Shown here: piece after piece, positions 1 to 64,000 of the stretch
Layout: each line of letters begins with the position of its first letter
How positions within the stretch are numbered: position 1 is the stretch's first letter
Program-made: the position numbers and the translations under genes
The notes under the pieces: model-generated
What the model was told of the DNA's origin: nothing
The model's database searches: none
The model's input: only the letters and a program-made list of their open reading frames with translations
Assembly (NCBI RefSeq): GCF_024204685.1
Contig: NZ_CP100350.1
Coordinates: forward strand, 62,001-126,000
Length of the DNA: 64,000 bases
Source: Gilvimarinus sp. DA14
GTDB taxonomy: Bacteria; Pseudomonadota; Gammaproteobacteria; Pseudomonadales; Cellvibrionaceae
Direction: 5' to 3'

Positions 1-685
1 GAAAAACACCACCATTCCGACCAAGAAGTCACAGGTGTTCTCAACGGCCGAAGACAACCAGACCGCCGTTACCATTCACGTGGTGCAGGGCGAGCGCAAG
101 CAGGCGACGCAGAACAAGTCGCTGGGCCGTTTCGATTTGGCCGATATTCCGCCCGCTCCGCGCGGTATGCCACAGATTGAAGTGACCTTTGACATCGACG
201 CCAACGGTATTTTGAATGTGAGCGCGAAAGATAAGGCCACCGGTAAAGAGCAGTCCATTGTGATTAAGGCTTCTTCCGGTTTGTCGGACGACGAAATCGA
301 GCAAATGGTGAAAGACGCCGAGGCCAACGCCGAAGCGGATAAGAAGTTTGAAAAGCTGGTGACAGCGCGCAACTCTTTGGACGGTTTAATTGCAGCAACG
401 CAAAAAACCCTCAAAGAAGCGGGCGACAAAGCCACCGACGAAGAAAAGTCGGCCATCGAAGCGGCAATTGCCGAAGCAGAAGAAGCGGTTAAAGGTGACG
501 ACGTAGACGCCATGGAAGCGGCGACCACCAAGTTGACCGAAGCGTCTGGCTCGCTGGCGCAAAAAATGTACGCCGAGCAACAGCAGCAGGCGGGCGGCGA
601 ACAGCAGGCCGACGCCCAGCAAGAAGCTGATGACGGCGTTGTTGATGCCGAGTTTGAAGAAGTTAAAGACGACGAGAAGAAGTAA
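1..685 (+). CDS. dnaK: Chaperone DnaK (Hsp70), 3' end only
   Basis: This is the C-terminal part of the ATP-dependent Hsp70 chaperone. The reading frame is already open at base 2, so the gene begins before the window. The visible part starts in the substrate-binding beta-sandwich ([20 protein letters not shown]), followed by the [21 protein letters not shown] segment in pieces, then the helical lid with many Glu/Lys residues, a Gln-rich stretch and an acidic tail ending in EEVKDDEKK, typical of proteobacterial DnaK. It works in the cytoplasm with DnaJ, encoded 142 bp downstream, and GrpE. An internal Met at base 35 is not a start. Identity is certain; only the N-terminal ATPase domain is missing from view. 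Confidence 0.97.
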
Positions 686-737
686 ACGTCCCTTTAGCGA
701 CTGATGGCCGGCGCTTGTCGGCCGCAAACTCTCAGCG

Positions 738-794
738 AATGCGGGCGGGGACAACCTTAGCCCGCATTTGTTGTTAGGGCCTGTCAACAGGCCC
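738..794 (+). promoter_or_regulatory. Two stem-loops between dnaK and dnaJ
   Basis: Two inverted repeats fill the dnaK-dnaJ spacer. The first pairs AATGCGGGC (738-746) with GCCCGCATT (760-768) across a 13-nt loop. The second pairs GGGCCTG (777-783) with CAGGCCC (788-794) across TCAA. Neither is followed by a clean U-run, so full termination is unlikely. They may attenuate transcription or protect the dnaK mRNA end, which would lower DnaJ relative to DnaK (inference). Confidence 0.5.
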
Positions 795-827
795 TGAGGC
801 TTCCAATTTTTGAGGAAACACAAACAC

Positions 828-1970
828 ATGGCAAAACGCGATTATTACGAAGTACTGGGGGTGTCCAAAGACGCCTCGGCGCAAGAGCTGAAAAAGGCCT
901 ACCGCCGGGTCGCCATGAAGCACCACCCGGACCGCAACCCGGGCGACAAAGAATCGGAAGACAAATTTAAAGAGGCGAGCGAAGCCTACGAGGTATTGTC
1001 TGACGAGCAAAAACGCGCCGCTTACGATCAATTCGGCCACGCAGGGGTTGATGGTCAAGGCGGAATGGGCGGCGGCGCCGGCGCCGGTGGCTTTGGTAAT
1101 TTCAGCGATATTTTCGGCGATGTGTTTGGCGATATATTTGGCGGCGCTGCAGGCGGTGGCCGTGGTCGACGCGGCGGCCCCTCGCGCGGCTCTGATTTAC
1201 GCTACACCCTGGACTTATCGCTGGAAGATGCCGTGCGCGGCTCACAGGTGCAAATTAAAGTGCCCACTTTGGTGGCCTGTAAAACTTGTGATGGCTCTGG
1301 CGCCAAGCCTGGAAGTAAGCCTGTCACTTGTGCCACCTGTGGCGGTATCGGCCAGGTAAGAATGCAGCAGGGGTTTTTCTCGGTACAGCAAACTTGCCCC
1401 AGCTGTCATGGTCGCGGTACCACCATTTCCGACCCCTGTGGCAGCTGTCACGGACAGGGCCGGGTGGAAGAGACCAAAACTCTGTCGGTAAAAGTGCCGC
1501 CGGGCGTTGATACCGGTGACCGCATCCGTTTGTCCGGTGAGGGCGAAGCGGGTACAGAAGGTGGCCCGGCCGGTGATTTGTATGTCCAAATCAACGTTAA
1601 AGAGCACGAAATTTTTACCCGCGATGGACGCGATTTGTACTGCGAAGTGCCCATTGATTTTGTCCAGGCGACATTGGGCGGTGAAATTGAAGTGCCCACG
1701 CTGGATGGTCGCGTTAAGCTCAAAGTGCCGGCTGAAACCCAAACCGGCAAGCTGTTCCGTTTGCGCGGTAAAGGCGTCACGCCGGTGCGAGGTGGGGCGG
1801 CTGGTGATTTAATGTGCCGGGTGGTGTTGGAAACGCCGGTTAACCTTACCAGCAAGCAGAAAGACCTGCTGCAGCAATTTGCCGACACTATGAAAGAGGG
1901 TAAAAACTCGCCTCGGCAAAAAAGCTGGTTTGACGGTATGAAAAATTTCTTTGGGGATATGAAGATTTAA
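828..1970 (+). CDS. dnaJ: Co-chaperone DnaJ (Hsp40, class A)
   Basis: DnaJ stimulates the DnaK ATPase and delivers unfolded substrates. The 380-residue product has all class A parts: a J domain with the HPD motif at residues 33-35, a Gly/Phe-rich linker at about 70-115, four CxxCxGxG zinc motifs ([32 protein letters not shown]) at about 145-205, and the C-terminal substrate-binding domains. The ATG at 828 gives the family N-terminus [11 protein letters not shown], with TGAGGA at 811-816 as a weak ribosome site; an in-frame TTG at 810 would add six unrelated residues and is not preferred. It probably shares the heat-shock promoter of dnaK upstream of the window. Confidence 0.97.
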
Positions 1971-1997
1971 TTCGTCATCTGTGCATTGTAAAAATAC

Positions 1998-2036
1998 AAG
2001 CCTCGAAGCCGGTTTTAGGTTTCGGGGCTTTGTTTT
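1998..2036 (+). terminator. Rho-independent terminator after dnaJ
   Basis: An AAGCCTCGAA arm pairs with TTTCGGGGCTT (one G-U pair), followed by TGTTTT. It lies 28 bp after the dnaJ stop. Confidence 0.75.
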
Positions 2037-2041
2037 AATGG

Positions 2042-2106
2042 GCTGGATGTCTGACGCCTGAAGTCGGACGCGAGCTGCATCAGACGTCAGACCTCGGGCG
2101 TCCAGC
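2042..2106. repeat. Inverted pair of 30-nt heptamer-array elements
   Basis: Two 30-nt elements face each other around a 5-nt centre. Plus-strand copy 2042-2071 reads as heptamers GCTGGAT, GTCTGAC, GCCTGAA, GTCGGAC plus GC. The copy on the other strand (2106-2077) reads GCTGGAC, GCCCGAG, GTCTGAC, GTCTGAT plus GC. Together they can fold into a long imperfect hairpin. The same 4x7+2 design recurs at 5840, 6029, 9456 and 9571. The rest of the 352-bp dnaJ-isomerase gap holds only the dnaJ terminator and an AT-rich stretch near 2235-2275 that could carry the promoter of the next operon. Confidence 0.8.
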
Positions 2107-2322
2107 GTTCTATGTAAAGAAGTGCCAACTTCTGCCAAGTCTGGGCTAAAGGGGGATGGGGTTTATTTGACTACTTGCTATACTCCCTGCGTTTTCGCAA
2201 GCTTGGCTTCGCCTTCTAAACGCGTTACAGTAATTGCATATAAAAATACGATTAAATATAAAACCTTTCATTAGCACGCCGTTTCCCTCTGCGGATTCGG
2301 CCGGACCCAATGGAGAATAACA

Positions 2323-3384
2323 ATGAAGATGATCAAAGGCCCAGCGCTGTTTCTGGCGCAATTTGCCGGAGATGAGCCACCGTTCAATTCCCTGGAAAAC
2401 ATTGCCAAGTGGGCCGGTAGTCTCGGCTTTAAAGGCATTCAAATGCCCTCGTGGGACAAGCGTTTGTTCGATCTTGAACGCGCTGCCAACGATTTAGATT
2501 ACTGCAAAGAAGTAACCGACACTCTCGCCAAGTACGGTCTGGAATTGACCGAGCTGTCTACCCATTTACAGGGGCAGTTGGTGGCAGTGCATCCGGTTTA
2601 CGATGAAATGTTCGACATTTTTGCTCCCGACCATCTGCACGGCAAACCTGATGAGCGCCAGCAATGGGCGGTAGAGCAGATGTACCTGGCGGCGAAAGCC
2701 AGTAAAAACTTTGGTTTGACCGCGCATGCAACCTTCTCGGGCGCACTGCTATGGCCGTTTGTTTATCCCTGGCCGCAGCGTCCGCAGGGCCTGGTGGAAA
2801 CCGGGTTTGCCGAGCTTGCCAAGCGCTGGAAGCCGATTCTGGATGCGTTTGACGAGGCCGGTGTGGATGTTTGCTATGAACTGCACCCGGGCGAAGACCT
2901 GCACGATGGCGTAACCTTTGAGCGCTTCTTGAAAGAGGTCGATAATCACCCGCGCGCCAATATCCTCTACGATCCTAGCCACTTTATTTTGCAGCAGCTC
3001 GACTATCTGGCGTTTATCGATCGCTATCACGAGCGCATTAAAATGTTCCATGTTAAAGACGCCGAATTTAACCCCACCGCCCAACAGGGTGTGTACGGTG
3101 GTTACGAGGGCTGGGTCGAGCGTGCCGGGCGTTTCCGCTCGCTGGGCGACGGCCAGGTGGACTTTAAAGGAATCTTCTCCAAGCTCACCCAGTACGACTA
3201 CGATGGTTGGGCTGTGATCGAGTGGGAGTGCTGCATGAAGCACCCCGAGGCGGGCGCCGAAGAGGGCTCGCGCTTCGTATCCGAGCATATTATTCGCATT
3301 ACTGAAAAAGCTTTTGACGACTTTGCCGGCGGCGAAGCAGATGAAGCCAGCAACCGCCGTATTCTCGGCTTGGGAGGCAAATAA
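2323..3384 (+). CDS. Sugar phosphate isomerase/epimerase (AP endonuclease 2-type TIM barrel)
   Basis: The 353-residue protein belongs to the xylose-isomerase-like TIM-barrel superfamily (AP_endonuc_2). It shows the expected strand motifs: GSLGFKGIQMPSWD near the N-terminus, CYELHPGEDLHDG with a metal-ligand Glu/His pair in the middle, YDPSHFILQ, FHVKDAEF and WAVIEWECCMKHPE late in the chain. Such proteins isomerise or epimerise sugars or inositols, but the substrate cannot be read from sequence. It is first in a three-gene operon and overlaps the next start by one base (TAATG). GGAGA precedes the ATG. Pairing with a Gfo/Idh/MocA oxidoreductase and an MFS permease suggests catabolism of an unusual or keto sugar (inference). 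Cytoplasmic; no signal peptide. Confidence 0.85.
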   Translation: MKMIKGPALFLAQFAGDEPPFNSLENIAKWAGSLGFKGIQMPSWDKRLFDLERAANDLDYCKEVTDTLAKYGLELTELSTHLQGQLVAVHPVYDEMFDIFAPDHLHGKPDERQQWAVEQMYLAAKASKNFGLTAHATFSGALLWPFVYPWPQRPQGLVETGFAELAKRWKPILDAFDEAGVDVCYELHPGEDLHDGVTFERFLKEVDNHPRANILYDPSHFILQQLDYLAFIDRYHERIKMFHVKDAEFNPTAQQGVYGGYEGWVERAGRFRSLGDGQVDFKGIFSKLTQYDYDGWAVIEWECCMKHPEAGAEEGSRFVSEHIIRITEKAFDDFAGGEADEASNRRILGLGGK

Positions 3385-4529
3385 TGGCCGCACCGCGTAT
3401 TCGTTTAGGTATGGTCGGCGGTGGCCGCGGCGCGTTTATCGGCGCCGTGCATCGCATTGCCTCGCGCATTGATGACAAGTACGAGCTGGTGGCGGGGGCC
3501 TTGTCTTCCAACCCGGAAAACGCCAAGGCCTCGGCCGAGGACTTATTGATTGCCCCGGATCGCGCCTACAGCTCCTATGAAGAAATGTTTAAGGCCGAAG
3601 CGGCCCGCGACGATGGCATCGAGGCCGTCGCCATTGTAACGCCCAACCACATGCACTTTCCGGTGGCAAAGGCGGCGCTTGAGGCGGGCATTAACGTCAT
3701 CTGCGACAAGCCTGTGACTCGCACCTTGGAAGAGGCGCTGGAGCTGGAGCAGTTGGTTAAAAAATCCGACGCTTTTTTTGCGCTTACCCATAACTACAGC
3801 GGCTACCCGCTGGTTCGCTATGCCCGCGAAATGGTCGAGCGCGGCGACTTGGGTAACATCCGTATTGTTCAGGTGGAGTACCCGCAAGAGTGGCTGACCG
3901 AGCAGCAGGATTCAGACAACAAGCAGGCTTCCTGGCGCACCGACCCGGCGCGCTCCGGTGCGGCTGGCTGTCTGGGCGACATTGGCACCCACGCATTTCA
4001 GCTGGCGCGTTTTATCAGCGGCCAGAAAGTGACCTCGGTATGCGCTGACTTAACTGCATTTGTCCCTGGTCGCCCGGTGGACGATAACGTTCATGTGATG
4101 TTGCGTTTTGAAGGTGGGGCCAAGGGTATGCTGTGGTCCAGCCAGGTAGCCCCGGGTTGTGAAAACGGCTTGCGCATTCGCCTTTATGGGGACAAAGCCG
4201 GCCTTTCCTGGTCGCAGGAGAACCCTAACGAAATGTGGTTTACCCCGCTCGGCGCTCCGCAGCAGCGCATCACCCGTCGCGACGACTACTGGGACAGCGA
4301 ATTTGCCGTGCGCGGTATTCGTATTCCCTTCGGTCATCCCGAGGGTTATCTGGAAGCATTTGCCACCATCTATAACGATGTGGCGGATGTTTTACAGGCT
4401 AAGCGCGAAGGCAAAACCGTTGATATCGAAAGCTGGATTCCCGGTATTGATACCGGTGTTGAAGGCTTGAAATTTATTACGGCGGTACTGGCGTCGTCCG
4501 AGGCCGACAGTCGCTGGACTGAACTGTAA
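3384..4529 (+). CDS. Gfo/Idh/MocA-family NAD(P)-dependent oxidoreductase
   Basis: The 381-residue protein opens with a Rossmann nucleotide-binding motif (GMVGGGRGAFIG), contains AIVTPNHMHFPVAKAALEAG and the family motif CDKPVTRTLEEA with the catalytic-type Lys, and ends with the alpha/beta substrate domain. GDIGTHAFQLARF holds the conserved Asp and His typical of the active site. The family oxidises or reduces sugar hydroxyls, including inositol and 3-keto-glycoside chemistry. Its ATG overlaps the isomerase stop, so the two are translationally coupled and probably act in one pathway. The exact substrate is unknown. Confidence 0.88.
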   Translation: MAAPRIRLGMVGGGRGAFIGAVHRIASRIDDKYELVAGALSSNPENAKASAEDLLIAPDRAYSSYEEMFKAEAARDDGIEAVAIVTPNHMHFPVAKAALEAGINVICDKPVTRTLEEALELEQLVKKSDAFFALTHNYSGYPLVRYAREMVERGDLGNIRIVQVEYPQEWLTEQQDSDNKQASWRTDPARSGAAGCLGDIGTHAFQLARFISGQKVTSVCADLTAFVPGRPVDDNVHVMLRFEGGAKGMLWSSQVAPGCENGLRIRLYGDKAGLSWSQENPNEMWFTPLGAPQQRITRRDDYWDSEFAVRGIRIPFGHPEGYLEAFATIYNDVADVLQAKREGKTVDIESWIPGIDTGVEGLKFITAVLASSEADSRWTEL

Positions 4530-4548
4530 TAACCATTAGATGATACAG

Positions 4549-4569
4549 CCGGGCGTAACGCCCGGTTTT
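4549..4569 (+). terminator. Compact hairpin with U-run between oxidoreductase and permease
   Basis: CCGGGCG, TAA, CGCCCGG then TTTT. It sits 20 bp after the oxidoreductase stop and 28 bp before the permease ATG, so it is probably a partial terminator that lowers permease expression within the operon. Confidence 0.6.
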
Positions 4570-4596
4570 GATAACAATAACCATAGGGCTAAAACT

Positions 4597-5829
4597 ATGA
4601 CCGAAGTCCATCGTTCCAGAATATTTACCGCCAGCTGTGTGGCACTGATCGTAACAGCCATGACCTTCGCGATTCGCGCCGGTATCCTCACTCAGCTCGG
4701 GGAAGATTTTCAGCTCAACAATACCCAGCTAGGCTGGATTAACGGAGTTGCCTTTTTAGGCTTTCCTGTCGCCATGATGTTTGGCGGCCTGATTTATAAC
4801 TTTTTAGGCCCCAAAAAATTGTTGGCAATTGCGTTTATTTGCCATGCCATAGGGTTGGTCATGACCATGACCGCCACCGGCTTCTGGACGCTGATCTTGT
4901 CCAGCTTCTTTATCGGCTTTGCCAACGGCTCTGTTGAGGCGGCTTGTAATCCGCTCATTGCCGAGCTTTACCACGACAAGAAAACGGTAATGCTGAACAA
5001 ATTTCACGTCTGGTTTCCCGGTGGTATTGTGATTGGCTCACTCACCTCTTTGCTGATGGGCGATGTGCTGGGCCTGGGTTGGCAGTGGCAAATTGGTATT
5101 ATGCTGCTTCCCACTGCAATTTACGGTTACCTGGTATTTGTCGAGGCTTTCCCCTCGCTGGATCATACCGAGACATCCACACTTAATAACGTCAAAGCAC
5201 TGGCCTCGCCACTGTTCATTTTTATGATGATCTGCATGACGGTAACCGCTATTTCTGAATTCGGTCCGCAGCAGTGGGTTGAGAAAACTCTGGGCAGCTC
5301 AGGTGTGCACCCCATGGTGATTCTGGCCATGGTGACCGGGTTGATGGCGGTAGGGCGCTACTTTGCTGGTCCTGTAGTCGAAGCGCTGAACCCGGCGGGC
5401 GTGCTTTTGGCATCCTCTGTAGTTGCCACGATTGGTGTTTACACCATGAGCTTTGCCACCGGTCCAATGATTTATGTGGCTGCGATTTTGTTTGCCCTGG
5501 GGGTAATGTACTTCTGGCCCACCATGATTGGTTTTGTCAGTGAGTACCTGCCCAAAACCGGCGCATTGGGTATGTCGCTAATGGGTGGGGCCGGAATGTT
5601 CTCGGTGAGTATCTGGAATCCGATTATCGGTGGCTGGCTCGACTCGGCCAAGGCCGACGCTTTGGCGGCCGGAAAAGTGGGCGCCGAGGCGGATTTGGCC
5701 GCGGGTGTAGCGACCTTGGAAAGCATGGCACTGTTTCCCGCTGCACTGATTGTGGCTTTCACCTTCCTGTTTATTATTCGCAAAAAGCTGGTACGCGGTG
5801 AAATTAAAGCCGAACCTCTGGCGGATTAA
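4597..5829 (+). CDS. MFS permease (sugar transporter type)
   Basis: The 410-residue protein has about 12 predicted membrane segments, beginning FTASCVALIVTAMTFAIRAG, and carries a GPKK loop after the second segment where many MFS proteins have their loop 2-3 signature. The NGSVEAACNPLIAELYHDKK segment resembles sugar-proton symporters of the FucP-like group. The ATG at 4597 is preferred over an in-frame ATG at 4540, which lies in front of the hairpin at 4549-4569. Its place after an isomerase and an oxidoreductase suggests it imports their substrate across the inner membrane (inference). Confidence 0.82.
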   Translation: MTEVHRSRIFTASCVALIVTAMTFAIRAGILTQLGEDFQLNNTQLGWINGVAFLGFPVAMMFGGLIYNFLGPKKLLAIAFICHAIGLVMTMTATGFWTLILSSFFIGFANGSVEAACNPLIAELYHDKKTVMLNKFHVWFPGGIVIGSLTSLLMGDVLGLGWQWQIGIMLLPTAIYGYLVFVEAFPSLDHTETSTLNNVKALASPLFIFMMICMTVTAISEFGPQQWVEKTLGSSGVHPMVILAMVTGLMAVGRYFAGPVVEALNPAGVLLASSVVATIGVYTMSFATGPMIYVAAILFALGVMYFWPTMIGFVSEYLPKTGALGMSLMGGAGMFSVSIWNPIIGGWLDSAKADALAAGKVGAEADLAAGVATLESMALFPAALIVAFTFLFIIRKKLVRGEIKAEPLAD

Positions 5830-5839
5830 GTTGATGTCT

Positions 5840-5869
5840 GTCTGATGTCGGAGGCCTGACGTCAGACGC
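5840..5869 (+). repeat. 30-nt heptamer-array element
   Basis: Four heptamers GTCTGAT, GTCGGAG, GCCTGAC, GTCAGAC followed by GC. The outer arms GTCTGA and TCAGAC are complementary, so it can fold alone. It lies just after the permease stop. Confidence 0.8.
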
Positions 5870-5884
5870 TCAACAGACAATACA

Positions 5885-5916
5885 AAAAGGGCGAACCTGT
5901 CGGTTCGCCCTTTTTT
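5885..5916 (+). terminator. Rho-independent terminator of the isomerase-permease operon
   Basis: GGGCGAACC, TGTC, GGTTCGCCC followed by TTTTTT; a perfect 9-bp stem. The upstream A-run would let it work on the other strand too. Confidence 0.9.
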
Positions 5917-5993
5917 GTTGCGAAGCTCAAAGTTTACCAATTTGTTGCTTTTCCAATTAATAAGCGCAACATTATTCTCCGTTCTCCAAGCAT

Positions 5994-6026
5994 AAAAAAG
6001 CCCCGCTTAAAAAGCAGGGCTCTTAT
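5994..6026 (-). terminator. Terminator of crp
   Basis: On the minus strand AGCCCTGCTT pairs with AAGCGGGGCT (one mismatch) and is followed by TTTTTAT, 46 bp beyond the crp stop. Confidence 0.8.
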
Positions 6027-6028
6027 TC

Positions 6029-6058
6029 GCGTCCAACATCAGACCTCCGACATCAGAC
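6029..6058 (-). repeat. 30-nt heptamer-array element
   Basis: Read on the minus strand: GTCTGAT, GTCGGAG, GTCTGAT, GTTGGAC, then GC. It lies between the crp stop codon and the crp terminator hairpin, so it is transcribed as part of the crp 3' UTR. Confidence 0.8.
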
Positions 6059-6071
6059 GGTTTTATCTACC

Positions 6072-6707
6072 TCATCGAGTCCCGTAAACCACCATGGTCT
6101 TGCCTTTTACATCCACCAAACCCTGTTCTTCCAGGGTTTTAAGTACCCGGCCTACCATCTCGCGGGAGCAGCCCACAATGCGGCCGATTTCCTGGCGGGT
6201 GATTTTAATTTGCATGCCGTCCGGGTGGGTCATGGCGTCCGGCTCTTTGCACAAGTCGAGCAGGGTACGAGCGACGCGACCGGTGACATCCAAAAACGCA
6301 AGATCTCCCACCTTGCGCGTGGTTTTTCGCAGGCGGCGGGCCATTTGCGTGCTCAGGGCGAACAGGAACTCCGGATGGTCAGCCGCTAGCTCCTGAAACT
6401 TGCTATAGCTGATTTCAGCAACTTCGCACTCTGATTTGGCGCGAATCCAGGCACTGCGCGAATCCTGAGTATCAAACAGCCCCATTTCGCCAAAAAAGTC
6501 GCCGTCGTTCAGGTAGGCGACAATCATTTCGCGGCCTTCATCGTCCTCAATCAGCACGGTGACTGAACCTTTTACGATGTAATACAGCGAATCGCTTTTA
6601 TCCCCGGCGTAAATTAATGTGCTTTTCGCGGGGTAGCGGCGGCGATGGCAGTGATTTAAAAATTCATCGACGTTGTTGATGTGCGGTGTTAGCGAGACTG
6701 CGACCAA
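6072..6707 (-). CDS. crp: cAMP receptor protein, Vfr/CRP type, with TTG start
   Basis: Global transcription regulator activated by cAMP. The 211-residue protein closely follows Pseudomonas Vfr as I know it: [49 protein letters not shown] (cAMP pocket), a long dimer helix, and the recognition helix in [20 protein letters not shown]. The start is a TTG at 6707, seven bases after AGGAG; it gives an N-terminus [20 protein letters not shown] that lines up with Vfr, whose length is 214. An ATG farther out would add 32 residues not found in the family. It is divergent from an osmC gene, as crp is beside yhfA in E. coli. It could control the sugar and cellulase genes nearby (inference). Confidence 0.93.
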
Positions 6708-6949
6708 AGTGCGGCTCCTAGCAAATTGTACGTTCAGAATAAGGTGGCTCATTATGCCGCGATTTGTTCTAAGTGCCAAATCAAGGCATAACAAGTCTGC
6801 CATCTTTGTGACTTGGTTATTACAGTGAAAGAAAAACCAATGTTTTCAGTGGTTTATCGTGTGAAGATAAATGCGCCAATATCCTGCGGATGCGCTTTTA
6901 TGGTAGTCTTTGCGCCGCTTTAACGCGGGTTAATTATTGAGAGGCAAAC

Positions 6950-7378
6950 ATGCAAGCAACAGTTAAATGGGTAGATGGTGCACAGTTCTTAGGTGAGTCT
7001 GGTAGTGGTCACAGTGTGGTGATGGATGGCCCAGAGGATCACGGTGGTCGCAACACCGGTGTACGCCCCATGGAAATGCTGCTGCTGGGGCTCGGGGGCT
7101 GCTCCAACTTCGATGTGGTCAGCATCTTGAAAAAAACCCGCCAGAACGTCAGCGACTGTAAGGTAGAAATAATGGCGGAGCGCGCCGACGCGGTGCCCGC
7201 TGTTTTCACCAAAATTCACCTGCATTTTATAGTAAGCGGCACTGAACTCAAGGAAAAGCAGGTAGCCCGCGCGGTCGAGTTATCGGCGACTAAATATTGC
7301 TCCGCATCCATTATGCTGGAAGGGGCTGGTGTGGAAATTAGCCATGACTACGAAATTGTCGAAACTCCAGTCGCCTAG
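6950..7378 (+). CDS. OsmC/YhfA-family protein
   Basis: A 142-residue OsmC-fold protein. The family reduces organic hydroperoxides with a pair of Cys residues. Here one Cys lies in LLLGLGGCSNFDVVS and the other in ATKYCSASIML, both at the positions expected for the family. The conserved basic and Glu region of the N-terminal half is also present (RNTGVRPMEMLL). It is a close match to the YhfA-like group that sits next to crp across gammaproteobacteria. The 242-bp divergent spacer with crp holds both promoters; GAGAGGC precedes the ATG. Cytoplasmic. Confidence 0.88.
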   Translation: MQATVKWVDGAQFLGESGSGHSVVMDGPEDHGGRNTGVRPMEMLLLGLGGCSNFDVVSILKKTRQNVSDCKVEIMAERADAVPAVFTKIHLHFIVSGTELKEKQVARAVELSATKYCSASIMLEGAGVEISHDYEIVETPVA

Positions 7379-7611
7379 AGTCCGGTAAAAATTACGCTGT
7401 GGAATCTTAAGTGAGGTTCCACAGGTCTTGCTGGCGCGATTGTAAGCCCACCTTCGCGTAGCGCGGTTTTTCTAAAGCTCGCTACGCAGGCGCAATCGCT
7501 CGCCCCATTAACCATTCTTTGCTCTCCCTGATACAGCTCTTCGCTCAATCGCGCTACACTCGCTGGCTGCACCATTAAGTCAATATAACTATATAAAGAT
7601 AGGAAGAGCCC

Positions 7612-9450
7612 ATGAAAACTCTCAGCTTAAAAGCCGCTGTGGCTTTTTGCAGTGCCTGTGTGTTAACCGCCTGCGGCAGTAGCGGTGGCACCTCCAACCC
7701 GCCCAGTAATCAGTCCAGTAGCCAGAGCAGTGAGGCCGTATCTTCAAGTTCCAGCTCCAGCGCGGTTAGCAGCGCCAGCAGCTCGGCGGTAACCAGTGCC
7801 GGGCGCATTAAGCTAAACCAGCTGGGCTACGCCCCCCAGGCCAGCAAAGTGGCCGTGGTGCCCGAGGTGGCCGCCAGCCAGTTCAGCGTGATAGATACCG
7901 CCGATAACAGCGTGGTTTACACCGGTGACTTAAGCGCCGCCGCGCGCTGGGCACCGGCCAATCAAACCGTGGCCCTGGCCGATTTTAGCGAGCTGCAAAC
8001 CCCCGGGACCTACCGTTTGCAGGTCGAGGGCGCAGAGTTATCCGACCCCTTCGAAGTCGGCGGCTCGCCCTACGCCGAGCTTAACGCCGCGGCGATTAAA
8101 GCCTACTACTACAACCGCGCCAGTACCGAGCTTTTACCCGAGCACGCCGGCACCTGGGCCCGCGCCGCCGGCCACCCCGACACTAATGTGCTGGTGCACG
8201 AATCCGCCGCCAGCACCGAGCGCCCGGCGGGCACCGCTATTAGCGCCCCCAAAGGTTGGTATGACGCCGGCGATTTTGGCAAATACATTGTGAATTCGGG
8301 TATTTCTACCTACACCTTGCTGGCGGCCCTGGAGCATAACGGCGATTACTACGCCGACCAGGATCTGAATATCCCCGAAAGCGGCAATGCCATTCCCGAC
8401 TTGTTAGACGAGGCCATGTGGAATCTGGAGTGGATGCTGGATATGCAAGACCCCAACGACGGCGGCGTGTATCACAAGCTGACCACCAAAGGCTTTGCCG
8501 GCGCGGTAATGCCCGCCGAGGGCACCGCCCAGCGCTATGTGGTGCAAAAGGGCACTGCCGCCGCGCTTAACTTCGCCGCGGTTATGGCAACCGCCAGTCG
8601 GGTTGTGGCCGACTACGAGGAGGTTTACTCGGGCTTGTCCGATGAAATGCTGGCGGCCGCGGAATCGGCTTGGCAATGGGCCCAGGCCAACCCCAATGTC
8701 GCCTATAACCAGCCCAGCGACATCAGCACCGGCGCCTATGGCGATGGCAGCTTTGGCGACGAATTTGCCTGGGCCGCGGCCGAGCTGTACATCACCACCG
8801 GCAATGACGATTACTACCAGGCACTGGATTTGCCCTCCCAGGGCATCGGCAACCCCGGGTGGTCGTACACCGCTGCCTTGGCGTGGATGTCGCTGGCCCA
8901 CCACCGCAATCATTTAACCGACGCGGCGGATGTGTCGCTGATTGAATCGGGTATTAAAAACTTTGCCGACCAGCTGGCCGGTGAAAGCGAGGCATCGGCT
9001 TACGGGGTCGCTCTTTCCGAAGGCGATATGTACTGGGGTAGTAACGGCGGCGCTCTTAACAAAGCCATGATGCTACTACAAGGCTACCGCTTAAACGGCG
9101 ATGCTCGCTATGTTCAAGCCGCACAAGCCTTGCTGGACTACGCCTTGGGTCGCAACCCCACGGACTACAGCTATGTAACTGGCTTTGGCGAGCGTCCGCC
9201 CATGCACATTCACCACCGTCAGTCCGAAGCCGACGGGATCGTTGATCCGGTACCCGGCTTTCTCGCCGGCGGACCCAACACCGACGCGCAAAACGACTGC
9301 GGCGCCGATCAGTATCCCGCCGGCAACGAAGCCAAAGCCCGCGCCTATTTGGACCACTGGTGCAGCTATTCCACCAACGAAGTTACCATTAATTGGAACG
9401 CGCCTTTGGTGTATGTGAGTGGGGCTTTGGATGAGTATTATGGGGAGTGA
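7612..9450 (+). CDS. GH9 endoglucanase-type cellulase, surface lipoprotein
   Basis: The 612-residue protein has a lipoprotein signal ending in LTAC (Cys21), a Ser-rich linker at about 30-62, an Ig-like CelD_N domain at about 64-150 (IKLNQLGYAPQASKVAVV), then a GH9 (alpha/alpha)6 barrel. Catalytic signatures are visible: GWYDAGDFGKY near 216-226 with the two Asp residues, MHIHHRQS near 531-538, and STNEVTINWNAPLVYV near 586-600 with the general-acid Glu. It should hydrolyse beta-1,4-glucan or cello-oligosaccharides while anchored to the outer membrane. AGGAAG precedes the ATG. Monocistronic. The Ser-rich linker is typical of Cellvibrio-Saccharophagus enzymes. Confidence 0.93.
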   Translation: MKTLSLKAAVAFCSACVLTACGSSGGTSNPPSNQSSSQSSEAVSSSSSSSAVSSASSSAVTSAGRIKLNQLGYAPQASKVAVVPEVAASQFSVIDTADNSVVYTGDLSAAARWAPANQTVALADFSELQTPGTYRLQVEGAELSDPFEVGGSPYAELNAAAIKAYYYNRASTELLPEHAGTWARAAGHPDTNVLVHESAASTERPAGTAISAPKGWYDAGDFGKYIVNSGISTYTLLAALEHNGDYYADQDLNIPESGNAIPDLLDEAMWNLEWMLDMQDPNDGGVYHKLTTKGFAGAVMPAEGTAQRYVVQKGTAAALNFAAVMATASRVVADYEEVYSGLSDEMLAAAESAWQWAQANPNVAYNQPSDISTGAYGDGSFGDEFAWAAAELYITTGNDDYYQALDLPSQGIGNPGWSYTAALAWMSLAHHRNHLTDAADVSLIESGIKNFADQLAGESEASAYGVALSEGDMYWGSNGGALNKAMMLLQGYRLNGDARYVQAAQALLDYALGRNPTDYSYVTGFGERPPMHIHHRQSEADGIVDPVPGFLAGGPNTDAQNDCGADQYPAGNEAKARAYLDHWCSYSTNEVTINWNAPLVYVSGALDEYYGE

Positions 9451-9455
9451 TGAAA

Positions 9456-9641
9456 GTCTGACGTCGGAGGTCTGATGTCTGACGCGATGAAAATGCGGTA
9501 CGCAGAACGCAGAACGCGGAACGCAAATAAAGGCGCGGAACGCTGAACGCGGAATGCGGAATGTAATAGCGTCGGACGTCTGAGGTCGGATGTCTGATGC
9601 TGTGGAAAAATGCAGTATGTGAAACGCTTAACGCGGAACGC
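9456..9641. repeat. Cluster of heptamer arrays, two sequence families
   Basis: The cellulase 3' flank is packed with 7-nt tandem units. Family 1 (30 nt, four heptamers plus GC) occurs at 9456-9485 (GTCTGAC, GTCGGAG, GTCTGAT, GTCTGAC) and 9571-9600 (GTCGGAC, GTCTGAG, GTCGGAT, GTCTGAT). Family 2 uses units such as ACGCAGA, ACGCGGA and ACGCTGA and occurs at about 9494-9525, 9533-9563 and 9620-9641. No coding frame is plausible; the 342-bp gap is made of these repeats and a terminator. Confidence 0.85.
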
Positions 9642-9644
9642 AAA

Positions 9645-9679
9645 AGAAGGGGCAGGCCTAGTGGTTTGCCCCTTTTTAT
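9645..9679 (+). terminator. Bidirectional terminator-like hairpin
   Basis: AAGGGGCA pairs with TGCCCCTT across a 12-nt loop and is followed by TTTATT. It lies between the cellulase and the convergent sulfide operon. Confidence 0.65.
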
Positions 9680-9760
9680 TGTGAGATTTATGGGTAAAAA
9701 TTTAGACCTAGTCTGACAAAAAAACTTGAAAGCGCTTGAGCCAAAACCGCGATAATTTTG

Positions 9761-9787
9761 TTCCGCGTTCCGCGTCGGACATCCGAC
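9761..9787 (-). repeat. Truncated heptamer-array element
   Basis: Read on the minus strand: GTCGGAT, GTCCGAC, GC, then two AACGCGG-type units. It joins a half-length family 1 element to family 2 units just beyond the stop of the persulfide dioxygenase gene. Confidence 0.65.
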
Positions 9788-9792
9788 ATTCC

Positions 9793-10482
9793 TTAAACCT
9801 CCCCACAAGCCTGATTCGCCGGCACGGCCACGTCCATCATTTTGGGGTTGGGTAAATCCAGCGAGTTCATTAAGTTCACATACTCTTCCACGTCTTTGAC
9901 TTGAAGGCGCGGGTTGTGGGCGCTTTCTTCGCCAATGGTGCTGACCATCCAGCCTTTGTAATCGTGGCCGGGGTAAACCCAGGTGTCGGCGGGCAGCATT
10001 AGTAAATTGCTGAACAAGCTCTGGTACTGATCCCGCGCATTGCCGTTTTGAAAATCCGTGCGTCCGGTGCCGCGAATCAATAAAGTATCGCCGGTAAACA
10101 CCGAGGTTTCGCCGTCGTGCTCCAACATAAACGTGTAAGAGTCGTCGGTATGGCCCGGGGTGTACAGTGTGGTAAGTGTCAGTCCGCCCACGTTTAAGGT
10201 ATCGCCATCGCGGTAAGTGCCATTGGCGCAGTCGGCTTTGGACTGCTCGCCCACGCGCGTTTCGCAGCCGGTCAGCTCGCGCAGTTTTCCCAGCGCAGTA
10301 ATATGGTCGGCGTGGGTGTGGGTGTCGATGGCCAGCACCAATGTTAAATCCAGCTCTTTTAACAAAGTGATGTAGCTGTCGGTATTGTCTATCACCGGAT
10401 CAATCAACACCGCCTGGCCTTGGTCGGCGAGCAAGTAAGTGTAGGTACTGGATGTTTTGTCGAACAATTGTCTAAAAATCAT
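9793..10482 (-). CDS. ETHE1-like persulfide dioxygenase (metallo-beta-lactamase fold)
   Basis: A 229-residue MBL-fold enzyme. The metal-binding HTHADH lies at residues 55-60, followed by TPGHTDDSY near 108-116, GDTLLIRG near 130-137 and YPGHDYKG near 169-176. This set, with GTGRTDFQNG, is characteristic of ETHE1 and bacterial Blh/PDO proteins, which use non-heme iron to oxidise glutathione persulfide to sulfite. It is the last gene of a four-gene operon with a TauE/SafE exporter, a rhodanese and an ArsR-type regulator, which supports a role in sulfide or persulfide detoxification rather than glyoxalase II activity. Cytoplasmic. Confidence 0.88.
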   Translation of the reverse strand: MIFRQLFDKTSSTYTYLLADQGQAVLIDPVIDNTDSYITLLKELDLTLVLAIDTHTHADHITALGKLRELTGCETRVGEQSKADCANGTYRDGDTLNVGGLTLTTLYTPGHTDDSYTFMLEHDGETSVFTGDTLLIRGTGRTDFQNGNARDQYQSLFSNLLMLPADTWVYPGHDYKGWMVSTIGEESAHNPRLQVKDVEEYVNLMNSLDLPNPKMMDVAVPANQACGEV

Positions 10483-10492
10483 CTGAATATCC

Positions 10493-11311
10493 TCACGAAA
10501 ATAAACTTACAATAGAAATAGCCACCAGCGAGACGGCAAACACTTTTTGTTTAACCACATGGTTAATCTTGCCGCTGACCCATTGGCCCAGCATCATCCC
10601 CGCAATACCACCGGCGGCAATTTGCCCGAGCATGCTCACGTCTAACGCGCCGCCCATTTGCCAGTAGCTGATAAACCCGGCGCCACTGATAACCGCAATA
10701 ATCACCAGCGAGGTCGCCACCGCCTGGGCCATACCAATGCGGCTTAAAAACAGCAGCAGGGGGACAATCAAAAAGCCGCCGCCCACGCCGAATAACCCAG
10801 ACAGTAAACCCACTAACAATCCGCCCAGCGCCAGCCCGGCCATGCAGCGCGGGCGCAGTTGAAACTGGCCGCTGGGGCTTAAGCGGCAAAGCGGGCCTTC
10901 AAGGGTATAGTCGCCCGGATTGGCGCGGGTGACCTTGGTCTCCTCTGGCGAGCGCAGGGCACTGAGATACATACGCGCGGCGATCACTAACGCCAGCACA
11001 TTAAACCCAATCAACAGCGCGGTTTCGGGTAAGCGCTGCACCAGCCATTGCCCCAGCGGGGCACTGATAACACCGCCGGCGCCCAGCACCAACGCGGGCA
11101 CCCACAAAATGCGCCGGTTTCCCCGGTTGCGCAGGCTGCCGTATAAAGCGCTGGCAGCCACGGCCGCCAGGGCAATGCCCGCGGCCTGTTGCATGGGCAG
11201 TTGCAGCAGAATAATCAGCAGGGGCACGGCAAAGACCGAACCGCCCGCACCGGTCAGGCCCAGTACCAGCCCGATAACAACGCCAATTGCTGGGGTGATG
11301 AAAAGCTCCAC
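10493..11311 (-). CDS. TauE/SafE-family sulfite/organosulfur exporter
   Basis: A 272-residue inner-membrane protein with about eight membrane segments. It has the duplicated Gly-rich half-repeat motifs of the family: GLVLGLTGAGGSVFAVPLLI at the N-terminus and LLSGLFGVGGGFLIVPLLL near residues 165-185. Family members export sulfite, sulfoacetate or similar sulfur anions. Ten bases separate its stop from the dioxygenase start. In this operon it most likely expels the sulfite made by the persulfide dioxygenase (inference from context). Confidence 0.87.
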   Translation of the reverse strand: MELFITPAIGVVIGLVLGLTGAGGSVFAVPLLIILLQLPMQQAAGIALAAVAASALYGSLRNRGNRRILWVPALVLGAGGVISAPLGQWLVQRLPETALLIGFNVLALVIAARMYLSALRSPEETKVTRANPGDYTLEGPLCRLSPSGQFQLRPRCMAGLALGGLLVGLLSGLFGVGGGFLIVPLLLFLSRIGMAQAVATSLVIIAVISGAGFISYWQMGGALDVSMLGQIAAGGIAGMMLGQWVSGKINHVVKQKVFAVSLVAISIVSLFS

Positions 11312-11312
11312 A

Positions 11313-11849
11313 TTATCCCCGCTGGTTCCAGCTCATGCGCGCCAGCAACAAGCCCATGGCACAAGTGTCGGTCACACCGGCAAACACCAGGCCCGCACCT
11401 ACAAAGCCGGAAAGGGCGTAAAACATGGGGTTGAGCAGCGCGCCTAAAATAACCCCGACTAATACCAGACTGCCGGCGGTGATGCGCACCTGACGCTCCA
11501 GCGAAATCACATTGCTGTCGCCTTTTTGCAGCGGGGCGTTGTCGTGTTGGCTCAGGGCGTTTACCCCGCCGGTGACAATAATCAGCGGCTCTTCTACTTT
11601 CCCCGCCAGATTATTTGCCGCCATTTCAGCGCGTTTGCCGCTCTGGCACATCAAATAAATAGGCTTGCCTTGCTGGCCGCGGGCCGCCATTTCGGCTTTA
11701 ACCCGCTCGGCGGTAATCTCCTGCACCGGAATAAAAATACTGCCGGGTACATGGGCGTTAGCGGTTTCGGCTGGGGTGCGTACATCCACCACGCAGCAGT
11801 CCGGGTGTTGGTTTAAAAACTCTTGCGTGGTAGCGGTTTTGTGGCTCAT
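11313..11849 (-). CDS. Rhodanese domain protein with C-terminal membrane domain (YgaP-like)
   Basis: A 178-residue sulfurtransferase. The rhodanese domain spans about residues 5-105, with the CVVDVRTPAE motif and the active-site loop CQSGKR starting at Cys68. The C-terminus (about 120-175) has two hydrophobic segments of the DUF2892 type, so the catalytic domain is tethered to the inner membrane as in E. coli YgaP. The ATG at 11849 follows GGGAG; upstream in-frame codons reach into the regulator gene and lack a ribosome site. It probably transfers persulfide sulfur between glutathione and acceptors within this operon. Confidence 0.88.
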   Translation of the reverse strand: MSHKTATTQEFLNQHPDCCVVDVRTPAETANAHVPGSIFIPVQEITAERVKAEMAARGQQGKPIYLMCQSGKRAEMAANNLAGKVEEPLIIVTGGVNALSQHDNAPLQKGDSNVISLERQVRITAGSLVLVGVILGALLNPMFYALSGFVGAGLVFAGVTDTCAMGLLLARMSWNQRG

Positions 11850-11871
11850 GGCTTTGCTCCCGTTTGATACG

Positions 11872-12177
11872 TTAAGGGCAATAAATACTCTGTAATACTT
11901 CAATAATCCGCACCGCGGCATCGCCGTTTAAGCGGTAGTAAATTTTCTGCGAATCGCGCCGGGTGCTGACCAACTCGGCCTCGCGCAGGGCTGCCAAGTG
12001 TTGCGATAGGGCCGACTGAGACAGGGGCACTTGGGTATTCAAATCGCTTACGCTCATCTCACCGTTAATCAGCGCGCACAGAATCATCAGGCGCTTTTCA
12101 TTGGCGAGCATTTTCAAAAGGCCCGCTGCCTGAGTGGCGTTGGCCTGCAGTTGTTCGGGTGTCATGGATTGGTTCAT
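11872..12177 (-). CDS. ArsR-family persulfide-responsive repressor (BigR/SqrR type)
   Basis: A 101-residue winged-helix regulator with the ArsR recognition region LNTQVPLSQSALSQHLAALREAELV (quoted in part: LSQSALSQHLAALR). Two Cys residues, Cys34 and Cys100, are 66 residues apart. Known persulfide sensors BigR (Cys42/Cys108) and SqrR (Cys41/Cys107) have the same spacing and form a tetrasulfide link that releases DNA. This makes a reactive-sulfur sensor far more likely than a metal sensor. It is the first gene of the operon, so it probably represses itself and the downstream sulfur genes through the palindromes at 12192-12250. Confidence 0.88.
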   Translation of the reverse strand: MNQSMTPEQLQANATQAAGLLKMLANEKRLMILCALINGEMSVSDLNTQVPLSQSALSQHLAALREAELVSTRRDSQKIYYRLNGDAAVRIIEVLQSIYCP

Positions 12178-12191
12178 GTTTATCCCTCCGT

Positions 12192-12250
12192 CTATCTAAT
12201 AATATTAGATAGTTCTAAAATAGCAATATCTAAATTAGGATAATCTAATA
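12192..12250. promoter_or_regulatory. Palindromic operator/promoter of the sulfide operon
   Basis: CTATCTAAT (12192-12200) and ATTAGATAG (12204-12212) form a perfect 9-bp inverted repeat around AAT. More ATTAG/CTAAT half-sites follow to about 12250 (ATCTAA, ATTAGGAT, AATCTAAT). It lies directly before the ArsR-type gene and 84 bp before the divergent waaC start, so it is the expected repressor site. Confidence 0.7.
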
Positions 12251-12333
12251 TAATGGCGGAAGTTTTTATCCCATCTCACGAGTCGGCAGCCAGTTAAGGT
12301 ACAATGCGCGCAGTTTTCAGTGGTTGGACGGGT

Positions 12334-13377
12334 ATGCGGGTATTAATCGTTAAATTGAGCTCAATGGGGGACTTGGTGCAGACCTTGCCCGCCGTGACCG
12401 ATGCAGCCCGCGCCATTCCCGGTATTCGTTTTGACTGGGCGGTAGACGAGGCTTTTGCCGAAGTGCCCACCTGGCATCCATCGGTTGAGCGCACTATTGT
12501 CTCGGCCCACCGGCGCTGGAAGCGCAGCCTTAAAACCGCCTGGCGCTCGGGCGAGTTAAAAGCCTATTGGCACACCTTGCGCGAGCAAAAATACGACCTG
12601 GTACTGGATGCGCAAACCAGCTTTAAAAGCGCTACCGTAGCCCGTATGGCTCGCGGTTTACGCGCGGGGCCCGACGCCGATTCGGTACGCGAGAAGGGCG
12701 CCCACCTGTTTTACCAGCGCCGCTTTAACGTGGCCCAGGATATTCTGGCGGTAGACCGCTGGCGCGATTTGTTTGCCGCGGGGCTGGAATACGAGCGCCC
12801 GCAAACGGCCCCCGAGTTTGGCCTGGCCGAGCGCGAGTGGCCCGCGCAGAGCATTACGCACAACCCCTATATAGTGGCCGTAACCAACGCCAGCTGGCCC
12901 ACTAAATGTTTACCGGCACAAAGCTGGCAGGCGCTGATCGATTTGGCCGCGGAAAAGGGGCTGGATGTGCTTTTACCCTGGGGTTCGCCCGCCGAGCGCG
13001 ACGCGGCCGAGCAAATCGCTGCCGGGTGCCGCAACGCCAAGGTACTAGAGCGTATGACGCTGACCCAGTTGGCGGGGCTGCTGCATACAAGCCAGGGCGC
13101 CGTGTGTAACGATACCGGCCTGGCTCATATTTCCGCCGCACTGGGTAAACCCACGGTGACGGCTTACGGCCCGACCGATCCAAAATTAATTGGCGCCACC
13201 GGCCCGCGCTCTACTCATATAGTCGCCCCCGGCTATATTTGTAACGAGTGTGGCAAACGCCTGTGCCGCCACGAAGACGCCACCGCCACTAACGGCCAGC
13301 CGGGCCAGCGCCCGCGCACCCTAAACGCCATAACTGGCGAGCAGCTGTGGCACGCACTTAATCAACTTCAGAACTGA
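12334..13377 (+). CDS. waaC: Lipopolysaccharide heptosyltransferase I
   Basis: The 347-residue GT9-family enzyme adds the first L,D-heptose to Kdo of the LPS inner core on the cytoplasmic side of the inner membrane. Visible family features: the N-terminal [44 protein letters not shown], and the C-terminal donor-binding segment [27 protein letters not shown]. The ATG at 12334 matches the usual N-terminus; an ATG ten codons upstream would add an unrelated peptide. It is followed by gltX after 14 bp, probably on one transcript. Confidence 0.92.
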
Positions 13378-13391
13378 CACAAGAGACATTT

Positions 13392-14888
13392 ATGACCGTT
13401 CGCACCCGTATCGCCCCGTCGCCCACTGGCGACCCCCACGTAGGCACCGCTTACATTGCGCTGTTTAACCTGGCCTTTGCCCGCCAGCACGGCGGCCAGT
13501 TTTTGCTGCGCATTGAAGACACGGATCAAACCCGCAGCACCGCCGAATCCGAACAGGCCATTTTAGACAGCCTGCGCTGGTTGGGCCTGGAGTGGGACGA
13601 AGGGCCGGACGTGGGCGGCGAGCACGGCCCCTACCGCCAGAGCGAGCGGATGGATATTTACAAACAATACGCTGACCAGCTGATCGAAAAAGGCCACGCT
13701 TTTTATTGCTTTGCCGCCAGTGAAGAGCTGGACGAAATGCGCCGCGAACAGCAGGCGCGTGGTGAAACTCCCAAATACGATGGTCGCGGTTTAAAACTGA
13801 CCGACGCCGAAGTACAGGCCAAGCTGGCCGCAGGCGAGCCCTATGTGGTGCGCATGAAAATCCCGGAAGAGGGCGTGTGCGTAGTGGACGACATGCTGCG
13901 TGGGAACATTGAAATCGACTGGTCGCAAGTGGATATGCAGGTGCTGCTTAAAGCCGACGGCATGCCCACCTACCACCTGGCGAACGTGGTGGACGACCAT
14001 CTGATGGGCATCACCCACGTGATTCGCGGCGAGGAGTGGATTAACTCCGCCCCCAAACACTTAAAGCTGTACGAATACTTCGGTTGGCAGGCACCGGTGC
14101 TGTGCCACCTGCCACTGCTGCGCAACCCGGATAAATCCAAGCTCAGCAAGCGCAAAAACCCCACCAGTATTCTCTACTACAAAAAGGCCGGCTACTTGCC
14201 CGAAGCGGTGCTTAACTACTTAGGCCGCATGGGCTGGTCCATGCCCGACGAGCGCGAAAAATTCACCCTGGCCGAGATGCAGGAGCACTTTGACATCAAT
14301 CGCGTGAGCCTGGGCGGCCCCATCTTCGATGTGGAAAAGCTCAGCTGGCTGAACGGCTTATGGATTCGCGAAAACCTGGACACGGAAGCACTGGCCGATC
14401 GCCTTGGCGAGTGGATGCTGAACCGCGACAACCTGCTTAAAGTGCTGCCCCACGCGCAACAGCGCATGGAAACCCTGGGCGATTTTATCCCCCTGGTGGC
14501 CTTTCTGGCCTCGGGCCAACTGCCTCTTACCGAGCAAAGCTTTGCCGACAACAAGCTGGAACTGGACGAGCAAAAGCAGTTGCTGCAATTTGCCCTGTGG
14601 CGCCTTGAGGCGCTGCGCAGCTGGGAGCGCGATGAAATCTTTAACGCCCTTAAAGAGCTGTCGGGCCAAATGGGCATTAAGCTTAAAGACTTTTTGGCGC
14701 CGATTTTTGTCGCTATTGCCGGCACCACGGCGTCTTTCTCGGTGATGGATTCTATGACGCTGCTGGGCCCGGATATGAGCCGCACGCGTTTGCGTCAGGC
14801 GATTAATGTGTTGGGGGAGCCTGGGAAGAAGCAGCTTAAGAAGCTTGAGAAAGCCTATCAGGCTTTGGGTGTTAATCCTGAGGATTAA
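13392..14888 (+). CDS. gltX: Glutamyl-tRNA synthetase
   Basis: The 498-residue class I synthetase charges tRNA-Glu. It shows the HIGH-type motif in [16 protein letters not shown] (residues 9-24), [12 protein letters not shown], and the KMSKS-equivalent KLSKR near residue 250, then the alpha-helical anticodon-binding half. Length is typical for bacterial GltX. The ATG gives the canonical [13 protein letters not shown] start. Confidence 0.96.
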
Positions 14889-14987
14889 TGGTTTGTCGGC
14901 ACAGGGATGTGCCTGATTATCCTTCTTTGGGGGCTGCGTTCTGGTTGGTTCCCAGTTGTCTTACTTTTTCTCTTAATTAGATGTTTT

Positions 14988-15230
14988 CGTAATTCTTGCC
15001 CTCTATCGCCGGGCGGGCGAGTCACTTTTCTTTGTTTGGGCAAAGAAAACTAACGAAAAGAAAGCCCACCCCGGCGTCTGGCCCTTCGGGTTCCCTCGCT
15101 CCGGCCAATTTTTGAGGGCCGTATCGACGCGCCGTCCCTGGCGCGGCGATACTTGCGCACGCGTCCATGCGTGCTTACCCACAAAAATAGGCCTCCGCTC
15201 GGCTCAGTCGCAGGGGCCCCGTGGGGTGCC
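14988..15230. repeat. Structured repeat R, copy 1
   Basis: A GC-rich block of about 240 bp, repeated at 15648-15883 and, more diverged, at 23269-23496. It starts CGTAATTCTTGCCCTCT and ends near GTGGGGTGCC. Internal hairpins include GCGCC/GGCGC around GTCCCT, GCACGC/GCGTGC around GTCCAT, and TTTTCTTTG/CAAAGAAAA. In the other copies the stems differ but still pair. The preceding 100 bp after gltX show no feature. Short frames here are not convincing genes. Confidence 0.75.
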
Positions 15231-15399
15231 GGGTTCGAGGTTGAGGGGTGGAAAGCATACAGAAATACGCATCTTCTGGTTTGTTGTTGGAAAATTCGTC
15301 ACTTCGTGCAATCACTGGTCAGGCTGGCTAACTCGCTGAAATTTATTAACTAAAAGTGTTGACGGATTTTCGGTTCGAGCTTCTATGCGCACTTCTTTC

Positions 15400-15454
15400 G
15401 GGGCCTTAGCTCAGCTGGGAGAGCGCAACACTGGCAGTGTTGAGGTTAATGGTT
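15400..15454 (+). pseudogene. tRNA-Ala(GGC) interrupted in the T arm
   Basis: The first 49 bases equal those of the intact tRNA-Ala at 16066, including D arm and the GGC anticodon loop. The variable and T-arm region then changes (TTAAT for CAGCG), and after GGTTC the sequence jumps into a hairpin element (15451-15534). A tRNA-like 3' sequence ATCCCGCTAGGC follows the element. Its promoter is also weaker (TTGACG and TCTATG) than that of the intact copy. Probably not a functional tRNA unless the insert is removed from RNA. Confidence 0.75.
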
Positions 15455-15534
15455 CACAAAATGGCAGGATAGCCATTTTGCACAGCGGAGCTGCCCGTAG
15501 GGCGAGGGCCACGGAAGGCCCGAGTGCATCCCGC
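15451..15534 (+). repeat. Structured hairpin element, copy A (inside tRNA-Ala T arm)
   Basis: Order of parts: GGTTCAC; stem 1 AAAATGGC/GCCATTTT around AGGATA; GCAC; mini-stem AGC-GGA-GCT; GCCCGTAGGG; stem 3 GGGCC/GGCCC around ACGGAA; then GTGCATCCCGC. Copies B (22878) and C (23069) keep the single-stranded words and loop style but have different, still complementary stems in most positions. Confidence 0.75.
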
Positions 15535-15647
15535 TAGGCGGGGGTTCTATCAGTGCCGAACGGCTATCGAAGTCCTGAGTGCTTCCGTTAAAGGCTTTTC
15601 TGGGTTTGCTTCGGCGCGTCTAAAGGCGCTCTTTGTCTACGGTTTAG

Positions 15648-15883
15648 CGTAATTCTTGCCCTCTGTCGCCGGACGGGCGAAGCACTTTTCTGCTTGTCCA
15701 GCAAAGTACTCAAAAGAGGACACCCCGGCGTCTGGCCCTTCGGGTTCTCTCGCTCCGACCGATTTTTGAGGGCCGTATCGACAGGCCTTCCGTGGCCTGG
15801 CGATACTTGCGCAAACGTCCTGTTTGCTTACCCACAAAAATAGCCCTGCGCTCGGCTCAGTCGCAGGGGCCCCGTGGGGTGCC
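15648..15883. repeat. Structured repeat R, copy 2
   Basis: Second copy of the 240-bp block. Stem substitutions relative to copy 1 keep pairing: AGGCC/GGCCT around TTCCGT replaces GCGCC/GGCGC, and GCAAAC/GTTTGC around GTCCT replaces GCACGC/GCGTGC. Between copy A of the hairpin element and this block (15535-15647) lies a stretch that resembles the one after copy C at 23168. Confidence 0.75.
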
Positions 15884-16023
15884 AATTCCAAAGTTTGGAC
15901 GTAGGTTTGGCGGTTGGCTAGAGGCCATAATGCCCGTTCTCCTTCCGCATTGTTGAAAAACTCAGCAAATTGCATAAGCACCGTTCAGTCTCGCTAACTC
16001 GCTAAATTTATTGACTAAAAGTG

Positions 16024-16052
16024 TTGACAGATTTCTGATTCGAGCCTAATAT
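16024..16052 (+). promoter_or_regulatory. Sigma-70 promoter of tRNA-Ala
   Basis: TTGACA (16024-16029), 17-bp spacer, TAATAT (16047-16052), 13 bp before the tRNA. Near-consensus and strong. Confidence 0.85.
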
Positions 16053-16065
16053 GCGCACCTCTTTC

Positions 16066-16141
16066 GGGGCCTTAGCTCAGCTGGGAGAGCGCAACACTGG
16101 CAGTGTTGAGGTCAGCGGTTCGATCCCGCTAGGCTCCACCA
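16066..16141 (+). tRNA. tRNA-Ala (anticodon GGC)
   Basis: A 76-nt cloverleaf with encoded CCA. The acceptor stem GGGGCCT/AGGCTCC contains the G3-U70 pair that identifies alanine tRNA. The D arm is GCTC/GAGC, the anticodon stem CAACA/TGTTG encloses CTGGCAG with anticodon GGC, and the T arm is AGCGG-TTCGATC-CCGCT. Its 3' end is the attachment site of the island that follows. Confidence 0.97.
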
Positions 16142-16142
16142 A
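16130..16142 (+). other. Left attachment site (attL) in the tRNA 3' end
   Basis: The tRNA 3' end GCTAGGCTCCACCAA (16128-16142) is followed by island DNA with an integrase 179 bp away. A near copy, GCTAGGC-CCACCAA (one base shorter), is found at about 22778-22791 in front of a second terminator. Inferred, not proven. Confidence 0.5.
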
Positions 16143-16176
16143 TTTTAGTACCTTTGAGTACTCGCACCATCCTAGA

Positions 16177-16200
16177 AGCCCCTAACCACGGGGCTTTTTT
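16177..16200 (+). terminator. Terminator downstream of tRNA-Ala
   Basis: AGCCCC, TAACCAC, GGGGCT then TTTTT; 36 bp after the tRNA. Confidence 0.85.
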
Positions 16201-16254
16201 ATTGCCCCCACTACACTCGCGTTCTAGACTGTACCCCTATATTCGTTTTCCATT

Positions 16255-16314
16255 GGGGGTATATACGGGGGTAACTGATACCCCCGCCCATTTGATACCC
16301 CCAAGCCTGAGGGT
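16255..16314 (+). repeat. TACCCCC-type arm sites at the left end of the island
   Basis: GGGGGTATATACGGGGGTA (16255-16273) is followed by inverted TACCCCC words at about 16279 and 16295 and GAGGGTATC before the integrase start. The other end of the island has GGGGGTATATATGGGGGTA at 22696-22714. These are good candidates for arm-type integrase or excisionase sites. Confidence 0.65.
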
Positions 16315-16320
16315 ATCGCC

Positions 16321-17553
16321 ATGCCGCTAACAGCCAGCCAAATCAAAAGCGCAGAACCACGCGAAAAAGACTACAAGCTGTACGACGAAAAGGGCTTATT
16401 GCTGCTAGTCAAAAAGACCGGCGCGAAGTATTGGCGGCTCAAGTACCGCATGGCAGGCAAGGAGAAGCTATTAGCCCTGGGGGTGTTCCCCGAGATAACC
16501 CTAGCCCATGCCCGCAAGCTGCGAGATGAAGCCCGCGTGGACATTAGCGCCGGTATCGACCCAAGCCAAAAGCGCCAGGCCACCCGCCAAGCAACCAAGA
16601 AGGCCAGTGCGGACGCTTTCGAGGTTATCGCGAGGGAGTGGCTACAGAATCGCGGCAAAAAGGCAGAGAGCAGCGACAAGCGCCTTGTGGCCATGCTGGA
16701 GCGCGATCTATTCCCACGGCTTGGGGCTATGCCCATCACCGATATAACCCCGCCCATACTGTTAGCCGTGTTGCGCAAAATCGAACAGCGCGGCGCGTTA
16801 GAGACAGCCCACAGAGCCAAAAGCTACACGGGCCAGATTATGCGCTATGCCGTGGCCACCGGTAGAGCAGAACGCGACATAAGCGCAGACCTGAAAGGCG
16901 CACTTGCCACCCCCAAGAAAGGCCACTTTGCTGCAGTAACCGCCCCCGATGATGTAGGCAAGCTGTACAGCGCCATACAGGGCTACCAAGGCACCCCCAT
17001 AGTTCAGGCCGCACTCAAGTTATCGCCGCTGTTCTTTTGTCGCCAGGGAGAGCTACGCCACCTGCTATGGGAAGAGGTGAATTGGGAAAAACAGCAAATT
17101 GAGATACCCCCCGAAAAGACTAAAACCAAAGAGCCGCACATTATCCCGCTATGCCGCCAAGCGCTGGCCATACTGGAAGACCTGAGGGACTACCACAAGC
17201 GTGGTGATTACGTTTTCCCAAGTGCCAGAGGTGCCAGCCGCCCCCTAAGTGACAACGGTGTTAGAACGGCTCTGAGGTCGCTAGGCTACGACAACGAAAC
17301 CATGACCCCGCACGGCTTTAGAGCAATGGCCAGAACGCTTTTAGATGAAGAGCTGGGTTATCGCATTGATTGGATAGAGCACCAGTTAGGCCACGCGGTG
17401 AAGGACGTACACGGCAGAGCCTATAACCGCACTAAGCACCTGGAGCAACGCCGCAAGATGATGCAACACTGGGCTGATTACCTGGACAGCCTAAGAGCCA
17501 GAGCAGAAGCCGGAAACGTGATTGCCGGTAACTTTGGAAGTCAGAACACCTAA
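16321..17553 (+). CDS. Tyrosine integrase, P4/DUF4102 type
   Basis: The 410-residue site-specific recombinase has the N-terminal DUF4102 arm-binding domain (PLTASQIKSAEPREKDYKLY, LALGVFPEITLAHAR), a core-binding domain at about 100-190, and a catalytic domain with Arg241 (FFCRQGELRHL), His331-x-x-Arg334 (HGFRAMART), a GH pair in HQLGHAVKD and the nucleophile Tyr368 (GRAYNR). P4-type integrases insert at tRNA 3' ends, and this gene begins 179 bp after a tRNA-Ala in the expected orientation. It should drive integration and excision of the island that ends near 22790. Confidence 0.93.
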   Translation: MPLTASQIKSAEPREKDYKLYDEKGLLLLVKKTGAKYWRLKYRMAGKEKLLALGVFPEITLAHARKLRDEARVDISAGIDPSQKRQATRQATKKASADAFEVIAREWLQNRGKKAESSDKRLVAMLERDLFPRLGAMPITDITPPILLAVLRKIEQRGALETAHRAKSYTGQIMRYAVATGRAERDISADLKGALATPKKGHFAAVTAPDDVGKLYSAIQGYQGTPIVQAALKLSPLFFCRQGELRHLLWEEVNWEKQQIEIPPEKTKTKEPHIIPLCRQALAILEDLRDYHKRGDYVFPSARGASRPLSDNGVRTALRSLGYDNETMTPHGFRAMARTLLDEELGYRIDWIEHQLGHAVKDVHGRAYNRTKHLEQRRKMMQHWADYLDSLRARAEAGNVIAGNFGSQNT

Positions 17554-17575
17554 CCAACCACCGCGAGGCGTAAAG

Positions 17576-17863
17576 ATGGAAACCCCAATAGCTACCGAAA
17601 GCCACAAGGCTATAAACATGCCGCTGTCCTGTAATTATTCGATCACCGGAGACCCTAGCGCAGAAGCCCTAGTTAATGACGCACACACCATGCTAATTAG
17701 CAGTATTGGTCAGTTGATAAGCATTAGCGAAGAGCTAGAGGGTAGCGATATTTCAAAGCGCTGGATTGAAGCCTTCCACGGCTCACTTCGCTTACTCGAT
17801 ATTGCCCAGGCTTGCACGGAAAAGGCATTAACCAAACTGCCAGTTACCGATAGCGAGGTGTAG
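17576..17863 (+). CDS. Small island protein, unknown
   Basis: A 95-residue, probably cytoplasmic protein with no recognised motif. It has a helical middle (SIGQLISISEELEG) and a C-terminal helix. The ATG at 17576 follows GAGG. It lies 23 bp after the integrase and 2 bp before the next small gene, which is similar in size and also predicted helical, so they may act together. No function is proposed. Confidence 0.6.
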   Translation: METPIATESHKAINMPLSCNYSITGDPSAEALVNDAHTMLISSIGQLISISEELEGSDISKRWIEAFHGSLRLLDIAQACTEKALTKLPVTDSEV

Positions 17864-17865
17864 CC

Positions 17866-18138
17866 ATGAGCGAAAGTACAACACCTATCGAGGGAATGAA
17901 TGAGCGCGAACTATCAGGCCACCTGTATGACATATCAAGCGCTGGCTACAGTATTCATCATCTTGGCTCTATTATCCGTGAGATGGCAGAGGACGCCGAT
18001 GTAGACTTTAGGCGGTTACAAGGTTTAGCTATCGCAATTTCCGAGGCCGGTAGAAAAATAGCTTATGACCACCAGTTGGTATCAATGGCGGACTATTACG
18101 AAGAGCTTGCCCAAAAGGCAGGCCAGTACAGTCAGTAG
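17866..18138 (+). CDS. Small island protein, unknown
   Basis: A 90-residue acidic helical protein (IREMAEDADVDFRRLQGLAI, ISEAGRKIAYDHQLV). ATG is 2 bp after the preceding stop, suggesting translational coupling. No domain is recognised. Its general build resembles small phage or satellite accessory proteins. Confidence 0.6.
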   Translation: MSESTTPIEGMNERELSGHLYDISSAGYSIHHLGSIIREMAEDADVDFRRLQGLAIAISEAGRKIAYDHQLVSMADYYEELAQKAGQYSQ

Positions 18139-18173
18139 TTTTCGCAAACCTAATCATCTATAGGCGGGCGTAT

Positions 18174-18401
18174 ATGAAAAGCGAAGAGCTAATTGCTAAA
18201 GTAAGTGCATTGCCAGAAAGTGAACTTGTTTTTATCGAGGCAGTGATGAACACGCTATTCAATGGCGAAAATCTAGCGGATAACTTGGGCCAGCTAAGAG
18301 AGTTTGCGCCAGGTACAGAGCAGGAGAAAGATGAGCGTATAGCGGTACTTGCAGACTTGCTTTACGAGAAGGCTGCCAGAGCCGCGATGCAAACCGCTTA
18401 A
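18174..18401 (+). CDS. Small island protein, unknown
   Basis: A 75-residue protein, acidic and mostly helical (KSEELIAKVSALPESELVF, FAPGTEQEKDERIAVLADLL). GGCGGG precedes the ATG weakly. It is third in the run of small genes after the integrase. No family is recognised. Confidence 0.55.
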   Translation: MKSEELIAKVSALPESELVFIEAVMNTLFNGENLADNLGQLREFAPGTEQEKDERIAVLADLLYEKAARAAMQTA

Positions 18402-18495
18402 CCAGTTACCCAAACCTAGCCCGACGGGGCGAAAGAGGCAGCACCCACTGCCTTTGGTTTGGGCTCTAATTTGGGGGCACTGTGGGGGGTGCAGG

Positions 18496-19581
18496 TTGGC
18501 TTTAACAAATAGGGATATAGCCGTTTTCATTGGGCTCACAAATTGGTTTTTCGGTACTACTGTGCTTCGCAACAATGTTCGTGAAGATGGAAAACCTATA
18601 GGAAAAACTTTTAAAGAGCTTAGGGCGCTACGTGACAAATATGACCCTTTCGACGAACACGAGCACCCTAACGAAAGTGACGAAGAAATAGAATCAAGAC
18701 ACAGTGAATTTTGGAAAATCCGTAAGTCCCTACATGCAACGATTTACGGCAGGCTCCACGACTATGATATTGATAAGCAGGTTTCAAGGCATTACAAGCT
18801 TTACAGGCTTTTAACTTGCGGAAAATTGCACTTTGTAAATCACATAGACAAAGCGCACCGTTCTAGCTTTATCTTGGTTAAAGAACATCTTCGAAAAAAG
18901 AATTTTTTGCTATTGGAAAATAGCGACTTTATTGGGATTGATTATCCTAGAAGCGAGCTTTTGAACCTGATCACTCTAAGAGCATTGGCTTGTGCCATGC
19001 TGGTTGATAGGTATATTGATGACCGCGATTTGCTAGACGCCGCTGTAAACAATCAAATACAGCTCATAGGCGTGAAATCCAGTATTACTGATAAAACTAG
19101 AAACCTTGCGAAAAAATTTCTTGACTCGCTTAGGGCTGATCTAGGAACGGATTACGTAATAGACACGTCTGAAATAGAGCGATTGATGGATAAGTCTATT
19201 GCCCATACGGACATTATCGACGCCCCCTATGATCCACTTAATGGCGAGCGGCTAGGTTTAGTCTATCCCGAAGCCTTCAGGGCAACAATGGCAACGAAAA
19301 GAGATTTGATGGTTAGAGAGATAATATTAAATCTAAATTTATTTTGCATCTTGAAAAGCAGCTCTACTGGAAGATTCCCGCCAGCCGTAATCGTAGAATT
19401 GTTAAACATTGTTGACCCAAAATACGTTGTTGAAATACCTCACCTCAATAAGATACAAGCAAGGTATGACGCGGCCCCCCTTAAAAAGCAGTTGGAGACA
19501 TACAGAAAAGTCCATCCTGGTGAAGCCGGAGTGTTTTACTTACATGAAGTGTTATTAGGGAAAGCCAGAGGTAAGATTTAA
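18496..19581 (+). CDS. Unknown cargo protein of the island (about 361 aa)
   Basis: I do not recognise this protein. It has no signal peptide or clear membrane span, is rich in charged helices, and includes patches such as RNNVREDGKPIGKTFKELRA, HSEFWKIRKSLHATIYGRL and IGIDYPRSELLNLITLRALA. A TTG at 18496 preceded by GGGGGT is the likely start; the frame stays open upstream, overlapping the previous gene, but that part reads as low-quality coding. Base composition is clearly more AT-rich than its neighbours. Its place between integrase and excisionase-like gene is where P4-like satellites carry variable cargo, often phage-defence genes, so an anti-phage or nucleic-acid role is possible but unsupported by motifs. 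Confidence 0.65.
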   Translation: MALTNRDIAVFIGLTNWFFGTTVLRNNVREDGKPIGKTFKELRALRDKYDPFDEHEHPNESDEEIESRHSEFWKIRKSLHATIYGRLHDYDIDKQVSRHYKLYRLLTCGKLHFVNHIDKAHRSSFILVKEHLRKKNFLLLENSDFIGIDYPRSELLNLITLRALACAMLVDRYIDDRDLLDAAVNNQIQLIGVKSSITDKTRNLAKKFLDSLRADLGTDYVIDTSEIERLMDKSIAHTDIIDAPYDPLNGERLGLVYPEAFRATMATKRDLMVREIILNLNLFCILKSSSTGRFPPAVIVELLNIVDPKYVVEIPHLNKIQARYDAAPLKKQLETYRKVHPGEAGVFYLHEVLLGKARGKI

Positions 19582-19601
19582 TGCTGAAATACTGAAAAAA
19601 G

Positions 19602-19656
19602 AATCTTATAAGATTAAAAACGCAAAATTACCGTTTTCAATATTTCCAGTTGGAAA
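19602..19656. promoter_or_regulatory. Two palindromes before the excisionase-like gene
   Basis: AATCTTATAAGATT (19602-19615) is a perfect 14-bp palindrome, and TTTCCA-GT-TGGAAA (19643-19656) is a 6-2-6 inverted repeat. They lie in the AT-rich gap before the excisionase-like gene and are candidate operators of the island's regulatory switch. Confidence 0.5.
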
Positions 19657-19707
19657 CAGTACTGATAGTAATTTGGAAGCTCCAGAAACAATCACTTGGA
19701 GCCTACA

Positions 19708-19926
19708 ATGAATTGCAACGCACTATTGACCACACCAGAAGCCGCTGAATATTTGAGGCTTTCTTTTCGCACTCTCAACAATTCGCGCTATACCGGCTTA
19801 TTGGCCGGAGTAAAGGCACCCCCTTACCGCAAGATGGGCAAAGCCGTTCGCTATGAACTTAGCGCCCTGGACACCTGGAAGGCTCAATTTTCAGAGCAGA
19901 CCAGCACCAGCGAAAGCGCAGCCTAA
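19708..19926 (+). CDS. AlpA/excisionase-like MerR-type HTH protein
   Basis: A 72-residue protein with the helix-turn-helix of the excisionase (HTH_17) group: LLTTPEAAEYLRLSFRTLNN followed by a wing PYRKMGKAVRYELSALDTW. Such proteins promote excision by the P4-type integrase or activate the island's genes. The ATG at 19708 follows TTGGAG. Confidence 0.85.
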   Translation: MNCNALLTTPEAAEYLRLSFRTLNNSRYTGLLAGVKAPPYRKMGKAVRYELSALDTWKAQFSEQTSTSESAA

Positions 19927-19992
19927 GCCCAAACGAAAAAAGCCCCACGCGCAAACGTAGGGCCAAATATAGCGAATTGTTGAGGTGTCATT

Positions 19993-20253
19993 ATGACCAA
20001 TCCAGAGAAACTATCCAACAGTACCCACGCCCAAAGAACCCGCCTATTGGCAGCATTAGAAAGCGCACAGGGCTACGGTATTACCAGCTACGCCGCAAAC
20101 CAAGAGCTAGGCATCTACCACCCGCCGGCCCGCATTAAAGAGCTACGCCAAACCGGCCATAACATCGCCACCTTGTGGGAAACCATAGAGACAGACATTA
20201 GCCGCCCCCGCCGTGTTGCCCGCTATGTGCTAATCAGCAAGGAGGCCAACTGA
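19993..20253 (+). CDS. Helix-turn-helix protein (HTH_39-like)
   Basis: An 86-residue protein with the pattern QRTRLLAALESAQ, GITSYAANQELGIYHPPARI and KELRQTGHNIATLWE. This arrangement, including the GI-x-x-P-x-ARI-x-ELR block, matches the small HTH_39 proteins common in prophages and integrative elements. It is likely a DNA-binding regulator of island genes. Its stop overlaps the next ATG (TGATG read as ACTGATGG). Confidence 0.75.
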   Translation: MTNPEKLSNSTHAQRTRLLAALESAQGYGITSYAANQELGIYHPPARIKELRQTGHNIATLWETIETDISRPRRVARYVLISKEAN

Positions 20254-20420
20254 TGGAACGCTACCTAGTGGAATTGACGACCCGACAAATCACCCCGTTT
20301 GTCGTGCTCGCAGATAGCGAAGCAGAAGCCCAAGAGAAGGCGCTACGCTGTGAAGTAGAGCCAGGCACCCCCAGCTATAGCGAACCCGAGATAAGCACCT
20401 GTAAGCCGTTGGGGGTGTGA
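20253..20420 (+). CDS. Small island protein, 55 aa
   Basis: Its ATG shares a base with the stop of the HTH gene, which argues that it is real and coupled. The product begins MERYLVELTTRQITPFVVLA and continues with an acidic segment (SEAEAQEKAL), reminiscent of small phage proteins that form a beta-hairpin plus helix. Function unknown. Confidence 0.6.
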   Translation: MERYLVELTTRQITPFVVLADSEAEAQEKALRCEVEPGTPSYSEPEISTCKPLGV

Positions 20421-20422
20421 GT

Positions 20423-20659
20423 ATGGTTGTCACTAAAGCACTGGCTAAAAATTCAGCCTATAGCGGTAACCTGTATAACTGTATCGAATGGGCCAAAACC
20501 CACGCGAAGAAAACTGGCACCCCCGTTGCCATTGCCAGGGCGCGGCCTGAGTCGCGCCGGTATCAGGTAATTGCCGAAGTTACCGCTCAAGGTGTGCGAA
20601 TGCTTAACGCCCCGCTAGAGGTGAACGCAAAGAGGGTAGAGCGGTTTTATGGCGAGTAA
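20423..20659 (+). CDS. Small basic island protein, unknown
   Basis: A 78-residue basic protein (SLYNCIEWAKTHAKK-like region reads YNCIEWAKTHAKKTGTPVAI). GGGGGT precedes the ATG; a GTG two codons earlier overlaps the previous stop and is an alternative start. It overlaps the next gene by 11 bases. No family is recognised. Confidence 0.55.
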   Translation: MVVTKALAKNSAYSGNLYNCIEWAKTHAKKTGTPVAIARARPESRRYQVIAEVTAQGVRMLNAPLEVNAKRVERFYGE

Positions 20660-21095
20660 GTCACCTACACCCAAGCGCACAGGTTCGCATATTCGCAAGT
20701 ATGAAACTTGGGTAGCTTCGCCAGCTTATCGCGATCTGAGCTGCCCCGCCCGTTGTTTGCTAGATGAATTTCAGCGGATTTACCGGAAGGGGCGCAACGG
20801 TCGCCTAGTCATATCGCAAAGGCAAGCCGCCGAATTATTGGGGGTGCATAAGAACACCGCGACAAAGGCATTTGATGAGCTTGTAGGGCATGGATTCTTA
20901 GCACTGTCTAAAGGGGAGCGTTGGCAGGAGAATAAGGCCAGGGAGTGGCGTTTAACTATCGAGGGAACAGACGGACACGCCCCAACCGATGATTGGGCCA
21001 ACTGGAAGCCAGGAAAGCCCGTGGCGACATTGCCCAAGAAACAGCCTAACCGACCCAATTCAGGGTGTGCGGTTTTTCAATTTCCCGAGGCCTAA
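20649..21095 (+). CDS. Winged-helix protein, possible replication initiator of the island
   Basis: A 148-residue protein with a winged-helix region typical of plasmid and phage replication or regulatory proteins: YRDLSCPARCLLDEFQRIY, LVISQRQAAELLGVHKNTAT, KAFDELVGHGFLALSKG, ending in a Pro-rich tail. The gene is followed directly by three 22-bp-spaced repeats and an inverted copy (21093-21240), so it may bind these and start replication, or repress itself. Which of these is right cannot be decided from sequence. Confidence 0.65.
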   Translation: MASKSPTPKRTGSHIRKYETWVASPAYRDLSCPARCLLDEFQRIYRKGRNGRLVISQRQAAELLGVHKNTATKAFDELVGHGFLALSKGERWQENKAREWRLTIEGTDGHAPTDDWANWKPGKPVATLPKKQPNRPNSGCAVFQFPEA

Positions 21096-21240
21096 ATTTG
21101 TACCACCCTGGGTATAAATTTGTACCACCTGCGGTACATATTTGTACCACCCGCACGATTTTGAGAGTTTGCGAAAAATCCAACCCTAATAAAATCAACA
21201 ACTTAGTGGTGGTTAATTTTTGAGCAGTGGTACAAATTTA
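21093..21240. repeat. Iteron-like repeats (possible origin or operator)
   Basis: TAAATTTGTACCACC or a close variant occurs at 21093-21107, 21115-21129 and 21137-21151, exactly 22 bp apart (two helical turns). An inverted copy GTGGTACAAATTTA is at 21227-21240. The pattern matches iterons of replication origins. The following stretch to 22148 (about 900 bp) holds no gene that I can support. Confidence 0.75.
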
Positions 21241-22148
21241 GGCCACCATATAATTTACCATATGACCAACTATAGACAGCCTACCAATATACAGCGCTAA
21301 AACAGCGGGCGGCCCAAACGGGCAAACACTTTAACCACCTGATGCACCCACAACCCAGGCAACCAAGAACAGGCAAAACAGCTTCGCGGATAGCTCACAC
21401 ACAAAGCCTACTGCACGTTCGCGAAACCATGTTTTGATAGCTGGCCAACCTTTGACGCTCATAAGATTATTCCGAAGTCAGTAGCAGGGTAGATGTTGAA
21501 TAATGTTGACCTTGAAAACGGATATTTTCGGACATCGCATAGCAGGCCGACTTATTAACAAATCGTAAGGTGGAGGACACGCCCACGCGGTGCGCTGACT
21601 TCCCTGTGCGGTGCATCGCGACTTTAACAGGCGAAGGCGTGTACCCCTAGGCTAGCCCACACCCCCACCAATGCAAGCGCAGGACGTTACGGATTGTTAA
21701 TAACCCGCCTAACCAGCAACGGCTATAAATCGCCCTGTGGCCTTCGACACCCCCAGCCAGTACAAAGCCCGCCCAACAATGAATGACAGTCAGAACGCAA
21801 CACAGGCCGCTCTGTGCTGTTTGCATATACAGTTGCCAAGGCTTCCTTAAATCACAAGGGTTAAACACTAGGTCGGGTGTTGTGTTTTGCGACCCCCTAA
21901 AAAGAGCGGGCCCGCCTCAGAAAACCTCAGGACAGTTAAGCACCTAGCGACCTCTTAAAACCAGTGACGCCGGTAAGCGATAGTAAGCGCCTAAACCTGC
22001 CAAAACCTGACATTGGCCACAGTATATTTTGAGTCCTAAAAAGGTTAGCTCTATAGCTTTGGCCGATAACCAGCCTAATGCTCACCAAGAGAACAATGCT
22101 ACCCTTGGTGGACGTGGGATTTTTACACTTAAAACATGGAGAACATAA

Positions 22149-22511
22149 ATGCAAAACACTTCGATAATAGCTGGATGTTTAAAATTGGGGATTGCTGGAA
22201 GCGCGTTCCTTGTGCTGGTTGGCTGTGCAGCTAAACCGTTAAACCCAGAGGCAACAGGGGTTTTTATTAGCAATGAGAAGCCAAGCGAAGAGTGCGAATT
22301 TGTCAAAGAGATTTATGGCGGCCAAGGCAATTGGTGGACAGATGACATTACCAGTACCAAAGCGCTTACAGAAGGGTCGCGTAATGATCTACGCAATCAA
22401 GCTTATGCCGCTGGGGCTAATTACGTTCATGTTCAGCAAGTAGAACGTAACGAGTCATTTGCGGGTGGTGGCAAAATGGCCATGACTGGCCACGCCTATA
22501 AATGCCCCTAA
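22149..22511 (+). CDS. DUF4156-type lipoprotein
   Basis: A 120-residue lipoprotein with signal peptide ending LVGC. The mature part contains the DUF4156 pattern: CEFVKEIYGGQGNWW, GSRNDLRNQAYAAGANYVHV and a final GHAYKCP with the conserved Cys. The family is envelope-associated with no settled function. A clear ATG follows TGGAG. It is the last gene before the island's right end, so it is carried cargo. Confidence 0.8.
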   Translation: MQNTSIIAGCLKLGIAGSAFLVLVGCAAKPLNPEATGVFISNEKPSEECEFVKEIYGGQGNWWTDDITSTKALTEGSRNDLRNQAYAAGANYVHVQQVERNESFAGGGKMAMTGHAYKCP

Positions 22512-22590
22512 GATCACCCTAAACAGTACAGCAAGATCACACCAAGATTACCCCAAGGTGTAGGGGCAAGATTACGGCAAGGTTGGGGCA
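22510..22590 (+). repeat. CAAGATTAC-type direct repeats near the right island end
   Basis: Words of the form CAAGATYAC occur at 22510, 22532, 22543, 22568 and, degenerate, 22578, at irregular spacing. They lie close to the right attachment region, so excisionase or integrase binding is a reasonable guess. Confidence 0.5.
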
Positions 22591-22695
22591 GGCTGTCACA
22601 CCAAAACCGGACAATATGCCCGATTGTTAGCTGTATCTATTAAGCGCCCCGCACAGATTAATAAATACTTGCTTGCCAGGTCACGGCGATTATTT

Positions 22696-22714
22696 GGGGG
22701 TATATATGGGGGTA
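22696..22714 (+). repeat. Right-end arm site of the island
   Basis: GGGGGTATATATGGGGGTA differs by one base from the left-end copy at 16255-16273. The pair marks both ends of the integrated element. Confidence 0.65.
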
Positions 22715-22777
22715 TCCTGATTTTTTGAATTGGGAAAAAATAATAAAAACAATGTATTGGGGGTGTTATTCGGTAGA

Positions 22778-22836
22778 GCTAGGCCCACCAAACAAACAAA
22801 AAACCCCCGTACTCGCGAGAGTGCGGGGGTTTTTTG
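22778..22836 (+). other. Putative attR followed by the former tRNA terminator
   Basis: GCTAGGCCCACCAA (about 22778-22791) resembles the tRNA-Ala 3' end with one base missing. Directly after it lies a strong hairpin with AACCCCCG/CGGGGGTT arms and TTTTTT (22800-22836), which would suit the original downstream terminator of the tRNA. Together they place the island at about 16142-22790. Confidence 0.45.
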
Positions 22837-22877
22837 TTTGTTCCGCTGAAAGCTCAGCGGGAGCGAGGTTTAGCTCC

Positions 22878-22960
22878 GGTTCACTAATTTGCCGGGAGCA
22901 AATTAGCACGACGGAGTCGCCCGGAGGGTGGCGCACAGGGAGGTGCGCCATGCATCCCGC
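22878..22960 (+). repeat. Structured hairpin element, copy B
   Basis: GGTTCAC; stem 1 TAATTTGC/GCAAATTA around CGGGA; GCAC; mini-stem GAC-GGA-GTC; GCCCGGAGGG; stem 3 GGCGCAC(C)/GGTGCGCC around AGGGA; TGCATCCCGC. It is preceded by two more hairpins, CCGCTGA/TCAGCGG (22842-22859) and GAGC/GCTC. The stems share no sequence with copy A but pair equally well. Confidence 0.75.
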
Positions 22961-23068
22961 GAATCGTCAAAGTCCCATATCCGCATTCGAAGTGCCCAAT
23001 TGGACAGGGGGTTTTTTGTTTGTGGGTCTTGTGGGTGAGACCGCAGACGCCAGTGGTTGACGTGAAGG

Positions 23069-23167
23069 GATTCACTAATGTCGCGGGCGCATGGAGCGCA
23101 GGAGCGAATTTGCACGGCGAACGCCGCCCGCAGGGTGGGGCACATGTACGTGCCCCATGCATCCCGC
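23069..23167 (+). repeat. Structured hairpin element, copy C
   Basis: GATTCAC; an enlarged stem 1 region with a nested GCGC/GCGC hairpin around ATGGA; GCAC; GGCG/CGCC mini-stem; GCCCGCAGGG; stem 3 GGGGCAC/GTGCCCC; ATGCATCCCGC. As in copy A, CTAGGCG and a GGTTCTATCAGTGCC segment follow. The remainder of the 1065-bp gap between 22512 and 23576 carries copies B, C and R3; the short frames seen there are not credible genes. Confidence 0.7.
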
Positions 23168-23268
23168 TAGGCGTCGGTTCTATCAGTGCCTAACATCTAT
23201 CGACGTCCGGTTTGTTCTTTTCTTGTTAGTCCTCATTTGCACCAATCTCTCTCAAGCCAGCTTTCTGT

Positions 23269-23496
23269 CGTAATTCCCGCCCTCTATCGCCGGGCGATGG
23301 CGAGTCCCTTTTTCCTATGCGGCAAAAAGGGACGAAAAAGCGCACCCGCGCACCTCAGTCCTCCGGGTTCCCTCACTTCGGCAGATTTGGTTGGTCGGAA
23401 AAAATCGCGCTCCTACGCGTTTTTCCTTAATCGCACGTCCATGCGCGATTAACCAGCCAAATCTACCTACGTTCGGCTGGCTGCGATGGGTAGCGA
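23269..23496. repeat. Structured repeat R, copy 3 (diverged)
   Basis: It starts CGTAATTCCCGCCCTCT like copies 1 and 2. Hairpins are again maintained with new stems: CCCTTTTT/AAAAAGGG, AATCGC(A)C/GCGCGATT around GTCCAT, and a GGAAAAA/TTTTTCC stem. Confidence 0.65.
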
Positions 23497-23504
23497 ACAA
23501 AAAA

Positions 23505-23564
23505 TTCCCAAATTGGGAGCTTGTGTGTTTTTTTGTTCTATGTATAATGTTCCCAAAATGGGAA
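23505..23564 (+). promoter_or_regulatory. Promoter and twin operators of the HigB/HigA-like operon
   Basis: TTCCCAAATTGGGAG (23505-23519) and TTCCCAAAATGGGAA (23550-23564) are copies of TTCCCA-N3-TGGGAA, with centres 45 bp apart. A TATAAT box (23543-23548) with TTGTGT about 16 bp upstream lies between and next to them. This is the usual layout of an autoregulated toxin-antitoxin promoter. Confidence 0.8.
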
Positions 23565-23576
23565 AATTAAGAAGCC

Positions 23577-23831
23577 ATGCGACTACTAGGAAAAGACAAA
23601 TTACAGCTCCTCGTGCGCACTGATGAAACGGTGCGCACCTGGGTGTGCGCATGGGTTGCCGAACTCGCAACCGCGAATTGGAAACAAGCCGCAGACGTAA
23701 GCCACCAATTCCCGAACGCGCGACAGCCCGAACCGGGCCATTTCATTTTTCCTGTCTGCAACTGCAAAAAAGAGGTTTGTATACAAATTGCATTTCAACA
23801 AGGCATTGCCGTTATCACGGGCATACAGTGA
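23577..23831 (+). CDS. HigB/RelE-like toxin, C-terminus apparently lost by frameshift
   Basis: The 84-residue product follows the HigB_toxin family: MRLLGKDKLQLLV, an aromatic W-x-x-x-AELATANWK segment, ADVSHQFPNA, and a core beta-strand region ending IQIAFQQGIAVI. Known relatives continue with G-THxEYDK, which carries residues for mRNA cleavage. Here the frame ends in GIQ-stop. Shifting by one base after ACGG gives AYSEDRIYGS-stop, which resembles the missing tail, so a small deletion or insertion is likely. The toxin may be inactive. The downstream antitoxin starts 12 bp after the stop, within that lost tail. Confidence 0.7.
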   Translation: MRLLGKDKLQLLVRTDETVRTWVCAWVAELATANWKQAADVSHQFPNARQPEPGHFIFPVCNCKKEVCIQIAFQQGIAVITGIQ

Positions 23832-23842
23832 AGATAGAATTT

Positions 23843-25045
23843 ATGGAAGCTAAGGTAATTCGCACAGAAGAACAATATGCCGCGTACCTTGATGAGGTCC
23901 AAGCCCTCATTTCCGAAGGCCCAAAACTGAACTCCGCGAAAAGTGAGAGGCTGGAGTTGCTGACCGTTCTGCTTGAGGCATACGAGAACTCAAAATATCC
24001 AGTAGAGAGCCCGGACCCTATCGACGCCATTTTATTTCGCATGAATGAAAAGGGTCTGAAGCAGGCTGATCTTGTTCCCTATTTCGGTACAAGTAGCCGT
24101 GTCTCTGAGGTTCTGAACCGCAAGCGCCCCTTAACTGTTCAGATGATTCGAGCCTTGACGATTGGTTTGGGCATTTCAGCGGATACGCTCGTTGGTGCTT
24201 CACTTCCTGACTCGCCTACTAGCAAAGGTGTTGTTGACTGGTCCAAGTTTCCTATCAAAGAAATGACGCGTCGGGGTTGGATCGATAATATTGGAAAGAT
24301 AGCCAAGGATAACCTTGAAGAAATAGTAAAAGGCTTCATATCTAAAGCAGGGCTTGAATTCGGCGCGGCTTCGTTCAGAAAAACATTTTACGGCGAGGCT
24401 GAAACACCCACATCCCGATACGCGCTCTACGCTTGGTTGGCCCGGGTTATTCAGAAAGCTAGAGATCGGAAGCCTAAAAATGGTTCATTCAACCCAGAGG
24501 AGTTATCGGCAGGCTACTTGAAAGAGCTTGCTCAGTTAAGTCGGTTCGATACGGGCCCCTTGTTGGCGGTTGAGCAACTAGAGAAGTCGGGCATCACTGT
24601 TGTTATTGAACCCGCACTAAAAGGCACGTTATTAGACGGAGCTGCGCTAAGAGACGCTGATGGGACGCCCATTATTGGCCTTACATTACGTTATGACCGG
24701 CTGGACAACTTTTGGTACACCCTCATTCATGAGGTCGCACATATTTGGAAACACGTGACGGACGAGGACGCCTTCCTTGATGATCTTGATGCGTCATCCG
24801 AAGATCGGCGCGAGGCTGAGGCTAACCGACTGGCTCGTGAAGCCTTTATTCCACGCGTCCAATGGCGTAGAAGTGATGCTTATACTTCGCCAAGTAAGGA
24901 ATCAATTGAAAAGTTCGCTAAAGAGCTAAAGATTTCTCCAGCAATAATTGCTGGTAGACTCCGAAAGGAATCGGGAAATTATGGCCTGTTCTCCGACTTG
25001 GTGGGACAGAATCAAGTACGCAAGTTGTTTCCATCTCCCGAGTAG
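23843..25045 (+). CDS. HigA-like antitoxin fused to ImmA/IrrE metallopeptidase
   Basis: A 400-residue fusion. Residues 1-115 match HigA of the COG5499 type: KVIRTEEQYAAYLDEVQALI, LEAYENSKYPVESPDPIDAI and the Xre-like HTH GLKQADLVPYFGTSSRVSEV plus LNRKRPLTVQMIRAL. The C-terminal half contains an ImmA/IrrE peptidase with HEVAH at 296-300 and downstream EANRLAREAFIP bearing the third ligand region. Such fusions cut a partner protein or a repressor. The ATG at 23843 is preferred over a GTG at 23829. The gene is 15 bp ahead of a Beta-family gene and clearly in the same operon. Confidence 0.88.
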   Translation: MEAKVIRTEEQYAAYLDEVQALISEGPKLNSAKSERLELLTVLLEAYENSKYPVESPDPIDAILFRMNEKGLKQADLVPYFGTSSRVSEVLNRKRPLTVQMIRALTIGLGISADTLVGASLPDSPTSKGVVDWSKFPIKEMTRRGWIDNIGKIAKDNLEEIVKGFISKAGLEFGAASFRKTFYGEAETPTSRYALYAWLARVIQKARDRKPKNGSFNPEELSAGYLKELAQLSRFDTGPLLAVEQLEKSGITVVIEPALKGTLLDGAALRDADGTPIIGLTLRYDRLDNFWYTLIHEVAHIWKHVTDEDAFLDDLDASSEDRREAEANRLAREAFIPRVQWRRSDAYTSPSKESIEKFAKELKISPAIIAGRLRKESGNYGLFSDLVGQNQVRKLFPSPE

Positions 25046-25060
25046 TGTGAGGCTTAATTT

Positions 25061-26212
25061 ATGAACACCACCTATTTCCCAATTCTCAAAGCGCTGGGTG
25101 CGGAGTTTACCGCACTAGAAAACACCAAGCCCGGCAACGCGACAAATATTATTCCTCTGTTCGAGTTGCCCAAGGTCCCAGACCGCAAAAAATACCGGGA
25201 AAGCTCAACGCCTATCACTGAGTTCATTGATGATACTAGCGAAGAGATTGGGCGCTTATGGGCTGGGAAATATGCGATGTTCGATGCTTACCAGTGGGTC
25301 CCAACAGCGACGAACGAGCATGGTGAGCACGTCATCCCTTACACCTATCACGCGCTAGAATTTGTGGGCGTCCAGGTCGTGCCTGTTGTTGGTTATGATC
25401 GTTGGGGTGTTTTGGAATATCAGATGGCGCTTCGGAGTATCTCACGAACCCACAAGGGTAAGTTTTGTATTAGGCTCGATCATGCAGCCTTTGAAGATTC
25501 CGCAGAACCCGATTTTTTCCAAGAAAACTTGGATGAAATTATATCTGAGCTAGAACTCGATCCAGCGAACTGTCATGTGATTTTGGATTTTGAAGATGTA
25601 ACGCCTTTCGGAGCGATTGATCTACTTGATAGGTTTGAAACCCTATTTAATTTGATTTCAGGGTATCGCTTCATGTCGTACTCGCTTGCTGGGTGCTCTT
25701 TGCCAAAGACGATTAATGAAGCCGTAAAAAAGCCAAATACCTGCGGCCCAGTACTGCGAAAGGAAATGTTACTTTGGCGAAGTGCGAGACAGCGGTTTCC
25801 TCGTATGCCGATATTCTTTGGCGACTATGGTGTTCGTGGCCCAAATACAAATGAGGGTGTGAGAAACAAGCATACAAATGGTAAGATTCGTTACACAATT
25901 GACAAAGAATATTATGTGGCACGAGGCCAGTCACTTAGTAAGCCCCCAAAAGGTGAGCAGATGTGGGAGCTCGCACAGAAGATTATAGATTCTGGACACT
26001 ACCTTGGTGATCAGTTCAGTTGGGGTGATAGCGAGATACTTCGATGTAGTAAGAAGAAATTTAAGGGTATAGCATGGCAGTGGATTGCTATTGATACCAA
26101 TCATCACCTTGCGTATGTGGTTGCTGAAATTTCTGAGTTTGAGCGCATTACAGCTGCGGGATCCCGGGAAGATGCGTCGATGTCAGATGCCATCTTGAAA
26201 GTGGAATTTTGA
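25061..26212 (+). CDS. Beta-family protein (PF14350 type)
   Basis: A 383-residue soluble protein of the group annotated 'beta family protein'. It begins YFPILKALGAEFTALENTKP, contains FELPKVPDRKKY, ILDFEDVTPFGAIDL, FFGDYGVRGPNT and GKIRYTIDKEYYVARGQS, which are recurrent blocks of that family. The molecular activity is not known. It often lies near ImmA/IrrE and Xre-type genes in variable genome regions, and here it follows a HigA-ImmA/IrrE fusion by 15 bp. A defence or stress-response effector is possible (inference). Cytoplasmic; no signal. Confidence 0.75.
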   Translation: MNTTYFPILKALGAEFTALENTKPGNATNIIPLFELPKVPDRKKYRESSTPITEFIDDTSEEIGRLWAGKYAMFDAYQWVPTATNEHGEHVIPYTYHALEFVGVQVVPVVGYDRWGVLEYQMALRSISRTHKGKFCIRLDHAAFEDSAEPDFFQENLDEIISELELDPANCHVILDFEDVTPFGAIDLLDRFETLFNLISGYRFMSYSLAGCSLPKTINEAVKKPNTCGPVLRKEMLLWRSARQRFPRMPIFFGDYGVRGPNTNEGVRNKHTNGKIRYTIDKEYYVARGQSLSKPPKGEQMWELAQKIIDSGHYLGDQFSWGDSEILRCSKKKFKGIAWQWIAIDTNHHLAYVVAEISEFERITAAGSREDASMSDAILKVEF

Positions 26213-26342
26213 AAGCGGAATTTTCGAGTCGGTGCCAGCGAAATATCAATGGGGTCAGAGTGGTTTGATCCCTCTCCACCTTGACAAAACCCCGAAAAAA
26301 AGCGGAACCTAACAAACCTCTCATACTTTTCTACGAGCCTGC

Positions 26343-27302
26343 GTGAACGACAGTAATCTACTCTCCACCTTTATCTTTTCGGTATCGGTAAGCACACCTA
26401 TTTTCCTAATGATTGCCCTGGGCGCGGTATTGCGTCGTGTGGGTCTGATCGACGAAGCGTTTATCAACACCGCTTCACGCTTGGTCTTTTCCGTCGGGTT
26501 GCCCGTGTTGTTGTTTTTCAGCAACGCTAGGGCGGATTTTGGTTCGGCTACCGATGGTCGCATTATGATCGCCGTGGTCACCGGTGCTCTGCTCGTTTTT
26601 ATATTGAGCTTTACCACCGCCGGCTGGTTTGTGCGTGATAAAAAAGACCGAGGGGTTCTTACCCAGGCAGCTTTTCGCGGCAATCTGATTATTATTGGTC
26701 TGGCGTACTGCGCGAATGCCTATGGCGAGAAAGGTATCGCTATGGCGGCTTTGCCCTTGGCCGTTACTATCGTGCTGTACAACGTATTATCCGTAGTCGC
26801 TCTCAACCGAGACCTGGACGGCGAGCGTGGTTTTCGCGGTGTGTTTGCGGCTATTGCGCGCAATCCTTTGATTATCGGCATTGTCGCCGGGCTGATTTAC
26901 GGTGCTTGGGGCCCGTCTATTGCTGAGCCCGTGCGGCGCGCGGGGGGCTATCTGGGAGATATGTCTTTGCCGCTGGCGCTGTTGTGCGTCGGCGGGACGC
27001 TTAGCATGAAGTCGTTGGGTCAAATGGGTGGCGGCGTACTGGCCGCTAGCTGCTGGAAGCTGTTGGTTTCGCCAGTCATAGCGGTGGCACTGGCGCTGTT
27101 ATTGGGGCTTAAGGGCGATGCCGTGGGGGTGGTCTTTTTATTGGCGGCCGCACCCACCGCCACAGTAAGCTTTGTGATGGTGCGCGGCATGGGCGGAAAT
27201 GCCGCCCTTGCGGCGACTATGATTGTGCAAACAACCCTGTTCGGCCTGGTGAGCCTTACCATCGGGCTGTGGCTTGTCGAGGCGTTTGCTCCAGCGCTTT
27301 GA
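26343..27302 (+). CDS. AEC-family (auxin efflux carrier-type) transporter
   Basis: A 319-residue inner-membrane protein with about ten hydrophobic spans in the two five-helix repeats typical of AEC. Visible features are LGAVLRRVGLIDEAFINTAS, VGLPVLLFF, GNLIIIGLAYCANAYGEKG and the C-terminal AAAPTATVSFVMVRGMGG. Family members move organic acids such as malonate or malate. The start is a GTG with only a weak ribosome site. A decayed copy of its central part is found at 31414-31520. Just upstream (26252-26275) lies a GGGGTCAGAGTGGTTTGATC word that I associate with ends of RAYT-type elements. Confidence 0.83.
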   Translation: MNDSNLLSTFIFSVSVSTPIFLMIALGAVLRRVGLIDEAFINTASRLVFSVGLPVLLFFSNARADFGSATDGRIMIAVVTGALLVFILSFTTAGWFVRDKKDRGVLTQAAFRGNLIIIGLAYCANAYGEKGIAMAALPLAVTIVLYNVLSVVALNRDLDGERGFRGVFAAIARNPLIIGIVAGLIYGAWGPSIAEPVRRAGGYLGDMSLPLALLCVGGTLSMKSLGQMGGGVLAASCWKLLVSPVIAVALALLLGLKGDAVGVVFLLAAAPTATVSFVMVRGMGGNAALAATMIVQTTLFGLVSLTIGLWLVEAFAPAL

Positions 27303-27354
27303 AAGAGATTGGGGCCAAGTCTTGAACCGTGAATCCCGGAGACAGTACAGAACG

Positions 27355-27630
27355 ATGAATGTTGACTCAGGAGATTTTCGAGATAAAGCATTAGCGAAGC
27401 TTACGATTGGCCACGATTGGGATACCTCGGAAAGTAACGCGCTGTTGAGTGTTCAGAATGTCCAGGGTGAGATAAGTACATTTCGTCTTATCGGTCTTAG
27501 GGAGTATTCAATAAACGAAGATTTCACCTGTAAGGCGATATCGCAGTGCAAGCTCATTAATGGTGAATCCGAAGTGTATTTATGCCTCGATCCATACAAT
27601 GAGGTGGCCGGCATTAGAGGAGGAAGATAA
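27355..27630 (+). CDS. Small protein, unknown
   Basis: A 91-residue protein from an ATG preceded by GGAGA 12 bases upstream. It contains SGDFRDKALAKLTIGHDWDT and KAISQCKLINGESEVYLCLD. It has a compact beta-rich look and no membrane span. No family is recognised. Confidence 0.45.
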   Translation: MNVDSGDFRDKALAKLTIGHDWDTSESNALLSVQNVQGEISTFRLIGLREYSINEDFTCKAISQCKLINGESEVYLCLDPYNEVAGIRGGR

Positions 27631-27715
27631 TTTTTTCTTTCTGTGTGGCTCTATCGAGCGTGCCGATGACCAATGTTAACAAGTCAATGAAGCAAAGGCT
27701 GTCCTTCGGCCAGTC

Positions 27716-27746
27716 GGGAGGCCCAAAGTTTCACTTTGGGCCTCCC
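27716..27746 (+). terminator. Strong 13-bp stem-loop, terminator-like
   Basis: GGGAGGCCCAAAG (27716-27728), TTTCA, CTTTGGGCCTCCC (27734-27746), then TTATT. A perfect stem with weak U-run; likely a terminator for the preceding small gene. Confidence 0.6.
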
Positions 27747-27788
27747 TTATTGAAGGGTTAAATATATCGGGAGCTCAAGCGGAATAAA

Positions 27789-28115
27789 ATGGAATGGCTT
27801 TTCTGGGGGATTGGGGTTCCCATCCTGTTTGTTGTAATGGTAATGCTTCATAGCATGGTTCTTGCGATGCATCCGCACAATCGACCAAAGCATACGGCAT
27901 CAGAACCCAATCCCCGAAAAATCTTGTGGAGCAGTGGGATTTGAGAAAAACTGGCAGACGCTGAAATTGATGAATCCGACGTAGTGCAGGCTCTACAAAA
28001 TGGCAGCCGATCTGTTCACAAACACGGATACCGGTACAAATACCAGCTCGAGAGCGGCATCGTTATTTTGGTGTACACTGATTCGGCAGGCGCTATAGAA
28101 GATGTAGTCTTCTAA
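27789..28115 (+). pseudogene. Small membrane protein gene split by an in-frame TGA
   Basis: An ATG at 27789 opens a frame with a membrane segment (WGIGVPILFVVMVMLHSMVL) that stops at TGA 27942-27944 after 51 residues. The same frame continues without further stops to TAA at 28115, encoding a soluble acidic domain (SDVVQALQNGSRSVHKHGYR, GIVILVYTDSAGAIEDVVF). A single point nonsense mutation or readthrough would join the two into about 108 residues. No family is recognised. Confidence 0.5.
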
Positions 28116-28168
28116 TCAAATAAAAATATGACAAAAAAACTCGATAAAAATCGGAGATAACAATAACC

Positions 28169-29518
28169 ATGTCCGTCACCTATTTACTCTCTCTGACCGT
28201 CGCTAGCATTGGCTTGCTGCTGTTTTTGATTATGGTGCTGCGCCTGCAGGCGTTTGTTGCTCTATTACTGGTGAGCATGATGGTGGCGATTGCCGGTGGT
28301 GTGCCTTTACCCGAGGTAGCCAGTACCATTCAGGCGGGTATGGGAAGTACGCTTGGCTATATTGCCATTGTGATTGGCCTTGGGACCATGATTGGGGAGA
28401 TTTTGCAGGTCTCCGGCGGGGCGCAACAGATTGCCAATACCTTAACCCGCAAGGCGGGTACCGAGCGGGCGCCCTGGGCTTTGATGACGCTGGGACTGAT
28501 TGTCGCCATTCCGGTGTTTTTTGAGGTGGCGCTGATTCTGTTTATTCCGTTGGTGTACAGTCTGGCCAAACGTACCGGCAAGTCGTTATTGCTGTACGGT
28601 TTACCACTGGTGGCGGGTATTGCGGTGGCGCACTCGTTTATACCGCCCACACCCGGCCCGGTGGCGGTGGCCTCGCTGATTGGCGCAGACTTGGGGTGGG
28701 TGATACTTATTGGTCTAACGGCGGGCATACCCGCTGCGATTGTGGGCGGTATTGTGTTCGGGCGCTTTATCGGCGGGCGTATTCACGCCCCCTTGCCTGA
28801 CTTTGCCCAGGCGCACCTAGAGTCACAGGCACAATCCCATCGGCCGCAGCCGGGCTTTGCGTTGGTGCTGAGTATTATCCTGGTGCCGCTCGCCATGATT
28901 TTGCTGAACACCGCCTCCAAGGTCTGGTTGGGCGAAGGTCATACCCTGGTGAATGTGATGGCGTTTGTGGGCCACCCCTTTACCGCTCTGCTAACGGCTG
29001 CTCTGCTGGCGTTTTATTTTCTGGGTACACGGCTTGGATTCAGCCGCGATGAAGTTCAGCGCGTAGCGACCCGCTCGATGGAGCCGGTGGGAATGATTAT
29101 TCTGCTGACGGGTGCCGGTGGCGTGTTTGGTAAGGTGTTGATTACCGCCGGCGTGGGCGACGCGTTGGTAGAGGCCATGAGTGGCTCTAACCTGCCGGTG
29201 GTGCTCTTTGCTTTTTTGGTGGCCACAGTGGTGCGGGTGTCCCAGGGCTCGGCAACCGTTTCTATGGTAACCGCTGCCGGTTTGATTGCTCCGTTGGTCG
29301 ACGCCGGCGGCTACTCCGAGCCGGTGGTGGCCTGTGTGGTCATCGCCATTGCCTGTGGGGCGACGGTGTTGTCCCACGTAAACGACTCCGGCTTTTGGCT
29401 GGTTAAGCAGTATATGGGCCTGACAGAGAAGCAGACGTTGGCGTCCTGGACGATACTGGAAACCATCTTGGGGCTGGTGGGGCTTGCGGTCGTATTGGTG
29501 CTTAGCGCTTTGCTATGA
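28169..29518 (+). CDS. GntP-family gluconate/sugar acid:H+ symporter
   Basis: A 449-residue inner-membrane transporter of the GntP family with about 12-14 spans. Diagnostic stretches are VIGLGTMIGEILQVSGGAQQ, IPVFFEVALILFIPLVYSLA and AHSFIPPTPGPVAVASLIGA, which contain the family's conserved FF-E and PPTPGP motifs, and AVVLSHVNDSGFW-like residues (VLSHVNDSGFWLVKQYMGL). Substrates are gluconate or related aldonates. GGAG lies before the ATG. Its neighbours do not form a clear operon. Confidence 0.92.
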   Translation: MSVTYLLSLTVASIGLLLFLIMVLRLQAFVALLLVSMMVAIAGGVPLPEVASTIQAGMGSTLGYIAIVIGLGTMIGEILQVSGGAQQIANTLTRKAGTERAPWALMTLGLIVAIPVFFEVALILFIPLVYSLAKRTGKSLLLYGLPLVAGIAVAHSFIPPTPGPVAVASLIGADLGWVILIGLTAGIPAAIVGGIVFGRFIGGRIHAPLPDFAQAHLESQAQSHRPQPGFALVLSIILVPLAMILLNTASKVWLGEGHTLVNVMAFVGHPFTALLTAALLAFYFLGTRLGFSRDEVQRVATRSMEPVGMIILLTGAGGVFGKVLITAGVGDALVEAMSGSNLPVVLFAFLVATVVRVSQGSATVSMVTAAGLIAPLVDAGGYSEPVVACVVIAIACGATVLSHVNDSGFWLVKQYMGLTEKQTLASWTILETILGLVGLAVVLVLSALL

Positions 29519-29762
29519 TGGACAACGGAGCACGGTATAGTGAGATTAATGGGGGCAGAATTAATGGCGCAGAGCGGCTTGATTCTGAAAGCCACCAAAG
29601 CCGTTGTGATAAGACCCGAAAAGAAGACGACGGATATATTTTTACCTGTACAGGTTTCGGGTACAGATACTGTCTTAAATGACAAGTCTTTTCGCACCTT
29701 TCTTGTCGTTAAATGGAATGCCGCTCTTTAAGACTCCGTAGATTAACGGGATGAGCTGGCAA

Positions 29763-29860
29763 AAAAGGTGACAGATTTATTTTTAATGGGATAGCTTGTC
29801 GTAGGCAAGTTAGAAAAATAATCTGCCCTTATTTCGGTCAGAAAAATAAATCTTTCCCCA
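29763..29860. repeat. Short remnant with inverted AGATTTATTTTT ends
   Basis: AGGTGACAGATTTATTTTT (from 29766) and AGAAAAATAAATCT (to about 29858) are inverted repeats enclosing about 75 bp. I associate this wording with ends of REP/RAYT-type elements; no transposase is present. The rest of the 29519-30047 gap shows no supported gene other than the fragment at 29883. Confidence 0.4.
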
Positions 29861-29882
29861 TTTTGGACCCGTTTGGCGAGAA

Positions 29883-29954
29883 ATGTATAAGTGGTTAAGT
29901 TTTTCAAAAACCAAATCAAGCAGATTTACAGAATTGGATGGCCTGCGTGGATGG
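29883..29954 (+). pseudogene. 5' fragment of an acyltransferase-3 gene
   Basis: ATG followed by MYKWLSFSKTKSS-RFTELDGLRG. The RFxELDGLRG motif is the N-terminal hallmark of membrane acyltransferase family 3. The similarity stops there and no membrane segments follow, so only a remnant is left, running into the end of the convergent SDR gene. Confidence 0.45.
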
Positions 29955-30047
29955 TTTCGTTATTTGCAGAAGCCGCAACACCGGAAGCGTATTTTTGGAT
30001 CAATATGCCCGCCCATGCGGCAGGCATATATGCTTCTGATGCCGAGT

Positions 30048-30791
30048 TTAGGACATATAGGCGCCGCCGCAGACCGGGTTATAAGTGCCGGTAATGTGGC
30101 CGCTGTGCTCGCTTGCAAGGTAGCGTACGGTATTGGCGACATCGCTGGGCGTGGCAATTTTCTGCGTAGGGGTGCTGGTGCGTATAAACTCCTTAAACTC
30201 CTGCGGCGCGTCTTTAGTCGCATCGGTTTCTACCAAGCCTGGGGCGACAATATTAGCGGTAATACCGAAAGGGCCAAGCTCTTGCGCCAGATATTTATTA
30301 AAGCTGTCCAGCGCACCTTTGGCGGCGCCGTGGGCAATAAAGTTGGGGGCGGGGCTTTCGGATAATGTGCTGGAAATAAACACCAGACGACCGAATTGCT
30401 TTTCTTTCATGGCGTTGGCCGCCAACTGAGCGCTTTGATAGGCCGCGTGCATCTCGTCGTTTAATTTTTGCGAAAACTCGTCCCAGCTTTGCTGTAAAAA
30501 TGGCTTGGGGGTAAAACTCATGTTGGCGTTGGACACCAGGACATCGACGCCGCCATATTGCTCGCTAATCATGGCGAACATTCCTTGCAGTTGTTCATCG
30601 TCGCGCACATCCGCCTGTACGGCTACGGCTTGCCCGCCCTCGGCTTTGATTTCATTGGCCAGGTCATCCGCCACCTGGGCGCTGTTGACGTAGTTGATAA
30701 AGACCCGGTAGCCGTCTTGGGCCAGTGCTTTTGCGCAGGCGGCCCCAATGCCGCGTGCGCCGCCGGTAATTAACGCGTTACGTGTGTTCAT
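30048..30791 (-). CDS. Short-chain dehydrogenase/reductase with altered catalytic Tyr
   Basis: A 247-residue classical-type SDR. The cofactor motif TGGARGIG is intact and the NADP-type region follows. The family's NNAG motif reads SNAN, the catalytic Ser is in LVFISST, but the YxxxK motif is HGAAK: the codon is CAC, so His replaces Tyr. The C-terminus has the usual NIVAPGLVETD and GGAYMS. It could act with His or be a binding or non-oxidoreductase relative. It is next to a MarR gene on the same strand, 28 bp apart, and is probably its target. Confidence 0.85.
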   Translation of the reverse strand: MNTRNALITGGARGIGAACAKALAQDGYRVFINYVNSAQVADDLANEIKAEGGQAVAVQADVRDDEQLQGMFAMISEQYGGVDVLVSNANMSFTPKPFLQQSWDEFSQKLNDEMHAAYQSAQLAANAMKEKQFGRLVFISSTLSESPAPNFIAHGAAKGALDSFNKYLAQELGPFGITANIVAPGLVETDATKDAPQEFKEFIRTSTPTQKIATPSDVANTVRYLASEHSGHITGTYNPVCGGAYMS

Positions 30792-30819
30792 ACTAACTCC
30801 TAAGATTGAGTATCAGGTA

Positions 30820-31266
30820 TCAGCGATTAAGTTGCCTGAGGTTGCCGATTACCTTGTCCAGTTGGGTTAAGCCTGTGGATAGCTCGGCGGGGGTGAGGCC
30901 TTGCTGGGCGTCGTTTAACACGCCGCTTGCTATGGCGTAACAGCGCTCCGCTATACCGACAGCCTGCTTACTTAAGCTAATGTGCTTTTGCCGCGCGTCC
31001 TTGTCGTCTTTTTTAATGACAATCCACCCGCGCTTTTCCAGCCCGCTAACGGATCGGCTGACGGTGGACTTTTCCAGATACAGCTGTTCACCAATCTGAC
31101 CCTGAGTGAGAGCCTCGTTATGCAGCAGCAGGAGCACTACACCCCATTGTTCTGCTGTCATATCAATTCCGGCTTCACTAAACCGACGAGTTAACAGGTT
31201 GTTGAACAGTCGACCCGCTAAACCGGTTAGGTGTCCGAGTGATTGGCTGTGGCTGTATTGATGCAT
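30820..31266 (-). CDS. MarR-family transcription regulator
   Basis: A 148-residue winged-helix repressor with the MarR signature region LTQGQIGEQLYLEKSTVSRS, VSGLEKRGWIV, and the wing DDKDARQKHISLSKQ. The ATG at 31266 gives a typical length; a TTG at 31302 inside the upstream palindrome is less likely. It is co-directional with the SDR gene and likely represses both, released by an aromatic or oxidant ligand (inference from family). Confidence 0.87.
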   Translation of the reverse strand: MHQYSHSQSLGHLTGLAGRLFNNLLTRRFSEAGIDMTAEQWGVVLLLLHNEALTQGQIGEQLYLEKSTVSRSVSGLEKRGWIVIKKDDKDARQKHISLSKQAVGIAERCYAIASGVLNDAQQGLTPAELSTGLTQLDKVIGNLRQLNR

Positions 31267-31289
31267 GGCAAGATCAAAGTTCAATAAAG

Positions 31290-31303
31290 GTTGTATATGC
31301 AAC
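31290..31303. promoter_or_regulatory. MarR-type operator palindrome
   Basis: GTTGTATATGCAAC is a near-perfect palindrome, 24 bp before the MarR start, matching the TTG-N6-CAA design of MarR sites. Confidence 0.65.
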
Positions 31304-31339
31304 TATATGGCTTGACGTTATAGAAATCAAGGGCTGAGG

Positions 31340-31520
31340 GTGGGACGTAGCAGTAGAAGCATCATGCAGGGAATTGCCTTGGAATAATTCTAGACACAGG
31401 GACATCGGGGGGCGGTCTTTCGTGGCAACCGGATTATTATCGGTCTAGCGTACTGCGCGAATGCCTATGGAGAAAAGGGAGTCGCTATGGCGGCTCTGCC
31501 CTTAGCCGTCACTTTCTTGA
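31340..31520 (+). pseudogene. Fragments of mscS and AEC transporter genes
   Basis: Bases 31350-31380 (AGAAGCATCATGCAGGG region) match the mscS gene at 39268-39298 with few changes. Bases 31414-31520 match the AEC gene at 26669-26780, including GCGTACTGCGCGAATGCC. Both are on the plus strand, out of frame and without starts. The rest of this 370-bp gap shows nothing else. Confidence 0.7.
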
Positions 31521-31672
31521 GTCGGTGGGAACGGGTTAAGAACTCAGCCTGTGTATGGCTGGAGTTGCGAAGTAGTTGTATGCATGCCTTGTATATCAAA
31601 AAACTGAAGCCGCAAGTTCTGCATTGAAAACCCTTTGCCGCCAGAAAGACGGCAAAGGTATCGCGACTGCTT

Positions 31673-33400
31673 TTACTCAGTGCAGTAAGGCCCAATCAAA
31701 GTCCCCACAAACCCACCAGCTACATTCGTGCTGAGGTTGGTGGCATCCACGCCTTCCGCGAGGGTGTGTTTGGTGCCGTCTACCTCGTAGCTTGCCTGCA
31801 TTTGTCCGGCGTTGAATGCCAGGGTCAGCTCTACGGGCGCTGAGCTTTCGAGCGGTTGGGCGCTGATCAATTCACCTTCGGTAGAGCCCTCGTGGCGGTA
31901 CAGGGCAACCTGTTTTTGGCCATCGAGTTGAGTGACGCCCAAAAACATCAGGTGGGTATCACTTTGCACAGCGGCCAGGCCTGCCATGTCGCCTTCGGCG
32001 GTCGGGTCGAAGGTAACGGTGGTGGAGACGTCGGCAATATGGTGTTGCTGGCGGCGCCCGATAAAGGACGGAACCGCATCTAGGTTGCCCAGTCCACCGC
32101 GGCACGTCAGGTTGAGCGCGCCATTTTCCACTTGGTAAAAGTCTTCGCTCGGGTTGCGCAGGCCCATCCACGATAACGACAGGCTGTCGCCATCAAAGCT
32201 GTCGGTGTAGCCAAAGTTGCCGGCGGTGGGCAGTTCGGCGGGCGGCTGTTCGGGTAGGGCGGGTTTATCTATGGCAAACGGAATGCGCTCGCCCTGGGGC
32301 AGAATGTAGGGCCAGTCGTCTTTCCAGGTAACCGGCAGCAGAAAGGTCTCGCGGCCGATGTTGAACATGTCGTTGTCGTAGGGGCGAATGGCAAGGAAAG
32401 TGGCCCACCAGTCGCCGTTGGGCAGTTGCACAAACTTGGCGTGTCCGGCGGCGATGATCGAGTCTTCGCGTTCCCACTCTAAATCGCGTTGGGTGAGTAT
32501 GGGGTTGTGGTCCGCGGGCGTGTAGGGGCCCCAAACGTTATCGGCGCGGAATATGGTTTGCGAGTGGTGGACGCTGGTGCCGCCTTCGGCGGCGGTAATG
32601 TAGTAGTAGCCATTGCGCTTGATAATGTGCGGCCCTTCAATCCAGACCGGTTCCTCGGTGATATCCACACCGCCGTTAATCAGCTGCTTGCGCTCGCCCA
32701 CCATTTTCAGGTTCTGCCAGTCAAATTCCTGAATCCAGATGGCCCGGTGGCCGTCGTAGCGGGGCTCTTCATTGGGGGCGCCATTGTTGAGAATATAGGC
32801 TTTGCCATCGTCGGCCCAGTAAATGGATGGGTCAATGCCCTCAAAACCCAACCAGTGGGGGTCAGACCAGGGGCCGGTGGGACTATCGGCGGTCATTACA
32901 AAGTTGCCGTCGCAATCCACACAGGTGGAGGTCAGGTAATAGGTTCCCTGGTGATAGGAAAGGTCGGGCGCGAAAATGCCGCGAGAAACGTTCAAACCTG
33001 TAAAGTCGAACTGGTCCGGGCGGTCAATGGCATTGGCAATCTGCGTCCAGTTGACCAAGTCTTTCGAGTGGTAAATAGGCAGGCCCGGATAGTGAGTAAA
33101 TGATGAGGTCACTACATAGTAGTCGTCGCCCACGCGTGCCACGGTGGGGTCGGGGGCATAGCCCGAGATAATCGGGTTGCGAAATTCGCCATCGCCCACG
33201 GTAACTTCTTCTTGCGATTCACCCTGATAAGTATATTGGCTGAACTTGGCTACTTTATCGGCCGAGGGGGCCTTGGCCACAGGTGCGGGGCTATTTTGAG
33301 TGGTGGCCTTCTCGCTGAGTTGAGCCGGGTCGGTGCTGTTATCACAGCCGGCTAAAGCGCCAACCAGCGCCAGGGTGCATAAGGCGGTCAGTCTTCTCAT
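31673..33400 (-). CDS. GH43-family glycosidase lipoprotein
   Basis: A 575-residue outer-membrane lipoprotein (signal ending LAGC, Cys19). The five-bladed GH43 propeller spans about 70-370: GYAPDPTVARVGDDYY with the base Asp near 84, GIDPSIYWADDGKAY with the pKa-modulating Asp, and WIEGPHIIKRNGYYY with the acid Glu. A C-terminal beta-sandwich of the GH43_C2 type follows from about 400. Such enzymes cut xylo- or arabino-oligosaccharides. The ATG at 33400 follows AGGA at good spacing; the ATG five codons earlier is less likely. Divergent from a second GH43 gene with a 194-bp shared control region. Confidence 0.9.
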   Translation of the reverse strand: MRRLTALCTLALVGALAGCDNSTDPAQLSEKATTQNSPAPVAKAPSADKVAKFSQYTYQGESQEEVTVGDGEFRNPIISGYAPDPTVARVGDDYYVVTSSFTHYPGLPIYHSKDLVNWTQIANAIDRPDQFDFTGLNVSRGIFAPDLSYHQGTYYLTSTCVDCDGNFVMTADSPTGPWSDPHWLGFEGIDPSIYWADDGKAYILNNGAPNEEPRYDGHRAIWIQEFDWQNLKMVGERKQLINGGVDITEEPVWIEGPHIIKRNGYYYITAAEGGTSVHHSQTIFRADNVWGPYTPADHNPILTQRDLEWEREDSIIAAGHAKFVQLPNGDWWATFLAIRPYDNDMFNIGRETFLLPVTWKDDWPYILPQGERIPFAIDKPALPEQPPAELPTAGNFGYTDSFDGDSLSLSWMGLRNPSEDFYQVENGALNLTCRGGLGNLDAVPSFIGRRQQHHIADVSTTVTFDPTAEGDMAGLAAVQSDTHLMFLGVTQLDGQKQVALYRHEGSTEGELISAQPLESSAPVELTLAFNAGQMQASYEVDGTKHTLAEGVDATNLSTNVAGGFVGTLIGPYCTE

Positions 33401-33594
33401 TAGGTTTGTCCTCATTATTGTCGTTTAAGTTGTTCTATGGGGGATGAAAATATATTATGTTTTTTTTCATATTGTATTATTAACTATAAGTCTTTTGGGG
33501 AAATCACTCAAAACCATGCCGAAGTTCTTTCGCCGCTCCCGTTGCACGGCCCGAACTTCAGCTCACAATAAAAACCGTAAAATGAAGGACAAAT

Positions 33595-35187
33595 ATGATG
33601 CTGCGACTAGGACTAGTGACAGCGCTTTGGGCGCTACTCGGATGCAGTAGCCAGGCCGACTCGCCCGCAAATTCAGAGGCACAAAATGGGGCTCGCAATC
33701 CGCTGATTTGGGCTGATGTGCCTGACCCGGCGGTAATCCGGGTGGATGATACCTACTACATGAGTAGCACCACCATGCACATGAATCCTGGGTTGCCGCT
33801 TATGAAGTCTTCGAATTTGGTGGATTGGAATCTTCTTGGTTACGTCTACGACAGCCTGGCCGCCGACAATGCCTCTACGTTGAGCGGGGGCGAGCAGGCC
33901 TACGGCCGAGGGTCTTGGGCGAGCAGTTTGCGTTACCACAATGGCCGTTTTTACGTGAGCACTTTTGCCAATCACACGAGTAAAACCTATATCTTTTCCA
34001 GCGATGATATCGAGAGCGGCGAATGGCAACGCGCGGAAATAGACCAGTTGTTTCACGACGCCTCGCTGGTGTTTGATCAGGGGCGGGCTTTTCTACTTTA
34101 CGGCAACGATGATATTCATTTGGTTGAGTTGACCGCAGATGCCAGCGCGATCAAGCCCGGCGGTTTACGGACCACGGTGATCGAGAAAGCCTCGTCCATT
34201 GCCGGAGAAGAGTTTTGGGTACCGGCAGAAGGGGCCCAGGTGAGTAAGCGCAATGGCTACTACTACATCAACTTAATCAGCTGGCCTGCTAATGGCATGC
34301 GCACCCAGTTGGTGTATCGCGCTAAACAGCTAACAGGGCCTTACGAGGGCAGAGTGGTGTTGCAGGATCGTGGTATTGCCCAGGGGGGCTTGATCGATAC
34401 TCCCGAGGGCGACTGGTACGCCTTTTTATTTCGCGATTTCGGCGCGGTGGGGCGCATTCCATACTTAGTGCCGGTGCGCTGGCAAAACGATTGGCCCGTA
34501 TACGGAGTGGACGGCAAGGTGCCCGAGGCGCTGAGTATTACCTCGCAGCAGTCGGGGCTGGGTAATCTTGTGGCTTCAGATGATTTTGACTATCCGGAAA
34601 TCAATTCTGAGGCCGGAGCACTCAAGCTCGCCTGGCAGTGGAATCATAACCCCGATTCCCGCGGTTGGTCGGTAACTGAGCGGCCCGGCTACTTGAGCTT
34701 AACCAACCAGCGCACCGATAAAGGATTGCTGGATACCCGTAACACTCTGACTCAGCGAATGTATGGTCCCGAAGCTCGGGCCACGGTTGCCCTCGATACC
34801 GCCAATTTACGGCCGGGCGATGTGGCGGGGCTTGCCGCCTTGCAAGCCCAATACGGTTTTGTCGGAGTTGAAAAAAGTGAAACAGGCACCTCTTTAATTA
34901 TGGTGTTGGGTCAATCAGAAGACGACGAGGTGAGCGAAACGGTGGCCGCGCGAATCGCCTTGCCTCAGTCGCGAGTGTACCTGCAGATAAAGACCGATTT
35001 TAAAAGCCAGCGCGATACCGCCACATTTTGGTACAGCCTGGATGGCACGAACTGGAAGGCCATTGGCACAGAGTTGAAAATGAAATACACACTGCCGCAT
35101 TTTATGGGTTACCGCTTTGCGCTGTTTAATTACGCCACCCAAACACCGGGTGGGCGTGCGGACTTTGATTTTTATCGATTGCAATAA
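33595..35187 (+). CDS. GH43-family glycosidase lipoprotein
   Basis: A 530-residue lipoprotein (signal ending LLGC, Cys17). The GH43 domain starts with NPLIWADVPDPAVIRVDDTYY (base Asp44), includes LFHDASLVFDQGRAFLLYG with the second Asp and EFWVPAEGAQVSKRNGYYY with the acid Glu; a beta-sandwich domain forms the rest. Architecture equals that of the divergent gene but sequence similarity is limited, so substrate preference (xylan or arabinan side chains) probably differs. Likely acts at the outer surface together with it. A decayed GH43 tail lies downstream at 35188-35320. Confidence 0.88.
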   Translation: MMLRLGLVTALWALLGCSSQADSPANSEAQNGARNPLIWADVPDPAVIRVDDTYYMSSTTMHMNPGLPLMKSSNLVDWNLLGYVYDSLAADNASTLSGGEQAYGRGSWASSLRYHNGRFYVSTFANHTSKTYIFSSDDIESGEWQRAEIDQLFHDASLVFDQGRAFLLYGNDDIHLVELTADASAIKPGGLRTTVIEKASSIAGEEFWVPAEGAQVSKRNGYYYINLISWPANGMRTQLVYRAKQLTGPYEGRVVLQDRGIAQGGLIDTPEGDWYAFLFRDFGAVGRIPYLVPVRWQNDWPVYGVDGKVPEALSITSQQSGLGNLVASDDFDYPEINSEAGALKLAWQWNHNPDSRGWSVTERPGYLSLTNQRTDKGLLDTRNTLTQRMYGPEARATVALDTANLRPGDVAGLAALQAQYGFVGVEKSETGTSLIMVLGQSEDDEVSETVAARIALPQSRVYLQIKTDFKSQRDTATFWYSLDGTNWKAIGTELKMKYTLPHFMGYRFALFNYATQTPGGRADFDFYRLQ

Positions 35188-35320
35188 TGCAGCAGCGGCA
35201 TCGGCAATTTACACAGTGCTCATTCGCTGCGTGAAGTTCACAACAGATCTCACAAACCCATCGGCGCTGAGGTCGGTGGTATCTGTGCCTTAGGCGAAGG
35301 TTTGCCGAGGTCTCTTATGG
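35188..35320 (-). pseudogene. Degenerate 3' end of another GH43-type gene
   Basis: On the minus strand this stretch encodes pieces similar to the C-terminus of the GH43 gene at 31673 (compare TDTTDLSADGFV with VDATNLSTNVAGGFV) but has an internal stop and no upstream partner. It suggests a former third GH43 copy. Confidence 0.5.
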
Positions 35321-35405
35321 CGGCAGGCATTATGATGCGGTGGTGTGCTTGACACCGCCACGGCGATCCACGACCCTAGCGCCAAATTCTCCAAGCCTGG
35401 AACCC

Positions 35406-36056
35406 ATGACCGAGCAGCTGCCCATTCTATATTCCTTTCGTCGCTGCCCGTACGCTATACGCGCCCGCCTAGGGCTGCTATTTGCCGGCCTGCAAGTCGA
35501 GCTGCGTGAGGTGGTGTTGAAGGATAAACCGCCGCAGATGCTCGCTATTAGCCCTAAGGCCACGGTGCCGGTATTGCAGTTGCCCAACGCCAGGGTGATT
35601 GATGAAAGCCTTGATATTTTACTCTGGGCTATACGGCAGAATGACCCAGACGGAGTACTTGATTCCGAGCATTATTCTCAAGCCAAGGATCTTCTTAACC
35701 AGAATGATACTGAGTTTAAGTACTGGCTGGATCGCTATAAGTATTTCGAGCGCTACCCGGCTATGACCCAAACCCAATATCGCCAACGCGGTGAAGCGTT
35801 TTTGCAAACGCTGGAGCAGCTGCTGGACAAAAACACCTACCTGCTAGGCGCTAGCCCCAGTACTGCCGATATCGGCATAATGCCCTTTGTACGTCAGTTT
35901 GCCCATGTGGATCGCGATGTATTTTACCGCCTGCCTTATCCGTGCGTGCAGCAGTGGCTAAAAGGATGGCTGGAGCATCCAGTCTTTGTTCAGTCCATGA
36001 AGAAATATCAGCCGTGGCAGGATGGAGATACCCCGGTTATTTTTCCTGCGCAATAG
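35406..36056 (+). CDS. Glutathione S-transferase family protein
   Basis: A 216-residue GST. The thioredoxin-fold N-terminus has LYSFRRCPYAIRARLGL with Cys14 as active-site residue, PKATVPVLQLPN with the cis-Pro, and VIDESLDILLW for the glutathione gamma-Glu contact; the C-terminal helical domain contains STADIGIMPFVRQFA. CPYA places it near the omega/YfcF-like or glutaredoxin-2-like group. The ATG at 35406 gives the standard start. Cytoplasmic; substrate unknown. Confidence 0.88.
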   Translation: MTEQLPILYSFRRCPYAIRARLGLLFAGLQVELREVVLKDKPPQMLAISPKATVPVLQLPNARVIDESLDILLWAIRQNDPDGVLDSEHYSQAKDLLNQNDTEFKYWLDRYKYFERYPAMTQTQYRQRGEAFLQTLEQLLDKNTYLLGASPSTADIGIMPFVRQFAHVDRDVFYRLPYPCVQQWLKGWLEHPVFVQSMKKYQPWQDGDTPVIFPAQ

Positions 36057-36210
36057 TGTCGCCGCCACATCTCTTAGCGAATCTGTTGTTAAAAAAGTAC
36101 TTTTTTAATGGTAAGGGTAATTTGCAAGGGCCTTTGTCATAGTCAAGCGCTTTTTTTAACTCTAGGTTTTGTAGTATCTTGCTGTGATGTTTGCAGGGAG
36201 ATAAGCCAAA

Positions 36211-36657
36211 ATGCGTTCGCGATTTATTCGTACTGTTTCCACAATTCACCGTCCTATTGTCGATAGCGGTAAAGAGGTTGGTGCTCAATACTCTTTATGT
36301 TCTCGGGATTTGATCGCACTGTTGGTGAAAGACAGTGCAGGCTTTCGCGTGTGTTCGCTTGACGGAATCAATGGCCATGCGGTCTTTGATGGCGACTGGC
36401 AGGCATTTTGTGACAGCTTTGCGGGTGAATTTATTAATATTCAAATGGTCACCGAAGACGGTAAAAAAATAGAAGCCGCGGTACGAATAACGGACATTGT
36501 TCGGGTGGTGCTGATTGAAGACGATTCCTGCGCGACCTTGCATTTGCGAGGTGAATTAGCTTGTTCGGGTATGTACGGTATTTTACCGGGGCGGCCCAGC
36601 CAGGTTCGTATTACCCCCGAGTCATATTATTATATCCAGTCAGAGCTTGCCGATTGA
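36211..36657 (+). CDS. Hypothetical protein, 148 aa
   Basis: GGGAG precedes the ATG at a good distance, so the gene looks real. The product has no signal peptide or membrane span and contains SLCSRDLIALLVKDSAGFRV, HAVFDGDWQAFCDSFAGEFI and RVVLIEDDSCATLHLRGELA; predicted beta-rich. No family is recognised. It stands alone between a GST and a convergent glutaredoxin-like gene. Confidence 0.6.
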   Translation: MRSRFIRTVSTIHRPIVDSGKEVGAQYSLCSRDLIALLVKDSAGFRVCSLDGINGHAVFDGDWQAFCDSFAGEFINIQMVTEDGKKIEAAVRITDIVRVVLIEDDSCATLHLRGELACSGMYGILPGRPSQVRITPESYYYIQSELAD

Positions 36658-36721
36658 CCCCGCAATAGTGTTGTTTTTAGGGCCGCTGTAGTTCCAGGCG
36701 GCCCGAGTCTTACCAGCATTA

Positions 36722-37093
36722 CTAGCCGAATCGAGTTTCCAGATAGTGAATAATATCGGCTGATTCGTACATCCAAGTGGTCGTGCCATTTTCATCAATG
36801 CGCAAACACGGCACTTTTACCCGGCCGCCGCCTTGGGTTAATTCGGTTCTGTAGCTACTGCCCTGCTGCGCATTGCGTTTTTCCATAGGCAGGTTTAAGC
36901 GGTGCAGAGCGCGGCGGGTTTTGATGCAAAACGGACAGGCAAAAAACTGGTACAGAGCAAAGTTTTGCAGCTCTTTTTCTACCTCAGCCTGAGCTTCAGG
37001 CGTGCGTTTCAGTTTACCCGGCAGGGTAATCCAACTGATAAACGCAATGATACTGCCCAGACCTTCTCGTAGTAGTTTCACCAATAATTTCAT
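36722..37093 (-). CDS. Membrane-anchored glutaredoxin/GST-N-like protein
   Basis: A 123-residue protein. An N-terminal hydrophobic helix (LGSIIAFISWITLPG) is followed by a thioredoxin-fold domain with the redox motif CPFC at 53-56 and the cis-Pro region GGGRVKVPCLRID. It resembles the GstA/glutaredoxin-like proteins that reduce thiol mixed disulfides near the membrane. It is upstream of, and co-directional with, a CynX-type MFS gene, 42 bp from its stop. Confidence 0.8.
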   Translation of the reverse strand: MKLLVKLLREGLGSIIAFISWITLPGKLKRTPEAQAEVEKELQNFALYQFFACPFCIKTRRALHRLNLPMEKRNAQQGSSYRTELTQGGGRVKVPCLRIDENGTTTWMYESADIIHYLETRFG

Positions 37094-37135
37094 AGTAATC
37101 CTGTTTGTAAGTGTTTGACTTGCACGCGCCTTAAT

Positions 37136-38341
37136 TCATTCGGATGAGTGGCTCGCCTGGCTTTCCAGTACATAGCGGCGGCGCCCGGCGCCCAGGCCCG
37201 CTGCAATGGCAACGGCGCCTATGGCTCCGAGAAAAACGCCGGTCACTTTCCAGCCGTGAAAAATGTCGTGCAGTATACCCGTTAACAGCGGGCCAAAGGC
37301 GGCCAGAGTGTAACCCACTCCTTGCGCCATTCCCGATAGCCGCGCAGCGATAATCGGGGTGCGCGCACGCAGGGCGAGCAGAGTAAGGCCCATGGCAAAG
37401 GTGCCACCCTGTCCCAGTCCCAAAATAACGGCCCACAGCCATAGGGTCTCCACCGGGGCATAAATACAGCCACCCAAGCCCAGCAGGGTGAGGCTCATAA
37501 CCACCACTACCATAAAGCGCTCATCTCGCATCCGGCTGGCAAGCCAGGGGGCGGCAATTGCGGTAACTATCTGACTCAGAATTGAGGCGGACAATGCCAG
37601 CCCGGCCTCCACGGCGCTTAAGCCGCGATCTTGCAAAATGCTGGGAAGCCAGCCGAATACGGCGTAGGCCAGGGATGATTGCAGCCCCATATATAGGGTC
37701 ACTTGCCAAGCGAGAGGGTCTTTAAGTAATGATGCTGTGGGCTGTTTGCGAGTTGCAGGCTTGTGCTGCTCGCCCAACTGACGCCACCAAGCCAGGGCGG
37801 CGATGGCGGCTGGCAGCAGCCAAAATGCCAGCGCGGGCGACCAGCTTTCGTTCATCGCAATGCGCAGAGGTTCGGTGGCCCCGGCCGCCAGTGCTGCCCC
37901 GAGGCACATTACCGCTGTATAAAGCCCGGTCATTAAGCTGGTGTGTTTAGGAAAGTCGCGCTTGACGATGCCAGGTAGCAAAACCCCCATAACGCCAATG
38001 CAGCCACCGGCAAACGCGGTGCCAGCGAAAAGTCCCACCGTACCGCTATAGGGTCGGATGGCGAGAGCCACCGCCAGCAAGATTACCGCGACCAGCACTG
38101 TGCGCTCCATGCCGATACGCCGCGCCGCCATGGGTGCGAGCGGTGCGCTCAAGCCCAAACAGGCAACTGGTACGGTGGTTAGCAGCCCCAAGCCTGCCGG
38201 TGATAACGCCAGCGCCTCGCCGATGGAGCGCAGTACTGGCGAAACGCTGGTGAGTGCCGGGCGCAGATTTAGCGCAACCAACAGTACGCCCAGCAAGGTG
38301 AGCAGACTGTGACGCACGAGGGTAGGTGAGGTGGTTGCCAT
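37136..38341 (-). CDS. MFS transporter, CynX/NimT family
   Basis: A 401-residue permease with 12 hydrophobic spans. The N-terminus LLGVLLVALNLRPALTSVSP with NLRPA is the CynX/NimT signature; later come GIMGVLLPGIVKRDFP-like residues (GVMGVLLPGIVKRDFPKHTS) and LGLGQGGTFAMGLTLLALRA. Relatives carry cyanate or 2-nitroimidazole, but the substrate here is unknown. The ATG at 38341 gives a normal start; earlier in-frame codons add an unrelated N-terminus. Confidence 0.87.
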   Translation of the reverse strand: MATTSPTLVRHSLLTLLGVLLVALNLRPALTSVSPVLRSIGEALALSPAGLGLLTTVPVACLGLSAPLAPMAARRIGMERTVLVAVILLAVALAIRPYSGTVGLFAGTAFAGGCIGVMGVLLPGIVKRDFPKHTSLMTGLYTAVMCLGAALAAGATEPLRIAMNESWSPALAFWLLPAAIAALAWWRQLGEQHKPATRKQPTASLLKDPLAWQVTLYMGLQSSLAYAVFGWLPSILQDRGLSAVEAGLALSASILSQIVTAIAAPWLASRMRDERFMVVVVMSLTLLGLGGCIYAPVETLWLWAVILGLGQGGTFAMGLTLLALRARTPIIAARLSGMAQGVGYTLAAFGPLLTGILHDIFHGWKVTGVFLGAIGAVAIAAGLGAGRRRYVLESQASHSSE

Positions 38342-38515
38342 AACAAAATGCCTGTGAGTGCAAGCGCGAGCAGTGACGGTGTTGGGCGCGCAGTATATCG
38401 GCCTTGTATAGCGGCACAATCAGTTTTGCGAATCTTTAGCGGTGCCGCCGTTTTATCCCGCGCAGCAGCGGCTGTCCAGGCAAACGCCACGGAATGGAAA
38501 TTGCTGCGCTTGACT

Positions 38516-38865
38516 GGAGCCTCCGATTAAGTCCTCAGTGGCCTCTGGCTTACAGAGCTTTTCGAGATCAAGCGTCGAACTGAAAGCGGGCTGGCGGCCC
38601 GGTTAGGTGAGCCAACACAGAGATCGGACAGTTTGGTAAGCCCCAAAGGGCGTGGCCAAAACGTCCATCCGCTGTGTTGCCTACACGGATATAGGTTAGA
38701 ACCGTGAGCAGGACGCGAAAGGCTTGCACTGCTTGCCAAGGACGATGGCCATTGCCTACGAAGCGCGCCAAGGGCAAGGGATTGCCCGAAAGGCAGGAGC
38801 ATTTATCGGCAGGAGTGAACGTTTTGACTCGCTCAGAGGCCGCTGAGTACCTAATCGGAGGCTCC
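38516..38865. mobile_element. MITE-like element with long terminal inverted repeats
   Basis: The left end starts GGAGCCTCCGATTAAGTCC and runs to about 38548; the right end, read on the other strand from 38865, starts GGAGCCTCCGATTAGGTAC and continues with CTCAGCGGCCTCTG. About 33 bp pair with four or five differences, giving a 350-bp element. It carries no transposase; a short minus-strand frame inside (about 69 codons) is not recognised. It ends 23 bp before the mscS start, so mscS expression may depend on it. Confidence 0.75.
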
Positions 38866-38888
38866 TTAGACCCAAGGGGATCAAAGTC

Positions 38889-39983
38889 ATGACCAATATC
38901 GATTTTTCCGAGCTAGGCATTTCGCCTGCGGCGCTGGCGGTGTGCGTCTGTTTGCTGTCCACGGGGCTGATGCTGTTGCTTAAACGCCTCATTCTGGGGC
39001 GCTTGTCCAGTGTGATCCACCGAACTGGCTATGTTTTTGACTCGGTATTGATTCGCGCGCTAGGGCTGCCCCTGACGCTGGTCATTTTGGTGGTGAACAT
39101 TCAGATCCTAAAGTTTTTGTTCACCTACTGGGGAGTGGATGCCCAGAGCTATTCTCAACCTATAGCACTGGGGTCAAAAATATTACTCATTCTCGCGCTG
39201 GTAGCGTTTATCGATCGGCTTTGTATGGGGATGATTGGCGGCTACGCCGATAGGTCGGAGGGGCTTCGCAACAGTAAAAGCATCATGCAGGGCATTGCCC
39301 GTGGGGCAATTCTCGGTGTGGGCGTATTGGTGCTTTTGGGCACCTTGGGGATAGCCATCACCCCCGTAATAGCGTCACTGGGCATTACGTCACTGGCCGT
39401 TGCGCTGGCGCTGCAGCCAACCCTAGAAAATTTCTTCTCTGGCGTTCAGCTGGTAATGGATAAACCAATTCGGGTGGGGGATTTTATCGAGTTGGATTCT
39501 GGAGAGCAGGGGTTTGTAGAGAAAATTGGCTGGCGCTCTACCTGGATTAAGATGCTGCCGAATAATGTTGTGATTATGCCTAACAGCGTGCTGTCTGAGT
39601 CGAAGATAATTAACTATTACTACCCGGAACCCGAGCTATCGGTGCCGGTAGAGGTGGGGGTGCACTATGACTCGGATTTAGAGCGGGTCGAGCAAATCAC
39701 CCTTGACGTTGCACGGCAAGTATTAAAAGACCATGAGTGGGGCGTTACTGAATACAACACCTTCGTGGTATACCACACCTTTGATAGCTCAAGTATCAAC
39801 TTCACTGTAATGCTGCGGGCCAAGGAGTATTTTAATCGGTTTTGGGTCAAGTCGGCGTTTATTAAAGCGCTACACAGGCGTTATCGGGAGGAGGGAATTG
39901 TCATTCCCTATCCAATTCGCGCGTTAAATACCGACCAGGAAGGCGCCAGGTTCGGGCATTCGTCAGAACCAGCGGCAGATTGA
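38889..39983 (+). CDS. MscS-family mechanosensitive channel
   Basis: A 364-residue inner-membrane channel with three or four N-terminal membrane segments, the pore helix TLGIAITPVIASLGITSLAV followed by ALALQPTLENFFSG, and the cytoplasmic beta domain starting PIRVGDFIELDSGEQGFVEK. It should release solutes during hypo-osmotic shock. A 31-bp piece of this gene recurs at 31350. The upstream MITE reaches almost to the start codon, and the ribosome site AAGGGG is just past it. Confidence 0.92.
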   Translation: MTNIDFSELGISPAALAVCVCLLSTGLMLLLKRLILGRLSSVIHRTGYVFDSVLIRALGLPLTLVILVVNIQILKFLFTYWGVDAQSYSQPIALGSKILLILALVAFIDRLCMGMIGGYADRSEGLRNSKSIMQGIARGAILGVGVLVLLGTLGIAITPVIASLGITSLAVALALQPTLENFFSGVQLVMDKPIRVGDFIELDSGEQGFVEKIGWRSTWIKMLPNNVVIMPNSVLSESKIINYYYPEPELSVPVEVGVHYDSDLERVEQITLDVARQVLKDHEWGVTEYNTFVVYHTFDSSSINFTVMLRAKEYFNRFWVKSAFIKALHRRYREEGIVIPYPIRALNTDQEGARFGHSSEPAAD

Positions 39984-40129
39984 TTGTTCGCCCCGAACTC
40001 TGCCAAAAGCCGCTTGTATGGCGCGTAAAATCGCGCAATACTCTGACAGAGCCCGGCTCGATAAGGCGTTGTTTTACTCAGGCTAGGGATTTTCAGCCAC
40101 CGGTTGCCGATTTTGGATGATCACACGCG

Positions 40130-41887
40130 ATGCGACACTGCTGCACTTATAAATACATGCTATGTCGGCTTTTTTTGCTGGTTTTCCTGGCGGCACTGAG
40201 CCAGGGTGGCATAGCCCAGCCAGTGTTATTGAGTGAGCTAAAAGGCCAGGATCTTTACAGCGTGTTTAACAAGCAGGCCTTGCAGTATGCTCCTGGCGCT
40301 GACTTGGACAACCCCGACGCTTACCAACCCAGTGAGCACAGTCAATTGAGTTACTGGGGCGGTGCCTATCGGATTCAGTTTGCGGCTATAAATGATTTGG
40401 GCACAGATGCCATAGTGCTCGAGCCGGGCGGCAGCATTGTCGAGCGTATTTTGTTGCGAGTCGAAGCCGACGATAGCGTCTCGGTTCAGCGCCAGGGCGA
40501 GAGATACGCCAACGCCTATCCTTTTAGTTATGGGTTTTATGTACATTGGCCTGCGGGAGAACAGCGCCGGTTAACAGTTATATTGCAAAGCGATTACCTA
40601 TACGCGCCTATGCGCCTGTGGGTAAGTGAGCAGGAGAATTATCAGGCATTATCGCGGCTGGAGCTGGCGGTGCAGTGGCTGTGTTTAGGGGCGGGTCTTG
40701 CACTTAGCATCCACAACCTGATTATTTTCTTTGCCAGCCGCCGCGCGATGCATTTTTATTACGCCATGTTCGCTGCATCTTGGGTGTTTGGGTGGGCGCA
40801 GGTGTTACAGGTTCCCAAAGAGATATTTGCTTGGCAGTCGCCCAGCTTGCACTGGCCGGGGTTTTTACTGCTGCCTATTACCAGTGTGCTTTTTTACAGT
40901 GACTTTCTGGATTTAAAACATCACCTTCCCAGGCTTTATCGCGCTTCAATGGGCAATGGCATCGCCAGCGTATTATCCATACCTATCGCTATGGTGTGGC
41001 CTGGCAGTGGGGTCGTGTTTGCCAGTGTTTTTACCGCGATTATGATGGCTTTGGCTCTTGCGGCGGGTATTGTACGTCTGCGTTCGGGATTTAAGCCTGC
41101 GCGTTACTTCTTGCTGGCTTACATAATGTTGTTGGTGCCGAATCTAATTTCCAATCTGGTTAATTTAGGCGTTATCAGTCCACCGCCTTTTAATGTGTAT
41201 TTGTTCGGCTTGGTGGGCACTGCATTGGATGCGCTGTTGTTGGCATTCGCTATGGCTTACACCTTGCAACTTATTAACCAGGAAAATATTCGTTTAAAGA
41301 ACAACCTGGGCGGCATAGTTGCCGAGCGCACAGAGGCGTTAGAAAAAGCGCAGCACGAGTTGCAAAAGCGAAACGCCGAGCTTAAGTCCATGGCTTATAC
41401 GGACCCTCTGACGCGACTGTTGAATCGTCGCTCTTTTGAACAGAGCCTGCAGCAAGAGGCTGAGCGCAGTGCACGCCAGCATACAGGGTTTAGTTTACTT
41501 ATGATTGACCTGGATTTTTTCAAAAAAATTAATGATCAGTTTGGCCATAAAGTGGGCGATGACTGCCTGATAATGGTGGCAGATCTACTGAGAAATAACG
41601 TACGCGCTATAGATGTGGTTAGCCGTTTGGGCGGAGAGGAGTTTTGTGTGCTTATGCCGGCTACCGATGTTGCTGAGGCCAGGCATTTGGCGCATCGAAT
41701 TGGCGAGAAGCTGGCAGCTACACCAATACCTGAGTGCGACGGTAAGCGTTTAACCTGCAGTATCGGCATAGCCTATTCAACCGACTTTCCGGCCGGGTCC
41801 GATTTGCTTGAAAAAGCAGACAGCGCTTTGTACCAGGCTAAAGCGGAAGGTCGCAATAAGGTGGTGGTTAGTGCTGGGGCCTGTTAA
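40130..41887 (+). CDS. Diguanylate cyclase with 7TMR-DISM sensor
   Basis: A 585-residue membrane enzyme that makes c-di-GMP. A signal-like N-terminus (MLCRLFLLVFLAALSQGG) precedes a periplasmic 7TMR-DISMED2-type beta domain (about 30-185), seven membrane spans (about 190-385), a short coiled coil (AERTEALEKAQHELQKRNAE) and a GGDEF domain. The active site GGEEF is at 501-505 and the inhibitory I-site RAID at 492-495, so both catalysis and feedback control look intact. The periplasmic domain may bind carbohydrate-like ligands, as proposed for this family. Confidence 0.92.
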   Translation: MRHCCTYKYMLCRLFLLVFLAALSQGGIAQPVLLSELKGQDLYSVFNKQALQYAPGADLDNPDAYQPSEHSQLSYWGGAYRIQFAAINDLGTDAIVLEPGGSIVERILLRVEADDSVSVQRQGERYANAYPFSYGFYVHWPAGEQRRLTVILQSDYLYAPMRLWVSEQENYQALSRLELAVQWLCLGAGLALSIHNLIIFFASRRAMHFYYAMFAASWVFGWAQVLQVPKEIFAWQSPSLHWPGFLLLPITSVLFYSDFLDLKHHLPRLYRASMGNGIASVLSIPIAMVWPGSGVVFASVFTAIMMALALAAGIVRLRSGFKPARYFLLAYIMLLVPNLISNLVNLGVISPPPFNVYLFGLVGTALDALLLAFAMAYTLQLINQENIRLKNNLGGIVAERTEALEKAQHELQKRNAELKSMAYTDPLTRLLNRRSFEQSLQQEAERSARQHTGFSLLMIDLDFFKKINDQFGHKVGDDCLIMVADLLRNNVRAIDVVSRLGGEEFCVLMPATDVAEARHLAHRIGEKLAATPIPECDGKRLTCSIGIAYSTDFPAGSDLLEKADSALYQAKAEGRNKVVVSAGAC

Positions 41888-42050
41888 ACCTCTTTAGATA
41901 CTATGAATGTTTTGGCAAAAAATAACTGCCGCCGCATGCTCCGTCACAAAATTAACATTACGCTATCTCTGCAGCTCAGGCACGCTGTTTTTTAGTCAGA
42001 GGCTATGTCATAGTTTTAACACCGTCCGCAGTGACTGAGGATACAACTGA

Positions 42051-44003
42051 GTGAAAGGAAATCGAAAAGGCTTGTCAATTCGCGGCAAAATAGCTTTGGT
42101 AAGCTTAGTTGTTGTCACTGTGGTCTGGTTGCTATTGGCTGCTTTAAGCTATGTGGCTACAAGTTCCATGCTTAAGGTTGTGAGTAACAGCCTGTTTTCT
42201 TCCGCCGCCCGGGAAATAACCTCAGATGTAGAGTCAACTTATCAGCCTGTCACGCAGATGACTTTGTTGCTGGCCGATAGTCGCCTAGCCGCCGGCGAGA
42301 GTTTTCAGGAGCACTTGCAGAGCTTGCCTCTAGTAGTGGATTTATTGCGCGAGCATACGCAAGCGGTGGCCATAATGGTCGGCTTTGCCAATGGGGATTA
42401 TTTTAGTGTGCGGCAGCTGCGCGCGCCGTCGGTTCGCGAGCGTATGCAGGCTCCAACAGCCGCCGCGTTTTCAGTGGATTTTATGTTGGGTGATAGGCGT
42501 CGGCCGCCACTGCGGCAATTTTACGATCAGAATTTAGGCCTCATTGGCGAGGTAAATATTGACGATACCGGCTTCGACCCCAGACAGAGGCCCTGGTATA
42601 TAGAGTCTGTGGCCAGTGCCGCGCCAATAACCACGCCACCGTATTTTTTCTATTTTTTGCGCACTATGGGGGTGACCGTGGCGCAGCAGGCGCGGGGCTC
42701 TGCTGCGGTTGTCGCTACTGATATAGCGCTTACCGATGTGACTCGCTACCTCGCGCGCCAGCGGGTAACTCCGGGCACCGAGCTTTTACTGCATCAGGAC
42801 GGTGAAGTTATCGCCGCCACGGTTGAGTTGCCCGACTCACGTTCAGCAGATACGCAACAATTATTGGCGAATATTAACGTGGCGCCGTTCAGCGGTTTAC
42901 GCCTAGGTAAAAAAGCCGAGGGTTGGCTGGTTCATCGCCAGAGAATACCTCTGGGGGCGGGTGCGGATATGGAGCTGGTTATTGCCGTTCCTGAGGTCGA
43001 GCTGCTGGCTGATTTCAGGGCGCTTCGCGATCAGGTGCTGTTGGTTTCATTGGTTCTGTTAATTTTATTGGTGCCTTTGGTGTGGTGGCTGGCAAGTGGT
43101 ATTACCCGGCCTATTCGCGAGCTTTATGCGGCAATCGCCGAGGCCGATGAAACTGGTACAAAACTCGAATTGCCGCCGGCGCGCAGCAATGATGAGGTGG
43201 GGGCCTTGAATACCGCTTTGCACCATTATATTGACGATCTAGCTCAGGCTACCGCGGCGCGGCAGAAGCTTGAAAGCGAACTGGATATTGCGCGAAGAAT
43301 TCAAATGGATCTGGTGCCCGGCGGTGGCGAGTTAACGGTCAGCGTGGGGGGTGACAGCCTCTATGCCTGCTTGAAGCCTGCCCGCGCCGTCGGTGGCGAT
43401 TTATACGAAATGCTAGCTCTGCAAGACGGCCGCTATTTTATAGCCGTAGGCGATGTCTCCGATAAAGGCATGCCGGCGGCGCTGTTTATGTCGCGGGCTG
43501 TAGCCTTGGCAAAAATGCTGGCGCCACGGGCAGCATCTCCAGCGGTGTTGTTATCCGAGCTAAATCACGAACTTGTAAAAGGTAATGACTCGTGCATGTT
43601 CATTACGCTTTTCTGTGGCTTTTACTCGCCTGCTACAGGCGAGCTGGTATTTGCCAGCGCGGGACACAATCCTCCTGTTATTATTCGCGGTGCTCAGGCG
43701 GAGTTTGTTAGCCTGGACTCAGGAGCTGCGATCGGCGTTTTTGATGGCGGCGACTATCATAATCAGAGCTTGGTGCTCGGCTCTGGCGAGCAGTTGTGTG
43801 TTTACACCGACGGCATCACCGAGGCGTTTAATGCCAATAAAGAAGAATTCTCGGAAGAGCGATTAATTAGCACGCTAATTGAAGAGGGGGCGGAAAGTTC
43901 GGTGCGTACGCGCGGAGAGCACATTTTAGCCGCCGTTCACGCTTTTGCCGCAGGCGCCGTCCAGTCCGACGACATCACGTTAATGATCTTGGGTAGGGAC
44001 TAG
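42051..44003 (+). CDS. Membrane PP2C-type (SpoIIE/RsbU) phosphatase with Cache and HAMP domains
   Basis: A 650-residue regulator. One N-terminal span, a periplasmic dCache-like sensor (about 40-320; DPRQRPWYIES is a Cache hallmark), a second span (LLVSLVLLILLVPLVWWLAS), a HAMP domain (TRPIRELYAAIAE), a linker (ESELDIARRIQMDLVP) and a PP2C domain with the metal residues in GGDLYEM, GDVSDKGMPAALFM and QSDDITLM. It should dephosphorylate the STAS protein encoded two genes on. Start is GTG after GAGG at 42037. Its last base overlaps the next start (TAGTG). Confidence 0.92.
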   Translation: MKGNRKGLSIRGKIALVSLVVVTVVWLLLAALSYVATSSMLKVVSNSLFSSAAREITSDVESTYQPVTQMTLLLADSRLAAGESFQEHLQSLPLVVDLLREHTQAVAIMVGFANGDYFSVRQLRAPSVRERMQAPTAAAFSVDFMLGDRRRPPLRQFYDQNLGLIGEVNIDDTGFDPRQRPWYIESVASAAPITTPPYFFYFLRTMGVTVAQQARGSAAVVATDIALTDVTRYLARQRVTPGTELLLHQDGEVIAATVELPDSRSADTQQLLANINVAPFSGLRLGKKAEGWLVHRQRIPLGAGADMELVIAVPEVELLADFRALRDQVLLVSLVLLILLVPLVWWLASGITRPIRELYAAIAEADETGTKLELPPARSNDEVGALNTALHHYIDDLAQATAARQKLESELDIARRIQMDLVPGGGELTVSVGGDSLYACLKPARAVGGDLYEMLALQDGRYFIAVGDVSDKGMPAALFMSRAVALAKMLAPRAASPAVLLSELNHELVKGNDSCMFITLFCGFYSPATGELVFASAGHNPPVIIRGAQAEFVSLDSGAAIGVFDGGDYHNQSLVLGSGEQLCVYTDGITEAFNANKEEFSEERLISTLIEEGAESSVRTRGEHILAAVHAFAAGAVQSDDITLMILGRD

Positions 44004-44410
44004 TGCCACAGACTTTGTTGCAATATCGACTATACAGGCCCCGCGAGCTGGATGACCTCTCTGCTCGGCTCGCAGCGCTGGTAGAGGCTGGTGAGCTACC
44101 CGAGGCACTGGTTTCGGACATTATGGTTATTGTCGATGAGCTATTGAGTAACTTGCTTAAATACGGCGGCGGTAGCTTTTTGAATATCGAGTTGCAACGC
44201 GAAAACGAGACTATTGAGTTGCTGTGCCGCGATGATGGCAGCCCCTTTAACCCCCTGAAAAACGAACGCCCGAATCTTGATTTACCGATTGAGCAGCGCG
44301 AAATAGGCGGCCTGGGAATAGAGCTGATACTGACGTTGACCGCCCGGCAACACTATTGGCGGGAAAGAGAATACAATAGATTGTTACTAACTCTGCCTAT
44401 ACCGCAGTAA
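44003..44410 (+). CDS. Anti-sigma/serine-protein kinase (RsbW-like HATPase)
   Basis: A 135-residue GHKL ATPase-fold protein. The N box is in VIVDELLSNLLKYGGG and the G boxes in CRDDGSPFNPL and IGGLGIELI, as in SpoIIAB/RsbW. It should phosphorylate the STAS partner and bind a target. It begins with GTG overlapping the phosphatase stop, which implies coupling. Confidence 0.9.
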   Translation: MPQTLLQYRLYRPRELDDLSARLAALVEAGELPEALVSDIMVIVDELLSNLLKYGGGSFLNIELQRENETIELLCRDDGSPFNPLKNERPNLDLPIEQREIGGLGIELILTLTARQHYWREREYNRLLLTLPIPQ

Positions 44411-44424
44411 ATTGGGTAAAAACT

Positions 44425-44787
44425 ATGACTTTGCAAATAGATATTCTGGAACACTCAGAAACCTCGTTAAAACTTGCGTTAGCGGGATCTCTGGACAGTG
44501 AAACGGCGCCGCAGCTAGAACAAAGCCTGATCGAAACTGTAGGCCCGGATACCCACCTAGTGGCTTTTGACTTACAGCATTTAAACTACATTAGCTCTGC
44601 GGGGCTTCGGGTATTTTTTGCCACCGTGAAAAAACTAAAATCACGCGGCGGCAGAGTTGCGGTTTCACATATGCAACCCGGGGTGAAAAAGGTATTTGAA
44701 ATAGTGAAAGCCCTGCCGGATTTGAGCGTGTTTGCCAGCATGGAAGAGCTGGACGAGTACTTGGCAGGCTTTCAAACAAGTCGCTAG
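44425..44787 (+). CDS. STAS-domain anti-anti-sigma factor
   Basis: A 120-residue SpoIIAA/RsbV-like protein. FDLQHLNYISSAGLRVFF contains the phosphorylatable Ser, the usual family position. With the kinase and the PP2C phosphatase it forms a complete partner-switching module; the output could be a sigma factor or a diguanylate-cyclase pathway elsewhere, since no sigma factor is encoded here. Confidence 0.9.
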   Translation: MTLQIDILEHSETSLKLALAGSLDSETAPQLEQSLIETVGPDTHLVAFDLQHLNYISSAGLRVFFATVKKLKSRGGRVAVSHMQPGVKKVFEIVKALPDLSVFASMEELDEYLAGFQTSR

Positions 44788-44843
44788 CTTTTGCTGCGTT
44801 TAGCACTTTTACCTACAGTTATTTGTGAACTGATTTTACGATA

Positions 44844-44873
44844 AAAACCCCGCTTATTTTTTCGGGGTTTTGT
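44844..44873 (+). terminator. Terminator of the partner-switch operon
   Basis: AAAACCCCG, 10-nt loop, CGGGGTTTT followed by GTTAAT. Active on both strands in principle. Confidence 0.85.
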
Positions 44874-45022
44874 TAATCTCTTTTGCCTTTCACTGACCAA
44901 TTTCTACTCTTTTATTTCCCTCTCTTAATGGTCTTTTTGACTATTAAAAATGCACCCAAAACCACACAAATCGGCTGTTTTTTGGCCGATAAATTTACAT
45001 TTTTGACACCGCTGTCAATAAG

Positions 45023-45034
45023 GTAATCGGTTAC
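45023..45034. promoter_or_regulatory. LacI-type half-perfect operator
   Basis: GTAATCGGTTAC resembles GTAACCGGTTAC at 45463. Both lie in the 964-bp gap before a TonB receptor gene. Apart from these and the terminator at 44844, this gap shows no supported gene. Confidence 0.55.
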
Positions 45035-45462
45035 ATGCTTGGTTGCAGACCGTTGTCGTGCAATTGAGTTCCCTAACCCCTAGAGTTTTCGCGGGGTGCA
45101 GCTCGTCGGTAGAGTTGCGGACTCTGAAATGGCTAATTCGAGTCTATTTGATAGCGATAACATTAATTTTTTTTAAAAAAGTTTTATGCGCCTAAAGTCA
45201 TTCCTTAAGCCATGCTTACGGTGTGTTAGCGCAACCATACATAAAAGCTTCTTCCATAGTTGCGGTTGCTCGAGCAAGTTAAAGCTTTTTCCTTTTAAAT
45301 TCCGAAAAAACAATAACTTATATTTTTTTTGTTTGTTTTATCAGCGCCTTTTTTGTGCTTTGCCCGAATTTGGTGCGGTTAATTTTGACCTTAGGTAAGG
45401 GATTTCTCTTCTCACAACGCAAAACGCGTTGTCGATATCCGTTATGGTTAACATGGATGGTG

Positions 45463-45474
45463 GTAACCGGTTAC
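45463..45474. promoter_or_regulatory. LacI-type operator upstream of the TonB receptor
   Basis: GTAACCGGTTAC is a perfect 12-bp palindrome with a central CG, the hallmark of LacI-family sites. It lies 278 bp before the receptor start. No LacI regulator gene is in the window. Confidence 0.7.
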
Positions 45475-45751
45475 ATTTTGGCAGCTTCAGTTTTGGCTAT
45501 TGAATAGCGATTTCGCTTGCCGTAAATTCTTCGGCTAAGTCACCGCGGAGCACGCTACAAATGCCCAACCAAAACAGTCGCGGTGAAGAGGAAAACAATC
45601 GATAAAATTGCCGTAAAAACTGCAGTAAAAATTCGTTTTACAAAAATAAGTAAGCGAATGACTGACCGACATTTTTTGCAGCCCATAACAATAAAATGTT
45701 GGCAGGTTAAAGACGGATTAATCTTCCTGACGATAATAAAAGGAGAGCTCC

Positions 45752-48700
45752 ATGTATAGAAAATCTAACTTCAAGAAAAAACTGATCGCATCGGCGGTCG
45801 CGTCCAGCGCATTGATGAGCCTGGGGCATATGGCCCAGGCTCAGGAACAGTTGGAAGAGGTCGTGGTTACTGGTATTCGTGCATCTTTGGATCGCGCCAT
45901 GGATATCAAGCGAGATACCACGGGCGTGGTGGATGCGATCTCGGCCGAAGACATAGGTAAAATGCCCGATGCCAACCTTGCAGAATCGCTGCAGCGCATC
46001 GCTGGTGTGTCTATTACCCGTACTAATGGCGAAGGTGCGCGAGTTACCGTTCGCGGTATTGATCCGGCCATGAATATGGTAACCCTGAACGGTCGTAATA
46101 TGCCTGCGGTGACGAATGACGGCGGTGCGGGCGATCGCTCCAGCCGCGCTTTTGACTTCGCCTCGCTGGCGGCTGAGAGCGTGAGTGGAGTTGAAATTTA
46201 CAAAACCTCTCGCGCCGACTTTTCCGGCGGTGGTTTGGGCGCAACTATTAACTTAAATACCGTTCGTCCATTAGATGTGGGTGATATAAAAGCTTCAGCG
46301 GCGGTGAAGGCTGTACACGATACCACTATCAACCGCGGCGGTGACGGTCGCGAAGTGACCCCTGAACTTTCGGGTATTTTTTCTTGGGCCAATGATGAAA
46401 GCACTTTTGGTGTCGCCTTAAGCGCCGCCTATCAGGAGCGCGACAACGTACGTTCCAATGCTTTTGTGAACAATTGGCAATTGCGTGAAGTGGCCGCCGA
46501 TGGTACCCATGGCGATACTCCGGAAGGTGCGGAAATTACCAATCCTTTGTCTCCGGGTGATATGTATGCAATTCCAACTGACTTGCGCTTTGCTCTGGAA
46601 GATAACCACCGCGAACGTACTAATGGTCAGTTGACCATGCAGTTTCGTCCGGTGGACACTCTGACTGCGACGGTTGATTACACGTACACTGAATATGATT
46701 TGGAGGCGACCCGTTCACAGCAATCGACCTGGTATAACGAAAGCGCTATTTCCGCGCTGCAGTTTGATCAGGGTGCCGAGATTGCTACGCCGGTTGTTTA
46801 CTCTGAGACCTACGATGTGCAGGCGGGCAAAGATGTCTCTTTTGCGCAGCAGGATTATCAGGGAACCAGCAAAATGGAGTCTGCCGGTATCAATCTTGAG
46901 TGGGACGTGACCGAAAACTTCAGTTTGGTGCTGGATTATCATGACTCAACCGCGCGTAACAGTACCGATCAAACCGAGCTGGGTTTGAACGCTAATATTG
47001 TAACCTCTGAGTACTCTGACTGGCGCACTGATTTACCGGTTATGGGTATTACCTTCGATGATTCGCGTGAAGACAAAGGTAACAACAACGGTGTTCTCGA
47101 TGGTGGTGATGTCAGCTCTGCTATGGGGGCTGCGCGCTGGGACCGCACCGAGACCAACATTCAGCAGCTGAAGATTGACGGTGATCTAGACCTGGGCGGT
47201 TTTGCGTTCTTTGAGGCCTTTGATATTTCCTTCGGTGTCGAAGATCGCAAAGATACCAATGAAACCATCGTGAATACCGGCGAGACCCCGCGCGTCACCA
47301 TGGGTAACTGGGGCGGCGTTGATCCTGATGTGTTTGGCAGTGATTGGGCCACTTACTTTTCTCCGCGCGATTTCGGCGAAGGCTTCCCGAGCTTTGATGA
47401 TGCTACTAGTGATCCGAAGTTTCTGGATTATGGTCTGGACGGCGATTTCAACTCTATTAAGCGTTCCATTGAAACCGCTTATGCCAACGCGCAAACCCGT
47501 ATTCGCATTAACGGCGATGATCCCACCACGGTAGACGATCCATCAACTCCTGATGAAGTGGAAAACGTGGAAAGCTACTATTGGGTGACCGCGCTCGATG
47601 CCGACGGTGAGCACTGGAAAAACCGCGATACGCAGTTAACCCCGGATAACTTTAACAACTTCCCTAATGGCAAAGTTGAGCCCACTAATGTGATTGCTAC
47701 CGATCGCACGATTGTGGAAGAGGTTCAGGCCGCTTACGTACAGTTCCATGGTGGTTTTGACTTGGGTGGATTAGAGTCAAACTTGGTGTTGGGTTTGCGG
47801 TACGAAGAAACTGACTTGACCTCCATGGCCGTGGTTACTGCACCGGTCAACCAGAGCTGGGATGGCGATAATGACTGGTCGCTCGTTTATGGTGGCGGTT
47901 TATCGACCACTGTGACTGAGTCCAACAGTTACGATAATTTCTTGCCTAATATCGATTTTGATATCACCTTGATGCAAGATTTGAAGCTGCGCGCCTCGTA
48001 TAACGTCACTATTGCCCGACCTTCGTACAATAATCTCCGTGCCGTTGATACTGTTGATAACCAGTATCTTAAGCAGGCCGGTGGTGGTAACCCGATGCTG
48101 ACACCGCTCGAGTCGCAAAATATCGATCTGTCGGTGGAGTGGTACTACGGTGATTCCAGCTATATGTCGGTTGCGGTGTTCCAGAAGGAGGTGTCTGACT
48201 TTATCGGTACCACTGTGGTGCAAGACGAAGTTTTCGGTCTGCGTGATCCTCGCATGGGCGAACGCTTTGAGCAGGCAATTGCCGATATCGAAGAGCGTCG
48301 TGCAAATGGTGAACTCGCTCGCGATGGCAACTTGTGGAACCCCAATAGCGAAGCTCATCAGCACGATATGATGCTGATTAACGAAGGCTTGGACCCTAAC
48401 GATGAGTCCACGTCGATCTTGGCAAATAGCACTGACCCGATTCAAATGTGGGATAAGTCTATTCCGAGCAACTTCCAGGACGACACCATCACCGGTGCCG
48501 AGCTGTCGATACAGCACTTCTTCGGTGAAAGCGGGTTTGGTGTTCAGGCCAACTACACCTTAGTGGATTCTGACTTGACAGTTGACAATACGAGTCAAGT
48601 GGAACAGTTCGCGATGTTGGGTGTAAGCGATACCTCTAACCTGGCGCTGATTTACGATAAAGACCGCTTCCGTGCTCGGGTGACTTATAACTGGCGTGAC

Positions 48701-48934
48701 AAGTACCTGACCAGCCTGGCTCAGGGTGGTAACAATGCCCCGGGTTATGTGGACGAGTACTCGCAAATCGACTTTAGCCTGGGTTACGACATCACTGACA
48801 ACTTTACTGTGACAGCGGAAGGCTTGAACGTGACTGGCGAAGATTCTCGTCTGTATGGCCGTTCTGAACGCCAGATGTTTAGCTTGGAAGACTTGGGTGC
48901 ACGTTATGCTCTAGGGGCGCGTTACACCTTCTAA
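45752..48934 (+). CDS. TonB-dependent receptor, long type (1060 aa)
   Basis: An outer-membrane transporter with signal peptide (about 1-30, ending AQA). The TonB box EEVVVTGIR is directly at the mature N-terminus, followed by a plug domain (SAEDIGKMPDANLAESLQRI, TVRGIDPAMNMVTLNGRNMP) and a very long beta-barrel ending RYALGARYTF with terminal Phe. It is of the kind linked to carbohydrate uptake, without an N-terminal extension for signalling. AAAGGAGAGCTC lies before the ATG, identical to that of the second receptor at 52471, so the two are likely duplicates. Confidence 0.92.
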   Translation: MYRKSNFKKKLIASAVASSALMSLGHMAQAQEQLEEVVVTGIRASLDRAMDIKRDTTGVVDAISAEDIGKMPDANLAESLQRIAGVSITRTNGEGARVTVRGIDPAMNMVTLNGRNMPAVTNDGGAGDRSSRAFDFASLAAESVSGVEIYKTSRADFSGGGLGATINLNTVRPLDVGDIKASAAVKAVHDTTINRGGDGREVTPELSGIFSWANDESTFGVALSAAYQERDNVRSNAFVNNWQLREVAADGTHGDTPEGAEITNPLSPGDMYAIPTDLRFALEDNHRERTNGQLTMQFRPVDTLTATVDYTYTEYDLEATRSQQSTWYNESAISALQFDQGAEIATPVVYSETYDVQAGKDVSFAQQDYQGTSKMESAGINLEWDVTENFSLVLDYHDSTARNSTDQTELGLNANIVTSEYSDWRTDLPVMGITFDDSREDKGNNNGVLDGGDVSSAMGAARWDRTETNIQQLKIDGDLDLGGFAFFEAFDISFGVEDRKDTNETIVNTGETPRVTMGNWGGVDPDVFGSDWATYFSPRDFGEGFPSFDDATSDPKFLDYGLDGDFNSIKRSIETAYANAQTRIRINGDDPTTVDDPSTPDEVENVESYYWVTALDADGEHWKNRDTQLTPDNFNNFPNGKVEPTNVIATDRTIVEEVQAAYVQFHGGFDLGGLESNLVLGLRYEETDLTSMAVVTAPVNQSWDGDNDWSLVYGGGLSTTVTESNSYDNFLPNIDFDITLMQDLKLRASYNVTIARPSYNNLRAVDTVDNQYLKQAGGGNPMLTPLESQNIDLSVEWYYGDSSYMSVAVFQKEVSDFIGTTVVQDEVFGLRDPRMGERFEQAIADIEERRANGELARDGNLWNPNSEAHQHDMMLINEGLDPNDESTSILANSTDPIQMWDKSIPSNFQDDTITGAELSIQHFFGESGFGVQANYTLVDSDLTVDNTSQVEQFAMLGVSDTSNLALIYDKDRFRARVTYNWRDKYLTSLAQGGNNAPGYVDEYSQIDFSLGYDITDNFTVTAEGLNVTGEDSRLYGRSERQMFSLEDLGARYALGARYTF

Positions 48935-48960
48935 GAAATTATTGCTTTATCTTCGTTGTA

Positions 48961-48987
48961 AGCCGCTGGAAACAGCGGCTTTTTTTA
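48961..48987 (+). terminator. Terminator after TonB receptor 1
   Basis: AGCCGCTG, GAAA, CAGCGGCT followed by TTTTTT; an 8-bp stem with a GNRA-like loop. Confidence 0.93.
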
Positions 48988-49037
48988 TGGGAGAATGCCT
49001 TAGCTAACAATAATACTCGCCATCTAAGACGTAAAAT

Positions 49038-50567
49038 ATGACGAAAAAAATAGTAATTGTCGGCGGCGGAACAGCCGGTTGGTTGTGCGCCGGTATTTTA
49101 GCGGCTGAGTTCACCGCCGGGCTGGAAATTACTCTGGTTGAATCCCCCGATGTCAGTCCCCTGGGGGTTGGTGAGGGTACTTGGCCCACCATGCGCTCCA
49201 CACTCAAACGCATGGGGATTCGCGAGACTGATTTTTTGCGCGAATGCTCTGCCTCCTTTAAGCAGGGTTCTAAATTTGTTGGCTGGCGTACCGGTGCGTC
49301 GGACGATTTCTACTATCATCCTTTTTCGTTGCCTACCGCGTTTAACGAGTTGGATTACCACACGCTTTGGCGCGACAGTGATGGACGCTCGTTTGATCAG
49401 GTGGCAGGAGTACAGAGTCGTATTTGTGAGCTGGGTTTAGCCCCTAAAACGATTACTGTGCCTGAGTATGCCGGCGCGCTGAACTATGGCTACCATTTGG
49501 ATGCGGGTAAATTCAGTGCTCTGTTGCAGCGCCATTGCATAGGCACATTGCAAGTTAAGCATGTTCTGGATCATGTGGTAGCGGTAGAGCAGGGCGGTAA
49601 CGGTGATATAGACGCTGTGGTGACGCAGCACCGTGGTAAATTGGAAGCCGACTTGTTTATCGATTGCAGTGGCGGGCGTAGCCTGCTGCTCGGTGAGCAA
49701 CTTGGCGTCGGCTTTGTGGAGTGCGCGCGTTACTCGATAAACGATACCGCCCTGGCGGCACAACTCCCTTACGCTAACGATCAGGCGCCGATTGCCAGTG
49801 CAACTATCGGAACGGCGCAGCAGTGTGGTTGGATTTGGGATATTGGTCTATCCAGTCGGCGCGGTGTGGGCTATGTGTATTCGAGCGCTCATGCCGATGC
49901 TGACAGCGCTGAGGCATGTTTGCGCCGCTACGCCCAAGAGACAGCGCCGCATGTGCCCGAGCAGGACATCTCGGTGCGAAAATTTAACATTCGCCCCGGA
50001 CACCGGGAAAAGTTCTGGCACAAAAACTGTGTCGCTGTGGGTATGTCTGCCGGTTTTATTGAACCCTTGGAGGCTTCGGCATTGGCACTGGTGGAGCTTT
50101 CCGCGGCGATGATTAGAGATGAGCTGCCGCAAAACCGTACCCAAATGGAAATAGTGGCGCGCAAGTTCAACCAGGTATTCACCTATCGCTGGCAGAGAAT
50201 AGTGGAGTTTTTGAAGTTGCACTATGTGCTCTCGCAAAGGCGTGACAGCGATTACTGGTGCGATGTGGTACAAGCGCAAAGTATTCCGGGTGAGCTTGCT
50301 GAAAAGCTTGAGTTGTGGCGGAGCAGGCCTCCCTATGTGCGAGATTTTTTACAGGTTGAAGAGCTCTTTCCCGCTGCCAGCTACGCCTATGTGCTTTACG
50401 GCATGGGATTTTGCGGAGAAAACGCTCCAGTGCGCAGGTTTGATGGCGAAAGAGCGCGCCAGCTGATGCAGGAAGAGCAGAAAAAATTTCACAATTATCA
50501 AAAGGCCATGCCCAGTAATCGTAAGCTGCTGGATACGGTGGCGCAGTTTGGTTTGAGTAAAGTGTAA
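49038..50567 (+). CDS. Flavin-dependent tryptophan-halogenase homologue 1
   Basis: A 509-residue FAD protein of the PrnA-like family. The FAD motif GGGTAGW is at the N-terminus, GVGEGTWPTM and ASFKQGSKFVGW follow (the FK lysine aligns with PrnA Lys79), and SAGFIEPLEASAL carries the conserved Glu. The WxWxIP signature is changed to WIWDIGLS, lacking Pro. It is the more diverged of three homologues here. Location after a TonB receptor argues against a normal antibiotic role. AAAATATGA start; it is followed by homologue 2 after 12 bp. Confidence 0.85.
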   Translation: MTKKIVIVGGGTAGWLCAGILAAEFTAGLEITLVESPDVSPLGVGEGTWPTMRSTLKRMGIRETDFLRECSASFKQGSKFVGWRTGASDDFYYHPFSLPTAFNELDYHTLWRDSDGRSFDQVAGVQSRICELGLAPKTITVPEYAGALNYGYHLDAGKFSALLQRHCIGTLQVKHVLDHVVAVEQGGNGDIDAVVTQHRGKLEADLFIDCSGGRSLLLGEQLGVGFVECARYSINDTALAAQLPYANDQAPIASATIGTAQQCGWIWDIGLSSRRGVGYVYSSAHADADSAEACLRRYAQETAPHVPEQDISVRKFNIRPGHREKFWHKNCVAVGMSAGFIEPLEASALALVELSAAMIRDELPQNRTQMEIVARKFNQVFTYRWQRIVEFLKLHYVLSQRRDSDYWCDVVQAQSIPGELAEKLELWRSRPPYVRDFLQVEELFPAASYAYVLYGMGFCGENAPVRRFDGERARQLMQEEQKKFHNYQKAMPSNRKLLDTVAQFGLSKV

Positions 50568-50579
50568 AGGGGGTGGGCG

Positions 50580-52064
50580 TTGAGCCAGCAGGCGATTAAT
50601 AAAGTAGTAGTAGCCGGAGGTGGCACGGCCGGCTGGATGACCGCTTGCGCCTTGGCGTCGCAGCTGGGGCATTATTTGAATGTAGTGCTGGTTGAATCAG
50701 AGAACATTCCCACCGTGGGTGTAGGTGAGGCAACCATTCCCACCATGCAGACTTTTCATTTGTTATTGCAGTTGCCTGAACAGGAGTTTATGCGCGCAAC
50801 CAATGCCACTTTTAAGCTGGGTATTGAGTTTGAAAATTGGGGCGCGATTGGCGAAAGCTATTTTCACTCTTTCGGTGAAACGGGGCGCGATTTTTGGGCT
50901 GGCCAGTTTCAGCATTTTTGGCTGCGCGAGCGTCTTAACGGCGGTCAGTTCTCCTACGCGGATTATTCCCCTGAAACCCAGGCCGCTCGCGCCGGTAAGT
51001 TTGCGATTACTAAAAACCCACGGTTGGGGTTTGCCTATCATCTGGATGCGGGACTTTACGCAAAGTATTTGCGCCGTGTGAGTGAGTCTCGCGGTGTCAC
51101 GCGTATTGAGGGAAAAATTCAAACGGTTAAGCTGGAGCCGAATAGCGGTAATATTGAAGCTTTGCAAATGGCCGATGGGCAGTTGATAGATGGCGATTTA
51201 TTTATCGATTGCACTGGTTTTCGCGGCCTTTTAATTGAGCAGACGCTCCATGCGGGTTATGAAGATTGGTCTCACCAGTTTTTATGCGATAGCGCGGTGG
51301 CCGTCCAAACTGAGTCTACGGGTGAGTTGCCTCCCTTTACCCGTTCAATCGCGCGCGAAAGCGGCTGGCAGTGGCGGATTCCGCTGCAGCACAGGGTTGG
51401 TAATGGTTTTGTTTTTGCCTCGGGTGCTATTGGTGATACCGAGGCCACCGACACGCTGTTGCAAAACGTTGTCGGTAAGCCCTTAAACGATCCGCGGGTT
51501 ATTCGCTTTCGCCCCGGAAAACGGCGCAAAACCTGGGTGAAAAACTGCGTCGCTCTGGGCCTGGCCAGCGGATTTATAGAGCCTTTAGAATCTACCAGTA
51601 TTCATTTGGTGTCCTCGGCGGTTATTCGCCTGATGCGTATGCTGCCTTTAACCGGCCTGTGCGCGCAGGATATTGAGACCTATAACCGCGCGACGGACAA
51701 AGAGCTGGCGGCGGTGCGTGATTTTGTGCTTTTGCATTACAAGCAAACCCGGCGCACTGACAGCGATTTTTGGCGTTACTGCCAGCAAATGCAGGTGCCG
51801 GATTCCTTGCAAGACCGGCTGGATATTTACCGAGATTCAGGAAGAATTTACTGGGATAGCGATGAGCTGTTTACAGTTAACTCCTGGAATCAGGTGATGC
51901 TGGGGCAGGGGGTTATGCCGCGTCATTACCATCCGGCGGCCGACATTATGCCGCAGGCAGATTTTGCCGCGCAGATGGCCAAGGTGCGTCAATCAGTGCA
52001 GCAGATGGTGGCTCAGCTGCCCACTCATCAGAATTTTTTACAATCCTACTGCGAGCCGCAATAG
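50580..52064 (+). CDS. Flavin-dependent tryptophan-halogenase homologue 2
   Basis: A 494-residue PrnA-like protein. GGGTAGWM, GVGEATIPTM, ATFKLGIEFENW (with the Lys79-equivalent), SGWQWRIPLQH (WxWxIP intact) and ASGFIEPLESTSIHL are all present, so the active-site set is complete. The start is probably TTG with AAGGGGGTGGG before it. It resembles the third homologue at 57595 more than the first. Substrate unknown; free tryptophan is unlikely given context. Confidence 0.87.
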   Translation: MSQQAINKVVVAGGGTAGWMTACALASQLGHYLNVVLVESENIPTVGVGEATIPTMQTFHLLLQLPEQEFMRATNATFKLGIEFENWGAIGESYFHSFGETGRDFWAGQFQHFWLRERLNGGQFSYADYSPETQAARAGKFAITKNPRLGFAYHLDAGLYAKYLRRVSESRGVTRIEGKIQTVKLEPNSGNIEALQMADGQLIDGDLFIDCTGFRGLLIEQTLHAGYEDWSHQFLCDSAVAVQTESTGELPPFTRSIARESGWQWRIPLQHRVGNGFVFASGAIGDTEATDTLLQNVVGKPLNDPRVIRFRPGKRRKTWVKNCVALGLASGFIEPLESTSIHLVSSAVIRLMRMLPLTGLCAQDIETYNRATDKELAAVRDFVLLHYKQTRRTDSDFWRYCQQMQVPDSLQDRLDIYRDSGRIYWDSDELFTVNSWNQVMLGQGVMPRHYHPAADIMPQADFAAQMAKVRQSVQQMVAQLPTHQNFLQSYCEPQ

Positions 52065-52246
52065 CATTTTTCCCGTCGCGCCCGATTTTTTTGGGCGCTT
52101 CCACGTTTAGCTTACCGCTTTTTACTCCTTTGGCGAGATCTGCCGCTCATTTGCGATCTTGCTAGAAATTCTTTTGTTTTCTTTTCAAAGCTTATCGCAA
52201 ATTTATGCTTGCTATGTGTTTTGGGTTGGCGTAGACTCAGTCAAAA

Positions 52247-52259
52247 GGTCAAGTTGACC
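52247..52259. promoter_or_regulatory. Palindrome upstream of TonB receptor 2
   Basis: GGTCAA-G-TTGACC, a perfect 6-1-6 inverted repeat 211 bp before the receptor ATG. It differs from the GTAACCGGTTAC sites of receptor 1. The rest of the 406-bp gap holds a GCGCCC/GGGCGC hairpin (52078-52098) but nothing else clear. Confidence 0.55.
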
Positions 52260-52470
52260 ACAAGCATAAAGTCGACAAGACTAACTGTTTGGTCTTAGGG
52301 GAGCGCCTCTTACAGCCGATAAGAATATAAGCGCGGTGTGCGTTTCCTTCGACGATGGACATCTTGTTTTCAGCGCTAACTGAAAATGGGATTTGCCTGG
52401 GCGCAGCAAGCGTCAAGGTTGGCCCGGGTATAAAGCTAAAAATAATGCCAAGTCTAAGAAAGGAGAGCTC

Positions 52471-55400
52471 ATGTATAACAGTAAATCCAACTTCAAACGC
52501 AAGTTGATTGCTTCGGCGGTCGCCTCTTGTGCTATGTCGGGCTTTGTTGCGCCGACATTTGCCCAGGGCACCGACATGCTTGAAGAGGTGGTGGTAACAG
52601 GCATACGCGCGTCACTGGATCGCGCTATGGATGTTAAACGCGATTCGGCCGGTGTGGTGGATGCCATTTCGGCGGAAGATATCGGTAAATTTCCCGACTC
52701 CAACCTCGCCGAATCCTTGCAGCGTATTACCGGTGTATCTATTGATCGTCGCAACGGTGAGGGCGCCGAGGTAACCATTCGTGGTTTCGGCAGCGACAAT
52801 AATATGGTGCTGTTAAACGGTCGCCAAATGCCGGGCGGCACCGCCTTTGGTGGCGGTAGTGGTGCCGGTAACACCTTAGGTGGTGGCTCGCGGGCATTCG
52901 ACTTCTCTAACCTTGCCTCTGAAAGTGTGGGCGGTGTTGACGTCTACAAGACCGGTCGCGCCAGCATCAGCTCGGGCGGTATTGGCGGTACCATCGATAT
53001 TAACACCCGCCGTCCTCTGGATAACCCAGGTCTGAACGCCACCGTTGGCGCGAAGGCCGTATACGATAGCACTAATGTTCACGGCGAAGATGTGACTCCA
53101 GAACTGTCCGGTTTGGTTAGCTGGACCGACGACAGTGAAATGTTTGGTGTAGCTCTGAGCGCCAGCTATCAGGAGCGTGACTCCGCTTCTGCAGGTTTTG
53201 CCTCTAACGAGTGGAATATTCGCACTTGGGGTGAAGGCGATTTACTGTACTCAATGGCGCCAGATGGTGTGATTGAAAATGCACCCGAAGATGGGCAAAT
53301 GTACACCCGCCCCAATGACATCCGCTACAGCTTTTCTGATCGCCATCGCGAGCGCACCAACGCTCAGTTGACTTTGCAGTTCCGCCCCATGGACGCTCTG
53401 ACCATCACCGGTGACTACACCTACGCGGAAAACTACTTACAGGAAAACCGTCACGAGCAAACCTTCTGGTACAACAACGGCGGTAACGTTCAGCGCATTG
53501 AATTTGATGATGGTTTAGTGGCGGCGCCGGTTATTTATTCCGAAGGCCTGCTGAACTCTAAAGATATGGGCTTTGAGCAACAGTGGCGCGAGCAGACCAA
53601 TACCCTGGAGTCTGCTGGTATTAATGTGGATTGGCAGATTACCGATTCCTTTAATCTGACTCTGGATGCCCACGACTCCACTATGGAAAGCTTGCCCACA
53701 GGCCCCGCAGGCGGAGCCGGTGAGATTGCCATTAGTGTTGCGGGCCCTGTAGGCGCCAGCCAAACCGTAGATTACAGCGGTGATTTGCCCTCGGCCAGTT
53801 ACACCATTAACGATTCACGCGGCAATAACAATGGTGTGTTTGATGCTGGAGATTTAGGTACTCAGGTGGCGCGTATTTGGTATGCAGGCCAAACCACCGA
53901 TGTTGATCAGATTCAGCTGGAAGGTACTTTTGATTTTGACGACGGCCGCATCAGCTTTGGTGTCGATAGCCGCTCGGTGTCCATGACCCAGCAAAACTCT
54001 AACCGCCAGATGACATTGGGTAACTGGGGCGTAAATAACCCGGGTGAAATTCCCGAGGGTTACATGGAAGAGTTTTGCCTGACCTGTCAATTTGACGATT
54101 ACGACGTAGGTGAAATTGTTGGCTTCCGCTCCACTGATATTCCGGGGCTGGCAGAAACCATGATCAATCAGTACGCGAGCTCTACTGGCGACCCCAGCTA
54201 TCAGTACATGATTGAGCCACTGTTTACCACCAACAACACCATCGAAGAAGATATCAATGCGTTGTACGTGGAATTCGAAACCTCGGGTAGCCTGGGGGAT
54301 ATGGGTACCAACCTGTTGGTGGGTTTACGCTACGAAGACACAGACGTGACTTCATCCAGCCAAATGCGTGTGCCGCAGTACTTTGAGTGGAACGGCAACA
54401 ACGACTTCACCTTGCGGCAAACTGACGAAATTATGCCGGTGACTGTTGACGCCAGTTACGATCACTTGCTGCCTAGCGTCGATTTCAACATTAACTTTAC
54501 CGATGATCTGGTGGGGCGCATCTCCTACAGTAAAACCATTGCTCGTGCCGGTTACGGCAACCTGGCGGCCTCGTCTGGCGGTTTTGGCATGGATGGTGGT
54601 TCAACCCTGCTGGGCGCTGTACCCCAGGCGGAGTCCAACAACCCCGAGCTGAAACCACTGGAGTCGGATAACGTCGATATATCTGTGGAGTGGTACTACG
54701 CCGACAGTAGTTACGCCTCTGTGGGTGTTTTCGATAAGCGTGTTAAAAACTTTGTGGGTATCGAAAAAGTTGAACAAGAGTTCTTTGGTATGCGCAACGT
54801 CACTAGCGGTGCACGTGCTCAGGCGGCATTGGCCGCACTGCAAGATCTGGGCGCAGCGGTGAACAATGATTCGCTCTATGCCATGACCGTTATTTTGAGC
54901 AATCCGCAAGACTTCCCCAATGGTGCTGCCGACTATCAGTATGATACCTCTACCGGCCTGACCGATCCGGATTTCTACGTGGATATTGAAAGTGGTTACA
55001 ACATGATTCCGAACGACACGGATGATCCGACCACTTATCTCACCGACAAGCCGGTAAACCAAAACAACGCCAATATCTACGGTGCGGAATTTGCGCTGCA
55101 GCATTTCTTTGGTGAAACAGGTTTCGGTGTTCAGGCTAACTACACCCTGGTCCGTGGCGATCTGAAATTTGATAATGCCGCGCCGATTACTGAAACCCAG
55201 TTTGCATTGTTGGGCTTAAGTGATTCGGCCAACCTGGTGGCGATGTACGAGAACTACGGTTTTGACGTGCGCCTGGCATACAACTGGCGCGATGAGTTCT
55301 TGAATGAAACTGGCCGTGGCGGCTCCTCTAACCCCGTGTACGTAGAAGCTTACTCGCAGATTGATTTGAACGTCGGTTATGACATTACCGACAACTTCAA

Positions 55401-55527
55401 CATCTTCTTTGAGGGTATTAACTTGAACGGTGAGAACGTACGTCACCACGCCCGTACCGAAAATATGCCTTGGTATCTGGAAGAGCTGGGTCCTCGCTAC
55501 CAGCTTGGAGCTCGTTATACCTTTTGA
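52471..55527 (+). CDS. TonB-dependent receptor, long type (1018 aa)
   Basis: A paralogue of the receptor at 45752. Signal peptide about 1-34 (ending TFAQ), TonB box EEVVVTGIR, plug domain with SAEDIGKFPDSNLAESLQRI and a Gly-rich insert (GGTAFGGGSGAGNTLGGGSR) that the first receptor lacks, and a long barrel ending RYQLGARYTF. The ATG at 52471 follows AAAGGAGAGCTC; an upstream ATG would add 26 residues with no signal-peptide character. It heads the SapC-cupin-halogenase set. Confidence 0.92.
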   Translation: MYNSKSNFKRKLIASAVASCAMSGFVAPTFAQGTDMLEEVVVTGIRASLDRAMDVKRDSAGVVDAISAEDIGKFPDSNLAESLQRITGVSIDRRNGEGAEVTIRGFGSDNNMVLLNGRQMPGGTAFGGGSGAGNTLGGGSRAFDFSNLASESVGGVDVYKTGRASISSGGIGGTIDINTRRPLDNPGLNATVGAKAVYDSTNVHGEDVTPELSGLVSWTDDSEMFGVALSASYQERDSASAGFASNEWNIRTWGEGDLLYSMAPDGVIENAPEDGQMYTRPNDIRYSFSDRHRERTNAQLTLQFRPMDALTITGDYTYAENYLQENRHEQTFWYNNGGNVQRIEFDDGLVAAPVIYSEGLLNSKDMGFEQQWREQTNTLESAGINVDWQITDSFNLTLDAHDSTMESLPTGPAGGAGEIAISVAGPVGASQTVDYSGDLPSASYTINDSRGNNNGVFDAGDLGTQVARIWYAGQTTDVDQIQLEGTFDFDDGRISFGVDSRSVSMTQQNSNRQMTLGNWGVNNPGEIPEGYMEEFCLTCQFDDYDVGEIVGFRSTDIPGLAETMINQYASSTGDPSYQYMIEPLFTTNNTIEEDINALYVEFETSGSLGDMGTNLLVGLRYEDTDVTSSSQMRVPQYFEWNGNNDFTLRQTDEIMPVTVDASYDHLLPSVDFNINFTDDLVGRISYSKTIARAGYGNLAASSGGFGMDGGSTLLGAVPQAESNNPELKPLESDNVDISVEWYYADSSYASVGVFDKRVKNFVGIEKVEQEFFGMRNVTSGARAQAALAALQDLGAAVNNDSLYAMTVILSNPQDFPNGAADYQYDTSTGLTDPDFYVDIESGYNMIPNDTDDPTTYLTDKPVNQNNANIYGAEFALQHFFGETGFGVQANYTLVRGDLKFDNAAPITETQFALLGLSDSANLVAMYENYGFDVRLAYNWRDEFLNETGRGGSSNPVYVEAYSQIDLNVGYDITDNFNIFFEGINLNGENVRHHARTENMPWYLEELGPRYQLGARYTF

Positions 55528-55580
55528 TTGATCTGGGTATAACTCCCGTTTGACAACCTCGTTGTCGAAATGCGGGTTTG

Positions 55581-55608
55581 GGCCGCTGCCTTGTCAGCGG
55601 CCTTTTTT
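55581..55608 (+). terminator. Terminator after TonB receptor 2
   Basis: GGCCGCTG, CCTTGT, CAGCGGCC followed by TTTTTT. Partial read-through to the SapC gene is possible. Confidence 0.9.
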
Positions 55609-55738
55609 ATGCCTGTCTTTTGTGCCGTAACACCGCTTTAGTTCACCTGACGACTGTGGTTAAATGACCGCACAAGAGAGCCAAAAACCAATATGTCTGG
55701 TTTTTAACAATAACAATGTAACCAAGTGGATTTTTGCA

Positions 55739-56467
55739 ATGGCTAATCACGCACTGCTCAATAATGTCAATCACCAAAATCTAAAAGTCGATACCCGCTA
55801 CCGCGCCGAGTTCGGTGACAATCAAAGCGCTGTCATCACTTTTCCTACCGAGTTTGCCGATATTCAGCGTCACTATCCCATTTTGTTGCAAAAAAACAGC
55901 AACACTGGAGAATTTCAGGCGGTGGCTCTGTTGGGTTTTAACGATGAAAACCTGTTTTTGCAAAACGGCGAGTGGGCCGCCAGTTACGTACCCGGGGTTA
56001 TCGCCCGAGGCCCTTTTTTAATTGGCTTTCAAGAGCAAGAGATTGATGGCGAAGTGCGTAAAGAGCCGGTGATACATGTAGATTTGGACGATCCTCGTGT
56101 CAACGAAACCGAAGGAGAGCCGGTTTTTCTCGAGCATGGCGGCAATTCGCCGTATCTCGAACGTGTGGTTACTATTTTGAAAGGTATTCACGATGGGCTC
56201 AGCTATGGCAAGGCTATGTATGCCGCGCTGGCAGAGTTAGAGCTGATCGAGCAGGTGAATTTAGAGATAAAAGTTCACGACGATGAGCAGTACAATTTTA
56301 ACAATTTCTATACCATCAGCGATGAAAAGCTGGCTCAGCTAGACGGCGAGAATCTGGCAAAGTTAAATCGTGCAGGTTTTCTTGAGGGCGCCTTTTTGCT
56401 GAAAGCCTCGCTGACCAATATCAAAACGCTTATCGAGCTAAAGCGAAAGAAAATCGCCGCGGCCTAA
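55739..56467 (+). CDS. SapC-family protein
   Basis: A 242-residue SapC-like protein: start MANHALLNNVNHQNLKV, then FPTEFADIQRHYPILLQKN, GFQAVALLGFNDENLF-like residues, and FLIGFQEQ. The name SapC comes from an S-layer-associated operon; the molecular activity is not established. The ATG at 55739 is preceded by AAGTGGA and gives the conserved N-terminus. It is regularly encoded between TonB receptors and halogenase homologues in glycan loci, as here. Confidence 0.88.
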   Translation: MANHALLNNVNHQNLKVDTRYRAEFGDNQSAVITFPTEFADIQRHYPILLQKNSNTGEFQAVALLGFNDENLFLQNGEWAASYVPGVIARGPFLIGFQEQEIDGEVRKEPVIHVDLDDPRVNETEGEPVFLEHGGNSPYLERVVTILKGIHDGLSYGKAMYAALAELELIEQVNLEIKVHDDEQYNFNNFYTISDEKLAQLDGENLAKLNRAGFLEGAFLLKASLTNIKTLIELKRKKIAAA

Positions 56468-56552
56468 GGCCAACCTACCTATTATCGATACCTGACGTGC
56501 TCATAACGGCTGCGTGCAAAGTGCTGGAGGGCGAGGGAGGTCTCACACGCCT

Positions 56553-57584
56553 ATGATGGAGATAAATAAAAAAGTAAAAGTGGTGGCTGGCGTCACCCCT
56601 GATGCCATTAACTTTGATGAGTTAATGGCCGCGCAACAACCGGTTATTCTGCAGGGCTTAGTCCGCCAGTGGCCGATGGTACAGGCCGCGCTTAATTCTC
56701 ATCAGAGCGCGATGGACTACCTCAAGTCTTTTTATAACGGTCGTACCGTGGGTTCCTACTGGGCGGGCCCCGAGATAAAGGGTCGCTACGGCTATAACGA
56801 GACGCTGACAGATCTAAACTTTGAACGCCGCCGGGTACCTTTAACTGAAATGTTAGAGAGTATTCAAACCCATTTATACGACGATGCACCGCCTTCTCGC
56901 TATGTGGGCTCTACTTCTATCGATGCGTGTTTGCCCGGGTTTCGCGCCGCCAATGATTTACCTTTTACGCACCCAATGTTTGAGCAAAACCCGCCGCTTG
57001 CGAGCATTTGGTTGGGCAATCCGTCAGTGGTCGCCGCTCATTACGACGCGCCCAACAATATCGCCTGCTGCGTGGCGGGCAAGCGTCGTTTTACGTTATT
57101 TCCCCCTGACCAGATCGCCAATTTATACCCGGGGCCGTTAGAGCCTACACCGGGTGGTCAGGCTATTAGCTTGGTGGACTTCGCTAATCCGGATTTAGAG
57201 CGCTTTCCCGGGTTCAGTCAAGCTCTTGAGGTGGCCCAGGTGGCAGATTTAGAGCCTGGTGATGCGCTTTTCTACCCCAGCATGTGGTGGCATCAGGTTG
57301 AGGGGCTGGATCGTTTTAACGTAATGATCAACTATTGGTGGAACACCTCGCCCGGTTATATGGGGACACCCATGAATGTGCTCAAGCACGCGTTGCTGAG
57401 TTTGCGCGATCGCCCCAAGCATGAGCGCGAGGCCTGGCGCAGCGTGTTTGATTACTATGTATTTGGTGAGGTGGAGCAAAGTCGGGCACATATCCCCGAA
57501 CACGCCCGTGGTGAACTGGCGCCGCTGGACGATATACGGGCACGTCAGCTGCGCGCCTGGCTGATCAATCGCTTGAATCGCTGA
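56553..57584 (+). CDS. Cupin_8/JmjC-like dioxygenase-type protein
   Basis: A 343-residue protein of the cupin-like (JmjC-related) group. The Fe(II) ligands are visible: HYD at 163-165 (HxD motif in AHYDAPNNIACC) and the distal His247 in MWWHQVEGLD. The N-terminal part has QQPVILQGLVRQWP, typical of this class of 2-oxoglutarate-dependent hydroxylases. GGGAGG precedes the ATG pair at 56553. It is 10 bp ahead of a halogenase homologue and probably works with it, perhaps modifying the same substrate (inference). Confidence 0.87.
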   Translation: MMEINKKVKVVAGVTPDAINFDELMAAQQPVILQGLVRQWPMVQAALNSHQSAMDYLKSFYNGRTVGSYWAGPEIKGRYGYNETLTDLNFERRRVPLTEMLESIQTHLYDDAPPSRYVGSTSIDACLPGFRAANDLPFTHPMFEQNPPLASIWLGNPSVVAAHYDAPNNIACCVAGKRRFTLFPPDQIANLYPGPLEPTPGGQAISLVDFANPDLERFPGFSQALEVAQVADLEPGDALFYPSMWWHQVEGLDRFNVMINYWWNTSPGYMGTPMNVLKHALLSLRDRPKHEREAWRSVFDYYVFGEVEQSRAHIPEHARGELAPLDDIRARQLRAWLINRLNR

Positions 57585-57594
57585 GGTAAGCGCC

Positions 57595-59082
57595 GTGACT
57601 GCACCCGTACGTAAAGTGGTTATTGCCGGCGGTGGTACCGCAGGCTGGGTTACCGCTGCGGCGCTGTCGCGCCAGTTGGGCGATATGCTGGATATAACCC
57701 TGGTGGAATCGGATGCGATCGCCACAGTGGGCGTGGGAGAGGCCTCTATTCCCACGATGCCGACTTTTCACCGCTTGCTGCGTATTGATGAACAAGAATT
57801 TATGCGCGCCAGCAATGCCACCTTTAAGCTAGGTATCAGCTTTGAAAACTGGCGCTCTCTGGGGCACAAATATGTGCACTCGTTTGGCGAGACGGGCAAA
57901 GATACCTGGGTTGCGGACTTTCACCATTTTTGGCTGCGCGCCCGTGAGCTGGGTTTTGGCGGTGAGTTTGGGGACTATTGTCTGGAGCTGCAGGCGGCCC
58001 TGGAGAACAAGTTTGCCCTGCCTCAGGGGGCGACGAGCGGTTTGAACTATGCCTATCATCTGGACGCAGGGCTTTATGCGACCTTTTTACGCCGCATCAG
58101 CGAGAGCGCAGGGGTCTACCGAGTTGAAGGGAAAATTGATCGCGTAGTGCAAGATGCTGACAGCGGTTATATTAATTCTCTGCAACTTGAAGACGGTCGC
58201 GAGATAAGCGGCGATTTATTTATCGATTGCACAGGGTTTCGCGCCTTGTTAATTGAACAGACTTTGCAGTCCGGGTTTGAAGACTGGAGCCATTGGCTGC
58301 CCTGCAATAGGGCCCTGGCGGTGCAGAGCAAAAGTCACGCCTGCGTTCCCTACACCCGCTCTATTGCCCGCAGTGCCGGCTGGCAGTGGCAGATCCCGCT
58401 GCAAAACCGGGTAGGAAACGGCCTGGTGTATGCCGCTGATTATTTGACCGATGCAGAGGCCGAAGCTGAGCTAATGAACGGGCTAGAGGGCGATGCCTTA
58501 ACCGCCCCGCGCTTAATTCGCTATCAAACCGGGCGGCGTAAACAGGCCTGGAGCAAAAACTGTATTGCGTTTGGTCTCTCGAGCGGGTTTGTCGAGCCAT
58601 TGGAGTCCACCAGTATTCATCTGGTGATGATTGGCGTTACCCGTTTGCTGCAACTGTTTCCCTTCGACGGGATCAGCGACGCACTGATTGCGCGTTTTAA
58701 TCAGCTCGCCGATGCCGAGCTGGAGGGTATCCGCGATTTTATTATCCTGCATTATCACGTCACCCAGCGTGATGACACGCCGTTTTGGCGCTATTGCCGC
58801 GATATGTCGCTACCCGATAGTCTCTCCCAGCGCATACAGCTGTTTCGCGACCATGCCCAGGCCTATCAGGGTGACAGTGAATTGTTCCGTGTCGACTCAT
58901 GGGTGCAGGTGATGCTCGGGCAGGGGGTTGAGCCGGCGCACTATCACCCCATGGCTAAAGCCATGAAGCCCGAACAGTTACAGCAGTTTTTGCAGCAGTT
59001 GCGCGGCGCAATTGCGCAATCGGTGGGGGCTCTGCCTTCCCACGAGGCTTTTCTGAAGCAGTATTGCCCGGCTCAGGTTTAA
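57595..59082 (+). CDS. Flavin-dependent tryptophan-halogenase homologue 3
   Basis: A 495-residue PrnA-like protein. GGGTAGWV, GVGEASIPTM, ATFKLGISFENW (Lys79-equivalent present), AGWQWQIPLQN (WxWxIP intact) and SSGFVEPLESTSIHL are visible, so all family active-site motifs are kept. It begins with GTG, coupled to the cupin gene by the GAGG inside its stop region. It is closest to homologue 2. The chemistry it performs here is not known. Confidence 0.87.
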   Translation: MTAPVRKVVIAGGGTAGWVTAAALSRQLGDMLDITLVESDAIATVGVGEASIPTMPTFHRLLRIDEQEFMRASNATFKLGISFENWRSLGHKYVHSFGETGKDTWVADFHHFWLRARELGFGGEFGDYCLELQAALENKFALPQGATSGLNYAYHLDAGLYATFLRRISESAGVYRVEGKIDRVVQDADSGYINSLQLEDGREISGDLFIDCTGFRALLIEQTLQSGFEDWSHWLPCNRALAVQSKSHACVPYTRSIARSAGWQWQIPLQNRVGNGLVYAADYLTDAEAEAELMNGLEGDALTAPRLIRYQTGRRKQAWSKNCIAFGLSSGFVEPLESTSIHLVMIGVTRLLQLFPFDGISDALIARFNQLADAELEGIRDFIILHYHVTQRDDTPFWRYCRDMSLPDSLSQRIQLFRDHAQAYQGDSELFRVDSWVQVMLGQGVEPAHYHPMAKAMKPEQLQQFLQQLRGAIAQSVGALPSHEAFLKQYCPAQV

Positions 59083-59637
59083 GAGCTGGCGATCGTCTTT
59101 GCACGCTGCGGAAAATTCAATTGACAGGCAATAAAGGTGGGGCGTGAAAAGGGGCGGCGTCGCTGCTCGTTTTTTGCCTCGGCGCCCAAGGCCACTTACA
59201 TAAGACGACTCCGCCTTAGTTGAACAAATCCCAGTCTAGTAGCGGCGTATAATCGCCCGCTGATTTATCGGAATAACTCTCTCCACTCGGATTACAGACC
59301 CGCCTACTTTTTACCAGACACTCACCCTTTGATGGGGCGTGTAATGGTAAAAGATTTTGTCGCCTAGGTTTATCGTTAACATGGTTAAGTGCCATTAAGT
59401 TACGCAAAGCTGCCAAGCAGCCCGTTTGGCTATTGCTATAATTGACCGGTTAGAGCCACACCAATGTGCTTGTAAGCAGAGTCTTACCGGCCGAATAAAC
59501 GCGGCGAAGTGTGTCCACTTTTGTTTTACGCAAGAGGTGGGGCGCTTGGCGCTTTTACACCTGTTAACTTACGCCGCGACTGTGTTTAAACCGTACCTGC
59601 TATACCCGTTATAGTGACAACAATTATAGGAGCCGTT

Positions 59638-62229
59638 ATGGCAATAAAGTCTCTTGCGCGCCTCGCTGTTACAGGCGCTGTTCTGGCAGCCTTATCTGCT
59701 TGCCAGTCTACCGAATCGCAATCTTCTGATGAGCCCCAGGCCAAGAGCCAGCGCGATGCCAGTATCTGGCCGCAAATCCAGAGCGAAGTGCGCAAAGATC
59801 CGGCAATTGAGTCCCGCATCGAAGAAATTTTGTCCCAGATGACGCTGGAAGAGAAAGTGGGACAGATGATTCAGCCGGAAATTCGTCATTTAACCGCTGA
59901 AGACGTACGCAAGTATCACATCGGTTCGGTTTTGAACGGTGGCGGCTCCTATCCGAATGCGGACAAATATGCCTCCGTGGAGGATTGGTTGGACTTGGCG
60001 GATGCCTATTACGAAGCCTCGATAGATAAAACCGGCGGTCGTTTGGGGATTCCCATTATGTGGGGTACCGATGCCGTACACGGTGTGGGTAATGTCGTGG
60101 GTGCTACTTTGTTTCCTCACAATATTGCGTTGGGTGCGGCTGATAATCCAGAGCTGTTAGAGCAAATTGGCTGGGCTACGGCGCGCGAGTTATCGGTTAC
60201 CGGTATTGATTGGGATTTCTCGCCCACGGTCGCGGTAGCGCGTAATGAACGCTGGGGACGTACTTACGAATCCTGGTCTGAAGGGCCGGACATTGTCGGT
60301 GCCTATGCCGGCGAAATGGTTCGCGGACTACAGGGCGAGCCTGACAGCGACGAGTTTTTAGGTAAAGGCCGTATTGTCGCCACGGCAAAGCACTTTATCG
60401 GCGATGGCGGCACCAAAGATGGCATTGATCGCGGTGACACCACCGGTGATGAAAAGCACTTGCGTGATATTCACGGCGCTGGTTACTTCACCTCGATTGA
60501 AGCCGGTGTTCAAGTGGTTATGGCTTCTTTCACCCGCTGGGACGGCATTCGCATGCACGGTCATAAGTATCTGCTGACAGATGTCTTAAAAGATCGTATG
60601 GGTTTCGATGGCCTGGTGGTGGGCGATTGGAGCGGTCACAGCTTTGTAAAAGGTTGCTCGGCTACCAATTGCCCGGCTTCGGTTAACGCCGGGTTGGACA
60701 TTTTTATGGCGCCGGACCCGGACTGGAAAGAACTGTACGCCAATACCATTCAAAACGTAAAAGACGGCGATATTCCTATGAGCCGTATCGACGATGCGGT
60801 TAGCCGTATTTTGCGGGTAAAACTGCGCGCCGGCTTGTTTGAAGCGCCCAAACCTTCGGCCCGTCCGCTGGCTGGTAAAGCAGAGTTGCTGGGCGCCGCC
60901 GAGCACCGCGCGATTGCGCGCCAAGCGGTTCGCGAGTCTCTGGTTATGCTGAAAAATTCAGATAACCTGCTGCCTTTATCCCGTAACCTGAACGTGCTGG
61001 TGGCCGGAGATGGCGCCGATGATATTGGCAAGCAAGCGGGCGGTTGGTCTGTGACCTGGCAGGGCACTGGTAATACCAACGACGATTTCCCAGGTGCCAC
61101 ATCTATTTACGACGGTATCAAGCAAGCGGTTGAAGCCGGTGGCGGCAGTGTGCAGCTGAGCGAAGATGGCTCTTATAAATCCAAGCCGGATGTCGCACTG
61201 GTTGTGTATGGAGAAGACCCATACGCCGAGATGCAGGGCGATATTTCCAACCTGGCCTATAAGCGGGGCTCGACCAAAGATTTGCAGTTGTTGCAATCAC
61301 TGCGCGAGCAGAACATTCCGGTAGTATCGCTGTTTATTACCGGCCGCCCGCTGTGGATGAACCGTGAGCTAAACGCTTCCGATGCCTTTGTCGTGGTGTG
61401 GCAGCCGGGTACCGAGGGCAACGGGGTAGCCGATGTTATTTTCCGCGATAACGCCGGTAACATTAACTATGAAATGGGTGGCAAGCTGTCTTTCTCGTGG
61501 CCTAAAACCCCTAGCCAGGTGCCCTTGAATGTCGGTGATGCAGAGTATGATCCGCTGTTCCCCTACGGCTTTGGCTTAACCTATAGCGACACAGATACCT
61601 TGGGCGACAATTTATCGGAAGAAGGGCTCAAAGAAGCGGAAACTTCCGATGTGCTGACGCTGTTTAACCGTCGTCCTATTGATCCGTGGGGCATTGAAAT
61701 TGTCGGTGCGCAAAACGACCGTGAAGTAATGAACAGCAAATCGGTATCCACCTCTACCGTCTCGGTAACGGCCGTGGATCGCAACGAACAGGAAGACGCC
61801 CGCCGCGTCGTGTGGAATGGTAAGGGCGAAGGCCTAGTGGCTCTGTTTGTCGAAGAACGTCAGGATTGGAGTGGTTATATTGAAGACAATGCCGCCCTAA
61901 TCTTTGATATCAAGTTGGATAAAGCGCCCACAGACACGACTTACCTGCGCTTTGGTTGCGGCTCATACTGCGCTGCCGATATGGAGGTGACGCAAGGCTT
62001 TAAGGAGCATTTGGCGGGTACAGGCTGGCAAACAGTGACTATTGATCTGAGCTGTTTTCCCGATGCCGGAGCTAATTTTGGCCTGAGCCAGCCGCAGGAA
62101 GAGTACATCACCCAGGTGTTGCGTCCTTTCAGCTTTGTTACCAGTGGCGAGATGGATCTGACGTTTGCTAATGTGCGAGTAGAAAAACACAAGGCTACTA
62201 GCGCGATGGTAACCTGTCAGGGCGAGTAA
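59638..62229 (+). CDS. GH3 beta-glucosidase-type lipoprotein with ExoP-like C-terminus
   Basis: An 863-residue outer-membrane lipoprotein (signal ending LSAC). The GH3 N-domain includes IPIMWGTDAVHGVGNVVGAT and the nucleophile Asp330 in VVGDWSGHS; the C-domain has KNSDNLLPLSRNLNVLVAG and the GRPLWMNREL region. The last 200 residues form the galactose-binding-like ExoP domain found in marine exo-beta-glucanases. Substrates are likely beta-1,3/1,4-glucan oligosaccharides. The ATG at 59638 follows AGGAG. Its 555-bp upstream gap carries a CGTTAACATGGTTAAG stretch (59377) like one before TonB receptor 1, and no gene. Confidence 0.92.
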   Translation: MAIKSLARLAVTGAVLAALSACQSTESQSSDEPQAKSQRDASIWPQIQSEVRKDPAIESRIEEILSQMTLEEKVGQMIQPEIRHLTAEDVRKYHIGSVLNGGGSYPNADKYASVEDWLDLADAYYEASIDKTGGRLGIPIMWGTDAVHGVGNVVGATLFPHNIALGAADNPELLEQIGWATARELSVTGIDWDFSPTVAVARNERWGRTYESWSEGPDIVGAYAGEMVRGLQGEPDSDEFLGKGRIVATAKHFIGDGGTKDGIDRGDTTGDEKHLRDIHGAGYFTSIEAGVQVVMASFTRWDGIRMHGHKYLLTDVLKDRMGFDGLVVGDWSGHSFVKGCSATNCPASVNAGLDIFMAPDPDWKELYANTIQNVKDGDIPMSRIDDAVSRILRVKLRAGLFEAPKPSARPLAGKAELLGAAEHRAIARQAVRESLVMLKNSDNLLPLSRNLNVLVAGDGADDIGKQAGGWSVTWQGTGNTNDDFPGATSIYDGIKQAVEAGGGSVQLSEDGSYKSKPDVALVVYGEDPYAEMQGDISNLAYKRGSTKDLQLLQSLREQNIPVVSLFITGRPLWMNRELNASDAFVVVWQPGTEGNGVADVIFRDNAGNINYEMGGKLSFSWPKTPSQVPLNVGDAEYDPLFPYGFGLTYSDTDTLGDNLSEEGLKEAETSDVLTLFNRRPIDPWGIEIVGAQNDREVMNSKSVSTSTVSVTAVDRNEQEDARRVVWNGKGEGLVALFVEERQDWSGYIEDNAALIFDIKLDKAPTDTTYLRFGCGSYCAADMEVTQGFKEHLAGTGWQTVTIDLSCFPDAGANFGLSQPQEEYITQVLRPFSFVTSGEMDLTFANVRVEKHKATSAMVTCQGE

Positions 62230-62248
62230 CATTACCTTGCAGTGAAAT

Positions 62249-62276
62249 TAAAAAACCGCCTTCGGGCGGTTTTTTA
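62249..62276 (+). terminator. Terminator of the GH3 gene
   Basis: AAAAACCGCC, TTC, GGGCGGTTTTTT; works in both directions and also suits the convergent lyase gene. Confidence 0.9.
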
Positions 62277-62279
62277 TGC

Positions 62280-63137
62280 TCAGGGCGAAGTTAAAACGCG
62301 AAGATTATTCAGTAACAAAAAAGAATCGCGCTGCGGCGCCCAGTCGGGCGTATTGCCACCGTGGAAGGTGGAGAGATAAACGCCGCCCACCCGGCCTGCC
62401 GGTGTATCTTGTAGGCGGTAGCTGATGTTATTGAGGCTGAGAACTTCCTCATTGTCGAACCAGACCTGCAGCTCGCCGTTTTCTTCACCCACATTGTTAA
62501 CTTTTACCCGTTGCTGTAGGCAGTGCCAGCGCCCCGGCACAAATGATTTTCCCAGTTCGATATCCTGTCCCCACTGTTGACCGCCATATTGCCCGTTAGG
62601 TGACGGTGGTAGGTAGGCATAGACCACTGCACGGCCGTTTGTGCGCCACATAAACCGCAGCGTCCAACCGTTGCTGCCATCTGGCTGATTGCCACCCGAG
62701 CGAGCCCAGGAGTCGCTCGCGCCCATAAGGCCGGGTAACTTACCGCCTTTGCCAAAATCAAAACCCGCTTTGAATTTAAGGCAATATTTAAGGGTTAAGC
62801 TTTCGTAGGAGCTCGCCAACGAGTCGGTGCCGGCAAACACTATAGGAAGTTGTACACCGCCTTGTTGCGGGCCGACTGCTCCCTCTGGGTAACGTATCAG
62901 TAGCGAGTAGCTGTCTCCAGGTGCTTCGGGAGTTTTAATGACTTCGGTGGTATCAACACGAGATTGCCAAGGCGTGTTCCATTGCTGCGGCCAATCCGGT
63001 TCGTCAAAACGGTAGTTCATTAGTACTGACGATTCTGTGGCAGCACCCTGGTTGGCGCTAAGCGCTAGGCTGAGCAACAGCAGAGTCAGTGGTTTAGGTG
63101 TTATTTTTTTGTCCCGGTTTTGGCTAACCATAAGCAT
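62280..63137 (-). CDS. Secreted PL14-like polysaccharide lyase (probable)
   Basis: A 285-residue protein with a signal peptide (PLTLLLLSLALSANQGAA) and a concanavalin-like beta-sandwich. The blocks KFKAGFDFGKGGKLPGLMGA, NGWTLRFMWRTNGRAVVYAY, WHCLQQRVKVNN and GGVYLSTFHGGNTPDWAPQR are shared by the PL14-type lyases that cut alginate or glucuronans. Catalysis is not certain from sequence. The start used here shares a base with the stop of the transglycosylase gene (TGATG). Confidence 0.75.
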   Translation of the reverse strand: MLMVSQNRDKKITPKPLTLLLLSLALSANQGAATESSVLMNYRFDEPDWPQQWNTPWQSRVDTTEVIKTPEAPGDSYSLLIRYPEGAVGPQQGGVQLPIVFAGTDSLASSYESLTLKYCLKFKAGFDFGKGGKLPGLMGASDSWARSGGNQPDGSNGWTLRFMWRTNGRAVVYAYLPPSPNGQYGGQQWGQDIELGKSFVPGRWHCLQQRVKVNNVGEENGELQVWFDNEEVLSLNNISYRLQDTPAGRVGGVYLSTFHGGNTPDWAPQRDSFLLLNNLRVLTSP

Positions 63138-63736
63138 CAGCGCCAGTTGTCCCAAGCGTCCATTACTTTTGCCGAGTAGCGATAGCTGCCGTAGCTACCA
63201 TTGTAGCGCGCTAAGGCTTCGGCCAAATGGCCGTCGGCCACCTCAAGGTAGTGTTTGAGAATAATACAGCCGTAGCGCAGATTGGTGTTTAGGTCGATTA
63301 AGTTATCATCGGGGCGGCCGATTTCATTTTTCCAAAAGGGCATAACTTGCATAATCCCCTGGGCGCCCACGGGGGAAATGGCAAAGCGATCAAAATGGCT
63401 TTCGATTTCAATCACTGCCAGCACCAGTTCGGGTTTTACCCCGGCCGCTGTGGCCTCGCGATGTACCGCGCGCAATAGGCTAAGCCGTTGGTCTGGATTT
63501 TTAACGTACTTTTCCAGGCGCCCGTCCATCAGCATCAGCCAGGCCTGGGCGTCAAAACGGTCGGTAAAACTGTCGGCCTGCTCGATATGGTTCTTCAGCA
63601 GTTTGCGCAGCTCTGAGTCTATGGCTTCGACTGGCGCGACGATCTGATTGGCCTGACTCCAGGCAGGAAGGGGTAGGGCGCTGCCAAGCAGCGCCCAGAT
63701 AAGGAACAATGCCGGTTTAAAGGCCGAGCTTTTCAC
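63137..63736 (-). CDS. Lytic transglycosylase (SLT domain), periplasmic
   Basis: A 199-residue murein hydrolase with signal peptide (FKPALFLIWALLGSALPLPA). The SLT domain begins LVLAVIEIESHFDRFAISPV with catalytic Glu in IEIESHF, then GAQGIMQVMPFWKNEIG and LRYGCIILKHYLEVADG and ARYNGSYG. The start is a GTG at 63736 that overlaps the end of proS by 20 bp; no ribosome site is obvious, as expected for a coupled gene. Cuts beta-1,4 bonds of peptidoglycan to 1,6-anhydro sugars. Confidence 0.9.
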   Translation of the reverse strand: MKSSAFKPALFLIWALLGSALPLPAWSQANQIVAPVEAIDSELRKLLKNHIEQADSFTDRFDAQAWLMLMDGRLEKYVKNPDQRLSLLRAVHREATAAGVKPELVLAVIEIESHFDRFAISPVGAQGIMQVMPFWKNEIGRPDDNLIDLNTNLRYGCIILKHYLEVADGHLAEALARYNGSYGSYRYSAKVMDAWDNWR

Positions 63737-64000
63737 GCAGTAGCGCTTGCAGCTCATCCACGCTGACATCTTGTTTCTCGCTGTCGCGACGACCTTTGTA
63801 TTCCACCGTGCCAGCCTCCAGGCCGCGCTCGCCGATGACGATTCGGTGGGGAATACCCATGAGGTCTGTATTCGCCAATAGCACGCCCAAGCGGGCGTTT
63901 TTCTCGTCCATAAACAGTACATCCACACCGGCTTCGCTTAATTGCTGATACAGGCTTTCACACAGTTCAGCCACGCGCTCAGATTTATGCATGTTAATGG
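63717..64000 (-). CDS. proS: Prolyl-tRNA synthetase, C-terminal end (partial)
   Basis: The anticodon-binding domain of bacterial ProS: MHKSERVAELCESLYQQLSE, ARLGVLLANTDLMGIPHRIV, VEYKGRRDSEKQDVSVDELQ, ending REKLGL. The frame is open to the end of the window, so the catalytic part lies outside. Overlaps the transglycosylase start. Confidence 0.93.
   Translation of the reverse strand, partial: INMHKSERVAELCESLYQQLSEAGVDVLFMDEKNARLGVLLANTDLMGIPHRIVIGERGLEAGTVEYKGRRDSEKQDVSVDELQALLREKLGL

Follow-up and report, generated by a model that had tools for sequence, protein, structure and literature searches.

The window, a 64,000-nt stretch of the Gilvimarinus sp. DA14 genome (contig NZ_CP100350.1, positions 62,001 to 126,000; all features below lie on its forward strand), carries an intact tRNA-Ala (ggc) gene at 16066-16141 (ARAGORN; Rfam), together with a near-identical, decayed second copy of its 5' part at 15400-15456, which runs to the T loop and ends in GGTTCA (BLAST of query 1-56 against the intact tRNA-Ala region, 95%; direct comparison). 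At this T loop a short structured unit enters (copy A, 15457-15527; 88.2 bits with model R1, E 2.5e-21 with the composite model R2), comprising hairpin 1, a closing helix GCAC/GTGC, hairpin 2, a CCC(GTA)GGG mini-hairpin and hairpin 4. The T-arm 3' half and acceptor start follow (ATCCCGCTAGGC, 15528-15539), and the acceptor end has decayed. The initial annotation, which had placed copy A exactly inside a tRNA-Ala T arm, was right as to the T-loop position within tRNA-Ala sequence, but the host is the decayed second copy and the working tRNA is intact. A match to the TwoAYGGAY RNA (RF01731) lies approximately 250 nt upstream of copy A.

Further downstream, direct reading identifies a remnant of an old tRNA-Ala 3' end (GAGCTAGGCCCACCA, 22776-22790), which we take to mark the far end of a small integrase island, itself putative and read in part from the integrase. 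Also by direct reading, a terminator-like hairpin follows this tRNA 3' end (22801-22838), and an antisense T-arm half (GCGGGAGCGA, 22857-22866), whose GCGGGA pairs with the TCCCGC 3' of the unit, precedes copy B. The latter (22884-22953; R1 71.5 bits, R2 E 3.8e-14) lies between a T-arm 5' half, GGTTCA (22878-22883), and a 3' half, ATCCCGC (22954-22960). An antisense T-arm remnant at 23032-23056 contains GGGTGAGA, resembling the TGAGAA motif of Escherichia coli RtT (direct reading), and is followed by copy C (23075-23160; R1 51.3 bits, R2 E 4.2e-9) and again by T-arm 3' half and acceptor start, ATCCCGCTAGGC (23161-23172). The training set of R1 included copies A and B and excluded copy C, while copies A and C lay outside that of R2. 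Of the three, copy C has decayed most: its hairpin 1 is broken up and, folded by itself, the copy is hardly more stable than shuffled sequence (z -1.2, against -2.6 for copy A and -3.8 for copy B). The three copies with a common word order described earlier are thus all present, each framed, as proposed, by two T-arm halves (GGTTCA or GATTCA before, ATCCCGC after); the stems quoted for them were mostly correct, with small misreadings (hairpin 4 of copy B, for example, reads GGCGCAC/GTGCGCC).

Across the family, the unit measures about 73 nt (mostly 71-76 nt) from the C of hairpin 1 to a terminal GTGA, and runs from hairpin 1 to a closing helix around hairpin 2, a CCC(GNA)GGG mini-hairpin and a hairpin 4 with an ANGGA loop. 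The unit keeps this common fold while its stems change: 265 cells of the alignment changed on both sides of a pair, compared with 80 in shuffles. Among the eight own-genome units both-side changes occurred in 15 of 27 pairs, a count that none of 500 shuffles reached, and among 66 distinct units from other genomes, in an alignment fitted to the model, they occurred in 26 of 27. The earlier argument that structure retained without sequence points to selection on the fold therefore holds on wider data. Loops carry GGA in hairpin 1 in 64 of the 66 distinct rows, and ANGGA in hairpin 4 in 59, although the model was built from such loops; GGA in a hairpin loop is the hallmark sought in CsrA/RsmA-binding sRNAs. 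Evidence as to which strand is folded is mixed, as G-T exceeds A-C by 48 to 9 in hairpins 1-4, with the mini-hairpin supplying 25 of the 48, whereas in the closing helix A-C exceeds G-T, by 23 to 2.

Among proteobacteria the family is widespread, with members in 144 of the 369 class genomes sampled, and extends partly beyond RNA genes. In the own genome, each of the 21 matches with E no higher than 0.0021 lies behind a tRNA, tmRNA or 5S rRNA gene, 12 on the same strand as the RNA gene and nine on the opposite one, and units also lie behind both 5S rRNA genes examined. For the 29 best-scoring genomes of the class, the top hit lies no more than 300 nt downstream of a tRNA or tmRNA gene on the same strand in 14 (chance approximately 0.2% per site) and has no tRNA within 300 nt in 13; the corresponding counts at family level are 10 and 19 of 29. 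Every one of the 24 tRNA-linked top hits has the orientation of its tRNA, a bias that insertion of DNA alone does not explain. Units behind tRNAs occupy the T loop (GTTCRA^) of a spare copy of the same tRNA's T arm or 3' end, which leaves the working tRNA intact. Of 41 T-arm sites behind a tRNA, 32 have at least the T-arm 3' half after the unit, and 15 the whole 18-nt 3' end; after a tRNA-Asp, the insertion is exact (GGGTTCGA, unit, GTCCCGTCC). Head-to-tail tandems of 73-75 nt with exact ends can occupy a single T loop (loci L097 and L098). An antisense T arm often precedes the extra T-arm copy that holds the unit, and at 14 of the 41 sites the 3' end of the site's own tRNA is matched in antisense over 10 nt or more, against 2.9% for other tRNA species. 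At one locus compared across five congeners, the two terminators are mostly closer to each other (identity 0.84 within loci, n = 5) than to the terminators of other species (0.59), with one exception at 0.65 (G081).

The unit is mobile, since it is inserted in frame within prmA of one species (G232), with the site empty in its sister species (G488 and G349). This is the one clean empty site within a gene, prmA being the only gene compared with relatives; other in-gene sites mostly fall in GC-rich DNA, in which open frames occur often, and the TATGA repeat at prmA may be due to chance. In addition, a Ser(GGA) locus is empty in G066 but occupied by units in the Gilvimarinus sp. DA14 genome and in four congeners. 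The unit immediately follows (Y)GA, and the T-loop-like (Y)GA^AYCC is preferred; outside T arms, the target logo has A at -1 in 54 of 58 sites, G at -2 in 37 and A at +1 in 30. The proposal of a mobile element targeting T-loop DNA is thus borne out in respect of mobility and exact T-loop position, and T-arm flanks are indeed frequent behind tRNAs, but T loops are preferred rather than sole targets, as 58 of 86 non-redundant sites lack a TTCRA flank and one lies in prmA. At one striking locus (L102) the unit lies between the two arms of a terminator-like hairpin. This prompted the idea that hairpin loops are targets in general, which was rejected, as the flanks at 87 non-redundant sites pair barely better (mean -7.4 kcal) than mismatched flanks (-7.1). 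In a second flank-pairing test, four of 58 non-T-arm sites scored 11 or more, compared with 0.3% of mismatched pairs; a few sites are in long inverted repeats and most are outside them.

The family is not wholly new, in that the RtT/RttR repeats of E. coli are distant relatives: R2, which was built without E. coli, finds all three tyrT repeats within 1.4 kb (E 1.6e-9, 3.1e-9 and 1.8e-8, to be read as rough values). R1 alone reaches E 0.0093. Conversely, the Rfam RtT model (RF00391) gives no match on the window copies, lists any RtT match at two of 21 distinct T-arm loci and scores at best 40.5 bits, short of its gathering score of 45, so that such copies are not filed under it. E. coli genomes that have any RtT-like places carry 1 to 14. 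RtT-like BIME elements are placed upstream of rbfA in E. coli in a passage of PMC2965389; no R2 match was found in 30 kb of the rbfA-infB region. Among the titles and abstract openings listed for the open-licence literature, we found no description of a class-wide, T-loop-nested RtT-like family.

Together, these findings lead us to favour, with some reservation, the view that the copies are members of a widespread family of mobile repeats, short and non-autonomous, to which E. coli RtT is distantly related. A recombinase or transposase, with single-stranded DNA as its probable substrate, would move the unit into T-loop-like sites, and insertions would survive solely in spare copies of a tRNA 3' end. 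Such spare ends may arise through fold-back copying at the terminator hairpin, and would expand or contract by recombination between repeated blocks of T-arm 3' half, acceptor, CCA and terminator. As reported for E. coli RtT, transcription could then run through the tRNA terminator into the array, yielding a folded RNA with GGA loops as possible CsrA-binding sites; a role for the transcribed RNA, perhaps in CsrA binding, is plausible. A bolder version, which we regard as improbable, has the unit enter T loops in the form of RNA or single-stranded DNA, to be copied along with the tRNA 3' end. Synthesis primed by the folded terminator hairpin would retrace CCA, acceptor and T arm, leaving the mirror-image antisense T arm, before turning forward again; tRNA transcripts would be the vehicle, and RtT repeats the traces.

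The same data can be read without transposition. It is possible, if doubtful, that the unit is chiefly a functional RNA module, such as a CsrA- or Hfq-binding sRNA akin to RrA/RrB/RrF, released by read-through of tRNA, tmRNA and rRNA transcripts and spread with duplicated tRNA ends through selection on the RNA. Retention of the GGA loops while stems drift, the position of every own-genome match behind a stable-RNA gene and the uniform strand of tRNA-linked top hits are all in keeping with this, as are the binding of CsrA by RrB through GGA sites, described in excerpts of PMC8144298, and the detection of RtT RNAs on northern blots in Actinobacillus, mentioned in part of PMC4986893. However, many top hits have no tRNA nearby, the reverse-oriented units of the own genome would present UCC rather than GGA in the RNA-gene transcript, the in-frame insertion in prmA is difficult to accommodate, hairpin 4 of E. 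coli RttR by eye lacks the GGA loop, and a table in PMC4606813 gives RttR as 97 +/- 9% with no effect marked. That units derive solely from recombination and slippage among tRNA 3' ends seems very unlikely: likeness of terminators within a locus, tandem arrays and the varying number of RtT-like places in E. coli agree with it, but in distant genera the same core stands behind tmRNA genes and those for Asp, Ser, Arg, Gly, Lys, Gln, Tyr, Ala, Glu and Pro tRNAs, and it also lies in prmA, where an empty site is known.

As to the enzyme that the favoured mobile-repeat reading calls for, our search, which covered Y1 transposases, found no mobilising enzyme. Descent of the unit, in the manner of a MITE, from an IS200/IS605 or REP-RAYT (Y1, HUH) transposase acting on single-stranded hairpins would suit its hairpins near both ends, the short similar sequence (GTGA) at its right end, the 5' target-side preference and the absence of long terminal inverted repeats from the units seen, and Y1 genes occur in 94 of 120 genomes of the family and 18 of 20 others. 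Nonetheless, no unit was found in 30 Y1 loci; six unit-bearing genomes (G025, which has 33 units, G043, G005, G032, G145 and G181) have no Y1 match at E<=1e-3; and the GNAG step does not keep the GTAG foot of REP sequences. We therefore rejected a Y1/RAYT transposase as the mover, and hold this origin to be quite improbable. HigB-like genes adjoin some units, an observation that prompted a gene-cassette reading. The integron attC core is GTTRRRY; the T-arm flank GTTC(G)A-C has C as its fourth base and the logo of other sites has no GTT, which speaks against an integron-like cassette.

If the mobile-repeat interpretation is correct, the T loop would become a further landing site for tiny hairpin elements, the spare 3' ends found behind tRNA genes would be explained, and the units would be a possible growth-coupled supply of RNA that binds CsrA. 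Taken by themselves, the tyrT repeats of E. coli look isolated; tied to this class-wide family, with its exact ends, target preference and empty site, they become part of a testable mobile-element system.

Several known systems invite comparison. Like the RrA/RrB/RrF RNAs, found between the dual terminators of E. coli rrn operons, the units may form a short RNA with GGA sites behind a stable-RNA operon; excerpts of PMC8144298 describe no T-arm copies there, and CsrA binding, demonstrated for those RNAs, is at most predicted here. REP/BIME and REPIN repeats with RAYT transposases are similarly short, hairpin-forming, numerous and present in both orientations, but the present units have four hairpins, a T-loop preference and no linked Y1 gene. 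TwoAYGGAY RNA shares hairpins with GGA loops and differs in hairpin length and order, and copy A has no match to the RF01731 model. Rickettsia palindromic elements are short repeats inserted in frame in genes, a habit seen here in one clear case, with another structure and other hosts. The order of parts is shared with the tyrT-tpr repeats of RtT/RttR, in which a tRNA is followed by a spacer, an antisense T arm with TGAGAA, the T-arm 5' half GGTTCGA, a structured unit with CCCGAAGGG, GAGTA, and a T-arm 3' half with acceptor and CCA, all in tandem; the stems and the loops of hairpins 1 and 4 differ between the two, and the family described here is found behind rRNA, tmRNA and a wide range of tRNAs as well as at sites remote from RNA genes.

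The three repeat copies recognized in the initial annotation are real, each consisting of a 70-86 nt unit set between the 5' half of a T arm (GGTTCA or GATTCA) and the 3' half (ATCCCGC). Copy A (15457-15527) does interrupt the T arm of a tRNA-Ala sequence, as had been proposed, but its host is a decayed second copy (15400-15539) beginning 666 nt upstream of the intact tRNA-Ala (16066), rather than the intact gene. Copies B (22884-22953) and C (23075-23160), on the far side of an apparent small island, are probably also part of the tRNA-Ala locus: the intact tRNA-Ala is followed by an integrase gene, and the old tRNA-Ala 3' end persists as GAGCTAGGCCCACCA at 22776, after which come a hairpin resembling a terminator, half of a T arm in antisense, and then copy B. 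The apparent integrase island (16066-22790), which parts the tRNA from copies B and C, contains an int-alpA RNA (18409-18477). Around the locus, a TwoAYGGAY RNA scores above the gathering threshold at 15096-15200 (minus strand), within a longer repeat found at other places of the DA14 genome too, and a similar repeat lies near 15660-15870; of the four hairpins in the window that combine an ANGGAN loop with 6-bp arms, three fall within these repeats. Just right of copy C, within 23577-25042, a HigB-like gene (Pfam HigB_toxin) precedes a gene that has an IrrE-like peptidase domain and weakly matches HTH; by eye, a HigB/HigA-looking pair also lies between two units behind the tmRNA (locus L011).

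The fold, derived by aligning eight DA14 units, opens with hairpin 1, of 9 bp; next come hairpin 2, enclosed by the closing helix GCAC/GTGC (or GAC/GTC), a mini-hairpin CCC(GNA)GGG, and hairpin 4, whose loop is ANGGAY. In these units 93.5% of cells are paired, and two-sided change affects 15 of 27 pairs, a level reached by none of 500 shuffles. A model built from the same eight units (R1) gathered 76 matches, 66 of them distinct, out of 44 loci in other genomes; in the alignment of the distinct units, which was fitted to R1, 89.2% of cells are paired and 265 show two-sided change, versus 80 in shuffles. Covariation far beyond shuffles thus bears out the earlier suggestion that structure is kept while the stems differ.

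Tabulating the flanks of model matches in relatives' genomes revealed a link to tRNA genes. Among the top matches of the 29 best-scoring genomes of the class and 29 of the family, 14 and 10, respectively, follow a tRNA or tmRNA on the same strand at a distance of up to 300 nt, the chance of such proximity being about 0.2% per site; none lies downstream on the opposite strand, two class matches lie upstream, and 13 class and 19 family matches have no such gene near. This link is not built into R1, which has just two bases of flank, with the qualification that the eight units used for training derive from tRNA and tmRNA loci. When named genomes were scanned for exact occurrences of a T arm followed by the unit start, 61 sites emerged in 55 stretches, with a tRNA or tmRNA within 1.5 kb upstream of 45, none upstream of 12, and a contig edge at four; as GGTTC was required, the scan shows which genes are used, not preference. 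Full flanks were available for 55 sites; at 41 of them the RNA gene is no more than 300 nt away, the distance being 66-97 nt in 35. The foremost gene is tRNA-Ser (24), followed by Arg, Gly, Lys, Asp, Gln, tmRNA and Tyr.

The full order at such loci is an intact tRNA with CCA, a terminator, an antisense T arm, the T-arm 5' half GTTCRA, the unit, the 3' half of the T arm with acceptor and CCA, and lastly a terminator resembling the first, although some sites miss parts. Where a tRNA lies upstream (41 sites), the unit is succeeded by the T-arm 3' half in 32 cases and by the whole 18-nt tRNA 3' end, allowing up to 3 mismatches, in 15. Agreement of the antisense stretch with the tRNA of its locus extends over at least 10 nt in 14 of 41 (versus 2.9% for other tRNA species) and over at least 7 nt in 27 of 41 (versus 24%), and a [CT]GAGA[AG] motif occurs in the antisense region of 11 of 55 sites, versus 2.7% of control stretches. 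At locus L152 the terminator palindrome extends, by eye, into CCA and acceptor, as though copying had run from the terminator hairpin back over the tRNA 3' end. Locus L101 displays an exact insertion (GGGTTCGA, unit, GTCCCGTCC), and the three head-to-tail units within one T loop at each of L097 and L098 fix the unit ends, from C of hairpin 1 to GTGA.

Mobility, also posited initially, is supported by a 72-nt unit lying in frame within prmA (Pfam PrmA, residues 15-332) of genome G232, at the sole in-gene empty site. As prmA lacks the unit in the sister genome G488 (93-95% protein identity) and in G349, we infer a gain in G232; the protein match to G488 breaks at residues 55/78 with the DNA adjoining, and DNA alignment places a gap in both relatives. 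TATGA stands on either side of the filled site, but is also the unit's own end, so that target duplication is unproven. At the tRNA-Ser(GGA) locus, the unit is present in DA14 and four congeners, whereas G066 lacks it and has just one terminator, G086 shows none in the stretch read, and G036 retains a decayed remnant. Terminator pairs within the five unit-bearing loci are 0.96, 0.86, 0.65, 1.00 and 0.73 identical (mean 0.84), versus a mean of 0.59 in 73 comparisons between species; the exception is G081 (0.65), whose first terminator is nearer to that of DA14. As terminators are mostly more alike within loci than between species, arrays probably mostly turn over by recombination or form anew. 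These findings support a mobile unit whose insertion spares the working tRNA thanks to a spare T arm.

The proposed tie to T-arm sequence holds for 28 of 86 non-redundant sites, while 58 lack a T-arm flank. In these 58, A stands at -1 before the unit in 54 and G at -2 in 37, the A at -1 being partly favored by the model, and A directly follows the unit in 30. Judged from such flanks, the preference is (Y)GA^AYCC, which T loops satisfy. Insertion into hairpin loops in general is unsupported, although 4 of the 58 sites do fall within long inverted repeats. An excess of G-T over A-C mismatches in hairpins 1 to 4 (48 versus 9) suggests that one particular strand is the folded one, yet the model itself favors G-U, the mini-hairpin supplies 25 of the 48, and the closing helix reverses the bias (2 versus 23). 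The C(GNA)G mini-hairpin is a very stable fold of single-stranded DNA, and is compatible with RNA too. Several genomes that carry units have no Y1 (HUH) transposase gene, and no unit adjoins such a gene in 30 Y1 loci. The placement of all 24 tRNA-linked top matches on the tRNA strand favors either an RNA role or oriented insertion, and the GGA loops would fit predicted CsrA binding; the rrn-linked RrB RNA of E. coli binds CsrA via GGA sites (PMC8144298). Inverted units in DA14, among them those behind tRNA-Phe and tRNA-Leu, speak against an RNA role there, 12 of 21 units being oriented like their RNA gene and nine opposite to it. In one sister genome (L229), forward and inverted units follow the same tRNA-Phe, by eye.

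Those 21 units are the R1 matches at E <= 0.0021 among 26 at E <= 10, with 150 of 552 candidates scored; eight are training units. All lie behind tRNA, tmRNA or 5S rRNA genes: three behind tRNA-Ala (copies B and C beyond the island), three behind tRNA-Asp, two each behind tRNA-Phe, tRNA-Leu and tRNA-Ser, three behind tmRNA (one about 2 kb off), and six behind two 5S genes. An additional element behind tRNA-Met was spotted by eye. Among the matches listed, with R1 and R2 E-values from a short calibration and some genomes fragmentary, R1 matches 92 of 120 family genomes (E <= 0.1) and 144 of 369 class genomes (E <= 0.001), spread over 112 of 272 genera. R2, a composite model that includes the T-arm flank, matches 102 of 398 phylum genomes (E <= 0.001), reaching several families outside the class, one with many positive genomes. 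The plasmid search gave a single weak match, within a 4.9-Mb record, the phage search gave no unit match, and the exact pattern matched three stretches of viral contigs, none with a tRNA. At L095 and L096 (G096) and L094 (G064), units come back at intervals of a few kb with the same flanking sequence, and hence seem copied along with a repeated gene or segment. L154 (G293) has seven units in about 2 kb, some of which abut or overlap matches to group II introns (1576-1666, 1856-2034), and five loci (L084, L086, L087, L108 and L109) carry a recurrent composite of the unit and adjoining hairpin-like sequence, the flanks shown having no tRNA.

A distant known relative of the family is the RtT repeat, or RttR (Rfam RF00391), of E. 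coli. Of 5426 E. coli genomes, 4692 have RtT-like places, between 1 and 14 apiece; RtT-like repeats have been noted elsewhere in Enterobacteria (Naville and Gautheret, 2010; PMC2965389), and RtT RNAs are seen in Actinobacillus (PMC4986893). The Rfam RtT model gave sub-threshold matches in two of 21 T-arm loci (L167, 40.5 bits; L165, at most 36.9), and none in 18 loci that mostly lack T-arm flanks. The E. coli RttR annotated behind tyrV reads GGGGAAGGATGAGAAGCTTCGACCAAGGTTCGA, a unit with CCCGAAGGGCGA, GAGTA, and ATCCTTCCCCCACCACCA, and thus has the same parts in the same order as the family described here. R2, built from 14 composites that exclude E. coli and were picked for a TGAGAA-like motif also present in E. 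coli RttR, matches all three E. coli RttR copies within 1.4 kb (E 1.6e-9 to 1.8e-8), as well as copies A, B and C.
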